Assembly: GCA_945905815.1 (NCBI GenBank)
Contig: CAMDQH010000018.1
Location: forward strand, 1-48,464
Source: Bacteriovorax stolpii
Lineage (GTDB): Bacteria; Bdellovibrionota; Bacteriovoracia; Bacteriovoracales; Bacteriovoracaceae
Length of the DNA stretch: 48,464 nucleotides
Direction of reading: 5' to 3'
Below are positions 1-48,464 of this stretch, one piece after another. The notes under the pieces were generated by a model, which saw only the letters and a program-made list of their open reading frames with translations, searched no databases and was not told where the DNA came from. A program made the position numbers and the translations under genes. Numbering within the stretch: position 1 is the stretch's first letter; each line of letters opens with the position of its first letter.

Positions 1-2
1 CG

Positions 3-329
3 GCAACTCATCAGGGATGGATCGCAGCTGTTAACTCAGGCCTCGCAGCAGCATGTCCTGCTGCCGGTGCCGGTGCAGTTACCACATTAGGTGCTCAATC
101 GTACTTTGTTGGTGGTAAAGGGGTAGGTGCTCAAGTAATTAATTCAGCCGCTCAACATGAAGCTTCAACAACAGCATCAGCTCAGGGAACGCAGAACGAT
201 ACTGGATCGATGACATTCGTAATAAGTGCTGCCGGAGTTATTAGTCCAGATGGAGCAACTGCTGCAACATCTTCAGCTCTATCAATCAACGAGTTAAAGA
301 TCATAGCTACCGTTAGACAAGGTTACTAA
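3..329 (+). CDS. C-terminal part of an Ala/Ser/Thr/Gly-rich protein, possibly pilin-like (partial)
   Basis: The gene is open from the window edge and stops at TAA 327-329, so only the last 108 codons are seen. The residues are dominated by Ala, Gly, Ser and Thr. It ends in a short beta-like segment (TFVISAAGVISPDG) followed by INELKIIATVRQGY. There is no recognisable catalytic motif. The composition, the strong terminator just downstream and a pilus gene cluster 3 kb away would suit a major pilin or another abundant surface protein, because pilA lies near pilH-pilI-pilD in Myxococcus. That is inference only: the diagnostic N-terminus is outside the window. The reading frame is supported by the lack of stops and by sensible protein composition. 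Confidence 0.7.
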   Translation, partial: ATHQGWIAAVNSGLAAACPAAGAGAVTTLGAQSYFVGGKGVGAQVINSAAQHEASTTASAQGTQNDTGSMTFVISAAGVISPDGATAATSSALSINELKIIATVRQGY

Positions 330-354
330 TCCAATCCTACAAACCTTAATAATT

Positions 355-382
355 AAGACCCACTTCGGTGGGTCTTTTTTTT
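355..382 (+). terminator. Strong intrinsic terminator
   Basis: A perfect 9-bp stem (AAGACCCAC 355-363 with GTGGGTCTT 368-376) closes a TTCG tetraloop and is followed by a T-run to 382. It ends the transcript of the Ala/Ser-rich gene. A GTG inside the right arm is in frame with the next gene but is not a credible start. Confidence 0.95.
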
Positions 383-388
383 GAATTT

Positions 389-2203
389 ATGGTCATTTCT
401 TTTGAATTTTTAATTTTAGTAATTGTCTTGGCTTCCTATTTTGGTATTGGTGAGGCTTTTTTAAAAGTATTAAAAATAGAAGACCTCGATTTTAAGTTTA
501 AAGTTCTAATTGGCTCAGCAGTATACTCAATTTGCATATCATTAATAAGTCCGTTTCTTGGCATTCGACACGTTACCTTAACGATACTTCTAATAGGTTT
601 TATCTTTTGTGTTAGATATATTCGAAACGCAGGTTTAAAAGCCTCATATGATCGGCAATACTCATTATGGGTTGTTTTCTATATGGGAGCCTCATTTCTA
701 ATTTGTTTTTATCCATCATCATATTTAGACCCACTAAACTATCATTTATATGGAGTCGTTGAATGGGCCAAACTGGACAAATTAGTTCACATTAAATCCG
801 CCATCCAGCTTATGCATGATTCATATGGTGATTATCTGTATTTTCCTTTCACTGTATTCTTTGAAGTTACTAAAATTGATGATTTAGTTTCTCTTCAAGT
901 GTGTTCTCAGCTTCTTACTTTTATTTTAGGGATTTTTACTTTTAGTTTGATTCTGTTCGATTTTTTTAAATCGAAAATGGCGAAAGTTTGGCTTCCACTT
1001 TTAATTCTGTCTGCAATAACTAGAGCTTCTCTTCAACACAAGGGTTTAATTGCAAAAAATGACTGGATTGCCTTAAGCTGGTTTTTCGCTGGTATTGCAT
1101 TAACCTTTAGCGATCGTAAATTAAATTTAAAATTGATATTGCTTGCTTCTTTTTTAATTGGAATTAGTGTTGGCGCAAAATTCTCCTATATATTTTCCGC
1201 AATATTGGCGTTTGTCATTTTAGCAATTAACACGCGACCAGAAGAGAGACGTTATTTAGTGTTCTCAATTATCACTCTGACACTAACACTCACGCCATAT
1301 TTCATGAGAAATTATACCTGGACGGGGAACCCTATTTTCCCCCTCGGAACAAAAATATTCCAAACAAACCATCTAGGGCCTTCATGGATTGAGGGGATAA
1401 ATTTCTTTGATGTGAATATCAACTCTCTTTCTTGGGAAATATTAAAAAACAAGGCTATTAGAATTTTCACCTATGAACCTGTAGTCTATTTCATTTTCTT
1501 TCTTATATTTTTTCTGAAAAAATTAAGTTCTCAACTAAAAATCATCCTGTGTGGATTATTAGGCTTTATTTTTATTTTTATTTTTATGCTAGGACCTAAT
1601 TCAGAAATGAGACATTTTGGGCCTTTTGCAATAGTACTAAATCTATTTGGAGTCTACGGTCTCATTTTACTTTCTGAAAAGTTAAAACTAAAAGAAACAC
1701 CAAAAAAAATGCTCGTTTCTTTCTTTGTTTTAATTATTTTTTATAATTTTCTGACTTTAGGGGACCAGCTCAACCCTGTGCCATCCGCGATTCGTCATGG
1801 GATCTTTTCGCCACGGGTACAAACTTTAATTAATGAAAAACGAGGCTATGTTCTATCGGGCAAATTGTTGCATGTTTTAAAAAATGGCGACAGAGTAGCC
1901 TTAATTGATGACACCCCTCCTTATTATTTTTCTATGCATGGTATCGTCAGACTTTGGGATGATCCAGATTTAGACACTGATCTGAATACATGCCGGGAAA
2001 TGATTTGCATTTTGAATATTTTAAAAAAATGGAATATCAATTATTTAATTGAATCTGGAACAAAATTTGATCCTTATTATCGCCCGGGTGTTTTAGACGC
2101 TATTCTCAGATTTAAAAACGCTTATCCAGAAATAATTGAGCTTAGTGCAGATGGTGAAAATTTAATTTCAGTAGAGAAGTTAAGAAAGCTGGTAATGAAA
2201 TAA
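389..2203 (+). CDS. Polytopic membrane protein, GT-C-type glycosyltransferase-like
   Basis: About 604 residues with roughly ten or more hydrophobic segments across the first ~450 residues, then a soluble C-terminal domain of ~150 residues. After an early membrane segment it has the motif LDPLNYHLYGVVEWAKL. This resembles the acidic first-loop motif (D-x-L-x-YHLP) of GT-C/ArnT/PMT-type enzymes that transfer sugars from polyprenyl-phosphate donors on the outer face of the inner membrane. Substrate cannot be told. An in-frame GTG at 368 lies inside the terminator hairpin, so ATG 389 is preferred; no Shine-Dalgarno is visible in front of it. The gene is followed by a convergent minus-strand gene 48 bp away. 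Family assignment is an inference from one motif and topology. Confidence 0.75.
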   Translation: MVISFEFLILVIVLASYFGIGEAFLKVLKIEDLDFKFKVLIGSAVYSICISLISPFLGIRHVTLTILLIGFIFCVRYIRNAGLKASYDRQYSLWVVFYMGASFLICFYPSSYLDPLNYHLYGVVEWAKLDKLVHIKSAIQLMHDSYGDYLYFPFTVFFEVTKIDDLVSLQVCSQLLTFILGIFTFSLILFDFFKSKMAKVWLPLLILSAITRASLQHKGLIAKNDWIALSWFFAGIALTFSDRKLNLKLILLASFLIGISVGAKFSYIFSAILAFVILAINTRPEERRYLVFSIITLTLTLTPYFMRNYTWTGNPIFPLGTKIFQTNHLGPSWIEGINFFDVNINSLSWEILKNKAIRIFTYEPVVYFIFFLIFFLKKLSSQLKIILCGLLGFIFIFIFMLGPNSEMRHFGPFAIVLNLFGVYGLILLSEKLKLKETPKKMLVSFFVLIIFYNFLTLGDQLNPVPSAIRHGIFSPRVQTLINEKRGYVLSGKLLHVLKNGDRVALIDDTPPYYFSMHGIVRLWDDPDLDTDLNTCREMICILNILKKWNINYLIESGTKFDPYYRPGVLDAILRFKNAYPEIIELSADGENLISVEKLRKLVMK

Positions 2204-2251
2204 AAAACATTGATTACGCCTAAACCACTCTGACTCGTTAATGGTCCAATA

Positions 2252-3079
2252 TTATTTTCTATTTGGGGTATGAATTCGATATGGCGTGAATTCGCGTTGA
2301 GCTTTCCATATACCTGATTTATTAATATATGGCTTTCCCTCTGTATCTAGCTTGCTGCAGTTTTTATGAGTTGTATTAAGACAGCTGAGATCAACTTGTG
2401 CCTGTAGAGCATAAATATCTGATTTAAGCTTATGTTTGAGTGAGGGCTCACGCGTAGAATTGTGTTCATTTCTTAAATACATTAATGCTACTTCCGAGTC
2501 CTGATTTGTTTCAAATTTTAATTTCCCAATGATTAACTTCATAAATGGTGGGGCACTAGGGTGACCATCTATCTTCTCAAGGTAGGTTAACCCTTTTTTT
2601 AAATCACCCAGTTCGAAATAGTAATTGAATCCAGCATAATAATTAAGATTATAGTTATCCGGGTAATAAATTAACCCTTTTTCAAAAATTTCTGCAGCTC
2701 CCAAGACATCATCTTTTACAATCGATAAATATAAACCACCATACATATAATTTTCAAAGAACAAAGGATCCAACAAAGAAATACTTAAAAATCTTAGATA
2801 CATCCAAGAATTTAAATCATTTTTTCCGTAATGTTCCTCGTCAGACTCCAGAAGAGTTTGAACCCATAATAGGTCTGATATTAATCTTTTGTTTCCTATA
2901 TTGAAAAAAAGTAAAAGGTTTTTATTCACATTTAATGCTGTGTTTTGCTTGTTTAATACAATAATTGGCATGGGATTTTTTTTATGAATAATACCGGCGA
3001 ATGTAAAAAGAACTACTGCTACCAATATTAGGATAAAATCTTTTGTAGAAAAATGTTTCCCAAGTGCTTTGTCGTGCAT
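2252..3079 (-). CDS. Membrane-anchored TPR-like protein, candidate PilG-type pilus accessory protein
   Basis: 275 residues. A single N-terminal membrane anchor (about residues 14-31, ILILVAVVLFTFAGI) is followed by helical repeats. These include GAAEIFEKGLIYYPDNYNLNYYAGFNYYF-type helix pairs around residues 130-190 that read as degenerate TPRs. The C-terminus is basic and polar. It is transcribed away from the PilH-like ATPase gene with only 11 bp between the two start codons. In Myxococcus a membrane-associated PilG accompanies the PilH/PilI transporter, and the position here would suit a counterpart. I see position and architecture, not sequence signatures, so PilG is only a suggestion. No Shine-Dalgarno is visible at the chosen ATG, but later starts would cut the membrane anchor. 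Confidence 0.75.
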   Translation of the reverse strand: MHDKALGKHFSTKDFILILVAVVLFTFAGIIHKKNPMPIIVLNKQNTALNVNKNLLLFFNIGNKRLISDLLWVQTLLESDEEHYGKNDLNSWMYLRFLSISLLDPLFFENYMYGGLYLSIVKDDVLGAAEIFEKGLIYYPDNYNLNYYAGFNYYFELGDLKKGLTYLEKIDGHPSAPPFMKLIIGKLKFETNQDSEVALMYLRNEHNSTREPSLKHKLKSDIYALQAQVDLSCLNTTHKNCSKLDTEGKPYINKSGIWKAQREFTPYRIHTPNRK

Positions 3080-3090
3080 ACCATTACATT

Positions 3091-4005
3091 ATGATAAAAT
3101 TACAAAGTCTCCGCAAAGTATTTAAATCAGACTTATTGACTCAGCCATTTGTTGCTTTGGACGACGTCAGCTTTGATGTCCCCGAAGGATCGATGGTGGG
3201 ATTTTTGGGAGCTAATGGAGCAGGTAAAACGACTTCTCTAAAAATCATAATGGACTTTATTCGGCCAACTTCTGGTGCAGTTATTTTTTCATCTAAACTT
3301 GGATCTTCAAAACTCGAAATTTTTAAAAATATTGGTTTTCTCCCTGAACGGCCTTATTTCTACCCAACACTAACTGGTCACGACTTTTTGCTATTCATGG
3401 GTCGCTTATCTGAAATGACAACAACTTCTATCAATCACGAAATTCAAGTTTGGGCGCCTCGCTTTAAAATAGACCATGCTTTAAAAAGAGAGCTTAAAAC
3501 TTACTCCAAAGGTATGTTACAAAGAATTGGTTTTCTTGCCACTATTCTTCATCATCCAAAAATTGTCATACTTGATGAGCCTTTATCAGGCCTTGACCCC
3601 ATAGGCCGTAAAGAACTTAAAGACGTAATTATAGAAGTTCACAAAGAAGGTAAAACAGTCTTCTTCAGTAGCCATATCGTCCCTGACGTCGAAGAGATTT
3701 GCGACAGGGTTGTTTTTTTAAAAGATGGTAAGCTTGCTTTTGATGGTTCAGTTGGGAGTCTGATTACGGATTCACTTGCATTCGATTACGTTGTTAGTGT
3801 TAAGGCAGACTTTAGCTTTAATCCACAAACACCATTTAAATCTGTAACCATTCTTCCAAACAATTTAAAGAAGTACATTGTTGAATCTGGAAACAAAGAC
3901 AGGTTTCTTGTCGAAATGATTGAGAGGAAATATATTATTTTATCAATAGAAATGAATAAGCCTACCTTAGAAGAAATTTTCTACCAGACTCGGGGTACAG
4001 TATGA
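3091..4005 (+). CDS. pilH: ABC transporter ATP-binding protein, PilH-like
   Basis: 304 residues from ATG 3091; an upstream in-frame GTG (3064) would overlap the divergent gene. Walker A is GANGAGKTT (residues 40-48), the signature is YSKGMLQR and Walker B is IVILDEPLSGLDP, followed by the H-loop SSHIV. A ~90-residue C-terminal extension follows the nucleotide-binding domain, as in ABC-2 (NatA/CcmA-type) ATPases. It couples by a 4-bp ATGA overlap to a permease gene and then to pilD and pilMNOPQ. That order matches the pilH-pilI-pilD-pilM block of Myxococcus, where the transporter is needed for pilus formation. The ATPase call is firm; the PilH name rests on synteny. Confidence 0.9.
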   Translation: MIKLQSLRKVFKSDLLTQPFVALDDVSFDVPEGSMVGFLGANGAGKTTSLKIIMDFIRPTSGAVIFSSKLGSSKLEIFKNIGFLPERPYFYPTLTGHDFLLFMGRLSEMTTTSINHEIQVWAPRFKIDHALKRELKTYSKGMLQRIGFLATILHHPKIVILDEPLSGLDPIGRKELKDVIIEVHKEGKTVFFSSHIVPDVEEICDRVVFLKDGKLAFDGSVGSLITDSLAFDYVVSVKADFSFNPQTPFKSVTILPNNLKKYIVESGNKDRFLVEMIERKYIILSIEMNKPTLEEIFYQTRGTV

Positions 4006-4775
4006 TGGCAAATAAAGTTTATATAATTGCCTATTATACATTTAAAGAAATTCTTAAAAGCAAGATTCTAATCAATGTTTTTTTTGCTGGCTTAGGATTG
4101 ATGCTTGTTACTTATGTGGCAACGGAGTTTACTTACGGAGTACCCGAGAGAGTGGCGCTCGATTTTGGACTCGGCACCTTGTCTCTTTCATCATTGGCAA
4201 TTTCTTTATTTTTGGGAGCAACACTCCTTTCAAAAGAAATTGATTCCAGAACAGTATATATGGTTATTTCCAGACCTGTTCCACGATTTGCTTTTATTCT
4301 TGGCAAAATATTGGGTCTACTAGGGATTCAGGCGTTAAATGTGTTTCTTTTAAGCTTGATGACCCTTATTACTGTTTCGGTCCTTGGTGGGAATATTACA
4401 CCTTTAATCTATTGGGCCATAGGATTCATTTTTCTGGAATCCATTCTCCTACTACTTGTTGTCGTTTTAGTTTCATTAGTAGCAAACAATATACTCTCTA
4501 CTTTGCTATCTCTTGTTATTTTAGTGCTAGGCCATGCAGTAAAAGAAACCCAGAGTCTTACCTTTGTAAAAAACCGTGGTTTTTTTAAAATAGTGCTTGA
4601 GGCTTATCATTTTATTTTGCCTGGTTTTTATAAATTAAATCTTAAAGAATTTGTAATTTATAAAACATCATTACCTTTTGATTATTTACTTTCCTCACTC
4701 ATTTATGGCGTTGCTTACTCAGGGTTTTTATTAGCATTAACTATTTATTTGTTTAATAAGAAAAATATAGATTAA
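4002..4775 (+). CDS. pilI: ABC-2 type permease, PilI-like
   Basis: 257 residues with six predicted membrane segments. It has the ABC-2 permease layout: an N-terminal amphipathic stretch (YTFKEILKSKILINVFF), a first membrane segment, a loop containing LLSKEIDSRTVYMVISRPVPR typical of this family, then membrane pairs to the C-terminus. It overlaps the ATPase gene by 4 bp and shares the A of TAATG with pilD, so the three are translationally coupled. With the ATPase it would form an inner-membrane exporter or a pilus-assembly regulator. The substrate is unknown. The pilI name follows from its place between pilH and pilD. Confidence 0.87.
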   Translation: MMANKVYIIAYYTFKEILKSKILINVFFAGLGLMLVTYVATEFTYGVPERVALDFGLGTLSLSSLAISLFLGATLLSKEIDSRTVYMVISRPVPRFAFILGKILGLLGIQALNVFLLSLMTLITVSVLGGNITPLIYWAIGFIFLESILLLLVVVLVSLVANNILSTLLSLVILVLGHAVKETQSLTFVKNRGFFKIVLEAYHFILPGFYKLNLKEFVIYKTSLPFDYLLSSLIYGVAYSGFLLALTIYLFNKKNID

Positions 4776-5545
4776 TGGAAAATTTATATTATTTTTATGC
4801 TTTAGTTTTTGGCATTTTGATAGGTAGCTTTTTGAACGTAGTTATTCTTAGACTCCCTCTTCAAAAAAACCTTGTTAGTGACAGGTCAGCTTGTCTTAAA
4901 TGTGGTTCTCAATTAAAGTGGTATCATAATATACCCGTCCTTAGTTTCATCTTCCTAAGAGGACGTTGCGGATTTTGTGGCCAACGAATTTCTTGGCGCT
5001 ACCCTTTAATTGAACTTTTAACGGGACTGATTTCGTTTTGGATTTTCCCAGAAAACTTGAACGTCGAAAGTTTTGGATTATATCTCTTATTTTTTTCAAT
5101 ATCATGTGTATTCATATGTCATTTCTTTATTGACCTGGATCATCAATTATTGCTGGATAAACTAAATATTTATCTTCTCTTACTAATCATTCCATACAGC
5201 ATCTTCAATTTTCACTGGACTCACTGGTTACTGGGTGGAGTTTTTGGTTTTGGAGTGCCGCTACTTGTGACTTGGCTGTTTTATAAGATACGTGGCCAGG
5301 TTGGTTTGGGTGGAGGTGATATTAAACTCTTCGGAATTCTTGGGATACTTCTTGGTCCTATAGGGATTTTCTTCACAATATTCCTTAGTTGCTTCGTAGG
5401 GGCAATTGCTGGTTTATTGATGATTGGAATGAAAAAAATCACAAAAGACAGGCCTCTACCATTTGGGCCCTCAATACTGCTTGTAGCTTCGTTTCAAATC
5501 TTTTTTCCTCGAATGGCACATATTGTTCAATCATGGCTTATCTAA
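4775..5545 (+). CDS. pilD: Prepilin peptidase / N-methyltransferase
   Basis: 256 residues, full length for the family. It cleaves the leader of type IV prepilins and methylates the new N-terminus at the inner membrane. The N-terminus has the conserved FGILIGSFLNVVILRLP. The cytoplasmic loop carries a four-Cys zinc site (C40, C43, C65, C68). The two catalytic aspartates lie in FIDLDHQLLLD and in the GGGDIKLF segment (the GxGD motif of this aspartyl protease class). About eight hydrophobic segments are present. It starts inside the stop of the permease gene (TAATG) and is followed by a short gap containing the promoter of pilMNOPQ. Confidence 0.96.
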   Translation: MENLYYFYALVFGILIGSFLNVVILRLPLQKNLVSDRSACLKCGSQLKWYHNIPVLSFIFLRGRCGFCGQRISWRYPLIELLTGLISFWIFPENLNVESFGLYLLFFSISCVFICHFFIDLDHQLLLDKLNIYLLLLIIPYSIFNFHWTHWLLGGVFGFGVPLLVTWLFYKIRGQVGLGGGDIKLFGILGILLGPIGIFFTIFLSCFVGAIAGLLMIGMKKITKDRPLPFGPSILLVASFQIFFPRMAHIVQSWLI

Positions 5546-5567
5546 ATTGGCGTGAAGCACTAAATCC

Positions 5568-5597
5568 TTGATACTTCATATTCGCTCTGCCTATAAT
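5568..5597 (+). promoter_or_regulatory. Sigma70-type promoter for pilMNOPQ
   Basis: TTGATA (5568-5573) and TATAAT (5592-5597) are separated by 18 bp, lying 40 bp upstream of the pilM TTG start. This is the only clear gap between pilD and the long downstream run, so it probably gives pilMNOPQ its own transcript. Confidence 0.75.
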
Positions 5598-5636
5598 TAA
5601 TTAAGTTATTGTTTATTCTCAAAGGCAAGGAAGACT

Positions 5637-6725
5637 TTGGCAGCATCGTTAAAAGAACAGATTGATGAGCTTTTAGGTAAGTTAAATCCCGGTGGGATTT
5701 TCGGTATAGATATTGGTGCACATAGCATCAAGGTTTGTGAAGTAAGTGGCGCTCCCAATAAATTTAAAGTGGATAAATTTGGAACTTTCGTCCTTCCGGA
5801 AGCTGCTATCATTGAAGACGAATTTCAGAAACCCTCAGAAATTTCTGAAGGCTTATTAGAGGCAATGAATCGTGCTGGAATTAAATCCAAAACAGGTTGT
5901 TTGGGTTTGTATGGCCCGAACACAATGACCAAAAGGTTGAACGTCCCAGAAGGGACGAAAGAAGAAATCGAAGATCACATCATGTGGGAAGCAGAACAAT
6001 ACATAACTTTTGGTGCTGATGAATCCCAAGTATCATTCCATATCATTGGAGAAAATGAAGGCGGAGGAAAAGACGCGCTTGTTGCAGCTGCAAGGACTGA
6101 TACAGTAGAGAATTTTTCAAGCATTCTGGCTGAAGCAAAAATAAGTCCAAAAATAATTGACCTTAATGTCCTGGCTCTTTCAAATGTTTTCGAGGAAGTT
6201 TACAGAGATGACTTGGAGGAATATGGCCAGGGATCCATCATTCTAGATTTCGGTGCCCAAAGTACGAAAGTTATAATCTATAAGCGTGGTGGTCCCATCT
6301 TTACCAAAGAGATCCAAGTTGGTGGTGGCCTAGTTACTGAAGAAATCCAACGTCAAATGGGTGTTAGCTATGAAGAAGCAGAAGATCTTAAAACTAATGG
6401 TGATGAGAAGGGAAATCTTCCGGAAGAAATCCTTAGCATTATAAATACTCAGATTGATCAACAAATAGCCGAAGTAAAAAAGAGTATTAATTTTTATATA
6501 ACTCAAGGTAGTGCTGAAAAAGTTAATTACTGTTTTGTTACTGGTGGAAATTCACTCTTACCTGGTCTTGTCGAAAAACTAGCGGTTTCTACTGGGCTTG
6601 AAGTGAAGAGAATAGATATTTTTTCAGGTATCAAAATTGATCAGAACAAAGCAGGGAAAGGATTAGAACACTTATCCGCAATATCTGCTGTAGCAGTAGG
6701 CCTCGCCATGAGGAAAGTTAATTAA
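5637..6725 (+). CDS. pilM: Type IV pilus inner-membrane-associated ATPase PilM
   Basis: 362 residues. Actin-like/FtsA-fold cytoplasmic protein that binds the N-terminal tail of PilN and links the PilNOP alignment complex to the cytoplasmic motor. The nucleotide-binding signature GIDIGAHSIKVCEV sits near the N-terminus, a second phosphate motif (ILDFGAQSTKVIIY) near the middle, and FVTGGNSLLPGL near the C-terminus, in the order expected for this fold. The start is a TTG with a good ribosome-binding site (AGGAAGA) just upstream. The window shows no pilA, pilB, pilC or pilT, so the motor genes must be elsewhere. Confidence 0.95.
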   Translation: MAASLKEQIDELLGKLNPGGIFGIDIGAHSIKVCEVSGAPNKFKVDKFGTFVLPEAAIIEDEFQKPSEISEGLLEAMNRAGIKSKTGCLGLYGPNTMTKRLNVPEGTKEEIEDHIMWEAEQYITFGADESQVSFHIIGENEGGGKDALVAAARTDTVENFSSILAEAKISPKIIDLNVLALSNVFEEVYRDDLEEYGQGSIILDFGAQSTKVIIYKRGGPIFTKEIQVGGGLVTEEIQRQMGVSYEEAEDLKTNGDEKGNLPEEILSIINTQIDQQIAEVKKSINFYITQGSAEKVNYCFVTGGNSLLPGLVEKLAVSTGLEVKRIDIFSGIKIDQNKAGKGLEHLSAISAVAVGLAMRKVN

Positions 6726-6727
6726 TT

Positions 6728-7318
6728 ATGATTAAAATTAATTTAACAGTAGCTCAAAAACAGATGGATCTATCAGATCTAGGCGGATTTGATTTCACTA
6801 AATTAAAGTTTAAAGCAGTCATCATTGCATGCGTATTGATTTACGTCCCTGATTTTGTGGTTCTCCCAATTTGGGAGGATAAATTTAACGCAAGAACTCA
6901 AGAGTATGAAACCTTGCAAAAGGAATCAAGCTCACTTAAAAGAAAAGTTGCTCAGTCCTCAATTCTGGAAAAGCAAATTCGTGAATTAAAAATCCAGGAA
7001 ATAAATCTTGGAAAGAAGCTAACAGCTGTTAAACAGGCCATAAACCTGAAACGAAACCCTGCAAATTTGCTGTTGTACATAACTAAAAATTTACCTGAAG
7101 ATTTGTGGATTAAAGACTTGAGCATTGATGGCGAGGTATTGGTAGTTAAGGGTGAGGCTTTGAGCTATACAAGTGTTGGTAATTTTGTGAATAATTTGCG
7201 TTCCTCAGTATTCATTAGAGAGGCCAACATCAAAAGTACTACCAGTAACGTGCGTGAGTCTGATAAGCGTCGCATAGAAAGTTTTGAAATAAGTTTTGCT
7301 GTTGCGAGGCTTGAGTAA
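6728..7318 (+). CDS. pilN: Type IV pilus alignment protein PilN
   Basis: 196 residues. A short cytoplasmic N-terminus with the INL motif (residues 4-6), which in the family contacts PilM, is followed by one membrane segment (about 29-46), a periplasmic coiled coil (about 55-100) and a small C-terminal ferredoxin-like domain. It begins 2 bp after the pilM stop and shares the TAATG junction with pilO. PilN and PilO form a periplasmic heterodimer of the alignment subcomplex. Confidence 0.92.
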   Translation: MIKINLTVAQKQMDLSDLGGFDFTKLKFKAVIIACVLIYVPDFVVLPIWEDKFNARTQEYETLQKESSSLKRKVAQSSILEKQIRELKIQEINLGKKLTAVKQAINLKRNPANLLLYITKNLPEDLWIKDLSIDGEVLVVKGEALSYTSVGNFVNNLRSSVFIREANIKSTTSNVRESDKRRIESFEISFAVARLE

Positions 7319-7938
7319 TGAAAGATCTCGCAAATAAAATAATTGGAAATATCCATTTTGTGATCCTTTTATATGGTTTGTATGGACTATGGATTAGTTT
7401 TGACGAGCACTCAATTCGAATGGAAGGCCTTGAGGGACAATTCGCTCCCGTAGAAGCAGAAATCGTAAACAATAAAAAGAAAGTAAAAGAAATACAGGAA
7501 TTCGTAAAGAAAGCAGAAGAATCTAAAATTCGAGTTGAGGAAGTAGCTAAAAATATTGAATCGGCACAAAAACAGCTTCCGGCAGAGATTAATGACAATC
7601 AGATTCTAACTTTCTTTAATCAAGAGATTAGCTCGCTTAATATTAAAGATCCTCAGATCACTCCAGGTACAGAAGCAACAAGTACCTATTTCATTTCTAA
7701 GCAGTACTCTATTAAGGCAAAAGGGACATTTCTTCAGCTTTTAATTTTTTTAGAGAGAGTTGGAAATTCGGCAAGAATCTATAACGTAAAAAGCCTAAAA
7801 CTTGTAAATCAAGATCCTTCTCAAAGGGGTAGGTTTCAGATGATTAATGCTGATGCTGTAATTGAGGCTTTTAGGTTTAATCCTGAATTTAGAGTCGATA
7901 GAGAATTTGATGCCTCTCAACCCCCCCTAACCCAATAA
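7318..7938 (+). CDS. pilO: Type IV pilus alignment protein PilO
   Basis: 206 residues. One N-terminal membrane segment (about 8-27), a coiled coil (about 40-90) and a C-terminal PilO domain containing YSIKAKGTFLQLLIFLERVGN, the typical family block in front of the last beta strands. Translationally coupled to pilN by TAATG and followed after 3 bp by pilP. It partners PilN in the periplasm and connects to PilP. Confidence 0.92.
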   Translation: MKDLANKIIGNIHFVILLYGLYGLWISFDEHSIRMEGLEGQFAPVEAEIVNNKKKVKEIQEFVKKAEESKIRVEEVAKNIESAQKQLPAEINDNQILTFFNQEISSLNIKDPQITPGTEATSTYFISKQYSIKAKGTFLQLLIFLERVGNSARIYNVKSLKLVNQDPSQRGRFQMINADAVIEAFRFNPEFRVDREFDASQPPLTQ

Positions 7939-7941
7939 AAG

Positions 7942-8406
7942 ATGGGGAATATGATTGTTTTAATAATTTTACTTGGCATATCCATCGGGGCAATCGCTGC
8001 CCCTGTAGATCCATTGAGTAATTTTTTTAGAGATAAAACTAAAATTGAGAAGCCATTTGAACTGCGCGATCCTTTCAAGCCTCCCCAAATGAAGACAGAT
8101 AAAAGTCAAAACAAGGGTGGATTCTATGTTAGCGGTAAAGGGCAGTACAGCAATGTTCAGCTTGCAACTGTAACTAGCATTGAATCTATTAAAATCGTTG
8201 GTGTTTTGATCGGACGTGAGAGAAGGGCCATGGTCAAAAATGGGGGATCCGGTCCAATTATTATACTAAAAGAGGGAATGAAAATTGGTGAAGATGGTGC
8301 AGAGTTAAAGGCTATTTTACCGGGTGGGATAATAATAGTTGAGAAGATTGTTAACATATATGGACAAGAGGAATATTTAGAAACAGTTATACCCATTTCT
8401 AAATAA
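7942..8406 (+). CDS. pilP: Type IV pilus assembly protein PilP (no lipobox)
   Basis: 154 residues from ATG 7942. ATG 7951, preceded by GGGGA, gives 151 residues with a cleaner signal peptide and may be the true start. A hydrophobic N-terminus ends in GAIAAPVDP. The middle has RDPFKPP, the usual PilP start of the mature region, and then the beta-sandwich domain (SIKIVGVLIGRERRAMV). PilP links PilNO to the secretin. Many PilP proteins are lipoproteins, but this one has no cysteine in the signal region, so it should be released or held by protein contacts. Confidence 0.9.
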   Translation: MGNMIVLIILLGISIGAIAAPVDPLSNFFRDKTKIEKPFELRDPFKPPQMKTDKSQNKGGFYVSGKGQYSNVQLATVTSIESIKIVGVLIGRERRAMVKNGGSGPIIILKEGMKIGEDGAELKAILPGGIIIVEKIVNIYGQEEYLETVIPISK

Positions 8407-8453
8407 TGTTCCTACAATTGAGTCAATAGCTCATCTTAAGGAAGAGAGAAAGC

Positions 8454-10244
8454 ATGAAAAATGGAATTTTTCTAATTACGCTTATGATCTCATTTGGGCT
8501 CTCTGCTCAAGAGATTAAAAAAGTAAACTTTGTCCAGGAAGGCGAAGTCAGTAAACTTATTATCGAAACTGATAAGGATGTTTTTGCTGAACGTTTTCAT
8601 GTTTCTGAAGATAAACAAATCATTTTAGATTTAAAGAACGTAAAAGTTTCTCCTAAATTGTTACGTGGAATTGATACGTCCGAATTTCCCGGAAGTGCTG
8701 TTTTTATTTCAGGCTATAAAAAACCTGGTTCAACTAATGATATTCGATTTGCCATTCAATTAAGAGATAACGTTCGTTCAACACTTGAAACCAAAGGGAA
8801 TTCAATAGTTCTAAATATTGAAAACCGTTTTGGGGTTTTCTCTAAAAATAAGGTCCGAGGAACAGAGTCGTCTCCAATGGCAGGAAGTGCGGCTACAGAA
8901 GATAGCATTGGATTAAATATTCCAAAATCGAATAGTCTAGAAGATATTCTAAATAACTTAACAATGTCTGGACCCAAAAAATATATCGGTAAAAGAATTT
9001 CTATAAATGTAAAAGAAATACCAGTTCCTGACCTTCTGAATATGATTGCCGACACATCTGGTTTTAATATAATTATCGACCAAGAAATTTCGAGACTTCC
9101 ATCATTGTCATTAACTCTCACAAACGTCCCATGGGATCAGGCCCTTGACACTATCATGAGCCTATCTAAATTAGTCGCAGAGAAAAATACCAACATTTTG
9201 GTTATGAAAACTTTAGGGCAAGCCACAAAAGAGAGAGAAGAAGAATTAAAAAACATAGCGCTTAAAGAAGGCCTCGAGCCCCTCGTTACAAGAGTGTTTT
9301 TAATTAATTATGCAGCGCTAGGCGACATGTCTAAAATCATTAAGGATTATCTCACCCCGACTAGGGCCACCATGCAAAGTGATGACAGAACCAATAGTTT
9401 AATCGTAAAAGATACAGTTGATTCTATTGAGCGTATTAAAAAAATTATTGAAACTCTCGACACTCAAACGCCTCAAATACTTATAGAGGCAAAAATTGTT
9501 GAAGCAACAGAAAACTATTCAAAGAGCATCGGTCTAGGTAACGGTGTTTCATTTGGATATGATCCCGTCAGCCCAGTAGGGGTCTCGGCTGGGCCTGGCT
9601 TTTCATTTAGCTCAACAGGTGGACCAGCCATTGCTGCAACATTTAGTGTGTACAAACGTCTGTTGAATCTTGATTTCAACCTCCAGCTTCTTGAATCAGA
9701 GGCAAAAGGCCGTGTGATTTCAACTCCGAGAGTTGTGACACAAAATAAAAAATCAGCGACCATAACAAGCACTGAACAAACAAGCTTTAGAGTTCAACAG
9801 GCCGGAGTTGCAGGAACTCCACCAGTAACTACATTCTCAAACATTTCTGCAACTCTGAATCTCACGGTTACTCCCCAAGTTACAAATGATGGTGCTATTT
9901 CAATGCTCATAAATCTTTCAAAAGGTTCATTTGGGACCAGACCAAGCGCTGATGCCCCTCCAAATATAAATACTCGGAACATCACTACTAATGTTCTGGT
10001 TGATAACGGTTCAACCATAGTAATTGGTGGGTTATATTCTACTGACAGCCTTGAGACAGTTAGCGGTATCCCGTATTTGAAAGATTTACCATTAATCGGA
10101 TGGTTGTTTCGTAGTCCAAACAACCTTGCCACCGGAAAAAATGAACTTATAATTTTTATGACTCCTCGGATTATCAATGAGGAGCAGGCCGGTATGTCAG
10201 ATAGACAAGCCACTTCTACTGATAATAATACCAAGCCGATTTAA
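8454..10244 (+). CDS. pilQ: Type IV pilus secretin PilQ
   Basis: 596 residues with a signal peptide ending near SFGLSAQ. The order is one N-terminal AMIN domain (about 20-120), a secretin/TonB short N-terminal domain with VPDLLNMIADTSGFNIIID (about 190-255), an N1 domain (VFLINYAALGDMSKIIKDYL) and the C-terminal secretin beta barrel ending in GGLYSTDSLETVSGIPYLKD and ELIIFMTPRII. It forms the outer-membrane pore for the pilus. It is short for a PilQ because only one AMIN domain is present. The start has a strong ribosome-binding site (AAGGAAGAGAG) 47 bp after pilP. Confidence 0.96.
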   Translation: MKNGIFLITLMISFGLSAQEIKKVNFVQEGEVSKLIIETDKDVFAERFHVSEDKQIILDLKNVKVSPKLLRGIDTSEFPGSAVFISGYKKPGSTNDIRFAIQLRDNVRSTLETKGNSIVLNIENRFGVFSKNKVRGTESSPMAGSAATEDSIGLNIPKSNSLEDILNNLTMSGPKKYIGKRISINVKEIPVPDLLNMIADTSGFNIIIDQEISRLPSLSLTLTNVPWDQALDTIMSLSKLVAEKNTNILVMKTLGQATKEREEELKNIALKEGLEPLVTRVFLINYAALGDMSKIIKDYLTPTRATMQSDDRTNSLIVKDTVDSIERIKKIIETLDTQTPQILIEAKIVEATENYSKSIGLGNGVSFGYDPVSPVGVSAGPGFSFSSTGGPAIAATFSVYKRLLNLDFNLQLLESEAKGRVISTPRVVTQNKKSATITSTEQTSFRVQQAGVAGTPPVTTFSNISATLNLTVTPQVTNDGAISMLINLSKGSFGTRPSADAPPNINTRNITTNVLVDNGSTIVIGGLYSTDSLETVSGIPYLKDLPLIGWLFRSPNNLATGKNELIIFMTPRIINEEQAGMSDRQATSTDNNTKPI

Positions 10245-10256
10245 GTAGGATAAGCT

Positions 10257-11288
10257 GTGCTAGGTAAAAATAACCAGTCGGCCTTATTGGCCAAATATTT
10301 CAGCATGTACAAGAAGAATCCTCGCTCGAAGGTGTTCGCACCTCTTGCGGAATCTTTTAGAAAACTTGGAATGCTAGATGATGCATTCAAAATTCTAAAA
10401 GATGGTATTCGCAATCACCCGAATTATACTCTGGGTTATATCGTATTAGCTCATTGTTACTTTGATCAAGGGAAGTTTGAACTTACCTATAATACCCTAA
10501 GACCGATCGTATCTCAGAATGCAGATAATATATCGCTTCAGAAAGTTTTTGCAAAAAGTTGCATGAACCTTGGCTATCTTGAGGAGGCACTGGATACATA
10601 TAAGTATCTACTCTTTATGAATCCAAGAGATAAGTTTTTTGGTGAACAAGTTAAAAAGCTTGAAGACGATCTCATGGTGGGCCATAAGACTTTAAGCTTA
10701 GAGCAGCTGATCAAGGCCCCTGAAATGGAAAAAATTTCCATGCCTCAAGGCCTGGATGATGACTGGGTTCAGGTAGATTTTAATCAAAACCAAGCTCCTG
10801 TTGATGTAGCCGAAAATGAATGGGTAATGCAAAAACCAGGAATTTCCGAGCATCCAATACTTAAAGAAGACTCAATTACCGTCAGAAGTCTTGAAGATGA
10901 TTTTTATGCAGACGAATTTGAAGAGTATGGAGAGATTGAAGATTCAACACCTAGTTCTGCCCCACTTGATTCACCTCTCGTTTCCCACACATTAATTGAT
11001 CTCTATTGTGCTCAAAAATACTATGATAAAGCAGTAGAGCTACTTGAGAAAATCCTTGAGCTAAATCCCCAAGACGACATAACGAAAAAGAAACTAGAAC
11101 AAGTTCTAGTCTTGAAAAAGAATTCTCAAGCTACACTTCAAGTTGTTACTGAGGAGCAGGGCCATGAAGAACTTATTTCAATCATTGAAAATCAGGTTAA
11201 GGCCAAGTCACCAAAAGAAATCAAGCTGCAGGATACATTCAATTATTTCTTAACGGCGCTTAAAGAGCGTGCCCTACAATACCGGTAA
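10257..11288 (+). CDS. TPR protein of the pil operon
   Basis: 343 residues, no signal peptide. Residues ~1-140 hold three to four tetratricopeptide repeats (for example SLQKVFAKSCMNLGYLEEAL). An acidic, disordered-looking middle follows, then another TPR near 240-280 (YDKAVELLEKILELNPQDD). The start is GTG with a purine-rich site (TAGGATAAG) 12 bp after pilQ, so it is probably cotranscribed with the pilus genes. TPR proteins commonly serve PilQ assembly (PilF/PilW/Tgl), but those are lipoproteins with signal peptides. This one lacks both and would be cytoplasmic. Function unknown. Confidence 0.9.
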   Translation: MLGKNNQSALLAKYFSMYKKNPRSKVFAPLAESFRKLGMLDDAFKILKDGIRNHPNYTLGYIVLAHCYFDQGKFELTYNTLRPIVSQNADNISLQKVFAKSCMNLGYLEEALDTYKYLLFMNPRDKFFGEQVKKLEDDLMVGHKTLSLEQLIKAPEMEKISMPQGLDDDWVQVDFNQNQAPVDVAENEWVMQKPGISEHPILKEDSITVRSLEDDFYADEFEEYGEIEDSTPSSAPLDSPLVSHTLIDLYCAQKYYDKAVELLEKILELNPQDDITKKKLEQVLVLKKNSQATLQVVTEEQGHEELISIIENQVKAKSPKEIKLQDTFNYFLTALKERALQYR

Positions 11289-11294
11289 AAAAAT

Positions 11295-11720
11295 ATGAAA
11301 AAAATGCTAATTATCAATGGGCCAAACTTAAATATGCTTGGCCAGAGAGAACCCGAAGTTTATGGCAAGGACACTTTGGACGATTTAAAAAAATTTACTG
11401 AATCTAAAGTTCAAAACCAAGTTCTACTTGAATGGTACCAATCTAACCTTGAAGGTGAAATTGTAAGCCGCATTCAAAAAGCCCATTCCGAGGACTATAT
11501 GGCAGTGATTATCAACCCGGGTGGTTATGCTCATACCAGCGTTGCAATTCATGACGCTATGAAAATCCTGAAAATTCCAGTAATTGAAGTGCATTTGAGC
11601 CAAGTTTATAAGAGAGAAGACTTCCGTCATACATTATTGACGGCAAAAGCCGCTACGGCCATAATGTCCGGATTCGGAAAGCAGACTTATTACATCGCGA
11701 TAAATTCGCAGCTCCAGTAA
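11295..11720 (+). CDS. aroQ: 3-dehydroquinate dehydratase, type II
   Basis: 141 residues, normal for this dodecameric shikimate-pathway enzyme that converts 3-dehydroquinate to 3-dehydroshikimate. Visible motifs are NGPNLNMLGQREPEVYG with the catalytic Tyr, NPGGYAHTSVAIHDAM, and the substrate-binding IEVHLSQVYKREDFRH with the catalytic His. It begins 6 bp after the TPR gene and is followed by efp and accBC. In many bacteria aroQ is next to accB-accC or efp, so the grouping is ordinary. Confidence 0.97.
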   Translation: MKKMLIINGPNLNMLGQREPEVYGKDTLDDLKKFTESKVQNQVLLEWYQSNLEGEIVSRIQKAHSEDYMAVIINPGGYAHTSVAIHDAMKILKIPVIEVHLSQVYKREDFRHTLLTAKAATAIMSGFGKQTYYIAINSQLQ

Positions 11721-11732
11721 AGGACCATCTTT

Positions 11733-12299
11733 ATGTACCAAACAACAGATTTCAGAAAAGGTCTCAAAATCGAGATCGAAGGTAAACCTTGGATCATCGT
11801 GGATTTTCAACACGTGAATCCAGGTAAAGGCTCGGCTTTCGTTAGAACTCGTATTAGAAACCTTGAAACCAATCAAACTATTGAGCGAACTTTCAAAGCT
11901 GGTGTTGAAACTGTTGGTAAGCCTGATATGGAAGAAAAAGAAATGGAATATAACTACTCTGATCAAGATGGTTACAATTTCATGGACCAGACGACTTTCG
12001 AAATGGTTCACCTTTCGCATGACCAAGTTGGCGAAAACAAATTCTACTTACAAGAAAACATTCGTGTTTATATTCTTTATTTTAATGGAAATCCGATTTC
12101 AATCGAGCTTCCTAACTTCATTAACTTGAAAGTAGTTGAAACTGATCCCGGTATGAAAGGTGATACAGCTTCTGGCGGTTCGAAGAAAGCACTTCTTGAA
12201 ACTGGTCTTCAAGTAAACGTTCCTCTCTTTATTAAAGAGGGTGAATTTTTAAAAATTGATACTCGCACTGGTGAGTATCTTGAACGGGCCAAGGTTTAA
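11733..12299 (+). CDS. efp: Elongation factor P
   Basis: 188 residues, full length, three beta-barrel domains. It relieves ribosome stalling at polyproline. The loop of domain I is HVNPGKGSAFVRTR with a lysine (K32) at the modified position, so a lysine-type modification such as beta-lysylation is possible if EpmA/EpmB are encoded elsewhere. The C-terminal domain has the usual GDTASGGSKKALLETG and ends in RTGEYLERAKV. A clear ribosome-binding site (AAAGGA) precedes the ATG. The gene is 12 bp after aroQ and 3 bp before accB. Confidence 0.97.
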   Translation: MYQTTDFRKGLKIEIEGKPWIIVDFQHVNPGKGSAFVRTRIRNLETNQTIERTFKAGVETVGKPDMEEKEMEYNYSDQDGYNFMDQTTFEMVHLSHDQVGENKFYLQENIRVYILYFNGNPISIELPNFINLKVVETDPGMKGDTASGGSKKALLETGLQVNVPLFIKEGEFLKIDTRTGEYLERAKV

Positions 12300-12302
12300 T
12301 GC

Positions 12303-12752
12303 ATGAACTTAGATACACTAAAACAAATTGTTAAAGTTGCTAAAGATGAAGGTGTTGCTGAGTTAAAAGTGGACACTAAAGACTTTAAGGTTGAAGTTCG
12401 CTTCTCTACAGGTCACGTTGCTCCTATTCAACATATCCAACATGCTCCACAAGTCCCAGTCGCTTCTGCTATGACTGCAATTACTATCAATACTGTGCCA
12501 ACTGATACTGGACTTCATGTAATCAAATCTCCTTTTGTTGGGACTTTTTACGCATCTCCAGGCCCGGGAAAAGCAGTTTATACTAAACTTGGCGATAAGG
12601 TTAAGTCTGGTCAGGCACTTTGTGTTCTTGAAGCTATGAAAATCATGAACGAAATTGATGCTGATATTGATGGTGAAATCGTAGAGATATGTGTTGAAAA
12701 CGAAAGCCTGGTTGAATATGGTCAACCACTTTTCAAGATTAAGCCTAATTAA
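12303..12752 (+). CDS. accB: Biotin carboxyl carrier protein of acetyl-CoA carboxylase
   Basis: 149 residues. An N-terminal helical part, a short Pro/Ala-rich linker (about 40-70) and a C-terminal biotinyl domain with EAMKIMNEI, in which K113 is the biotin-accepting lysine. AccB carries carboxybiotin from AccC to the carboxyltransferase in the first step of fatty-acid synthesis. It overlaps accC through TAATG, so the two are coupled. Confidence 0.97.
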   Translation: MNLDTLKQIVKVAKDEGVAELKVDTKDFKVEVRFSTGHVAPIQHIQHAPQVPVASAMTAITINTVPTDTGLHVIKSPFVGTFYASPGPGKAVYTKLGDKVKSGQALCVLEAMKIMNEIDADIDGEIVEICVENESLVEYGQPLFKIKPN

Positions 12753-14110
12753 TGAAACCAGAAGCAAAGAAATTTAAAAAAGTCCTCATCGCTAACCGTG
12801 GTGAGATTGCCATCAGAGTTATTCGTAGCTGCAAAGAACTGGGAATAGAGACAGTTGCAGTTCATTCAACTGCTGATGAAGATTCTTTGCATGTGAAAAT
12901 GGCCGATGAATCAGTTTGCATTGGGCCACCAAAATCATCTTTGTCTTACTTAAATATGCCTCAAATTTTATCTGCTGCTGATATTACAGGTGCAGATGCC
13001 ATCCATCCCGGTTACGGTTTTCTATCTGAAAACGATGATTTTGCCGATCTTTGTGAGAAGTGGGGCATCACTTTTATTGGTCCTAGCGTAAAATGTATTC
13101 AGGCCATGGGTGATAAAATTGAATCAAAACTCATAGCTAAAAAAGCCAAAGTTCCAACGCTTGAACCAATTTATGTAAAGGATTCTTCAGAAGCAGACAT
13201 TAAAAAATCTGTCGAGAAGATGGGCTTTCCAGTTCTAATCAAAGCATCTGCCGGCGGCGGTGGGCGAGGAATGAAACGAATTGAAAACTTTGAAGAACTA
13301 TGGCCAGCTTTATCACGTTTAGAAGAAGAGGCCAAAGCAGCTTTTGGTGATGGAACATTGTTCATCGAAAAATATATTGAAAACCCAAGACATATAGAAG
13401 TCCAAATTTTGGCCGATCAGCACGGAAGTGTGATCCATCTTGGTGAGCGTGACTGTACGATTCAACGCCGGTTTCAGAAAATTCTGGAAGAAGCTCCTTC
13501 GCCTGTCCTAACTCCAAAAGTCCGAGAAGAGATTTGTGAATCTGCTGTCAGACTGGCAAAATTTGTAAATTATGATTCTGTAGGTACTGTTGAGTTCCTT
13601 TACGACCAAGATACCCAGAAATTTTATTTCATGGAAATGAACACTCGTATTCAAGTTGAGCACCCCGTAACCGAAGGTCGCACAGGAGTTGACTTAATTA
13701 GTGAACAAATCCGTCACGCTCAAGGTGAAAAAAGTAGATTTAAACAATCAGATATAATGTTTCGGAATCACGTTATTGAATTTAGGATCAATGCCGAAAA
13801 TCCAAAAACAGGAATGCCATCGCCTGGAAATATCACGCATTATCATAGACCTGGCGGAATTGGCGTAAGAACTGATGACTATATTTATACGGGATATACC
13901 GTACCACCATACTATGACTCTATGATTTCTAAGATCATTGTTCAGGCCGATAACCGTGCAAATTGCATCACTAGGGCCAAACGAGTTCTTAACGAAACTG
14001 TCGTTAGCGGCATTCAAACAAACATCAATCTCCACAAAGAAATATTGGAAGATCCGGACTTTGTAGAAAGTAAGTTTTCAACCAATTATTTATCCAAAAA
14101 ACTGATTTAA
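12752..14110 (+). CDS. accC: Biotin carboxylase subunit of acetyl-CoA carboxylase
   Basis: 452 residues, as in Escherichia coli (449). ATP-grasp enzyme that carboxylates biotin on AccB. Visible motifs are KKVLIANRGEIAIRVIRSC at the N-terminus, HPGYGFLSEN, the glycine-rich ATP loop KASAGGGGRGMK, and FMEMNTRIQVEHPVTE with the catalytic Glu/Arg/Asn block. It is coupled to accB (TAATG). The carboxyltransferase genes accA and accD are not in this window. Confidence 0.98.
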   Translation: MKPEAKKFKKVLIANRGEIAIRVIRSCKELGIETVAVHSTADEDSLHVKMADESVCIGPPKSSLSYLNMPQILSAADITGADAIHPGYGFLSENDDFADLCEKWGITFIGPSVKCIQAMGDKIESKLIAKKAKVPTLEPIYVKDSSEADIKKSVEKMGFPVLIKASAGGGGRGMKRIENFEELWPALSRLEEEAKAAFGDGTLFIEKYIENPRHIEVQILADQHGSVIHLGERDCTIQRRFQKILEEAPSPVLTPKVREEICESAVRLAKFVNYDSVGTVEFLYDQDTQKFYFMEMNTRIQVEHPVTEGRTGVDLISEQIRHAQGEKSRFKQSDIMFRNHVIEFRINAENPKTGMPSPGNITHYHRPGGIGVRTDDYIYTGYTVPPYYDSMISKIIVQADNRANCITRAKRVLNETVVSGIQTNINLHKEILEDPDFVESKFSTNYLSKKLI

Positions 14111-14156
14111 AAGTATAATAAAATTAAGTGTTTAACATGCCACAGGAAGGGGCATA

Positions 14157-15536
14157 GTGGAAAGTATTTCAAAGATTCAACAACTCTTGGCGGAGTCCAA
14201 ATTTGTTGAAGCCCAAAAAATGGCCGAGATATTATTATATCAAACAAAAGGTTCTGAAACAAAGGAACTGCTGGAATTCTATTTCGAATCGCTTAAAGCT
14301 CAGTCTCGACCAATTCCAAGTGAATTAATCTTTTTATTAGTTGATAAACTTCTACCCATGAACACTGATGAAGCTCAGAAATGGTTAGCAAACATATCAA
14401 AAGATAAATCCGTAAATAATCAGCGTAAAATACTGATTAAAATAAAAATTGCTGAAATTAAAGGAAAAACAGAAGAGCTGTATCACTTAATTTCTCAATA
14501 CCAGATACTCAGATTTGAATCCCATACACCCAATATTCCAACCGTCGTTATTGATTTGATAAAAAAATATTTTCCAAATGACTTTCACCTCCAACTTCAA
14601 AAGCTTGCGATTGAACTCATGAGAATGGATCTAATTAATAGTGAGATATCAATAAAAAAATTAATTCTCTCTTGTTTTGAAAAATCCTCACCAAAAGGAA
14701 CAAAATTAAAGATTAACTTAATACATGAAATACTAACATCATCAAGCGGCCTGCAATACTTAGAATTATACAAAAACTTTTGTTTTTTAATTTCTAATGA
14801 ACGGTGGGATAAAAAAGACTATAAGAAAATAATCGAACTTGTGATTTATGAAGAGGATTTCAAGTTTCAAGTTTTAATATTAAATTTATTAGTTCGTGAA
14901 AACTTGAAGGATGAGGCAGGAGTTTATGCTCAAGAAATTCGAAAGAACAAGGAGTACAACTATGTGTATCTCGATAAGTATTTTCCACAACTAAAACAAT
15001 ATTTTTTTCAGCGACCTGAAACGACTACGATCACCGCCATACCGTTGATTAAGGAAGCAGATCTAAAGGTCGATAGATTAGTATCAGTTCCTTTACATGA
15101 AGAAATATTGTCAGAAGTTTCAGAGGAAGAAATACTGCTTGCCCACTTACTTAAATACCAAGATTTTTCTACATCTGATTTACTTGAGATAGCGGTTAGT
15201 TTCGTCCAATCAGAATTCTACATGGCCGCATTAAAAGCCTCGGAACTTGCCTACGAATCTACGGATAATAATAATCTTCGTCTTAGGGCCTGCTATCTAA
15301 AGGTCACGTGCTTGCTTAAAACGGCTGATTACAGGGCAGCCTTGGACATATCTCTGAATGCCTTAAGTTACTCAGTAACTCAAAATGATATCCTTTCATT
15401 TTTGTATTCTCAAGCCGAAGCTCATTTAAAGCTTAAGGAATACATATCTGCAAAACGAGTTCTTGAACGAATCATGGATATTGATGCAAGTTACAGACTG
15501 GTCAAAGAAAGATTGGAATGGCTGAATGCGATTTAA
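14157..15536 (+). CDS. Helical-repeat (TPR-like) protein upstream of tamB
   Basis: 459 residues, almost entirely helical by pattern and without a signal peptide. The C-terminal third has recognisable TPR-type helix pairs (MAALKASELAYES, YRAALDISLNALSY, SQAEAHLKLKEYISAKRVLERI). The middle is rich in Lys and Ile with no motif I know. The start is GTG with an excellent ribosome-binding site (AGGAAGGGG). Its end overlaps tamB by 11 bp, so it may be coupled to the TamB/TamA envelope genes. Function unknown. Confidence 0.85.
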   Translation: MESISKIQQLLAESKFVEAQKMAEILLYQTKGSETKELLEFYFESLKAQSRPIPSELIFLLVDKLLPMNTDEAQKWLANISKDKSVNNQRKILIKIKIAEIKGKTEELYHLISQYQILRFESHTPNIPTVVIDLIKKYFPNDFHLQLQKLAIELMRMDLINSEISIKKLILSCFEKSSPKGTKLKINLIHEILTSSSGLQYLELYKNFCFLISNERWDKKDYKKIIELVIYEEDFKFQVLILNLLVRENLKDEAGVYAQEIRKNKEYNYVYLDKYFPQLKQYFFQRPETTTITAIPLIKEADLKVDRLVSVPLHEEILSEVSEEEILLAHLLKYQDFSTSDLLEIAVSFVQSEFYMAALKASELAYESTDNNNLRLRACYLKVTCLLKTADYRAALDISLNALSYSVTQNDILSFLYSQAEAHLKLKEYISAKRVLERIMDIDASYRLVKERLEWLNAI

Positions 15537-18500
15537 AAGTATTTTAGGCGCATTCATTTTTATTGGTCTCGCAAGTATGATTGCGATGGTAGTTTTTATT
15601 CAAACCAAGAGTTTTGGGCGTATTGCCACCAAAGTGATTTCTGATATTAGTCAGAAAAAAGCGCAAACAAAAGTCAGCATTAAAAGCATTGGAATAAGTC
15701 TTTTCCCACCGGGAATAGAGCTAAATCAAGTCAGAGTTAAAAAGAATTTAGGTGAAGGAAAAAAAATATCAACAGAATTCGGAAAACTAGGTTTTTACAT
15801 AGGTTTAATTGAATTTGAGGAAAAAAAGATCACCCTCGGAGAAATCAGAATCAGCGATTCTACAATTGATTTTGTCTCGCCAGACACTAATGACGAGGAG
15901 GTTAAGGAGCTTGATCAGAAAATGATCAACAAATTTTTTAACTTTTCGGATGATTTGCCCTTAAGGGTAGATACAGTCCTCCTGACAAACGCGAGGGTTT
16001 TCGTAAATCATGACTTAATTGAAGCGAAAAGGATTAAGCTTTTTAAACGAGGCGATTCTTTTATGGTTAGGTTTCATCTGTCTAATCTTCACCCCCTAAA
16101 GGATAACGTTTTATCCATAGATGAAATCTGGGGAGATGCTGAATTAGGACGAGAAAATATAAATATACATCGGCTAAAAGTACAACACGATGTCCATACG
16201 CTACTGATAAAAGGGAAAGTTAAAAATTACGGAAGATTAAAAAATGCCGAGGGAACTTTTACAGGCGAAGCCTCGGTTCATATAAATAATATTAAAGATG
16301 ATATTGTTTTGCCTGAGATACTTAAATTAAACAACGGTTATTCGCATTTAAGTTTTAAGGGCGGTATCAAAAATAAAAGCATTAATGCATCTTTGGATCT
16401 ATCACTTTCAGACTTGAATTCTAATATTGTTAGTGGCGAACAAATAATTGCTTCTCTTCAGTTTGAAAACAATATTCTAAAACTTAATAAGCTTTCTTTA
16501 GTTAATAAAAAAGAAAAGTTAAAACTTGTTAATCCTGTTGAATTATTTAATATCAAGAACTCTACTTATTTATACCAACCGATTGATGTTCAGGTAGAGC
16601 ATCTTAATCTCACAAATGCTTTAGGTGTCTTGCCTTCGCTGTTCCCACTTAAGGGTGAATTAACTGGGGAAATGAGGTTTACTTACCACAATAGGGACAT
16701 GGAGTTTAAGCCTCGGGACGGTTTTATTATTAACAATCTTGGTTTAATTGTTGGTGATCGCAGCCCATTTACTATTTTAATGATAAAGAGTGCCAAATTA
16801 ACTTCAGCATCTTTTCGAGTAAAAGATCTAAATGAGTTTCAGATGGATTCAAAAATAGATCTTAAGAATTCAACACTGGACCTCCATGGAAAAGTAAACT
16901 CCAAAGTAGTCGATTTTAAGGCGTCAAACGCTACTATTGATCTAGAAGATTTTGGAAATATTTCAAACCTTAATATTAAGGGGCGCGGTAATTTAGATAT
17001 AGAGGTATCTGGACCACTTGCAGACACAAACATAAATCTAAAAGGAAAGACAAATGGCTTTGAAGTTTTGGGATACCGACTTGGCCAAGCCGATAAGGAC
17101 ATTAGTATAGCCCTAGGAGATTCAAGCGTTATTATTCATCGCTTTGAATCGCTCTATCGGTCAACTCCGATTTCTGGAACTGGTGCGATTAATTATAAAA
17201 ATATGGATATTGCTTTCGGGATAAATTCATCAAAAGCCAATTATCATGACTTAAAAGAAGTTATGGGCCCAATATTCTCAAAACTGAGTTTTTTGCCATC
17301 TGATTTTGATCTTAATGCAAAACTGGATGCAAACATCTTTGGGAAAGCAACACTTGATGGTCTCAAAATTAAAACAGAGGTTCAGTATACTGACCTCAGT
17401 GCCTATGGAGAAAATATAGGTGCCGGTGATTTTGTAATTAGTATGGAAGACAAGGTGGTTTCACTAAAGGATTTTACTGGTCAGAAAGGAAGTGGACAAA
17501 TCAAGGGCGATTTTTCGTTTGATCTTAAATCGGATAAAATGAAAATTGATTATGAATGGGACGATATTGCTCTTGCAAGTTTTGCCATTGTAAAGAAGGC
17601 GAAACTTAATTTGCAAGGAATGCTTTCGGGTTCACTTAAAGGTGAAGGTTCAACAAAAGATTACAACCTTAGAATGAATGGGAAAATGCATGATACCCAC
17701 ACAGAGGACTATAAATTCGATGATAGCATTTTTGTTTTTCAAATCTCTCCATCTTTTCTTAAAGGTAAGGCCTCAGTCTTCGGCTCCGTTTTAAAATCAG
17801 ATTTTGATTATTCATTTCTAAGGAGCCGACCTTCAAATATAACATTAGATATTTTGGCACCTGCCTTAAAGCCAATTGCCATCGCCTTCCTTGGGCAGCA
17901 TCTTGAGCCAGCAGATTTTTCTGGAAGTTTAAAGTTTCATGTAGAATCACAGTTTAAAGGTAATTTTGAAAACGTTAACTTGAAAGCAAATTTAGAAAGT
18001 TTAATATTTAGACATGATAATTTTAATGTTAATTACAAGTCGGATCATTCACAGTTTTTAATTCAAGATAACAATATCAAAAAATGGGACCTCGCTATTT
18101 CTGAGCCTGACCTCTTAGTGAAAACTTCCGGCCGAGGAACTTTTGGGCAGGAAGTAGAATTGGAAAATGAGGTTTACTTTAATTCTAAAATTTTCGAAAT
18201 TCTAATATCTCAGGTCTTGTCTTCGGAAGGTTTTATACGCAGTAAAGTAAATATAAATGGAACAAAAGACGATTATCAAATGTCTGCTCATTCTCAAAGT
18301 AATGACCTTGACCTGACAATAAATGGTGTCCCTTTTCCTCTTTATCATTTGAGTTACGTTCTTGACTACTCAGATAGGCGTTTAATTATAAAGGAGTTAA
18401 AAACTTCCTTAGAAAATGGATCCATAGCCTTTAAGGGTGATATTTATTTTGATGGGGAGTATCCGGACGTTAATTTAAAATATTCACTTGATAAAGCTGA

Positions 18501-19536
18501 AATTCCGATTCTTGGAAAGTCTTTTTTAAATCTTTCAGGAGAAGGAATAATTCTAGGCAATGATCCTCCTTATAATTTTGGCGGTGATGTTTTAATTAAT
18601 AAGGGGCAAATCGTTAATGAACTGAATGATTTTTCTTCAAAATCCAGTACTCTTTCAAATATTAGGTTCTTACCTCCCAATCAGGAATCTGCACTTGGAA
18701 AGCTTATCAATCTTAACTTAAACGTTAAGGCAGAAACTCCCGTTAGAATCACGAATTCGCTCATGGATGTTAGTCTAAAGGGGGGAGTCATGCTTCTGGG
18801 AAATCCCTTCCGGCCCAAAGGTGAAGGCCATTTGTTTTCACCGCCAGGAAGCTCAAGAATTTTCTTCAAAAACAGTGAATATTTAATAATGAATGCCGAT
18901 TTTAACTTTTCACCCAAAAAAGACATAACCAATCCTGATTTTGATGTTCAGGCATTAACCTACATAACATCTTATAAAATATATGCAAAAGCATACGGTG
19001 ATTTAGAACGTTTTAATTTTGATCTAACGTCTGATCCGGCCTTACCCAGGAATTCAATTTTATCTTTAATAGCATTTGGATACACCGATGAAATTAAAAA
19101 TACCCTGGAGCAAAAAGATCAGCAGAGTCTCACTCAGGTTGGAGTAGGTTCCTTCGTCTTTGATCGCTTTAAAATAAGTGACATTTTGAACAAGCAGTTT
19201 GGACTTCAAGTTAATCTTGGTACTGTTTTAGAACAATCACAGACGGATAGTTTTCTATCGGGAAGAACACAAGAAGGTCAGGGCTCCTTGGGACGAACAC
19301 GCTCTGCTACTAAAATTGAATTAAAAAAGAGATTAGATGAAGCTTTAAGCTTATCTGTATCAAGTACTATGGGTGGCAGCATTGGCCAAAGACAAAGTAT
19401 GAATTTAAATTACAGCCTGAGTAAACAAGTACAGCTAGAAGGCGTTTACGAGCTCAGGACAAACGCTGAAGGTGAAACGGATGTTATCTCGAACTCAATT
19501 GGCGGAGACTTAAAATTTAGGTGGACGTTTAAATGA
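15526..19536 (+). CDS. tamB: TamB-like (AsmA/DUF490 superfamily) translocation and assembly protein
   Basis: 1336 residues. One N-terminal membrane anchor (about 5-24) is followed by a very long, beta-rich repetitive periplasmic region of the repeating beta-groove type. It ends in a DUF490/TamB C-terminal domain containing SLKGGVMLLGNPFRPKGEGH, LNLNVKAETPVRITNSLMDV, LTSDPALPRNSILSLIAFG and an aromatic beta end. Proteins of this family bridge the inner and outer membranes, acting in lipid transport or outer-membrane protein insertion with TamA. The next gene, overlapping by 4 bp, encodes an Omp85 barrel. The gene order tamB-tamA is the reverse of the enteric order. Confidence 0.92.
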   Translation: MRFKSILGAFIFIGLASMIAMVVFIQTKSFGRIATKVISDISQKKAQTKVSIKSIGISLFPPGIELNQVRVKKNLGEGKKISTEFGKLGFYIGLIEFEEKKITLGEIRISDSTIDFVSPDTNDEEVKELDQKMINKFFNFSDDLPLRVDTVLLTNARVFVNHDLIEAKRIKLFKRGDSFMVRFHLSNLHPLKDNVLSIDEIWGDAELGRENINIHRLKVQHDVHTLLIKGKVKNYGRLKNAEGTFTGEASVHINNIKDDIVLPEILKLNNGYSHLSFKGGIKNKSINASLDLSLSDLNSNIVSGEQIIASLQFENNILKLNKLSLVNKKEKLKLVNPVELFNIKNSTYLYQPIDVQVEHLNLTNALGVLPSLFPLKGELTGEMRFTYHNRDMEFKPRDGFIINNLGLIVGDRSPFTILMIKSAKLTSASFRVKDLNEFQMDSKIDLKNSTLDLHGKVNSKVVDFKASNATIDLEDFGNISNLNIKGRGNLDIEVSGPLADTNINLKGKTNGFEVLGYRLGQADKDISIALGDSSVIIHRFESLYRSTPISGTGAINYKNMDIAFGINSSKANYHDLKEVMGPIFSKLSFLPSDFDLNAKLDANIFGKATLDGLKIKTEVQYTDLSAYGENIGAGDFVISMEDKVVSLKDFTGQKGSGQIKGDFSFDLKSDKMKIDYEWDDIALASFAIVKKAKLNLQGMLSGSLKGEGSTKDYNLRMNGKMHDTHTEDYKFDDSIFVFQISPSFLKGKASVFGSVLKSDFDYSFLRSRPSNITLDILAPALKPIAIAFLGQHLEPADFSGSLKFHVESQFKGNFENVNLKANLESLIFRHDNFNVNYKSDHSQFLIQDNNIKKWDLAISEPDLLVKTSGRGTFGQEVELENEVYFNSKIFEILISQVLSSEGFIRSKVNINGTKDDYQMSAHSQSNDLDLTINGVPFPLYHLSYVLDYSDRRLIIKELKTSLENGSIAFKGDIYFDGEYPDVNLKYSLDKAEIPILGKSFLNLSGEGIILGNDPPYNFGGDVLINKGQIVNELNDFSSKSSTLSNIRFLPPNQESALGKLINLNLNVKAETPVRITNSLMDVSLKGGVMLLGNPFRPKGEGHLFSPPGSSRIFFKNSEYLIMNADFNFSPKKDITNPDFDVQALTYITSYKIYAKAYGDLERFNFDLTSDPALPRNSILSLIAFGYTDEIKNTLEQKDQQSLTQVGVGSFVFDRFKISDILNKQFGLQVNLGTVLEQSQTDSFLSGRTQEGQGSLGRTRSATKIELKKRLDEALSLSVSSTMGGSIGQRQSMNLNYSLSKQVQLEGVYELRTNAEGETDVISNSIGGDLKFRWTFK

Positions 19537-22367
19537 GGTTTATTCTTTTACTATTTCTTTTTCTACCCTTACAGCTTTTCGCTGGAGAGGGTTTGAATTT
19601 AGCTGAGGTTGAAATTGAATGCCATGCTTCTGATTTTTGTTCAAATCGAAAAAACCGCTTTGAAAATATTAAAGGTAATTTTAGAAGTGTAGTGCATTTG
19701 AAAGAAACTCTTAAAATTCTTGCATCCGATGGAGGCTATGAAAGCCTTTCTTACAATCTATATAAAACAGGTGAAAACTATAAGCTCGTTTTAAAAATGA
19801 AACTAAAACCGATTATTGATGTAATCAATATTGGTACAATTGATCGAAATCTAGATATTGATCCACTACAGTTGTTAACAATTAGGGAGGGTGAGTTCTT
19901 TGAGACCCAAAAATTAAAATCAGATATCTTGGCGCTTCAGAAGCGTCTCGAAACTATGGGGTATCCAGATAATTCTCATGAGCTTCAAGTCGTTCAAAAA
20001 AAGGATAAGGTAGTCGTCAATCTTGCTCTCAAACTAGGTGATCCTAGAGTCTTTAAAAGAATTAAAATAAATACAACTTCCTTTTATGTGAATGATTTTT
20101 TATCTAGAAAGTTTCACACTTTTTACAATAAGCCATTTGAGTTTACTAAATTTAAGCTTTATCTTGATGATGCACAAAAAGAATTATTCACATATGGCTA
20201 TTACCTTATAGACCTGGATTTTTCTCCGATAGTCAAAAAGAATCGGGTTATCTTGGATGTTAAGGTTTCTCATGATCAGCTTTTTGCTTTTGATTTCAAA
20301 AACCTCAAAGAGGAGCATCGATCAGTCATTCATAATTTAGTAAAAGATCTCTTTCGTAAATATAAACGACCTCTCACTGATTCGATTCTCAAAACAGCAA
20401 TAGAAGAGCATTATAATAAAAAAGCACTTCTGAATGCCGAAGTTCGAGTAAGTATCGAAAAATTCCAGAACAGCTTCAGAGAAACAGTTACCTTGTATCG
20501 TTTATTTTTAAACGAAAACGAAAAAACACGTCTCAAAGCAGTTAACTTTCAAGGATATTCTTTTTTTAATAAATCGGACCTCAAAGAGATGTTTAACAAT
20601 GAGGCTTTTGAACTCGCCAGAATTAAGTACTATGATGAGGATTATTTTAATTATTTTGCTGATTTGTTAAGGTCAAAATATGTAGAGAAGGGGTTTGTTC
20701 AGGCGAAAGTGGCGGGTCCAATAAAAACGTTTACCAATGATAAATTGGAAGTGTCTATTGAATATACTATTCAGGAAGGTCAACGGGCAATGGTCCGAAA
20801 CTTGGTTTTTGAAGGGCTGCCACTTGAATTAGAAGATAAGGTCACGTCAAAAATTTCTAATAAAGTAGGTACTCCATTTAATCCTGTTTCCATGGCGGAG
20901 GATCTTAAGTTAGTAACCAGTGTCATGCAAGAAAAAGGTTATTACTTTGCTGACATAACAAATGCCAATGAAGACGGTCTTGTTACTTATTCAAAAACTG
21001 GAGCAGATGTAGATCTACGCTATGTTATTAAGTCGGGGCCTCTTGTAAAACTTAACCGTATTATTTATCTTGGAAATAATAAAACACGTAAAAAAGTCTT
21101 TTCGAAAAAGATATTGCTTGGGCCTGGTGATATCATTACGCCTGAGAAAACTCGAAGTTATGAGGCGAATCTTTCCGCAACTGGTCTTTTTAATTCCGTA
21201 ACAGTCACACCCATACGGCATAGTTCAAAGTCAAATACGGCTACTGACTTGATTGTAAAAGTAACTGAAAGAGAATTTGGACTTGTTGAATTGGCCCCAG
21301 GTTACAGGACAGATTTGGGTCTAAAACTTACCGGCACCATATCTTATTTAAACATTGGCGGTATGAACCGGGCCGTAACTTTAAGGAGCCAGATCAATTA
21401 TCGCCTTAATGATCAAACTCTTGACCCTACAAGAAGAGAACAAAAGCTTAAGTTTCTCGAGCATAACACCTCTTTAACTTACACTCAGGGTGACATTTTC
21501 AATACTTCAATTGATTCATCAGTTTCCGGCAGTTATCAGCGAAAGCGTTTTTATTCATTTGATGCTGACATCGTTAGGGCCAGTGCTACATTAACAAGAG
21601 ATCTTACTAGAAATTTTTCCACATCTGCTCGTTATCAAATTGAAAATATTGTCCAATCTAACGCTACTGAGGACCGTGATAACGGAAGCTTTCAGATCGG
21701 TGCAATTACGCCAAGTGTAACTTACGATCTAAGAAATAGTGCTGTTCTTCCATCGAATGGTGCTTTTTTTAACCTTTCGACCGAATTTGCGAATCCATTT
21801 TTTGGATCACAAAAAGAAGCTGACCTAACAATTAATTATTACAAGATCGTTTCACGTAACCGTTTCTATATCCCTTACAAATACGGAACAGTGGCAATCT
21901 CGATGGTTGCCGGGGGCCAAACTAACCTTGCAACGGATAAAGTAGTAAGTGATGGAGTAAGCCAAACATCAGGTTATATTCCCAATATTAAAGTTTTTCG
22001 CCTAACTGGTACGGACATTATTCGAGGTTTTAATGATGAGGAAGCAAACCGTGTTCCAGGGGATGCTAAAGATGACATATCTGAGGTCAAAATTGATGAT
22101 ATGGCCTATTTGGCGAATTTTAAACTTGAGCCCCGCTATTTTATAAATGACACGCTAATAGCCGGACTTTTTTATGACGCTGGCCGCGTTTTTGTTAACC
22201 GATTTGATTTAAGTCAATTGAGAGATTCAGTGGGGGTAAGTTTCAAAATAATAACCCCGGTTGGAACTTTAGATTTCGATTATGGGATAAAACTCTTGAG
22301 AGAAACAAACAAAGATGGTATCTTAGAGAGCCCCGGACGCTTCCATGTGTCAATCGGCTTCTTTTAA
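19533..22367 (+). CDS. Omp85-family outer-membrane protein, TamA-like with a long POTRA region
   Basis: 944 residues. A signal peptide (FILLLFLFLPLQLFAG) is followed by about 550 residues of POTRA-type repeats and a 16-strand barrel. The Omp85 signature TGTDIIRGFNDEEANRV lies in the barrel with FYDAGRVFVNRFDL near the end, and the C-terminal residue is Phe as in barrel proteins. Coupling to tamB (ATGA overlap) argues for a TamA role. The length is closer to BamA or larger, so it has several more POTRA domains than enteric TamA (577 residues). BamA itself cannot be excluded from sequence alone, but no bam neighbours are present. Confidence 0.9.
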   Translation: MRFILLLFLFLPLQLFAGEGLNLAEVEIECHASDFCSNRKNRFENIKGNFRSVVHLKETLKILASDGGYESLSYNLYKTGENYKLVLKMKLKPIIDVINIGTIDRNLDIDPLQLLTIREGEFFETQKLKSDILALQKRLETMGYPDNSHELQVVQKKDKVVVNLALKLGDPRVFKRIKINTTSFYVNDFLSRKFHTFYNKPFEFTKFKLYLDDAQKELFTYGYYLIDLDFSPIVKKNRVILDVKVSHDQLFAFDFKNLKEEHRSVIHNLVKDLFRKYKRPLTDSILKTAIEEHYNKKALLNAEVRVSIEKFQNSFRETVTLYRLFLNENEKTRLKAVNFQGYSFFNKSDLKEMFNNEAFELARIKYYDEDYFNYFADLLRSKYVEKGFVQAKVAGPIKTFTNDKLEVSIEYTIQEGQRAMVRNLVFEGLPLELEDKVTSKISNKVGTPFNPVSMAEDLKLVTSVMQEKGYYFADITNANEDGLVTYSKTGADVDLRYVIKSGPLVKLNRIIYLGNNKTRKKVFSKKILLGPGDIITPEKTRSYEANLSATGLFNSVTVTPIRHSSKSNTATDLIVKVTEREFGLVELAPGYRTDLGLKLTGTISYLNIGGMNRAVTLRSQINYRLNDQTLDPTRREQKLKFLEHNTSLTYTQGDIFNTSIDSSVSGSYQRKRFYSFDADIVRASATLTRDLTRNFSTSARYQIENIVQSNATEDRDNGSFQIGAITPSVTYDLRNSAVLPSNGAFFNLSTEFANPFFGSQKEADLTINYYKIVSRNRFYIPYKYGTVAISMVAGGQTNLATDKVVSDGVSQTSGYIPNIKVFRLTGTDIIRGFNDEEANRVPGDAKDDISEVKIDDMAYLANFKLEPRYFINDTLIAGLFYDAGRVFVNRFDLSQLRDSVGVSFKIITPVGTLDFDYGIKLLRETNKDGILESPGRFHVSIGFF

Positions 22368-22402
22368 TCCCCCGTATTTTAGAAGTGGCCTGATGATTAT
22401 CC

Positions 22403-22426
22403 AGACTTCAACTTAGAAGGAAGTCT
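22403..22426. repeat. Inverted repeat between the TamA-like gene and rplM
   Basis: AGACTTC (22403-22409) is complementary to GAAGTCT (22420-22426) with a 10-nt spacer. There is no T-run, so it is not a classical terminator. It lies 36 bp after the TamA-like stop and just upstream of the rplM promoter, and could be a weak terminator or an operator. Confidence 0.4.
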
Positions 22427-22437
22427 AGAGACTTATC

Positions 22438-22466
22438 TTGACGTACGGCCCAGCGTTATTTATAAA
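22438..22466 (+). promoter_or_regulatory. Sigma70-type promoter for rplM-rpsI
   Basis: TTGACG (22438-22443) and TATAAA (22461-22466) are separated by 17 bp, 36 bp upstream of the rplM ATG. This is a near-consensus promoter, as expected for ribosomal protein genes, and it marks the end of the long run that starts at pilM. Confidence 0.8.
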
Positions 22467-22502
22467 TGGGACAAATTTTTATTAATTAATGGAAGGTTGA
22501 TT

Positions 22503-22952
22503 ATGATCAAGCAAAATTCCTATGCAATCACTAAAGCCGAAGTCGACGGCAATAAAAAGTGGTACGTAGTAGATGCAACAGATATGGTTGTAGGTAGAAT
22601 GTGTTCAGAAATAGCTAAGGTTCTTCGTGGTAAGAATAAGCCTACTTTTTGTACAAACAATGACGCTGGCGACTTCGTTATTGTTATCAATGCAGAAAAA
22701 GTTAAGTTCACTGGTAATAAGTGGAACGTAAAAGAGTACAACTGGCACACTAACCACATTGGTGGGATTAAGCGCCGTACTGCTAAAGAACAATTAATTA
22801 AGCATCCTGAACTTATCGTTTTTGAAGCGGTAAAAGGTATGCTTCCTAAAAATACTTTAGGGCGTAAGCAATTAACCAAGCTTAAAGTTGTCATTGGGCC
22901 AACACATGGTCATGAAGCTCAAAAGCCTGAAACCCTAACAATCAAACTTTAA
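22503..22952 (+). CDS. rplM: 50S ribosomal protein L13
   Basis: 149 residues from ATG 22503, which has GGAAGG six bases upstream; the in-frame TTG at 22497 overlaps that site. L13 features are visible: WYVVDATDMVVGRMCSEIAKVLRGKNKPTF-like start, a central TGNKW-type segment and MLPKNTLGRKQLTKLKV near the end. L13 binds 23S rRNA early in 50S assembly. Followed after 7 bp by rpsI, the usual pair. Confidence 0.98.
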   Translation: MIKQNSYAITKAEVDGNKKWYVVDATDMVVGRMCSEIAKVLRGKNKPTFCTNNDAGDFVIVINAEKVKFTGNKWNVKEYNWHTNHIGGIKRRTAKEQLIKHPELIVFEAVKGMLPKNTLGRKQLTKLKVVIGPTHGHEAQKPETLTIKL

Positions 22953-22959
22953 GGATCAT

Positions 22960-23361
22960 ATGAGCAAAGCTAAATCTTATGATGTTCACACAATTGGTCG
23001 TCGTAAATCTGCAGTAGCAAGAGTTTACGTTTCTCGTGGAACTGGTAAAATCTTTATCAATACACGTGACGTAACTAACTACTTCCCTAAAGCGACTTCT
23101 CGTTACATCGTTTATCAGCCTCTTAACCTTATGAAGGTTAATGAAGCTTACGATTTCAAAATCAACGTGAAAGGTGGCGGTGTTACTGGTCAAGCTGGAG
23201 CAATCCGTCTTGGTATCGCTCGCGCAATACTTAAGCTAACTCCTAGTTCTCGTGCAGAACTTAAGGCAGCTGGTTTCCTTACTCGTGATGCAAGAAAAGT
23301 TGAGCGTAAGAAACCAGGTAAATCTGGTGCACGTAAGTCTTACCAATTCTCTAAACGTTAA
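22960..23361 (+). CDS. rpsI: 30S ribosomal protein S9
   Basis: 133 residues, full length. Starts after a good site (AAGGA). It contains TIGRRKSAVARVYV at the N-terminus, the GGGVTGQAGAIRLGIARAIL core and the invariant C-terminal SKR, whose arginine contacts P-site tRNA on the small subunit. The C-terminal tail is basic, as usual. Confidence 0.98.
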   Translation: MSKAKSYDVHTIGRRKSAVARVYVSRGTGKIFINTRDVTNYFPKATSRYIVYQPLNLMKVNEAYDFKINVKGGGVTGQAGAIRLGIARAILKLTPSSRAELKAAGFLTRDARKVERKKPGKSGARKSYQFSKR

Positions 23362-23383
23362 TACAAGACTTCTACAAGTATTC

Positions 23384-23412
23384 AAAAAGGCTCCGCAAGG
23401 AGCTTTTTTTTT
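23384..23412 (+). terminator. Intrinsic terminator of rplM-rpsI
   Basis: GCTCC (23390-23394), loop GCAA and GGAGC (23399-23403), extended by A:T pairs with AAAAA at 23384-23388 and a T-run to 23412. Confidence 0.93.
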
Positions 23413-23427
23413 TGCTATATATGCTGG

Positions 23428-26064
23428 ATGAATAATCACGATGTTGATCACATTGAAATTCGCGGAGCTAGAGTTCACAATCTCAAGAACGTAGATCTCG
23501 ATATCCCTTTAAGAAAGCTCATTTGTTTTGCTGGACCATCTGGCTCAGGGAAAACCTCAATCGCATTTCACACTCTTTTAACAGAATCAAAGCGCCGTTT
23601 TATCAATTCATTCCCTAATTCCATGAAGTTTTTTACAGAGCGTCCAGCCGCTGTGGACGTAGATCGGATTTTTCCCGTACTTCCCGTTTTTGGATTGCCA
23701 CAAATAAATCCAGTCATGGGTTCGAGAACCGTTGTGGCCGATGTCATGAGGCTAACGGATAGTCTTCAAAATCTATATTTTTCGGCATCTAAGGAACTCT
23801 GCCCAGTTCATGAAGTAGAATTACATATAAGAGATGTAGGCGAGCAACTTAAAAGTCAGATAAAAGTAGTGGTGCCAAAGGGTGTTTATCACATTCTTCT
23901 AAGTCCAAATGAATTTATAAGAGTCTTCGGTGAAGGGTATATTCCTCCTCGATCCTATTCTCGAGAACGCAAATCAATTGAAGATTTTAACGAAAGTGAT
24001 GATTTCTGGGAAGTCATGAGGTTTAAGTTTGAAAATCTGGATTCTCTAGAGAAAAAATGGAAAGAGTTAAAACTATCCCAATTCCCGTTAAATTATTTCT
24101 TGATAGGCCCCGAATTTAAAAACCCGCAAAATCTTAGTTTTCATTTTCAAAAAGTGTGTCCCAAATGTGATTTTGAATCAAAACCAGTTCAAACCGTTTC
24201 GGCCTTTTCACCCTATAGTGCCTTGGGTGCATGTCCTAGCTGTAATGGTTATGGTGCTAATCTGATTTATGATGAGAAAAAAACAATTGATCGGGAACTC
24301 ACGATTCAAGAGGGTGGTTTAAAACTTTTGAATTACGCTCCATTTGAGGATTCTCACTTAGCATTACTTAAAGTTTTAAAGAAAAATAAAATCCCAACAG
24401 ATATTCCAATAAAAAAATTACCAAAAGATTTTTTTGAAATTGTGAGTCAAGGACAGGGTGATTATCCTGGCTATAAAGAACTCCAGAAGTATTTGGATTC
24501 AAGAAAATATAAACCTTCGGTACGCATTTATATACGTCACATGCAAAAGGAAGAACCTTGCTTGGTCTGCAATTCATCCAGGCTTAATAAAAATATTCAC
24601 CATTACCGCATCAGTTTAGGTGGACGGTTGTGGGGTCTTCAAGAAGTAATGGAGCTCACTGTTCAGGATGCGCTTTCATTATTTTCTCAAAAACGTATAA
24701 AAGAAGAAAATCATGAGGCGAGAATTTATCGGGATATCTGCGAGAAACTGAAACTTGCGGCAGAAATGGGTCTCAATCATCTCTCCATTCTTAGAAAGGC
24801 CAAATCACTTTCTGCAGGTGAATATCAACGATTACTTCTGATTAAATATCTTTCTTTTAAAGGAGTAGATAGTTTATTTGTTTTAGATGAACCGAGTTTA
24901 GGGTTAGGTGAAACGGAATTAAAAAAACTTTTGGAAGGTATAAGATTAATTATTGCTCAAGGAAATACCGTCATTCTAATTGATCACTCCGAATTTTTGC
25001 AAAAAAACTCGGATCACCTTTTTGTGATGGGGCCAGGCTCAGGTAAAAATGGCGGGGATATTACTTATCAAGGTGGACCAGAAAAGTATTTTACCACGAA
25101 AGAAAAAATTGTTTGGGAGACTAAAAAACATAAATTAAAAACTACTCAGTTTATTGAGGTCTCAGCTCCTGCAATTTACGGAAAAAATTATCCAGACTTC
25201 AAAGTACCACTAGAAGAAATGGTTTGGGTTACAGGTGACTCGGGGTCTGGGAAAAGCGCAAATCTAATAAAAATTATGGCCAATACCCTATATCAAAGGC
25301 TTCATTCGGAATGGCTAGAAGATGATCTTTTTAGCGTCAAATCGGTTAAGAGTCCGCAAAAGTTCGAAGATATTTTTGTTATCTCTTCAGACTTGAATCG
25401 GTTTACTTCGCGTTCATCTGTAGGAACCATTACTGAATTTGCTTCAGTTATTAGAAAACATTTTTTAAAACTTCCCGTCTCTAAAAGTATGAATCTTAAG
25501 GAAGGTCATTTTTCTTGTAATTCAGAATTAGGAATGTGTCCTCGTTGTGAAGGGAAAGGATCGATCGTAATTGAAATGCAATATTTAGAAGATATTATTC
25601 TTGAATGTGAAGATTGTAAGGGTCTAAAAATTAAACCTCTTTATGCTAATATCTCCGATGGTAAAATGACTGTAGCAGAGGCCTATAATCTTCCTTTGAA
25701 TCAAGTTTTGGAAAGAATTCAACTCACACCAAAATTTCGTCGTATTTGGGAATACTTAAAAATTTTAAATCTAGATTATCTCTCACTTGATCGCGGCCTT
25801 AATACTCTCTCGGGAGGCGAGAAACAACGTATCTATCTTCTTTCCAAACTCATGAAAACCATTCAGAACTCACTTCTTATCTTTGAGAATCTGTCTTTTG
25901 GCTTGTCCGAAAAAGAATTAAAGATGTTAGGGATATTTCTTCAGGACCTCCTGCAATTCAAAAATACGATCCTGATAATTGATTCGTCCAAGCATTTTGA
26001 GCACTTAGCAACATCGAAACTCGAATTTACCAGCGCAAAAATTCAACTCAAGAAGCTCGATTAA
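23428..26064 (+). CDS. UvrA paralogue with degenerate second ATPase site
   Basis: 878 residues (UvrA is about 940). It keeps the UvrA plan: Walker A I (GPSGSGKTS, 36-44), a CPVHEVEL segment where UvrB-binding domains start, a zinc site (C244, C247, C269, C272), signature LSAGEYQR with Walker B FVLDEPSLGLG and H-loop IDHSE. Then comes Walker A II (GDSGSGKSA, 603-611), a second zinc module (CPRCEGKG/CEDC) and signature LSGGEKQR (794-801). The second Walker B reads LLIFENLS where UvrA has LDEPT, and the second H-loop reads IDSS where UvrA has IEH. One composite site may therefore not hydrolyse ATP. It is probably not the main excision-repair UvrA; UvrA-type paralogues are known in resistance and damage tolerance. 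Its start is only 16 bp after the rpsI terminator. Confidence 0.9.
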   Translation: MNNHDVDHIEIRGARVHNLKNVDLDIPLRKLICFAGPSGSGKTSIAFHTLLTESKRRFINSFPNSMKFFTERPAAVDVDRIFPVLPVFGLPQINPVMGSRTVVADVMRLTDSLQNLYFSASKELCPVHEVELHIRDVGEQLKSQIKVVVPKGVYHILLSPNEFIRVFGEGYIPPRSYSRERKSIEDFNESDDFWEVMRFKFENLDSLEKKWKELKLSQFPLNYFLIGPEFKNPQNLSFHFQKVCPKCDFESKPVQTVSAFSPYSALGACPSCNGYGANLIYDEKKTIDRELTIQEGGLKLLNYAPFEDSHLALLKVLKKNKIPTDIPIKKLPKDFFEIVSQGQGDYPGYKELQKYLDSRKYKPSVRIYIRHMQKEEPCLVCNSSRLNKNIHHYRISLGGRLWGLQEVMELTVQDALSLFSQKRIKEENHEARIYRDICEKLKLAAEMGLNHLSILRKAKSLSAGEYQRLLLIKYLSFKGVDSLFVLDEPSLGLGETELKKLLEGIRLIIAQGNTVILIDHSEFLQKNSDHLFVMGPGSGKNGGDITYQGGPEKYFTTKEKIVWETKKHKLKTTQFIEVSAPAIYGKNYPDFKVPLEEMVWVTGDSGSGKSANLIKIMANTLYQRLHSEWLEDDLFSVKSVKSPQKFEDIFVISSDLNRFTSRSSVGTITEFASVIRKHFLKLPVSKSMNLKEGHFSCNSELGMCPRCEGKGSIVIEMQYLEDIILECEDCKGLKIKPLYANISDGKMTVAEAYNLPLNQVLERIQLTPKFRRIWEYLKILNLDYLSLDRGLNTLSGGEKQRIYLLSKLMKTIQNSLLIFENLSFGLSEKELKMLGIFLQDLLQFKNTILIIDSSKHFEHLATSKLEFTSAKIQLKKLD

Positions 26065-26085
26065 TTGACTCAAGTTTGTCCATGA

Positions 26086-26112
26086 AATAGCCGATTAGGT
26101 ATGTAGGCTATT
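26086..26112. repeat. Inverted repeat upstream of the secreted-protein/protease pair
   Basis: AATAGCC (26086-26092) pairs with GGCTATT (26106-26112) across 13 nt. It lies between the UvrA-like stop and the GTG start at 26127, without a T-run. It may be a weak terminator of the upstream gene or an operator for the downstream pair. Confidence 0.4.
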
Positions 26113-26126
26113 CTAAGGATTAAACC

Positions 26127-26849
26127 GTGATTCGATTTATACTTTTGTTGGTATTTAGTGCTTCTCTAGGTGCAACTACCTTTAAACCCCAGCCAATTGA
26201 GCAGCAGATCACCGAATCAGATGGGGTGTTTCAAGGAAACTATTTAAAAAGTGAGACCGTCGAATTGGAGAATGGGACTCTTGCCACTCAAATGATCTTT
26301 AAAATGTCTAAAGAGGTGGGTCTTCAATCTGATTTTTTTGGGATGGATGAAGTAATAGTGCACTATCCAGGTGGAAAACTTGGCGACAAACATCTGAAAG
26401 TTGAAGGTGTGCCAGAGTTTATAACGGGTGAAAAAGTTGTTCTATTTATCCGAAGTATTGAAAATCGATACTGGGGTATGAATCTAGGTTTTGGCACTTA
26501 TAAGGTTATAAACTACGGTAATGAAACAGTCTTAGTGAATTACATATTTCCACTTCATCCAACTGTGGGACAAATAGGGATTCAGGATTTTGAGAAACTG
26601 GTTAAAAAAATTAAAGGCAACAACCTCAAAATTGTACGAACTTTAGAGTACCCGACCACTCCTGATCAGAGTGTCGTTCAGCGAGTTCCGGCCTCTGGAA
26701 CTGACGGGCAAAATCGCACTCTTGCATCAAAATCCGAACAATTAGACAATCAAGAAGATCAATCAAGTTTGAATGTTCTCTGGTTGATTGTAGCTCTCGG
26801 ATTTATAGGCGGATTGTTCCGCATGAGTAGCCGAAAAGCATATAAGTAA
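26127..26849 (+). CDS. Secreted protein with C-terminal membrane anchor, partner of the matrixin protease
   Basis: 240 residues from GTG 26127 (AAGGA 8-12 bp upstream). A signal peptide (IRFILLLVFSASLGATT) precedes a beta-rich domain of ~150 residues with VIVHYPGGKLGDKHLKVEGV and GEKVVLFIRS. A polar linker and a C-terminal membrane segment (LWLIVALGFIGGLF) with a basic tail (RMSSRKAYK) follow. I do not recognise the domain family. It lies directly before a matrixin-type protease with the same signal-peptide/C-anchor design, so the two probably act together at the cell envelope. Cofactor, inhibitor or substrate roles are open. Confidence 0.8.
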   Translation: MIRFILLLVFSASLGATTFKPQPIEQQITESDGVFQGNYLKSETVELENGTLATQMIFKMSKEVGLQSDFFGMDEVIVHYPGGKLGDKHLKVEGVPEFITGEKVVLFIRSIENRYWGMNLGFGTYKVINYGNETVLVNYIFPLHPTVGQIGIQDFEKLVKKIKGNNLKIVRTLEYPTTPDQSVVQRVPASGTDGQNRTLASKSEQLDNQEDQSSLNVLWLIVALGFIGGLFRMSSRKAYK

Positions 26850-26880
26850 TTTGCCCCCCAAAAGCTTTCAATGGATTGAA

Positions 26881-28566
26881 ATGCGATTGTTATTTTTAAT
26901 CATTTTTATGTGTTCTTTTTCTGTGCTGGCCCATCAGTCGTCTGTGACGTCTTCTCAAAAAGAAATTAAGTGGAATTATTCAAATGTTCCACTAAGAATT
27001 GTTAATAACTCTTCTTCACTTCCAGGTTCATCAACCCAGATCGTTCAAGCGATAGCAGAATGGAATGGGGCTTCAGCTTTTAAAATTCAAAGGGTTTATT
27101 CTGGGGCCAGTGAGATTAGCTTCCTGAGCGACTTTTCAATGTATGGGTCAGCGGTTATCGGCCTAACAGCAGTGAGCTACACGACGTCAGGCGCTATAAG
27201 TAATGCCAAAATTTTTCTCAATGAGGAAAATTTCGATTTTACAGCATCACCAGGCATGGCATATGGAAATACTCTTTATCTTAATGATGTTGTTACACAT
27301 GAATTAGGGCATTTTTCAGGCCTTTCACATTCTGAAGTTTTGAATTCTTCAATGTTTTATCAAAACTATCCTGGCCAATCGGAGCTCGGCGCGGATGATA
27401 TCGCAGGGATTAGAAACAAGTATGATTCTGGTTATGGAAAAATTTCGGGCCATGTTAAAGGTGGTGACCAGATAGGTATTCTAGGTGTGCATGTTCAGGC
27501 CATATCCAGGAAGAATGGTGATACCATTTCGACAATTACTGATACGAATGGACTTTTTGAAATTGGTGGGCTGAATTTAAATGATACTTACTATCTTTAT
27601 ACTTCAAATTTAAAGAATCTTAATGCTCTCTCTTCGTATCTTGCCAATGTTCAAACAGAGTTTTGTCCTGCCGCCTATGCCTCATCATTTTTTAGTCAAT
27701 GTGGACGAGAAAATGACGGGTTACCGCAGGGGATTTCCCTACATTCCTCACAAAAAGAAGTAGATGTTGGGACAGTAACAATTAATTGTAGTCTTAAAAT
27801 ACAGGAAGATTATGTTTATGAAAAATTACAAAGCACTTTTAATTCTTTAGAAGTTTTTAACTATGCACTAGATCCACGTATTGAAAAATCCTATGTTGGA
27901 TATTTCAAACCCTCCGATCTTTCGACAACAATTTTTACTGCACCCGATATCCTTACTATTGATCTAAGTGGATATTCGATTCCATTAAGCAAATATTTAA
28001 AGCTACGGCTGATATCACAACCGTTAGGAAATGCTGTCGAGTATTCAATGACTGTGAAACAGAGTGGGTCGATATTGGGTACCTACGTAAAGAGTTATAA
28101 TACTGAAGGGACGTTTCGGCTTGATCTAGCGAGCACTCATGCACTTTCAGCGACTACAGCTCAAAATACTTTTGAAGTTGAAATAAAGGCAAAAAAATTA
28201 TCCACTCTCAACTCTACTTATAGTATTCCAGATTTTTTGAGCTTTGGGTCCGTTAAGAATCTTCCTTACCTGCTAGTAATGAGTATCGAAACAGCTTCTG
28301 GCCCAGTGATAGATACTGGATCAGTCTTGTCGGATAATTCTTCGTGCTTAGATGCGCCATTTACATACACAGTTAAGAATTCAACTGCCCAAACAGATGA
28401 GGAAGCCTCCTCTTCTGCACAAGCCGCGACCGCAGCAAGCTGTGGAACCATAGGTCCACCATCTGGCCCTGGCCCGGGTCAGTTTTTAGGTATTTTATCA
28501 TTAGGTTTTCTCCTTTCAGTTCTCCCGTCCAAGTTTGCGAAAAGAAACAAGAAAATTTTGTCTTAG
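26881..28566 (+). CDS. Secreted matrixin-type zinc metalloprotease with a membrane-anchoring tail
   Basis: 561 residues from ATG 26881, which gives a clean signal peptide (MRLLFLIIFMCSFSVLA). An in-frame TTG at 26851 would add ten polar residues. The catalytic domain has HELGHFSGLSH (H140, E141, H144, H150) and the Met-turn SSMFY, which is the M10/matrixin zinc site. A carboxypeptidase-regulatory-like beta sandwich follows (about 185-240; GHVKGGDQIGILGVHVQA, TDTNGLFEIGGLNL). Then comes a long beta-rich region and a C-terminal tail: Cys, a Gly/Pro stretch (GPPSGPGPGQ), a membrane segment and Lys/Arg residues. The tail looks like a cell-surface sorting signal. Probably involved in surface or extracellular protein digestion. 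Confidence 0.9.
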   Translation: MRLLFLIIFMCSFSVLAHQSSVTSSQKEIKWNYSNVPLRIVNNSSSLPGSSTQIVQAIAEWNGASAFKIQRVYSGASEISFLSDFSMYGSAVIGLTAVSYTTSGAISNAKIFLNEENFDFTASPGMAYGNTLYLNDVVTHELGHFSGLSHSEVLNSSMFYQNYPGQSELGADDIAGIRNKYDSGYGKISGHVKGGDQIGILGVHVQAISRKNGDTISTITDTNGLFEIGGLNLNDTYYLYTSNLKNLNALSSYLANVQTEFCPAAYASSFFSQCGRENDGLPQGISLHSSQKEVDVGTVTINCSLKIQEDYVYEKLQSTFNSLEVFNYALDPRIEKSYVGYFKPSDLSTTIFTAPDILTIDLSGYSIPLSKYLKLRLISQPLGNAVEYSMTVKQSGSILGTYVKSYNTEGTFRLDLASTHALSATTAQNTFEVEIKAKKLSTLNSTYSIPDFLSFGSVKNLPYLLVMSIETASGPVIDTGSVLSDNSSCLDAPFTYTVKNSTAQTDEEASSSAQAATAASCGTIGPPSGPGPGQFLGILSLGFLLSVLPSKFAKRNKKILS

Positions 28567-28622
28567 CCTTTCCTTTTTACTAGAATAAATTAAGAAATAT
28601 TCCTCTCTTTTGGAGACATAAA

Positions 28623-29090
28623 ATGATGCGATTGCTCTTCATAACATTGCTTATGAGTCTGCCAGTTCTTGCCCAAAATTTAATGGAGGAAAGAATCTGG
28701 AAAGTATCCCCAAGAAAAAAATCAATATTTTTAGATTCAGGTGTTTTTCATCATAATTCCGATTCAAAAAATGTTGGAATAACTTCTATTAGAAGTGCTT
28801 CAACTCCAGGATTGGGATATGAAAGAGTGGTTGTTGATTTTAATTCTGCAACGATACCAAAACTGTATGGCCACATTTCACCAAAAGATCAAAAAGTTAC
28901 GGTAGATTTTTTTGATGCGACAATGGCATCTAACAGGCCAACATTAAACAAATCTAAAAATGTAAAAGAAATTGATTTTATTAACGTCGACGGAAAATCC
29001 ATTACAATGGAACTCTCTATGAAAGGTAAGACAAGCTTTGATATTTTCTATCTTGAAAATCCAGGCCGTCTTGTAATCGACATTCGCTAA
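28623..29090 (+). CDS. Small exported AMIN-like protein
   Basis: 155 residues (ATG 28623, or ATG 28626 one codon later; GGAGA lies upstream). A signal peptide (LLFITLLMSLPVLAQ) is followed by a single beta-rich domain. It contains YERVVVDFNSATIPKLYGHI and ends in LENPGRLVIDIR, the pattern that closes AMIN domains such as those of PilQ and AmiC, which bind peptidoglycan. Here the domain stands alone. It sits 17 bp upstream of lon and is probably in the same transcript. The AMIN assignment is by eye from the terminal motif. Confidence 0.8.
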   Translation: MMRLLFITLLMSLPVLAQNLMEERIWKVSPRKKSIFLDSGVFHHNSDSKNVGITSIRSASTPGLGYERVVVDFNSATIPKLYGHISPKDQKVTVDFFDATMASNRPTLNKSKNVKEIDFINVDGKSITMELSMKGKTSFDIFYLENPGRLVIDIR

Positions 29091-29107
29091 TTTATAAGGA
29101 TAAAAAA

Positions 29108-31693
29108 ATGGCAACTAAAGATAAAAAATCAAAAACTAAAGGTGAAGCGAAGTTAGGTGAAGCGCCTTCAGAAGTTGTGATTATTCCTATTGTGAATAGT
29201 CCCATCTTTCCAGGAATGATTGCACCTATTATCCTCTCTGAAGACAAATACACTCCAGAGCTTGACTCTTACCTTGCCAAAAATAATTATGTGGCATTGA
29301 ACCTAGTGAAGTTTAAAGACTTTGGTGAAGGTCAGGAAGTTATTCATGAAATGGGTGAGGAGCAAGTCAGCTACGAAGATGATGAAGAAGATGGAGAAGA
29401 AGAGTACGTAGGCTTAAGTTCGGCCGATGATATAAGTCCTAAGGGCATAACTCCAAAGGATATTTATAAAGTCGGAGTACTGTGTAAGGTTATCAAAAAA
29501 TTAAAACTTCCAGACGGATCAGTAAATTTACTGGTTCACGGAATGAGACGCTATAGGGCCGTTGAGTATCTTGTTGATTCGCCACTTCTAATCGCTAAAA
29601 CAGAAGTCTTCAGCGATATTCTTGAACCAGATGAAGAGCTGGATGCTTATACACGCTCAGTTATTAATCAGGTCAAAAAACTTTCAGAGATTAATCCGTA
29701 TTTCAACGAAGAGATGAAGCTTGCAATGCTTAACTCCCCGTCTCCGGGGTCTCTGGCAGACTTGGTTGCTTTTGCTTTATCTTTGGATGTTCCAGAAGCT
29801 CAGGACTTTCTTGAAACATTAATTGTTAAAAAACGTTTTGCAAAACTACTGGTTTATCTTAAGCGTGAAAAAGATGTTTCTGATATTCAGAAAAAAATCA
29901 CAGATGAAGTTAACGATAAAGTTAACAAGTATCAGCGTGAATATTTCTTGCGTGAGCAGTTAAAAGTTATCCGTAGTGAACTTGGCATGGATGAAGATGA
30001 TAAGGCCAAGGACATGAAAAAAATCCAGGAAGGGATTGAACAAGGCAATCTTCCAGAAGATGCTAAAAAAGCAGCAATGGAAGAACTTGAGCGTCTAGAA
30101 TCTATCCCAGATTCTTCTCCGGAATATAACGTCACTCGAACTTATCTCAACTGGATGGTTCAATTGCCGTGGAATAAAATGACCGATGATAAAGTTGATA
30201 TTCAATCAGCCAAGAAAATGTTGGAAAAAGATCACTACGGTCTGGAAAAGCCCAAAGAAAGAATCATGGAGTTTTTAGCCGTTCGTAAGCTTAAGCCAGA
30301 GTACGACGGGACAATTCTTTGTCTTGCAGGTCCTCCAGGTGTAGGTAAAACTTCCCTCGGTCACTCGATCGCAAAAGCTTTAAATCGAAAGTTTTATCGT
30401 TTCTCTTTGGGTGGTATGAAAGATGAAGCAGAAATTAAAGGCCATCGTCGAACTTACGTCGGAGCGATGCCTGGAAAAATTATTCAAGCATTAAAACGGG
30501 TGGAAGTAAGTAATCCGGTTATCATGCTGGATGAAATCGATAAAATTGGTAAATCTTATCAAGGTGACCCGGCTTCTTCTTTACTTGAAGTACTAGATCC
30601 TGAACAAAACAAAACATTTATTGATAACTATCTTGATGTACCTTTTGATCTTTCAAAGGTTTTGTTTATTGCGACTGCTAATAATATTGGTGAAATTCCA
30701 GAAGCACTATTAGATCGAATGGAATTGATTGAACTGTCTGGTTATACCATTGAAGAAAAAATTTCGATTTCAATAAAATGGGTTATTCCGAAACAACTTA
30801 AAAAGCATGGGTTAACTGCAAAAGAATTTAGTCTTTCAGCAGTGGTACTTAAGGCGTTGGTCTCTGATTACGCTCGAGAGCCAGGTGTTCGTGTGATGGA
30901 GCAAACTATTGCGAAGTTGTGCCGTCGTGCTGCCTTAGAAAAAGTGTCATCAAAGAGGGCAAAAAAATTCAGCCCAGGCCTGGCGGATTTGGAAAAAATT
31001 CTTGGTCCAAAACGTTTTGAAACTGATATGGCCCAGAAACCACTTCAGCCAGGAATTGTAACCGGTCTTGCTTGGACATCTTTTGGTGGAGATATTCTTT
31101 TTGTTGAATCGATTCCTTTAAAAGGAAAAGGTTTTAAACTTACTGGTCAGCTTGGTGACGTTATGGGTGAGTCAGCGAATCTTGCTTATAGTTATGTGAA
31201 AGGAGTCCTTCAGGCGCAAATTGAAACTGACAAGCATAAAGCTCCGAAGCCTAAAAAAGCCTTAGTTAAAAAGCAGAGAGTGCTAGCTGTAAATCCTGTT
31301 GCTCCAACTCCTGCCCCAAATCCAGAAGAAGCAACTGACTTTCTTGCAACTCATGAAATCCATCTTCACTTACCAGCTGGTGCCACTCCTAAAGATGGCC
31401 CATCTGCAGGTGTTACAATGGCACTTGCGCTTTACTCACTTGCTACAAATCAAATGGTACGAGGTGATGTAGCAATGACTGGAGAGTTGAGTTTGACAGG
31501 TAAAGTTCTTCCTGTTGGTGGAATAAAAGAAAAAGTTCTTGCTGCAAAAAGAGCAGGGATCAAGACAATTATTCTTCCATGGCAAAATGAAAAAGATTTA
31601 AAGGAAGTTCCTGAACGTCACCGTAAAGGCATGAAGTTCTTTCCTGTAAAACATTTTGATGAAGTCTTGAAAATTGCATTAAAAAGAAAATAA
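29108..31693 (+). CDS. lon: ATP-dependent protease Lon
   Basis: 861 residues (E. coli Lon is 784). N-terminal substrate domain (VVIIPIVNSPIFPGMIAPI), AAA+ domain with Walker A GPPGVGKTS and Walker B VIMLDEID, and protease domain with PKDGPSAG (S766) and GGIKEK (K809) as the Ser-Lys dyad at the family spacing of 43 residues. Two insertions explain the extra length: an acidic run in the N-domain (YEDDEEDGEEEY) and a Lys/Pro-rich linker just before the protease domain (KPKKALVKKQ to PTPAPNPEE). Cytoplasmic protein quality control. A ribosome-binding site (AAGGAT) precedes the ATG. Confidence 0.97.
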   Translation: MATKDKKSKTKGEAKLGEAPSEVVIIPIVNSPIFPGMIAPIILSEDKYTPELDSYLAKNNYVALNLVKFKDFGEGQEVIHEMGEEQVSYEDDEEDGEEEYVGLSSADDISPKGITPKDIYKVGVLCKVIKKLKLPDGSVNLLVHGMRRYRAVEYLVDSPLLIAKTEVFSDILEPDEELDAYTRSVINQVKKLSEINPYFNEEMKLAMLNSPSPGSLADLVAFALSLDVPEAQDFLETLIVKKRFAKLLVYLKREKDVSDIQKKITDEVNDKVNKYQREYFLREQLKVIRSELGMDEDDKAKDMKKIQEGIEQGNLPEDAKKAAMEELERLESIPDSSPEYNVTRTYLNWMVQLPWNKMTDDKVDIQSAKKMLEKDHYGLEKPKERIMEFLAVRKLKPEYDGTILCLAGPPGVGKTSLGHSIAKALNRKFYRFSLGGMKDEAEIKGHRRTYVGAMPGKIIQALKRVEVSNPVIMLDEIDKIGKSYQGDPASSLLEVLDPEQNKTFIDNYLDVPFDLSKVLFIATANNIGEIPEALLDRMELIELSGYTIEEKISISIKWVIPKQLKKHGLTAKEFSLSAVVLKALVSDYAREPGVRVMEQTIAKLCRRAALEKVSSKRAKKFSPGLADLEKILGPKRFETDMAQKPLQPGIVTGLAWTSFGGDILFVESIPLKGKGFKLTGQLGDVMGESANLAYSYVKGVLQAQIETDKHKAPKPKKALVKKQRVLAVNPVAPTPAPNPEEATDFLATHEIHLHLPAGATPKDGPSAGVTMALALYSLATNQMVRGDVAMTGELSLTGKVLPVGGIKEKVLAAKRAGIKTIILPWQNEKDLKEVPERHRKGMKFFPVKHFDEVLKIALKRK

Positions 31694-31697
31694 GAGC

Positions 31698-31731
31698 AAA
31701 AAAAAAGGGAGCAAAAAGCTCCCTTTTTTTT
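31698..31731. terminator. Bidirectional intrinsic terminator between lon and rpoZ
   Basis: GGGAGC (31707-31712), loop AAAAA and GCTCCC (31718-31723), flanked by A-runs on the left and T-runs on the right, so it can end transcripts from both sides. lon comes in from the plus strand and rpoZ from the minus strand. Confidence 0.93.
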
Positions 31732-31751
31732 ATTTGAAAAAAAACTAAAAG

Positions 31752-31964
31752 TTAGAATTCGTCAGAATCATACTCACTTCTAAGTGTGTGCTTAACGTTT
31801 CCAGCTGCGATTTCACGAAGAGCAGTAACAACTTCTTTGTTCTTACTTCTAACCGTAGAAACATCACCTTCACGAAGTTGCTTTACACGCTTAGCAGTTA
31901 AATGAACTAACTCGTAACGATTTTCAACATGTTCTAAACAATCTTCGACCGTGACTCGTGCCAT
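31752..31964 (-). CDS. rpoZ: RNA polymerase omega subunit
   Basis: 70 residues. It has the omega pattern [20 protein letters not shown] near the start, AKRVKQL, and [13 protein letters not shown] near the C-terminus. Omega helps assemble the beta' subunit and in proteobacteria contributes to ppGpp binding. The start is preceded by GAGG. It lies 69 bp downstream of the acyl-CoA synthetase gene and has its own promoter in that gap. Confidence 0.95.
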
Positions 31965-31997
31965 AGATACCTCGTAAGGGGATAAATAGAATCTTTA

Positions 31998-32026
31998 TTT
32001 TTAGAGGAGACGGTTCCTTTTGTCAA
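31998..32026 (-). promoter_or_regulatory. Sigma70-type promoter for rpoZ
   Basis: On the minus strand TTGACA (complement of 32021-32026) and TAAAAA (complement of 31998-32003) are separated by 17 bp, about 35 bp upstream of the rpoZ start. It lies in the gap after the acyl-CoA synthetase stop, so omega can be made independently. Confidence 0.75.
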
Positions 32027-32033
32027 AGGGAGA

Positions 32034-33851
32034 CTATTGATACATCGCTTCAATTACGACCGAATAATGCGCTGACACAACTTTTCGCTTAACTTTCAGA
32101 GAAGGTGTCAGGTAGTTTTCCACAGTGAATTCCTCGGGCAAAATACGAAACTTTTTAATAGTTTCAAACTGCACCAAGTTTTGATTGATCGCCTCGATCT
32201 CTTTTTCAATGATTTCCTTCACTTTGTCGTTTTCAGCAAGATCTTCTAGGGTGCAGTCGCTTGGCAGGCCCAGGTCATCTAGGATGTTTAGGAAGCGCTC
32301 TTTTTCGATTCCAACCAGTGCTGTAAGGAACTTCTTTTGATCCCCAACAACAACGAGATGAGAGATGTGTGGCTGTGCCTTGGCCATATTTTCAATTTTT
32401 TGGGGTGCGACGATCTTCCCACCACTCGTTTTGATGATATCTTTTTTGCGATCCGTAATTTTTAAATACCCTTCTGCCGTAAATTCACCAATATCACCTG
32501 TATGGAACCATCCATCTTTCAGCGCTTCTTGAGTTGCCTCTGGATTCTTATAATATTCTTTAAAAAGGGCCTGAGATTTGATGAAAATTTCCCCATCACT
32601 TCCAAAAGAAAATTGGGCATCACCAATAGGTCTTCCCACTGATCCAGGCACTTGTTTTGACAATGGGTTGAGGCAACAAGGTGCCACCGTCTCAGTCAGG
32701 CCATAGCCTTCAAGGATGGTTAAATTTGCGTAGCGAAGAAATTGAATTATAACGGGAGAAAGTGGAGCACCACCGGATACAAAATATCGAATTTTTCCAC
32801 CAAAGCGGTTATAAATTTTTTGGAAAACAACTTTCTGGGCAATTTTAAATTCAATCATCTCAGTTGCAGAAGGTGAAAGATCATTATCGATTTTATGAAA
32901 ATACTTTTCAGCAATATGCGTGGCCCATTTGAAAGCTTGTTTCTCAATGAGGTTACCGGAATTAACTTGGGCCATAATTTTGGCATAAATTTTCTCAAAA
33001 ATTCTTGGAACTGCAATCATGACTGTTGGTTTAACGATCTGAAGATTATCAACGAGTTTTTCTAAGGACTCTGCATACACAGATTGCCAACCAAATATTA
33101 GTGGCAACATGGAATCGGCTCGACCTAAAACGTGTGAAAGAGGAAGAAACACGAGGGCCTTATCATTTTGAGTGAATCCACCTTGAACCGTTTTTTCTAA
33201 ATTGAGTAACATAGTGGCAAATGCATGCTGAGTTACGACTGCGCCTTTAGGCTCACCAGTTGTTCCAGAGGTATAAATGATGGAAGCATATTCTTCTGGA
33301 AGTTGATTCTGTATATGATTTTCCAAAAGATCAGGATTTAATTTTAGGTCTTCTGTCCCAAGTCGGACGAGCTCTTTATAAGAATAGTAAGTACACACAT
33401 TGCGAAACTTTTTAAGAAGCTCTTCAGAGAGATCAGTTAAAGAAATGATAACTCTAAGGTTGGGCCAATTCTGCATGACCGACAGAACTTTCTCCATCTG
33501 TTTATCATTTTCGACTACGAGAATCGAGCTGTCTGAATGAACGAAAATGTAATCAACCTCATTTGCCAAGTAACTAGGATAGATAGGAACAACGCATCCA
33601 CGTGAGCACATGGTGGCAATATCTAGAAAGTGCCATTCTTTACAAGTCTGCGCTAGAATTGCGACTTTATCTCCAACATTTAAACCAATTTTAGCAAAAG
33701 CAGCTGAGAGAACTTCGACAATATTTTTGTACTCAGCAAAACTGAGATTCTTAACTTCATTGTTTTCAATCCAACCAATAGCATGTCTCTTGGGAGTTTT
33801 TACAATTCTGGCCTTGAAGATGCGACCTAGTGTTCGTGGTCCTTGTATCAT
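32034..33851 (-). CDS. fadD: Long-chain fatty-acid-CoA ligase (AMP-forming)
   Basis: 605 residues from ATG at 33851, which has AAAAGGAT upstream; a longer reading from 33917 has no such site. ANL-superfamily enzyme that activates fatty acids to acyl-CoA through an acyl-AMP. Motifs are IIYTSGTTGEPKGAVV (P-loop), ILEGYGLTETVAPC, GWFHTGDIG and the hinge DRKKDIIKTSGGKIVAPQKIE. The length and layout fit the FAA1-type long-chain synthetases. It is the core gene at the left edge of the accessory region. Its promoter region is present a second time about 1 kb away (34868-34992). Confidence 0.93.
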   Translation of the reverse strand: MIQGPRTLGRIFKARIVKTPKRHAIGWIENNEVKNLSFAEYKNIVEVLSAAFAKIGLNVGDKVAILAQTCKEWHFLDIATMCSRGCVVPIYPSYLANEVDYIFVHSDSSILVVENDKQMEKVLSVMQNWPNLRVIISLTDLSEELLKKFRNVCTYYSYKELVRLGTEDLKLNPDLLENHIQNQLPEEYASIIYTSGTTGEPKGAVVTQHAFATMLLNLEKTVQGGFTQNDKALVFLPLSHVLGRADSMLPLIFGWQSVYAESLEKLVDNLQIVKPTVMIAVPRIFEKIYAKIMAQVNSGNLIEKQAFKWATHIAEKYFHKIDNDLSPSATEMIEFKIAQKVVFQKIYNRFGGKIRYFVSGGAPLSPVIIQFLRYANLTILEGYGLTETVAPCCLNPLSKQVPGSVGRPIGDAQFSFGSDGEIFIKSQALFKEYYKNPEATQEALKDGWFHTGDIGEFTAEGYLKITDRKKDIIKTSGGKIVAPQKIENMAKAQPHISHLVVVGDQKKFLTALVGIEKERFLNILDDLGLPSDCTLEDLAENDKVKEIIEKEIEAINQNLVQFETIKKFRILPEEFTVENYLTPSLKVKRKVVSAHYSVVIEAMYQ

Positions 33852-33976
33852 GAGAAAAGATCCTTTTTTTTCTGTATCAACGGGTAGAAAAATCAATGTC
33901 GCGCGCAACTCGCACAATCATTTTGCAAGCTTAGCATTTTCCTAGTTGGTCTGTACCTTGCTCTATCGGCATATAT
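33849..33976. repeat. Direct repeat copy C1: upstream region of the acyl-CoA synthetase gene
   Basis: Runs from the synthetase start codon to the ATG of the small gene at 33975. The stretch 33884-33950 matches 34899-34965 at 51 of 67 ungapped positions by hand count (for example AGCTTAGC, TAGTTGGT). Weaker similarity continues to the start codon and, on the other side, through CTTGCTCTA to TATAT. It is the copy attached to the intact core gene and also serves as the upstream region of the first accessory cassette. Confidence 0.8.
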
Positions 33977-34235
33977 GAAGACGGTCATTATAGTTTCAAA
34001 ATGTTCTCGCATCATCAAGCTCAACTCGACCGAGGACTGGCTAGAATTTCATTTTAAAGGGGTTTGCTCCGGGGAATCACTTCGCAAAGTACGTCTCAAG
34101 GGAAGAAAGGAATTTAATATCCGACTAGGTGAGGAATATCTCATGTACGTGAGTCTGATTTCTTGTACTGAAGGCGTACTAAAGGGGGAGGTGCTTAAAG
34201 TTAAGCCGCTGGCTGAGTGTTGGGATAGGTCATGA
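33975..34235 (+). CDS. Small unknown protein, first gene of an accessory cassette
   Basis: 86 residues. It is beta-rich by pattern (TVIIVSKCSRIIKLN, LEFHFKGVCSG, YLMYVSLISC, VLKGEVLKV), with no signal peptide and no membrane segment. I do not recognise the family. It starts directly at the end of repeat C1 with no Shine-Dalgarno, and it is followed by two more small plus-strand genes, the last a DNA-binding protein. Codon use and amino acid composition are plausible for a real protein. An overlapping minus-strand reading frame looks less protein-like. Confidence 0.6.
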   Translation: MKTVIIVSKCSRIIKLNSTEDWLEFHFKGVCSGESLRKVRLKGRKEFNIRLGEEYLMYVSLISCTEGVLKGEVLKVKPLAECWDRS

Positions 34236-34270
34236 TTTACTAATTGCGTAATTCCGCAACAAAGAATAGG

Positions 34271-34498
34271 ATGAGGATGGGAAGGAGAAGCTATAAAATA
34301 AACCCGATCGTTTTGAATGGACTGATCTTTTATGAGGTCGTAATTGATCCTCATTATGAAAGGAAGCATTCCCGACATATTAGCGATGAATTAATATTGG
34401 ACTTGGTTTTACTACTTAATGGTCGATTTGAAATTCCAGTTAGTACAAAAGATGAATTCAGCTTCTTTGTGACGATTATTGAATGTTTGGCTACTTGA
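34271..34498 (+). CDS. Small unknown protein, candidate toxin of a two-gene module
   Basis: 75 residues from ATG 34271; an in-frame TTG at 34244 would add nine residues, including another basic run. The sequence is alpha/beta with a charged centre: IFYEVVIDPHYERKHSRHI, then DELILDLVLLLNGRFEIP. The two histidines next to basic residues could form an active or binding site, but I cannot name the family. It is followed 57 bp later by a helix-turn-helix gene with a strong ribosome-binding site, which is the layout of many toxin-antitoxin pairs. That role is inference. Confidence 0.6.
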   Translation: MRMGRRSYKINPIVLNGLIFYEVVIDPHYERKHSRHISDELILDLVLLLNGRFEIPVSTKDEFSFFVTIIECLAT

Positions 34499-34555
34499 AC
34501 CTAATGCTGTCTACGTGGGCGTCGTAAGTGCCTTTAGAGACAAAGGAGAATAGCA

Positions 34556-34858
34556 GTGGCTTTTCCGAATAAAAAAGAACTTAAAAAATTACGAGACGCT
34601 CTTGATAAGGCCGAGCCTTCATATCTTCTTCCGGAACATGCAACACAAATAGATAAACTAAAATATATTCTTTGCCAAAAATTTGTCGTTTACATTCAGA
34701 AACATAAAATCACTCAAGTCGAGCTTGCGAAGCGTCTCAATATGGATACGGCCAGATTGAATGAAATCGTGAAATATAAAATTAATCTTTTTACTGCTGA
34801 TAAGCTGATTGAGTTCGCTCAAAGGCTAGATCCGAATTTAGAGATTTGTGTTGCTTAG
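34556..34858 (+). CDS. XRE-type helix-turn-helix protein, antitoxin-like
   Basis: 100 residues from GTG 34556, with AAAGGAGA nine bases upstream. The C-terminal half is a helix-turn-helix: KHKITQVELAKRLNMDTARL then FTADKLIEFAQRLDP. This resembles the HTH_37/HigA-like antitoxins, which bind their own promoter. The N-terminal 45 residues are helical and could contact a partner protein. It closes the cassette and its stop is only 9 bp from repeat copy C2. Confidence 0.75.
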   Translation: MAFPNKKELKKLRDALDKAEPSYLLPEHATQIDKLKYILCQKFVVYIQKHKITQVELAKRLNMDTARLNEIVKYKINLFTADKLIEFAQRLDPNLEICVA

Positions 34859-34867
34859 GAAACCCTT

Positions 34868-34992
34868 CATAAAAATCCTTTAATTTCCAAATCATTGAGT
34901 AGAAAAACCGATGTCATGCACAAGCCGAGTAATCTTTCTGAGAGCTTAGCCTTTTCTTAGTTGGTACCTGTCTTGCTCTACCACCCTATATA
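34868..34992. repeat. Direct repeat copy C2: diverged second copy of the synthetase upstream region
   Basis: Starts at a CAT (34868-34870) that matches the start codon of the acyl-CoA synthetase, includes the complement of its ribosome-binding site (ATCCTTT), and runs to TATATAT near 34992. In 34899-34965 it matches C1 at 51 of 67 positions. No synthetase coding sequence remains behind the ATG: the antitoxin-like gene ends there. C1 and C2 enclose the 33975-34858 cassette, which looks like an insertion next to the core gene. Confidence 0.78.
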
Positions 34993-35032
34993 TTACAGGC
35001 TATTCAATGGTTAATATATTGACTACAGGGTG
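34982..35032. promoter_or_regulatory. Possible operator in front of the DUF4258-like toxin gene
   Basis: CACCCT (34982-34987) and AGGGTG (35027-35032) are inverted around an AT-rich segment (TATATATTA and TTAATATATT), ending 5 bp before the toxin ATG. This could be a binding site for the HTH antitoxin. The arms are far apart, so it is a weak call. Confidence 0.35.
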
Positions 35033-35037
35033 TTTTT

Positions 35038-35364
35038 ATGACTAAAATAAAGAAACTTATAGAAGAGTATGAGTTCAACGGTTTAAGAATCAAACTTTAT
35101 GATGAAGATTTTGAACATGCTCTCTCAGCACATCCTGGAGAGGTTACTCTAGACGCCATTAGAAACTGTATTCGGCAACCCGATCTGGTGATCCGATCAG
35201 TCCAAGGTAAAAATGCATGTTTGTTTTATGAAATGAAAATTCAAGATGAGTACTTTGTCGTTGTTGTCCATGTAACAGAATCAGGCACGGGCGAAGTAAA
35301 AACGGCTTATAAAACGACTTATATAAAGAATGGAACAGTACTCTTCAAAAAAAAAGAAAAATAA
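35038..35364 (+). CDS. DUF4258/BECR-like RNase toxin
   Basis: 108 residues. The order of elements fits the small RelE/BECR-fold nucleases: an early His segment (FEHALSAHPGEVTLDAI), a 'QPDLVIRSVQG' turn, two central strands (CLFYEMKIQDEYFVVVVHV) and the late KTAYKTTYI strand, which corresponds to the conserved TxY region of that group. It overlaps the next gene by one base (TAATG), and that gene encodes a DUF2283-HTH protein, a known partner type of DUF4258 toxins. It should act as an mRNA- or tRNA-cleaving toxin. Fold assignment is by eye. Confidence 0.75.
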   Translation: MTKIKKLIEEYEFNGLRIKLYDEDFEHALSAHPGEVTLDAIRNCIRQPDLVIRSVQGKNACLFYEMKIQDEYFVVVVHVTESGTGEVKTAYKTTYIKNGTVLFKKKEK

Positions 35365-35777
35365 TGAACCTTAAATACATGGCAGAGATTGATACTCTAT
35401 ATATTTACTTTGAATCAGAGACACCAAAGATAATGGTCCCCTCTAATATCGATAAGCGAGTGGGCAGATTTGTGGATAAAAAAAATCGAAAAATAATCTG
35501 TGGCTATGAAATAGAAGGGGCCAGTGACTTCTTTCTTGAAAATATCAACAAGTTTGATTTTAACCTCAAGCAACTAATAGCAGCAGGTATTTTCTTTATT
35601 CGAGTTTTAAATGGCTATTCTCAGGAAAAAATGGCTACAGAGCTTGGAGTAAGTCTTTCAAGTTATAAGATGGTCGAGAAAGCGGAGCAAAATTTTACTA
35701 TCGATACATTTGAGTCGATTAATTCAAAATTCCCTAAGATGAAAAAGATTGTGGCGGAGAGTCTTTTGGCTTCTTGA
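35364..35777 (+). CDS. DUF2283-HTH fusion antitoxin
   Basis: 137 residues. Residues ~5-52 follow the DUF2283 pattern (AEIDTLYIYFES, then ICGYEIEGASDFF), a small beta domain common in antitoxins. Residues ~68-115 form an XRE-type helix-turn-helix (FFIRVLNGYSQEKMATELG then SSYKMVEKAEQNF). So neutralising and DNA-binding parts are joined in one protein. It is translationally coupled to the toxin gene through TAATG and probably represses the pair. Toxin-before-antitoxin order is unusual but known from HigBA-type systems. Confidence 0.8.
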   Translation: MNLKYMAEIDTLYIYFESETPKIMVPSNIDKRVGRFVDKKNRKIICGYEIEGASDFFLENINKFDFNLKQLIAAGIFFIRVLNGYSQEKMATELGVSLSSYKMVEKAEQNFTIDTFESINSKFPKMKKIVAESLLAS

Positions 35778-35823
35778 ATTTTAGTCTGACCACCATTCAC
35801 AAAAAATCCCATTACATAACCAA

Positions 35824-35846
35824 ATATACATTGATTTGATGTATAT
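35824..35846. promoter_or_regulatory. Perfect inverted-repeat operator before the winged-helix gene
   Basis: ATATACAT (35824-35831) and ATGTATAT (35839-35846) are perfect inverted copies with a 7-nt spacer, about 30 bp upstream of the ATG at 35875. It is very likely the autoregulatory site of the winged-helix protein. Confidence 0.65.
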
Positions 35847-35874
35847 AAGGGACTAAGCTAGTTGAAAATAAAGA

Positions 35875-36294
35875 ATGAAAATTAAACCCTTGAAAATTAC
35901 ATTTGAATCCATAGACACTTTTGCTGTGAAATCCAGAACGGCGCTTCAAAATGCCATTCAAAACAAAAAATCAGCTATCCAGAAAAAGGATGTTCTTGTT
36001 TGGGCTTCAGTTGAAGCCTATCAGCAGTTCATGAGCGACCAAAAGTACACCATCCTTGCGGTCATTTATAAATATCGGCCTCAGTCAGTTTATCAACTTG
36101 CGAAGATACTTAATCGGGCCCAGCAGAATGTTGCTCGCGATTGTGATCTTCTAGAAAGACATGGCTTTATTAAATTTGAGCAATCTGAAAATGGAAGAAA
36201 AGTTAAAGCTCCACAGCTAATTTTTGACTACAATGCAATCATAGTCTATTTACAAAGCGTAACGTATAAAGTGGAATTTGAAGAAGCGGCATAA
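35875..36294 (+). CDS. Winged-helix regulator, HVO_A0114-type antitoxin-like
   Basis: 139 residues. The first ~55 residues are helical (ITFESIDTFAVKSRTALQNA, KDVLVWASVEAYQQFM). The rest is a winged helix: YTILAVIYKYRPQSVYQLAK, RAQQNVARDCDLLERHGFI and a wing with FEQSENGRKVKAP. This matches the layout of the HVO_A0114 family, often encoded beside small toxins. No partner toxin gene is found on either side: upstream is a complete toxin-antitoxin pair and downstream an ATPase gene. It may be an orphan, or may regulate the DUF4143 gene. The start lacks a clear ribosome-binding site. Confidence 0.75.
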   Translation: MKIKPLKITFESIDTFAVKSRTALQNAIQNKKSAIQKKDVLVWASVEAYQQFMSDQKYTILAVIYKYRPQSVYQLAKILNRAQQNVARDCDLLERHGFIKFEQSENGRKVKAPQLIFDYNAIIVYLQSVTYKVEFEEAA

Positions 36295-36393
36295 TTGAGT
36301 TGGAAATGTCTCCTTTAATCCAAATACTTGGCAGTTTACTGCTCAGAGTAGAAATATGCCAGACTGCTAAATTCAGATCGTTAAGTGTCTGTA

Positions 36394-36446
36394 TTTTTCT
36401 GGTTAACCAGAAAAATGTTGCTTCTTTTTTTGGGTTAACCTAAAAT
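36394..36446 (+). promoter_or_regulatory. Promoter with tandem GGTTAACC palindromes for the DUF4143 ATPase gene
   Basis: A perfect 22-bp palindrome (36394-36415: TTTTTCT, GGTTAACC, AGAAAAA) is followed 32 bp centre-to-centre by a second one with the same core (GGTTAACC 36433-36440, arms TTTTG and TAAAA). TTGCTT (36418-36423) and TAAAAT (36441-36446), 17 bp apart, form a promoter. The second palindrome covers its spacer and touches the -10 box. The ATG at 36454 lies 7 bases after the -10, so the transcript should be leaderless. Confidence 0.75.
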
Positions 36447-36453
36447 AATCAGT

Positions 36454-37569
36454 ATGAAGAATCGCTACCTTACATCATTTATTCAAGCCGATCTGAAAAA
36501 GAAAATGGTCTTCCTCTCAGGCCCGCGCCAAAGTGGTAAAACGACACTAGCGCTTAGTCTTTTAGGTAAACAAAAAGATCGGTACTTCAACTGGGACAAT
36601 GATGAGCATCGTGAAAGTATAATGAAACGGGAGCTACCAAGTTCTAAAGGGCTTATTGTTTTTGATGAGATTCACAAATTTCCAAGGTGGAGAAACTGGA
36701 TTAAAGGAATTTTTGACACAAGAAAAGATGACCTAGATATTCTGGTCACGGGAAGTGCCAAGTTAGATTATTATTGCAAAGGTGGAGACTCTTTACAGGG
36801 TCGCTACAATCATTACAGACTTCATCCATTGTCACTGGCCGAGCTTAAAGGAAACACAGAGACACTTCATGATCTTTTAAAATTTGGCGGCTTTCCAGAG
36901 CCGTATTTTTCAAAGTCAGAAACGGAAACGAGGAAATGGTCACGACAATACAGAACTAGGCTTGTTAGAGAAGAAATTAACTCGCTGGAAAAAGTTGCAG
37001 ATATCACAAGACTAGAAGAGCTTCTTATTAGACTTCCTGAATGCGTTGGAAGCCCTCTCTCTTTAAACGCTTTACGCGAAGATCTGCAAGTTTCACATGA
37101 AGCGATTACCAGATGGATGTTAATCTTTGAAAATAATTATGCCATTTTTAGAATTTATCCTTTTGGATCTCCAAAAATTAGGGCCCTTAAGAAAGAGCCA
37201 AAACATTACCACTATGATTGGACTCAAATTGAAAGCCCTGGGGCAAGGTTTGAAAATCTTATGGCCTGTCACCTTCTTAAATGGTGCCATTTTATAGAAG
37301 ACACGCAGGGATTTGATATGGAGCTTCGCTATTTTCGTGACCGAGAAAAGCGAGAGGTTGACTTTGTCGTACTTAAGAATAGAAAACCGATTATGTTCAT
37401 AGAGGCCAAGACGTCTGATTCAAAATGTTCTTTGGATCTTATTTACTTGAAGAAAAAGTTTCCCGAAGTGGATGCGATTCAGGTGGTGCTCAACGAGGAT
37501 AAGGATATCAAGAATGAATGGGGCATCCGGATTTGTGGCGCCACAAGCTTCCTTAAGGATTTGATCTAA
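36454..37569 (+). CDS. AAA_14/DUF4143 ATPase (first copy)
   Basis: 371 residues. N-terminal ATPase with Walker A GPRQSGKTT (23-31), Walker B IVFDEIHK (D71, E72) and the sensor LVTGSAKLD. A helical middle region contains a winged-helix-like segment (LREDLQVSHEAITRWM). The C-terminal DUF4143 domain keeps a PD-(D/E)XK-like constellation: FENL (E267), EVDFVV (D303) and FIEAK (E317, K319). Such proteins are widespread, usually single genes in accessory regions, and their cellular role is not settled. There is no ribosome-binding site; see the promoter entry. It shares the Walker A neighbourhood (GPRQSGKTT) with the gene at 40508 but is otherwise quite different, so it is not a recent duplicate. 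Confidence 0.92.
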   Translation: MKNRYLTSFIQADLKKKMVFLSGPRQSGKTTLALSLLGKQKDRYFNWDNDEHRESIMKRELPSSKGLIVFDEIHKFPRWRNWIKGIFDTRKDDLDILVTGSAKLDYYCKGGDSLQGRYNHYRLHPLSLAELKGNTETLHDLLKFGGFPEPYFSKSETETRKWSRQYRTRLVREEINSLEKVADITRLEELLIRLPECVGSPLSLNALREDLQVSHEAITRWMLIFENNYAIFRIYPFGSPKIRALKKEPKHYHYDWTQIESPGARFENLMACHLLKWCHFIEDTQGFDMELRYFRDREKREVDFVVLKNRKPIMFIEAKTSDSKCSLDLIYLKKKFPEVDAIQVVLNEDKDIKNEWGIRICGATSFLKDLI

Positions 37570-37583
37570 ATCTTGAGTCTGGG

Positions 37584-37970
37584 TTAATCAACATTAATCG
37601 AAACATGATCCCCAACCATAAATTGCGGCAGCTCAAAAATCGGAGTCGAGTCTTCTTTTTCATACTCACTGACCATGGCTATTGAGGCTTCATTCATCGC
37701 ATGAAGAACTTTGAGTTCTCCAATTTTTACTTTGTAATTGACCCGAGTTTTATTATCGTAAGGATTTTGAACTGAAATAATTCGAAAGACATCTACCACG
37801 CTATCTTTTTTTACACCCTGACCACTACCCATATTAATGTAGTAGTTTTTACGAATAACTTCGTTCTCAACTCCCATAGGTAAATCTTGGGCAAGAGAGA
37901 AAATCACATAGGACTTGGCATATGTGGCGTGTGCAAATAATAAGAGAGACAGCAGGGTTAAGACTTTCAT
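37584..37970 (-). CDS. Small exported protein, FlgT C-terminal-like
   Basis: 128 residues from ATG at 37970, which gives a clean signal peptide (MKVLTLLSLLLFAHATYAKS) and has GAGG upstream; the longer reading from 38078 lacks both. The mature part is a small beta domain: YYINMGSGQGVKKDSVVDVF, VKIGELKVLHAMNEASIAMV, MVGDHVSIN. That resembles the C-terminal domain of FlgT and other periplasmic beta-barrel-like modules. It is convergent with the DUF4143 gene (14 bp between stops). It may be a core gene left inside the accessory region. The family match is by eye. Confidence 0.72.
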   Translation of the reverse strand: MKVLTLLSLLLFAHATYAKSYVIFSLAQDLPMGVENEVIRKNYYINMGSGQGVKKDSVVDVFRIISVQNPYDNKTRVNYKVKIGELKVLHAMNEASIAMVSEYEKEDSTPIFELPQFMVGDHVSINVD

Positions 37971-38130
37971 TCGGGCCTCGCAGGGGAATGTCTTGCCTAG
38001 CTTATCGACGAAAGGAAAAGGAAGTTGAGGGGAGAAGTGGTTTGATCGGGAGTACAAGGTAAGGTTTTGAATTAACAAAGGATAACAAGGGGGAGGGGAG
38101 TGGCAGATTTAGGAGGCAAAATGTGCTTTT

Positions 38131-38271
38131 ATTATTTTGCTTGAAAAATTCATTAATTAAAAATGTCTTTCCAACCCTCCTTCGGCCAAAGAGCGCAACG
38201 AATTCTGGTTTTGGAGAGCTGAGAATTTTTCCAATTAGGTTAATTTCTCTTTTTCTTGCAATTAGTCGCAT
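38131..38271 (-). pseudogene. N-terminal remnant of an archaeal-type AAA ATPase gene
   Basis: The first 47 codons read as the start of the ATPase family often annotated with DUF234: FIARKKEI-like beginning (LIARKREINLIGKIL), FVALFGRRRVGKTFLINEFF with Walker A GRRRVGKT. After that the frame runs into unrelated sequence (Pro/Leu/Ser-rich) and stops at 38002, so Walker B and the rest are missing. The start codon lies only 10 bp from the edge of repeat R1, which must have replaced its promoter. It is a third ATPase of the region, destroyed. Confidence 0.7.
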
Positions 38272-38280
38272 TAGGATCTC

Positions 38281-38580
38281 CAGCCAAATCTTTTTATTAT
38301 GATAACATTTGGCTGATGATAATTAGTATTCGTTTAATGTTAGGTGGTTACATGGGTGGAGTATGCTTATTTCCCTTCAACCTTCAACCTTCAAATACTT
38401 AATGTTGTTATAGATAATATCTGAGTACATAAAATTCTTCAGATACTTATGCGAGAGAATGTAGTTCCTTGCATAGTACTGCATCACCCACGGCAAATCA
38501 GCATTCACTAGATCTTCCATCTTCGCCATTAATTCAAACTTGCGTTTACCGTCTTGAATCACACGCGCTTCTTGAAAGTA
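38281..38580. repeat. Repeat R1: diverged copy of the 3' end and terminator of the peptide-binding-protein gene
   Basis: Matches 41909-42199. In the alignable 178-bp part (38401-38578 against 42022-42199) I count 26 mismatches, about 85% identity. Translated on the minus strand it still reads VIQDGKRKFELM to KYLKVEG without a stop, with only about five amino acid changes, so most differences are synonymous. It begins exactly at the outer edge of a 9-bp inverted repeat (CAGCCAAAT 38281-38289, ATTTGGCTG 38307-38315). A short tandem repeat (CTTCAAC) has expanded near 38375-38395. It is not a functional gene. Confidence 0.9.
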
Positions 38581-38592
38581 TCGCGTTTTGGC

Positions 38593-38690
38593 TATACCCT
38601 AAAGGGTGTAGTTAAAGATCAATTGATGACAATATACCCTAAAGGGTGTATTGTTCTAGTAATTACAGAAAATATACCCGATAGGTTATA
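38593..38690. promoter_or_regulatory. Three HipB-type operators at 40-bp spacing
   Basis: TATACCC-TAAA-GGGTGTA occurs at 38593-38610 and 38633-38650, and a variant TATACCC-GATA-GGTTATA at 38673-38690. The starts are exactly 40 bp apart, nearly four helical turns, ending 5 bp before the hipB ATG. The third copy has a weaker right arm and overlaps an AT-rich TATAAAT that could be the -10 region. This is a clear autoregulatory region for the XRE protein encoded next. Confidence 0.85.
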
Positions 38691-38695
38691 AATCC

Positions 38696-38917
38696 ATGAA
38701 ACAAGAAAAAACTCAACTGTCTGAAATTATTAAACTCAAGCGGAAAGAACTTGGTCTTACTCAGGAAGAATTTAGCGCACGAGTAGGTGTAGGGCTGAGA
38801 TTTTTGCGAGAATTGGAGCAAGGAAAAGAAACGATTCGACTCGATAAATTGAATGTCGTGCTGAACTACTTTGGCCTAGAGGTAGGCGCTGTCATAAGAA
38901 GAGACAACGATGAATAA
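38696..38917 (+). CDS. hipB: HipB-like XRE antitoxin
   Basis: 73 residues, nearly all helix-turn-helix: LSEIIKLKRKELGLTQEEFS, ARVGVGLRFLRELEQG, then LDKLNVVLNYFGLEVG, the typical HipB/XRE series. HipB binds the toxin HipA and represses the operon. The three upstream operators and the 8-bp overlap with hipA support the role. It has no C-terminal extension. Confidence 0.9.
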   Translation: MKQEKTQLSEIIKLKRKELGLTQEEFSARVGVGLRFLRELEQGKETIRLDKLNVVLNYFGLEVGAVIRRDNDE

Positions 38918-40268
38918 GGTCGAAGTATTTTATAAGGAAACATTTGCGGGAGTCCTAGAGAAGAAAATTGAAGGGCATTTCATATTCATTTATGAAGAAA
39001 GTTACATCGCTTCGAACAACCCATCTATTAGTCTGACATTACCCAAAGAGACTAAGAGTTTTAAGAGTGAAAATCTTTTCCCTTTCTTCGATGGTCTTAT
39101 TCCTGAAGGATGGTTATTGAAGCTGGCGAGTGAAGAGTTAAGACTTGATCCTTTGCAAGATCGTTTTGAGCTTTTGAAAACTCTTTGTCGAGATACGATC
39201 GGGGCCATTCATATTGGTAAGCCTGAAAACGAAAAAAAAAATCACGAACTAGACATAAAATTAAAGAAGGCTGAATTGCCGGTCTTTGATCGCTGCCTTA
39301 TTTGTTATAAAGAACATCAGGGTATTTATCATTTGGCCTGCATGAAGAAAGTTTTTGGCACAACCATTCATCCCATTGTAGAGATTGATAATGAAATTCT
39401 TGAAGTATTGGGTCGAAATCAACTCAGTCAAAAATTAGCGATAGCTGGAGTTCAAAAAAAAATCTCTCTTGATCTTAAACTAGATACTCAAACGAAAGAA
39501 CATAGGATTACGGTGACGGATCTTTGGGGGAAATACATCTTTAAACCCCGAGGGAAAGCTCCCCATTTACCAGAGAATGAGCACTTGTGTTTATTGATGG
39601 CCGAAATGGCAGGTATTAAGGTCGAAAAATCCGCCTTAATCCCGACTTCAAGTGGAGAGTTAGGATTTTTGGCCCGACGTTTTGACCGTGGAGACAAGCA
39701 TGAAGAGTTTCATCAAGAAGATTTTTGCCAGATATTAGAGAAGGAGCCTTTTAAGAAATATCAGGGAAGCCTGGAGCAAGTAGGGAAAGTCATTAAGAAA
39801 AGCTCAGACTTTCCAGGAGATAATCTTTACCGATTAATGGAATTGATCGTATTTAATTTCCTTATCGGGAATGTCGATTTTCATCTAAAAAACATTTCCC
39901 TCACATTTGAAAATGATAAAGGATATAAAACTCTGCTTAGTCCCGCTTATGATCTTCTCTCGACTGATTTATATATTGATGATGATAACGAACAAACGGC
40001 CCTGGCCATTAATGGCCGAAAGAATCAATTAAGGCGAATTGATTTTCTGGAATGTGCAAAATCCTACTCCATCACTGAAAAAGTATTTGATAAAATTCTG
40101 AGCAAGTTCGAAAAGATGATTCCTGTTTGGAATCAAACAATTAATCAAAGTTTTATTGAAAAAGAGAGACAAGAAAAGCTCACGTACATGGTACGAAGCC
40201 GCCTCATTATGTTGCAGACTATTTCCCCGCAATCTTCAGATACTTATGCGAGAGGATCTAGTTCCTAG
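38910..40268 (+). CDS. hipA: HipA-like Ser/Thr kinase toxin with an inserted zinc motif
   Basis: 452 residues. The N-terminal subdomain has LFPFFDGLIPEGWLL; a CxxC/HxxC motif follows (C129, C132, H141, C144). The kinase core has a glycine-rich loop AIAGVQKKISL (from 177), ATP-site lysine in YIFKPRG (K212), catalytic NVDFHLKN (D323) and the metal-binding PAYDLLS (D348). So it combines the HipS-like N-domain and the HipT/HipA kinase in one chain and adds a zinc knuckle between them. HipA kinases phosphorylate tRNA synthetases and cause growth arrest. The loop has Ala where autophosphorylated Ser is usual. The last ~15 residues (from 438) are read from repeat R2. Confidence 0.9.
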   Translation: MNKVEVFYKETFAGVLEKKIEGHFIFIYEESYIASNNPSISLTLPKETKSFKSENLFPFFDGLIPEGWLLKLASEELRLDPLQDRFELLKTLCRDTIGAIHIGKPENEKKNHELDIKLKKAELPVFDRCLICYKEHQGIYHLACMKKVFGTTIHPIVEIDNEILEVLGRNQLSQKLAIAGVQKKISLDLKLDTQTKEHRITVTDLWGKYIFKPRGKAPHLPENEHLCLLMAEMAGIKVEKSALIPTSSGELGFLARRFDRGDKHEEFHQEDFCQILEKEPFKKYQGSLEQVGKVIKKSSDFPGDNLYRLMELIVFNFLIGNVDFHLKNISLTFENDKGYKTLLSPAYDLLSTDLYIDDDNEQTALAINGRKNQLRRIDFLECAKSYSITEKVFDKILSKFEKMIPVWNQTINQSFIEKERQEKLTYMVRSRLIMLQTISPQSSDTYARGSSS

Positions 40269-40330
40269 CATAGTACTGCATCACCCACGGCAAATCAGCG
40301 TTCACGAGATCTTCCATTTTCTGCATCAGG
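40220..40330. repeat. Repeat R2: shortened third copy of the peptide-binding-gene 3' end
   Basis: Matches R1 and R3 from TATTTCCCC through AATCTTCAGATACTTATGCG and GTACTGCAT to CTTCCATTTTCTGCAT. It lacks the ~50 bp between two similar motifs (CTTCAAATACTTA and CTTCAGATACTTA), as if they had recombined. It contains the stop of hipA and separates the HipBA cassette from the next ATPase cassette. In places it follows R1 (GCATAGTACTGCATCACCC) and in others R3 (TTCTGCAT), so it may be a mosaic. Confidence 0.82.
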
Positions 40331-40456
40331 GTAATCGAGAGCCGGGAAAGCTGATACTTTATCCAGAGTAAGCTCCTGGAATTTATTAAATATACCATTT
40401 CGGGAAGACATCAGATTTTAGTAATATTTTGGAGTCGATTGGTCTTGTAGATATTT

Positions 40457-40499
40457 ACCTTGACTTAATATCGACAAGGTTTAAGGTTTTGTGTAATAA
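40457..40499 (+). promoter_or_regulatory. Promoter and inverted repeat for the second DUF4143 ATPase gene
   Basis: TCGACA (40471-40476) and TAATAA (40494-40499) are 17 bp apart. The ATG at 40508 lies only 8 bases after the -10 box and has no ribosome-binding site, so the message is probably leaderless. ACCTTG (40457-40462) and CAAGGT (40475-40480) form an inverted repeat with a 12-nt spacer that overlaps the -35 box. Confidence 0.6.
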
Positions 40500-40507
40500 T
40501 TCTATAT

Positions 40508-41647
40508 ATGTACAAGCGTATTATTACCCAGGAAATTACCGAAGCAGTCAAAAAGTACAAAATCATCACTCTCCTTGGACCAAGGCAGTCGGGTAAAACG
40601 ACGCTTTCCAAGATGATTGGGCCAGATTTTGAATACTTCAACTTGGAGGATTTGAGCTTTCGAAGCAGGCTTATTGAAGATCCTAAATCATTTTTTGAAT
40701 CGATAAAATCTAATGTCATTATTGATGAAGTTCAACAGTGGCCGGATTTATTCTCTTATCTTCAGGTCTATAGCGATCGTGATGACAATCATTACAAATT
40801 CATTTTGACTGGTTCCAATAGTTTGCAACTTAGTGATCATATCTCGCAGTCGCTGGCAGGTCGCACACGCATCTTTCACATCTTACCTTTGAGCATAAAT
40901 GAGCTACCGGAGGAGAAACGTCCAAATACTATTGATAAGGCGATCTATCAAGGACTGTATCCCAGAATTTATAATCAAGATTTAAATCCCAGTGAATGGA
41001 TAAGTGGTTATCTTCAGACCTACATTCAGAAGGATGTAAGACAGATTTTAAATATTGAAAACCTAATGCTCTTTGATAAGTTCTTGAGGCTTTTGGCCGG
41101 GAGGGTTGGTCAGCTCGTCAATTACACTTCTCTCGCTGGAGAAGTTGGTGTTTCTGTGGGGACAATTAAAAGTTGGATCAGTGTATTGGAAGCCTCGTTT
41201 ATAGTTTTTCAACTTTGGCCTCATCATAAGAATTTTAACAAGCGAATAACCAAGGCTCCCAAAATATATTTTTATGATTCGGCTATCGTATGTCACTTAC
41301 TTAGAATTATGGAGCCGTACCATTTAGAGTCGCATCCTTTACGCGGACAATTGTTTGAGAATTGGGTTATTACTGAAAAAATTAAAAAACAATTTAATGA
41401 AGGGAAGTCATCTAGCTATTATTTTTGGAGAGATCAGCACGGTCACGAAGTAGATCTCGTTGATGACCGTGGAACTTATTTATATTTGTCTGAAATTAAA
41501 TCATCAGCAACATTTATTAGCAGTTTCTTGAAAAATGTTGAATGGCTCAATTCATTGCAAGGAAGAACAGATGGTGAGCTTATATATGGTGGGCGTGAGA
41601 GCTTTAAATTTAAGGATTACCAATTGAAAAGTTGGCTTGATACTTAG
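40508..41647 (+). CDS. AAA_14/DUF4143 ATPase (second copy)
   Basis: 380-codon gene, 379 residues. Walker A GPRQSGKTT (24-32), Walker B VIIDEVQ (D73, E74), sensor ILTGSNSLQL followed by SLAGRTRIFHILPLS, which are typical of AAA_14. A winged-helix segment (SLAGEVGVSVGTIKSWISVL) precedes the DUF4143 domain, where LFENW (E284), HEVDLV (D316) and LSEIK (E329, K331) keep the PD-(D/E)XK-like residues. It lies alone between repeats R2 and R3. Codon use resembles its neighbours. Role unknown; it belongs to the more common branch of the family, while the 36454 gene is divergent. Confidence 0.93.
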   Translation: MYKRIITQEITEAVKKYKIITLLGPRQSGKTTLSKMIGPDFEYFNLEDLSFRSRLIEDPKSFFESIKSNVIIDEVQQWPDLFSYLQVYSDRDDNHYKFILTGSNSLQLSDHISQSLAGRTRIFHILPLSINELPEEKRPNTIDKAIYQGLYPRIYNQDLNPSEWISGYLQTYIQKDVRQILNIENLMLFDKFLRLLAGRVGQLVNYTSLAGEVGVSVGTIKSWISVLEASFIVFQLWPHHKNFNKRITKAPKIYFYDSAIVCHLLRIMEPYHLESHPLRGQLFENWVITEKIKKQFNEGKSSSYYFWRDQHGHEVDLVDDRGTYLYLSEIKSSATFISSFLKNVEWLNSLQGRTDGELIYGGRESFKFKDYQLKSWLDT

Positions 41648-41667
41648 CTTGTAAAAATCATACGCTT

Positions 41668-41889
41668 TTATTTCCCTTCTTCAATTACTTCTTCATCCCA
41701 TAGTCCCAGTCTGAATCCTTTTAAATGAACATGAGCATAAGATCTTTCAAAGATAAAATCAATTTGGGCCCCAAGGAATTCATTAATTCCTTTTTTTACC
41801 GACTCATCTTCTGCCATCAAATGCGATAATTCCGGTTTGTTGGAATTAAGAATCTTTGAGAGTAGCTTTGTTTCATTTGTTCTTGCTAT
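41668..41889 (-). pseudogene. C-terminal coding remnant of unknown origin
   Basis: The minus strand is open for 73 codons ending at TAA (41668-41670). It reads like protein: LLSKILNSNKPELSHLMAED, GINEFLGAQIDFIFERSYAH, then VHLKGFRLGLWDEEVIEEGK. Upstream a stop (41890-41892) lies next to repeat R3 and there is no good start. So it looks like the tail of a gene whose front was lost when the cassette boundary formed. I do not recognise the family. Confidence 0.5.
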
Positions 41890-41908
41890 TTAAGTACATA
41901 TTTATCCT

Positions 41909-41943
41909 CAGCCAAATCTTTCAGTGATGATGACATTTGGCTG
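41909..41943 (-). terminator. Hairpin downstream of the peptide-binding-protein gene
   Basis: A 9-bp stem (CAGCCAAAT/ATTTGGCTG) with a 17-nt loop, about 50 bp after the gene's stop on the minus strand. There is no T-run behind it (GAGGATAAATAT), so termination would be weak or factor-dependent. It is conserved in R1 with the stem intact and a changed loop. Confidence 0.55.
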
Positions 41944-42199
41944 ATGATAATTAGTATTCGTTTAATGTTAATTGGTTACATGGGTGGAGTATGCTTATTT
42001 CCCCTCAATCTTCAAATACTTAATGTTGTTATAAATAATATCCGAATACAAAAAATTCTTCAGATACTTATGCGACAGAATATAGTTCCGAGCGTAGTAC
42101 TGCATTACCCACGGCAAATCCGCATTCACTAAATCTTCCATCTTTTGCATGAGTTCAAACTTACGTTTCCCATCTTCGATTACGCGCACCTCTTGAAAG
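41909..42199. repeat. Repeat R3: 3' end of the intact peptide-binding-protein gene and its downstream hairpin
   Basis: The copy attached to the complete gene. It contains the last ~205 bp of coding sequence and the 3' flank, which ends in an inverted repeat (CAGCCAAAT 41909-41917 and ATTTGGCTG 41935-41943). R1 shares the inverted repeat and both sides of it; R2 shares only the coding part. Confidence 0.9.
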
Positions 42200-43707
42200 A
42201 GTTTATCGTAATCAGAATTCTCGTAATTGAAGTAGTTTTGCCCCGGAGGAAGGTTCTGTGAACTAAGAAGTTGGAGGACGTTCTCAGCATCTGGGTAATC
42301 CAACACCCAACCACCTTGCCAGAATTGAAGCTGACCCTTGCGGGCCTTCTCTAAAAAGGCAGGGAAGGTGTTGATGACAACTTCAACCTTGATGCCTAGG
42401 CTTCGAAGTTCCTGCTGGATGTATTCTCCCATCTGGCGACGGCGAGTATCTGAGCCACGAATATCAAACTTTAGTGGAGCAAGGCCTTTGCCGTCTGGAT
42501 AACCGGCTTTTTTAAGATATTCTTTTGCAAGAGCAAGATCGTATTTATAAGGAAGTTCTGCTGCTGGAGAGTAACCTGGGACTCCTGGAGGATAAATGGA
42601 ATTGGATTTTTGACCAACATTGTAAGTAAAGAGTTCGATGTATTTTTCAATATTTACACCATAAGCAATGGCCTTTCTGAGATTAAGATTTTTACCGACG
42701 ACGGTATCTTTCATGTTGAAGGCGATCCACCAGTAAATCAAGGTAGGAGAAGCTTGAAGGACAATTTCATCTTTAATGATTTCGGGTTTTAGTTTTCCTA
42801 CAGGAGTAAGAGCAACATGGTAATGATCTTTCGTAAGATTAATCATATCAATTTTCTTTTTCAAGAAATTGAGCCAGTCCGTTTGGGCTTCTTTAATAAC
42901 GACTAAGCGAACTTTATCCATGAATGGGAGTTTCGCTCCAGAATCTTTTAATAGACCATTTTCGCGAGACCAACGGTCGCCTTCAGTGGGGTAGACGCTT
43001 GTACTGTATGAATCATTTTTTTTAAGATCAACACCTTGAATCGAATTATAGTTAGTGATGAAGTAGGCGCCAGTGCCAATTGGCTTGGTGGAAAAATCGT
43101 TTTTTGCCGCCTTAATAGATTCCTCAGGAATTGGAGAAGTAAAAGTCATCGCCATAGCATAAAGAAGTTGTGGGTATGGATACTTAAGTTGGATGACAAA
43201 GGTTTGATCATCAGGAGCACTTAATCCTTCAACAGGCTCAGAGAAAAACAGGTTAAGATCGGTTTGAACTTTCTCTCTCCATTCGTTCAGGCCTTTAATC
43301 TTGCCATCAAAAAGCCAGAGACCGCGGGAGTTGGTTCCCATGAAGGCCAGACGTTTGATTTGATTTACAAAATCTTGCGCCTTAACTTCCCGGCCTTTGG
43401 GAACGAGATCAGAGTCATGGTACTTAATGCCTTTTTTTATCTTAAAAGTATAAGTCAGACGATCTTTTGAAATCTGTGGTTGGCCGTCAGCGAGGAGAGG
43501 GCGAAGCGAGTAAGGACGCTTTAAATATTCAAACTCATAAAGTGATTCATAGACCTGGGCTACGGGAACATTGCAAATGGTGTCGTAGCAAGCCGCGGGA
43601 TCAATAGTTGAGATTTCTCCCGCAAGGGAGATTTCAATGGTATCAGTTTTTTTATTTTTGTTAGTACAACCAACTAAGATAAGTAGGGCAAGGAATACAA
43701 ATTTCAC
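41995..43707 (-). CDS. OppA/DppA-like peptide-binding lipoprotein of an ABC importer
   Basis: 570 residues, family SBP_bac_5. The signal peptide ends in a lipobox (LVGC, C14), so it is lipid-anchored. Typical motifs are STIDPAACYDTICNVPVAQVYESLYEF at the N-terminus (interrupted here as two parts), LTYTFKIKKGIKYHD and NLRKAIAYGVNIEKYI, and the C-terminus has ENSDYDKLFQEVRVIEDGK. It starts with GTG that overlaps the alaS stop (GTGA), so the two are cotranscribed. No permease or ATPase genes are nearby, so it may serve a transporter encoded elsewhere. Its 3' end is the repeat unit that marks the accessory cassettes. Confidence 0.93.
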   Translation of the reverse strand: MKFVFLALLILVGCTNKNKKTDTIEISLAGEISTIDPAACYDTICNVPVAQVYESLYEFEYLKRPYSLRPLLADGQPQISKDRLTYTFKIKKGIKYHDSDLVPKGREVKAQDFVNQIKRLAFMGTNSRGLWLFDGKIKGLNEWREKVQTDLNLFFSEPVEGLSAPDDQTFVIQLKYPYPQLLYAMAMTFTSPIPEESIKAAKNDFSTKPIGTGAYFITNYNSIQGVDLKKNDSYSTSVYPTEGDRWSRENGLLKDSGAKLPFMDKVRLVVIKEAQTDWLNFLKKKIDMINLTKDHYHVALTPVGKLKPEIIKDEIVLQASPTLIYWWIAFNMKDTVVGKNLNLRKAIAYGVNIEKYIELFTYNVGQKSNSIYPPGVPGYSPAAELPYKYDLALAKEYLKKAGYPDGKGLAPLKFDIRGSDTRRRQMGEYIQQELRSLGIKVEVVINTFPAFLEKARKGQLQFWQGGWVLDYPDAENVLQLLSSQNLPPGQNYFNYENSDYDKLFQEVRVIEDGKRKFELMQKMEDLVNADLPWVMQYYARNYILSHKYLKNFLYSDIIYNNIKYLKIEGK

Positions 43708-46316
43708 TTAACAGCTCCTTCAATCGCCTTAATCAGTTCCTGAGTCTTGCCAGCATCACCTGAGCCCTGAGCATTGTCTGGCTTACCGCCACCTCTGCCA
43801 TTTACGATCGGCATGACTTGTTTGAGGACTGCTGAACAATCAATAGCAGTATTGGTTTTATGGGTTTTCATGATGAATGAAACTTTGTCTGCTTCAGCGG
43901 CATAGAGAAACAACACGCCTTTCGGAAATTTATCCACAAAGATGTCCCCGAGCTTTCTCATGTTTCCTTGGTCAGCGTTAGGAGCTTTCGCAATTGTTAG
44001 AGTGAGACCATCTTTAATAGATTTTTGATCATTGAAAAGATTTTCTGATTCAAAACTTTGAAGTTTATCATTGAGAACTTCGAGTTGTTTATTTTTGTCT
44101 TTAACATCGGCAAATAAAGAGGAGATTTTATCGAGCACTCTTTCTTCTTTAACGGCAAAGTTCTTTTCTACTTCAGAAAGAATTTTAGAACGGTTTAAAA
44201 GATAATCGATGGCATTAGTAGAAGTGATGGCTTCAATTCTGCGTACGCCTGAGGCCAGTGAAGTTTCGACAATTATTTTAAAGAGTCCAATCTCGCCTGT
44301 GTTCTTAACGTGAGTTCCCCCACAAAGCTCACATGAGAAATTACCCATTGTGAGTACACGAACATTATCGCCATATTTTTCGCCGAACAGGGCCATGGCA
44401 CCTTGTTTTGTGGCCTGATCTTTAGTCATATTCGCCGCTGTTACTGGCAGGGCCGAAGTTACGGCTGCATTGACCAGTTCTTCGACCTTGGCAATTTCTT
44501 CAGGCTTTAGTGCTTCATTATGAGTGAAGTCAAAGCGTAAACGATCTGGGCCAACGGATGAACCGGCCTGTTTTACGTGAGTGCCAAGAACTTTAATGAG
44601 TGCAGATTGCAGAAGGTGAGTTGCTGAGTGATTTCTTTTTGTCAGTTCTCTTTCTGAAAGATTCAGTTTTATTGTGTATGTTTCACCTACTGAAAGGGCG
44701 TCGGCATCTTCTGAAATATGCACATGTAATCCATCGACAGGTTTTTGCGTATCAGAAATGGTGGCAAGTTTTCCTTCTTGCGAGAAAATTTCACCTTGAT
44801 CACCTAATTGACCTCCACCTTCACCGTAGAAGGGAGTTTTATCAAAGACCAGATAGAACTTTCCATCGATTTCTTCTTTGGCAATAAGTTTGGTATTTGC
44901 CGTTACGTCGTCATAACCAGTGAATTTAGTTTCACCGAATTTTTCTTTGATGGTATAAAAAAGCTTAACGTTGTCTTCTTGAACTTTAAATTTTGTTCCG
45001 GCCTTAGATTGGGCTTTCTGTTTGGCCATAGCTTCTTCAAAGCCCTTTGTATCAAGCTCGAGGTTTTTTTCACGTAAAATAACTTCAGTTAAATCGAGTG
45101 GAAATCCAAAAGTGTCATAAAGTTTAAAGGCAACATCTCCAGAAAATTTCTGACCAGCTTTCACTTTAGTTAATTCTTCATTAATAAGGGCCAAGCCTGT
45201 ATCAAGCGTCTTTCTGAATTTTTCTTCTTCCAGTTTTAAAAGCTTTTCAGCCAGTGAAGCGTTGGCAGCGTTGTCTGGGTATTCTTGTCCGAGTGATTCA
45301 AAGACTGAAGGAACAAGTTTATAAAATGAAAGGTCTTTAAGGCCCATGAGCGATAAATGTCTTACTGCTCGACGAATAATCCTTCTAAGCACATAACCAC
45401 GGCCATCGTTAGATGGAATCACGCCATCAGTGATTAGCATAGTTGATGAGCGAATGTGATCGGCAACAACTCGGAAGGAAGATTTCACTTCCTCAGATTT
45501 ATCAGTGTAATAGTTTTTACCCGTGAGTTTACCAATAGCATTCATAATGGGTTCAAAACCATCAGAATCGTAGTTATAGTATTTTCCTTGAAGGACAGCG
45601 GCAACTCGCTCAAGTCCGGCACCAGTATCAACCGAAGGCTTAGGAAGGGACTTACGTTTGATTTCCGTTCCTTCCATATATTTTTCATATTGCATGAAAA
45701 CTAAGTTCCAGATCTCAACATAGCGACCTTCATCATCAATCTCTTGGCATCCAGCTGGAACTCCACTCGATCTTTCCGGGCCATGGTCAAAAAAGATTTC
45801 AGTACAAGGTCCACAAGGACCCACGTCGCCCATTTCCCAGAAATTAGATTTATCACCAAGCTTGAAAATCTTATCTAAAGGCACACCCATATCTTTGTGC
45901 CAGATGTTCATGGCCTCATCATCTGAGTCATGAACTGTTACTAATAATTTTTCTTTTGGTATTTTTAATTCAACAGTTAAAAGTTCCCACGCAAATTTGA
46001 TAGCATCTTTTTTGAAGTAATCACCAAAAGAGAAGTTACCCAACATTTCAAAGTAGGTATGGTGACGGGCCGTGAAGCCTACATTTTCTAAATCGTTATG
46101 TTTACCACCAGCGCGCACACATTTTTGGATGGTCACAGCTCTTCTGTTTGGAGGAGTTGCTTTACCGGTAAAAAAATCTTTAAACTGGTTCATCCCAGCG
46201 TTAGCAAAAAGTATCGTTGGATCATTATGGGGAACAAGACTTGAGGACTTATGTTTCTCGTGACCTTGTTTGATGAAATAGTTAGAAAAAGCATTCCGAA
46301 TGTCTTGCGTGCGCAT
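43704..46316 (-). CDS. alaS: Alanyl-tRNA synthetase
   Basis: 870 residues, normal length. Class II catalytic domain with HHTYFEMLGNFSFGDYFKK and WNLVFMQYEK, an editing domain with the zinc-type motifs HSATHLL (about 560-566) and CGGTHV (about 663), and the C-terminal Ala/DHHA1-type domain with GRGGGKPDNAQGSG. It charges tRNA-Ala and clears mischarged Ser and Gly. It is followed, with a 4-bp overlap, by the lipoprotein gene. Reading frames on the opposite strand here are shadows. Confidence 0.98.
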   Translation of the reverse strand: MRTQDIRNAFSNYFIKQGHEKHKSSSLVPHNDPTILFANAGMNQFKDFFTGKATPPNRRAVTIQKCVRAGGKHNDLENVGFTARHHTYFEMLGNFSFGDYFKKDAIKFAWELLTVELKIPKEKLLVTVHDSDDEAMNIWHKDMGVPLDKIFKLGDKSNFWEMGDVGPCGPCTEIFFDHGPERSSGVPAGCQEIDDEGRYVEIWNLVFMQYEKYMEGTEIKRKSLPKPSVDTGAGLERVAAVLQGKYYNYDSDGFEPIMNAIGKLTGKNYYTDKSEEVKSSFRVVADHIRSSTMLITDGVIPSNDGRGYVLRRIIRRAVRHLSLMGLKDLSFYKLVPSVFESLGQEYPDNAANASLAEKLLKLEEEKFRKTLDTGLALINEELTKVKAGQKFSGDVAFKLYDTFGFPLDLTEVILREKNLELDTKGFEEAMAKQKAQSKAGTKFKVQEDNVKLFYTIKEKFGETKFTGYDDVTANTKLIAKEEIDGKFYLVFDKTPFYGEGGGQLGDQGEIFSQEGKLATISDTQKPVDGLHVHISEDADALSVGETYTIKLNLSERELTKRNHSATHLLQSALIKVLGTHVKQAGSSVGPDRLRFDFTHNEALKPEEIAKVEELVNAAVTSALPVTAANMTKDQATKQGAMALFGEKYGDNVRVLTMGNFSCELCGGTHVKNTGEIGLFKIIVETSLASGVRRIEAITSTNAIDYLLNRSKILSEVEKNFAVKEERVLDKISSLFADVKDKNKQLEVLNDKLQSFESENLFNDQKSIKDGLTLTIAKAPNADQGNMRKLGDIFVDKFPKGVLFLYAAEADKVSFIMKTHKTNTAIDCSAVLKQVMPIVNGRGGGKPDNAQGSGDAGKTQELIKAIEGAVK

Positions 46317-46383
46317 AAGATCCCTTTGCAGATTTTAGTCGGCATAGGCTAGCACAGCAAGAACGATGACGCGGAGTATGATC

Positions 46384-47127
46384 TTAGATGTTAAAGTTAA
46401 ATGAAGCTGTTTCTACTGCCTGAACTGAAACTTCTTCAGTAACATCAGTCTGTGAAGGCTCTTTTTCTTCGCCAAATGCTCCAACTTCAACATTATGAGC
46501 TTCAGCAAGGTAAGCTTCTGTTTGTGCAGGATTAACATCACCTGTGAACTTAAGACGTGTTCCTTCAAGAGGACCGTTTGTCATCGTGATCATATAAGAA
46601 CCTTGATCTACCTGGTACATCATTCCAGCGTAAATTTCGCCATTTAGATCATATTCAAAAGTATTCCCAGTCATTTCCGAAAAAGCGATATCAATATTAA
46701 TACCTTGTGGAAGGTTTGCTGAAAGAGTTTCGATAACTCCATTATTTGTAGCAATCGTTCCTGAAAATTCTGTTGCTTTAAGACCATTTTCCCATTTTTT
46801 AGGATTCATTACTTCTACTAATTTAAGAGCGAGTGAATCCTGGATGGCTGCCTCAGACGGAGCTTCTTGAGAAATTGAAGAATCGGCTTTTGCTGCAGAT
46901 TTAGCAGCTACAACAGTATTTATTGGTTTAGAGATTTTGGCCCATTGTGATGTTACTGCAGGAGTCCTACCTTGAGTGACAACACCGAACACTTCATCAA
47001 GTCTTTTAAAGTGCTTAGAATCAGACAAATGCGACTCAGAATTGATCATGACGGCATTATAAGTACCAACCATAACCATTAGGCCGAAAGCGAAGAAAGC
47101 GATGTTTTTAGTTTTTGTCTTTTTCAT
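46384..47127 (-). CDS. Unknown membrane-anchored protein
   Basis: 247 residues. An N-terminal membrane segment (about 8-26, NIAFFAFGLMVMVGTYNAV) is followed by a periplasmic part. Residues ~70-95 are an Ala/Ser-rich linker, and ~100-215 form a beta-rich domain (GTIATNNGVIETLSANLPQG, YAGMMYQVDQGSYMITMTNG). The tail is acidic. The ribosome-binding site AGGGGAA is good. I do not recognise the family. It lies upstream of alaS on the same strand, 67 bp away, with nothing clear in that gap. Confidence 0.8.
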   Translation of the reverse strand: MKKTKTKNIAFFAFGLMVMVGTYNAVMINSESHLSDSKHFKRLDEVFGVVTQGRTPAVTSQWAKISKPINTVVAAKSAAKADSSISQEAPSEAAIQDSLALKLVEVMNPKKWENGLKATEFSGTIATNNGVIETLSANLPQGINIDIAFSEMTGNTFEYDLNGEIYAGMMYQVDQGSYMITMTNGPLEGTRLKFTGDVNPAQTEAYLAEAHNVEVGAFGEEKEPSQTDVTEEVSVQAVETASFNFNI

Positions 47128-47233
47128 TTTGTTCCCCTGTGCCTTATATAAAGCAAGTAGTGGGCCAAAATTAAGGGGGCTAAAGCTGTGAAATGATGAG
47201 GGGCAAAGGTAGAGTTATGTACTTCTTTCAGAC

Positions 47234-47254
47234 AGTGTCTAAAACTTAGACACT
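47234..47254. terminator. Hairpin after the small exported protein gene
   Basis: AGTGTCTAA (47234-47242) and TTAGACACT (47246-47254) form a perfect 9-bp stem with a 3-nt loop, extendable imperfectly (AGACA/TGTCT). It begins 10 bp after the stop of the minus-strand gene at 47264. No T-run follows in that direction, so it may be a weak terminator or a protein-binding site for the gene at 46384. Confidence 0.5.
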
Positions 47255-47263
47255 ATGTCTTAA

Positions 47264-47602
47264 TTATTTAGCAATAACTCCAACTATCTGATTAGCATCT
47301 ATGTGCCTTCCACCAGCTTGTAGCGATTCAAGATTTCCAAGACGGCTACCGTTTTGTAAATCTACATTCTGAATATCTTTTTTGAGAATAGCTTCGTCTT
47401 TAGTAAATACAACTTCAATCTGAGCAAACTGAAGAACACGTCCTCCACCAGTTCGTTCTCCCATAACGAGTTTCATGCCTTGTATTTCATAGGCAGCAAT
47501 GCTTGTGCCTCGTTCTAGCAGAAGTTGATTAATATCTCCACGACCAATGGCAAATGCTGATGAACTCAAGATTAGAGTAATCAGAACGAGCAGGGTTTTC
47601 AT
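47264..47602 (-). CDS. Small exported protein coupled to a regulator
   Basis: 112 residues with a signal peptide (MKTLLVLITLILSSSAFA). The mature part is short and beta-rich (AAYEIQGMKLVMGERTGGG, LQFAQIEVVFTKDEAIL) and ends in ANQIVGVIAK. No cysteines, no membrane anchor. It overlaps the upstream regulator gene by 4 bp. A pairing of TIGR02147-type regulator and small secreted protein is common in this phylum, so the regulator may control its own exported partner. Family unknown. Confidence 0.82.
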   Translation of the reverse strand: MKTLLVLITLILSSSAFAIGRGDINQLLLERGTSIAAYEIQGMKLVMGERTGGGRVLQFAQIEVVFTKDEAILKKDIQNVDLQNGSRLGNLESLQAGGRHIDANQIVGVIAK

Positions 47603-48381
47603 TGTATTTCTCCTTCAGTCTGTAAAATAAAAGTTTCGGCCAAGTTAACAGTAAAATAAGGGATATCACCCTTGTTGTTTTTATTATCCATGAGAGCTGC
47701 AATTTTATTTGCGGCTTCGCGCTGGATATTTTTAATTTCTGCAATCGCTTCTTTAGTCATTGATTCACTCATTGAGTAGAACAAGTTTAAACCTTGTCCC
47801 AAGGTTTCAGGTTTGTATAAACGAACTAATTCCGGCAAGTGTGAAGAGGCAACTTTTAAATCAAGCGTAAAATCTTTATCTTTAGCGTGTAAGCGTCCAC
47901 CTTCTTCAAAAATAAGTTCAAGATTAAGCATGTCCTGAACTTTAATTTCTCCCTGACGTCCAAAAAGCTCCATCACTTCCATTAAGCTCGTACCGTTATG
48001 ATTGGCAGCTAATTTATATATAAAATAGCGGTGTTGATCTTGTAAGTATGAATTTAGATCAACATCGTAAACTCTCTTTTCTGAGGCAAAAATAAATTGC
48101 CCAAAATGTTTCTCTAAATACTCTTTTATAACGGGATCAACTTTCTTTAACAAATCAGTGAGATTCTTTTCTTTTAATAGGTAGCTTGCAAGATTGAGCA
48201 CTGTATGGGGAGCAATATCACCCTTCTGTTGCCCTAATGAAATTCTTCTAAGTGTAGAGACAGGAATATTAGAGCGAGTAGCAAGAGCGTTTAAACTGAC
48301 TTGAGAATATTTCTCAAGGTAGTTATTTATCAGCTGCTGAAGCTGAGAAATTAAATCATCTCTTACGACTTCCATTTCCAT
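47599..48381 (-). CDS. TIGR02147/DUF4423-type transcriptional regulator
   Basis: 260 residues. An N-terminal XRE-like helix-turn-helix (VSLNALATRSNIPVSTLRRI, residues ~28-47) is followed by a long helical domain. That domain contains YFIYKLAANHNGTSLMEVME and ends in a conserved-looking helix (EAIAEIKNIQREAANKIAAL). This is the arrangement of the DUF4423/TIGR02147 family of Fibrobacter and Bdellovibrio relatives. It is translationally coupled to the small exported protein gene. A perfect 9-bp inverted repeat lies 17 bp upstream and suggests autoregulation. Confidence 0.83.
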   Translation of the reverse strand: MEMEVVRDDLISQLQQLINNYLEKYSQVSLNALATRSNIPVSTLRRISLGQQKGDIAPHTVLNLASYLLKEKNLTDLLKKVDPVIKEYLEKHFGQFIFASEKRVYDVDLNSYLQDQHRYFIYKLAANHNGTSLMEVMELFGRQGEIKVQDMLNLELIFEEGGRLHAKDKDFTLDLKVASSHLPELVRLYKPETLGQGLNLFYSMSESMTKEAIAEIKNIQREAANKIAALMDNKNNKGDIPYFTVNLAETFILQTEGEIQ

Positions 48382-48397
48382 CTGAACGTCCCCCTAA

Positions 48398-48421
48398 TCA
48401 AGAGATATCAAGATCTCTTGA
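48398..48421. promoter_or_regulatory. Operator candidate between divergent genes
   Basis: TCAAGAGAT (48398-48406) and ATCTCTTGA (48413-48421) are perfect inverted copies with a 6-nt spacer. They lie between the regulator start (48381, minus) and a possible plus-strand start at 48433, so one site could control both. Confidence 0.6.
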
Positions 48422-48432
48422 AAGAGAAAAGC

Positions 48433-48464
48433 ATGTCCGTTCACTTGTTAGAATTTCAAAGTTC
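48433..48464 (+). CDS. Possible start of a divergent gene (partial)
   Basis: ATG 48433 opens a frame of ten codons to the window end (MSVHLLEFQS). The ribosome-binding site is weak (AAGAGAAAA). It is supported only by its place opposite the regulator with an inverted repeat between them. Confidence 0.25.
   Translation, partial: MSVHLLEFQS

Follow-up and report, generated by a model that had tools for sequence, protein, structure and literature searches.

The window analysed here, 48,464 nucleotides of Bacteriovorax stolpii DNA (contig CAMDQH010000018.1 of assembly GCA_945905815.1, forward strand), encodes a conserved paralogue of UvrA. Of its two composite ATPase sites, the distal one appears to have been retired and the proximal one has been kept. 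Our preferred reading, of moderate confidence, is that this protein acts independently of UvrABC incision, most likely as a slow clamp or roadblock on DNA. The roles of the two ATPase sites of UvrA have so far been argued from point mutants, and a protein from nature in which, over most of a bacterial order, one site is kept and the other is gone would be an independent test of them. It would also show how a repair sensor can be turned into something else, here in relatives of bacteria, such as Bacteriovorax, that are known as predators of other bacteria.

The preliminary description of this DNA had taken the open reading frame for a UvrA paralogue, and this identification was borne out. In a profile search, the protein scores 390.2 bits against TIGR00630 (UvrA NER equivalog), below the curated cut-off of 729.8 bits. 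The structure predicted for it (pTM 0.73; pLDDT in Table 1) has as its best match UvrA 9gxl, with a Z score of 35.7 over 659 residues; the comparison with UvrA 2r6f gave a Z score of 34.2 and an rmsd of 5.6 over 812 residues, and a Foldseek search again returned UvrA as the best hit. In the model the ABC fold is complete and the overall UvrA fold is present together with zinc modules 2 and 3. The C-terminal DLGPEGG tail of UvrA is missing from the paralogue.

Table 1. Features of the UvrA paralogue locus. Positions are those of the window; counts are orthologue rows, unless otherwise stated.
Feature	Position	Strand	Evidence
Intrinsic terminator between rpsI and the paralogue	23384..23409	+	Scan; equivalent in 36/40 orthologous gaps
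UvrA paralogue, 878 aa	23428..26064	+	Open reading frame; model pLDDT 85.7; best PDB matches are UvrA
Walker A-I, proximal, intact (GPSGSGKT)	23533..23556	+	Intact 42/42
UvrB-binding-domain equivalent, surface diverged, putative zinc module 1 ligands kept	23800..24168	+	17% of canonical conserved columns
Insertion (DNA-binding) domain equivalent, residues 282-362	24271..24513	+	Pfam PF17755, 22.7 bits, just under the cut-off of 23.2
Signature I, distal, altered (LSAGE)	24808..24822	+	SGGE 0/42
Walker B-I, proximal, intact (FVLDE)	24877..24891	+	D487/E488 42/42
H-loop I His520, proximal, intact	24985..24987	+	42/42
Walker A-II, distal, still intact in the window (GDSGSGKS)	25234..25257	+	Intact 30/42, decayed 12/42
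Q-loop II, Ser654 for Gln (E. coli Q690)	25387..25389	+	Gln 0/42 orthologues vs 22/22 canonical
Zinc module 3, four Cys intact (C704/C707/C727/C730)	25537..25617	+	42/42
Signature II, proximal, intact (LSGGE)	25807..25821	+	42/42
Walker B-II, distal, predicted dead (LIFENLSFGL)	25876..25905	+	Catalytic Glu 0/42, Asn 39/42
H-loop II, distal, His lost (D852-S853)	25981..25986	+	His 0/42, including 3 gaps

Catalytic residues were compared by aligning the window protein to E. coli K-12 UvrA, which served as the numbering reference. Orthologue counts refer to 42 rows, namely the window protein and 41 of 68 loci after near copies and fragments had been dropped, which are 38-88% identical to the window protein. 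The canonical set contains 22 rows: the original 17, less L049 (long branch) and L054, L055 and L058 (moved to the second group described below), plus nine others. In UvrA the distal composite site is made of ATP-binding domain II and signature I, and the proximal one of ATP-binding domain I and signature II (PMC6486640). On the basis of this pairing, all the changed catalytic elements of the paralogue fall in the distal site (Table 1). As the preliminary description had read them, Walker B-II is LLIFENLS and H-loop II is IDSS without His; the alignment places E820 and N821 at E. coli D857 and E858, and S853 at H890, three of the 42 rows ending before the His position. In canonical rows the distal Glu and Gln are present in 22 of 22 and the His in 21 of 22 (one gap), and the two Gly of signature I in 21 and 22 of 22, respectively. 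Walker A-II and both signatures had also been said to remain: this holds for Walker A-II (GDSGSGKS) and signature II (LSGGE), but signature I is altered to LSAGE.

The residues that have taken the place of the canonical motif are conserved in turn (FEN[LI]SFGL): N821 is found in 39 and E820 in 35 of the 42 rows, and the Asn is present at position 821 in nine of the 12 rows with a decayed P-loop II. Four outgroup rows (L127-L130) keep the distal Glu and His; since three of them (L128-L130) are without the Gln, loss of the Gln alone is a weak marker. A sequencing error can be excluded, because close orthologues share the changes, as do orthologues of 38-88% identity from many assemblies. A shift of register in Walker B-II, which would let E820 serve as the catalytic base, was ruled out as well, the stretch aligning in register with canonical LDEPTTGL. 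Judged from its sequence, the distal composite ATPase site is catalytically retired.

The proximal site, on the contrary, is complete. The window protein keeps K42, Q92, D487-E488, H520 and the LSGGE of residues 794-798, and Walker A-I, Q-loop I, Walker B-I, H-loop I and signature II are kept in 42 of 42 orthologues, as compared to 0 of 42 for the distal Glu, His and Gln. These counts support, at the level of sequence, the earlier claim of one disabled ATPase site. One composite site is therefore without Glu, His and signature together and the other is complete, as in ABC proteins with one degenerate site. CFTR and TM287/288 are ABC transporters of this kind, in which one composite site has lost Glu, His and signature and the other is perfect. 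These are membrane transporters, whereas in the paralogue the same one-sided pattern is found on a UvrA body. In the open-licence literature searched, no description of a distal-dead UvrA was found.

Divergence is not confined to the ATPase site. Conservation was scored on columns at least 80% conserved in the 22 canonical UvrAs, over 11 parts of the protein; the insertion domain gave no such column. The UvrB-binding domain and the C-terminal half of ATP-binding domain II each keep 17% of the canonical conserved residues, the lowest value of the 11 parts. The N-terminal part of ATP-binding domain I, zinc module 2 and zinc module 3 keep 53-58%, and the other parts 25-48%. The UvrB-contact surface was scored by conserved columns only, the literature as far as it was accessible having given no residue list of UvrA-UvrB contacts. 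When modelled alone, the UvrB-binding domain, which is also present in the whole window model, gave a pLDDT of 90.7. Its four best structural matches are UvrA, although weak (Z scores of 4.0, 3.9, 3.4 and 3.4, as compared to 3.2 for an unrelated ribosomal protein), and some of the UvrA structures matched are complexes with UvrB or Mfd.

The preliminary description had counted two zinc modules. The zinc Cys are present, but three modules are kept, one of them putative. The second module of the window protein has C269/C272/C378/C381 as ligands, and C125/H128/C244/C247 probably correspond to zinc module 1, since those ligands are absent in UvrA2. In orthologues, C125 and C244 are found in 42 of 42 rows, and H128 (replaced by Cys in the other three) and C247 in 39 of 42. 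Since the domain has not been deleted, as it has in UvrA2, and the putative zinc module 1 ligands are kept, the paralogue may bind UvrB, Mfd or another partner. The positions involved in DNA contact are in part changed. Four arginines of E. coli UvrA are linked to DNA binding, and their joint mutation is reported to abolish both nucleotide excision repair and transcription-coupled repair (PMC3025350). At the equivalent positions, orthologues have Arg for R712 in 41 of 42 rows, mostly Lys for R722 (35/42), Met or Leu for R724 (40/42) and His for R730 (41/42); the signature II stretch with these arginines keeps 32% of the canonical conserved residues. As the DNA contact positions are only partly kept, DNA binding by the paralogue is something that we infer.

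The two sites of canonical UvrA have been described as functionally different. In the Geobacillus stearothermophilus protein, tight nucleotide binding and the burst of hydrolysis belong to the distal sites; in the K643A mutant, which has lost distal ATP binding, ATP is still hydrolysed at the proximal sites, and faster with native DNA (PMC6486640). According to a review (PMC7835731), E. coli UvrA with distal hydrolysis blocked binds DNA tightly and still loads UvrB, and ATP binding at the distal site is required both for finding lesions and for UvrB loading. The same review reports that the proximal hydrolysis mutant of E. coli UvrA is also a tight DNA binder, so that tight DNA binding is not special to loss of the distal site. 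The distal site is considered to matter for discriminating damaged from native DNA (PMC6486640, PMC7835731). Given that distal catalysis is lost everywhere, and the P-loop in some lineages, the paralogue should discriminate damage poorly and run on its proximal site. If the erosion of the UvrB-binding surface is considered as well, the distal loss suggests a clamp on DNA that acts without UvrB.

In the mechanism that we propose, the paralogue would still dimerise and bind DNA through signature II, zinc module 3 and the insertion domain, and proximal ATP hydrolysis alone would drive DNA binding and release, with no DNA being handed to UvrB. The distal site, whose P-loop has decayed in 12 of 42 rows, would in most lineages at most hold nucleotide passively. 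The result would be a UvrB-independent DNA-binding ABC protein run by the proximal ATPase alone. The role other than standard excision repair that had been proposed from the window alone is made plausible by the composite-site pattern and by the 17% of conserved residues left in the UvrB-binding domain; protection from a specific lesion, suggested at the same time, is one possible use of such a protein.

We also consider, tentatively and at slightly less than even chances, that the paralogue represents a third UvrA class, in which evolution has retired the distal ATPase and kept the UvrB-binding module, re-surfaced for a different partner. If true, this would be a natural one-motor UvrA dimer separating the DNA-clamp function from damage discrimination. 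Domain order, three zinc modules (one putative), proximal ATPase and fold are like those of canonical UvrA; the lost distal catalytic residues, the diverged UvrB-binding surface and the absent C-terminal tail set the paralogue apart. Like UvrA2 (class II UvrA), Ecm16 and DrrC, it is a second cellular UvrA that may be expected to be UvrB-independent (PMC10192343). UvrA2 and Ecm16 are described there as lacking the UvrB-binding domain, and UvrA2, Ecm16 and DrrC are without this domain and zinc module 1, whereas the paralogue keeps the domain and the putative ligands. Three genomes of the same genus (G015, G018 and G003; loci L050, L051 and L052) also have a third, UvrA2-like copy that lacks the UvrB-binding domain. 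In these copies the distal Glu, His and Gln are present, unlike in the paralogue, though signature I reads LSPGE.

In both trees the paralogue forms one clade (support 100/100) outside the clade of canonical UvrA and UvrA2 (100/100), and it is not grouped with UvrA2, of which three rows were included in one tree and two in the other. A recent duplication of the host's own UvrA is not supported by this position. The stem of the paralogue clade is long, so that its exact attachment in the trees is tentative. A second group of UvrA paralogues, of about 870-970 residues and from other families of the phylum, lies on the paralogue's side of the 100/100 branch (L054, L055, L058, L166, L168-L170, L171, L172-L174, L177 and L178). 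All 13 of its rows have the distal Glu, His and Gln, which no paralogue row has, and 5 of 13 have His at the position of E. coli R730, as compared to 41 of 42 paralogue orthologues. In all parts scored, the second group keeps 59-88% of the canonical conserved residues. In one genome (G043) a member stands side by side with canonical UvrA (L224), and in the six flanks examined none was seen near bamA, rplM, rpsI or lon.

Because distal hydrolysis is dispensable for loading, the paralogue might instead be an accessory UvrA that loads UvrB in nucleotide excision repair or transcription-coupled repair. The survival of UvrB loading in the distal hydrolysis mutant (PMC7835731) is in line with this, and so is the predicted folded domain at the UvrB-binding position, whose best matches are UvrA, though at Z scores of 4.0-3.4 against 3.2 for an unrelated protein. 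However, this domain keeps so few of the canonical conserved residues, and the P-loop needed for distal ATP binding, itself reported as necessary for UvrB loading (PMC7835731), has decayed in so many orthologues that we regard such a loader as unlikely.

The presence of a second, canonical uvrA in the genome, a check advised in the preliminary description, was confirmed. This UvrA is encoded on contig 6 of the same 3.0-Mb genome (1342 bits; L001, 1501-4245), at a distance of about 3 kb from mfd, and the genome has one UvrB, one UvrC and one Mfd, each scoring above the profile cut-off. The canonical UvrAs of the family are mostly without the putative zinc module 1 ligands: Cys is found at E. 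coli C253 and C256 in 2 of 12 rows each, and at H123 there is Cys in 2 of 12 rows and His in none of 12.

In heteromeric ABC transporters, half-dead subunits act as regulatory partners. By analogy, the paralogue could form mixed dimers with canonical UvrA, tuning the lesion search or limiting incision. Both proteins are encoded in the window genome, the predicted ABC fold of the paralogue is complete, and the putative zinc module 1 ligands, kept in the paralogue and mostly lost in the family's canonical UvrA, would fit a division of labour. Nonetheless, the two proteins of this genome are only 28% identical and the paralogue is missing from several lineages, which makes such a partnership improbable.

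The gene shows the marks of constraint. The ratio dN/dS was 0.019, 0.029 and 0.035 in the three of 12 paralogue pairs with computable dS, the other nine being saturated; two of the three are near saturation (dS 2.6 and 2.95), and the firmest value is 0.035 at a dS of 0.37. Between the same genomes, the dN of the paralogue is about twice that of canonical UvrA (0.19 vs. 0.10 and 0.21 vs. 0.10 in two comparisons). Selection on the paralogue is by these estimates purifying and, since about 92 of 116 genomes carry the gene and its locus is conserved, the distal loss is apparently not simple decay. If the gene were a duplicate decaying into a pseudogene, this would account for the decayed distal P-loops (12/42), the split or interrupted gene copies in two assemblies (L119 and L122) and the scattered absence of the gene, but the low dN/dS, the proximal site perfect in 42 of 42 rows and the conservation of the new motif FEN[LI]SFGL make such a reading very unlikely.

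The paralogue had been placed behind the ribosomal protein operon. Its position there is nearly constant, as in 60 of 62 testable loci (exceptions L075 and L107) rpsI is found upstream at a distance of no more than 900 bases, but membership of the operon does not follow, since a terminator separates the two genes in 36 of 40 gaps. The terminator rule found 0-4 of 40 in ten dinucleotide shuffles of these gaps, and 2 of 37 in the gaps between bamA and rplM; in the scan that located the window's terminator, the terminator-like sites taken together numbered 5 against 5.1 in shuffles, no more than chance. The paralogue is thus probably outside the ribosomal operon transcript, and co-transcription with the ribosomal proteins is unlikely. 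The end of the terminator is 18 bases from the start codon in the window. In so short a gap, the promoter presumably lies in or before the terminator, unless expression occurs by read-through; no clear ribosome-binding site was found between the terminator and the start codon (window 23384-23427). Three genes usually follow downstream and precede lon; they encode a probably secreted protein that belongs to no Pfam family, a matrixin protease and a protein with an AMIN domain. In 59 of 61 loci (exceptions L107 and L121) one or more of the three start within 1.5 kb.

The gene was found, in some cases as fragments, in about 92 of the 116 genomes sampled in the order, which all belong to one family and are 80% or more complete, and was not found, on the basis of best E-values, in 24. 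For this reason it looks dispensable. Two of the 24 (G033 and G132) have no good UvrA match of any kind, so they are probably assembly gaps. Across the 191 genomes of a phylum sample, matches from outside the family stay at or below 547 bits, and whole copies inside the family score 885-1515 bits. The named paralogue loci are mostly from Bacteriovoracaceae and Halobacteriovoraceae, including Halobacteriovorax marinus and Bacteriovorax sp. BSW11_IV. Twelve of the 24 genomes without the paralogue were searched for rpsI (none in G130, a weak match in G033), and ten flanks were examined. In eight of them rpsI is directly followed by the next conserved gene, so that rplM-rpsI are retained and the locus is closed up; the other two have another arrangement (L206) and an unrelated insert (L213).

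An action on RNA or ribosomes, suggested by the adjoining rplM-rpsI (rpsI in 60 of 62 loci) and a likeness to ABC-F proteins, is highly improbable in view of the terminator, of the rplM-rpsI pair that stays behind when the paralogue is absent (8 of 10 flanks), and of the UvrA structures that match its model far above ABC-F (best Z scores of 35.7 vs. 21.1).

A tree built from five proteins has 40 rows (29 of the 68 present loci, 10 absent and one outgroup) and a weak backbone; on it the absences are scattered and require 5 parsimony changes. This distribution fits an old gene that has been lost several times.
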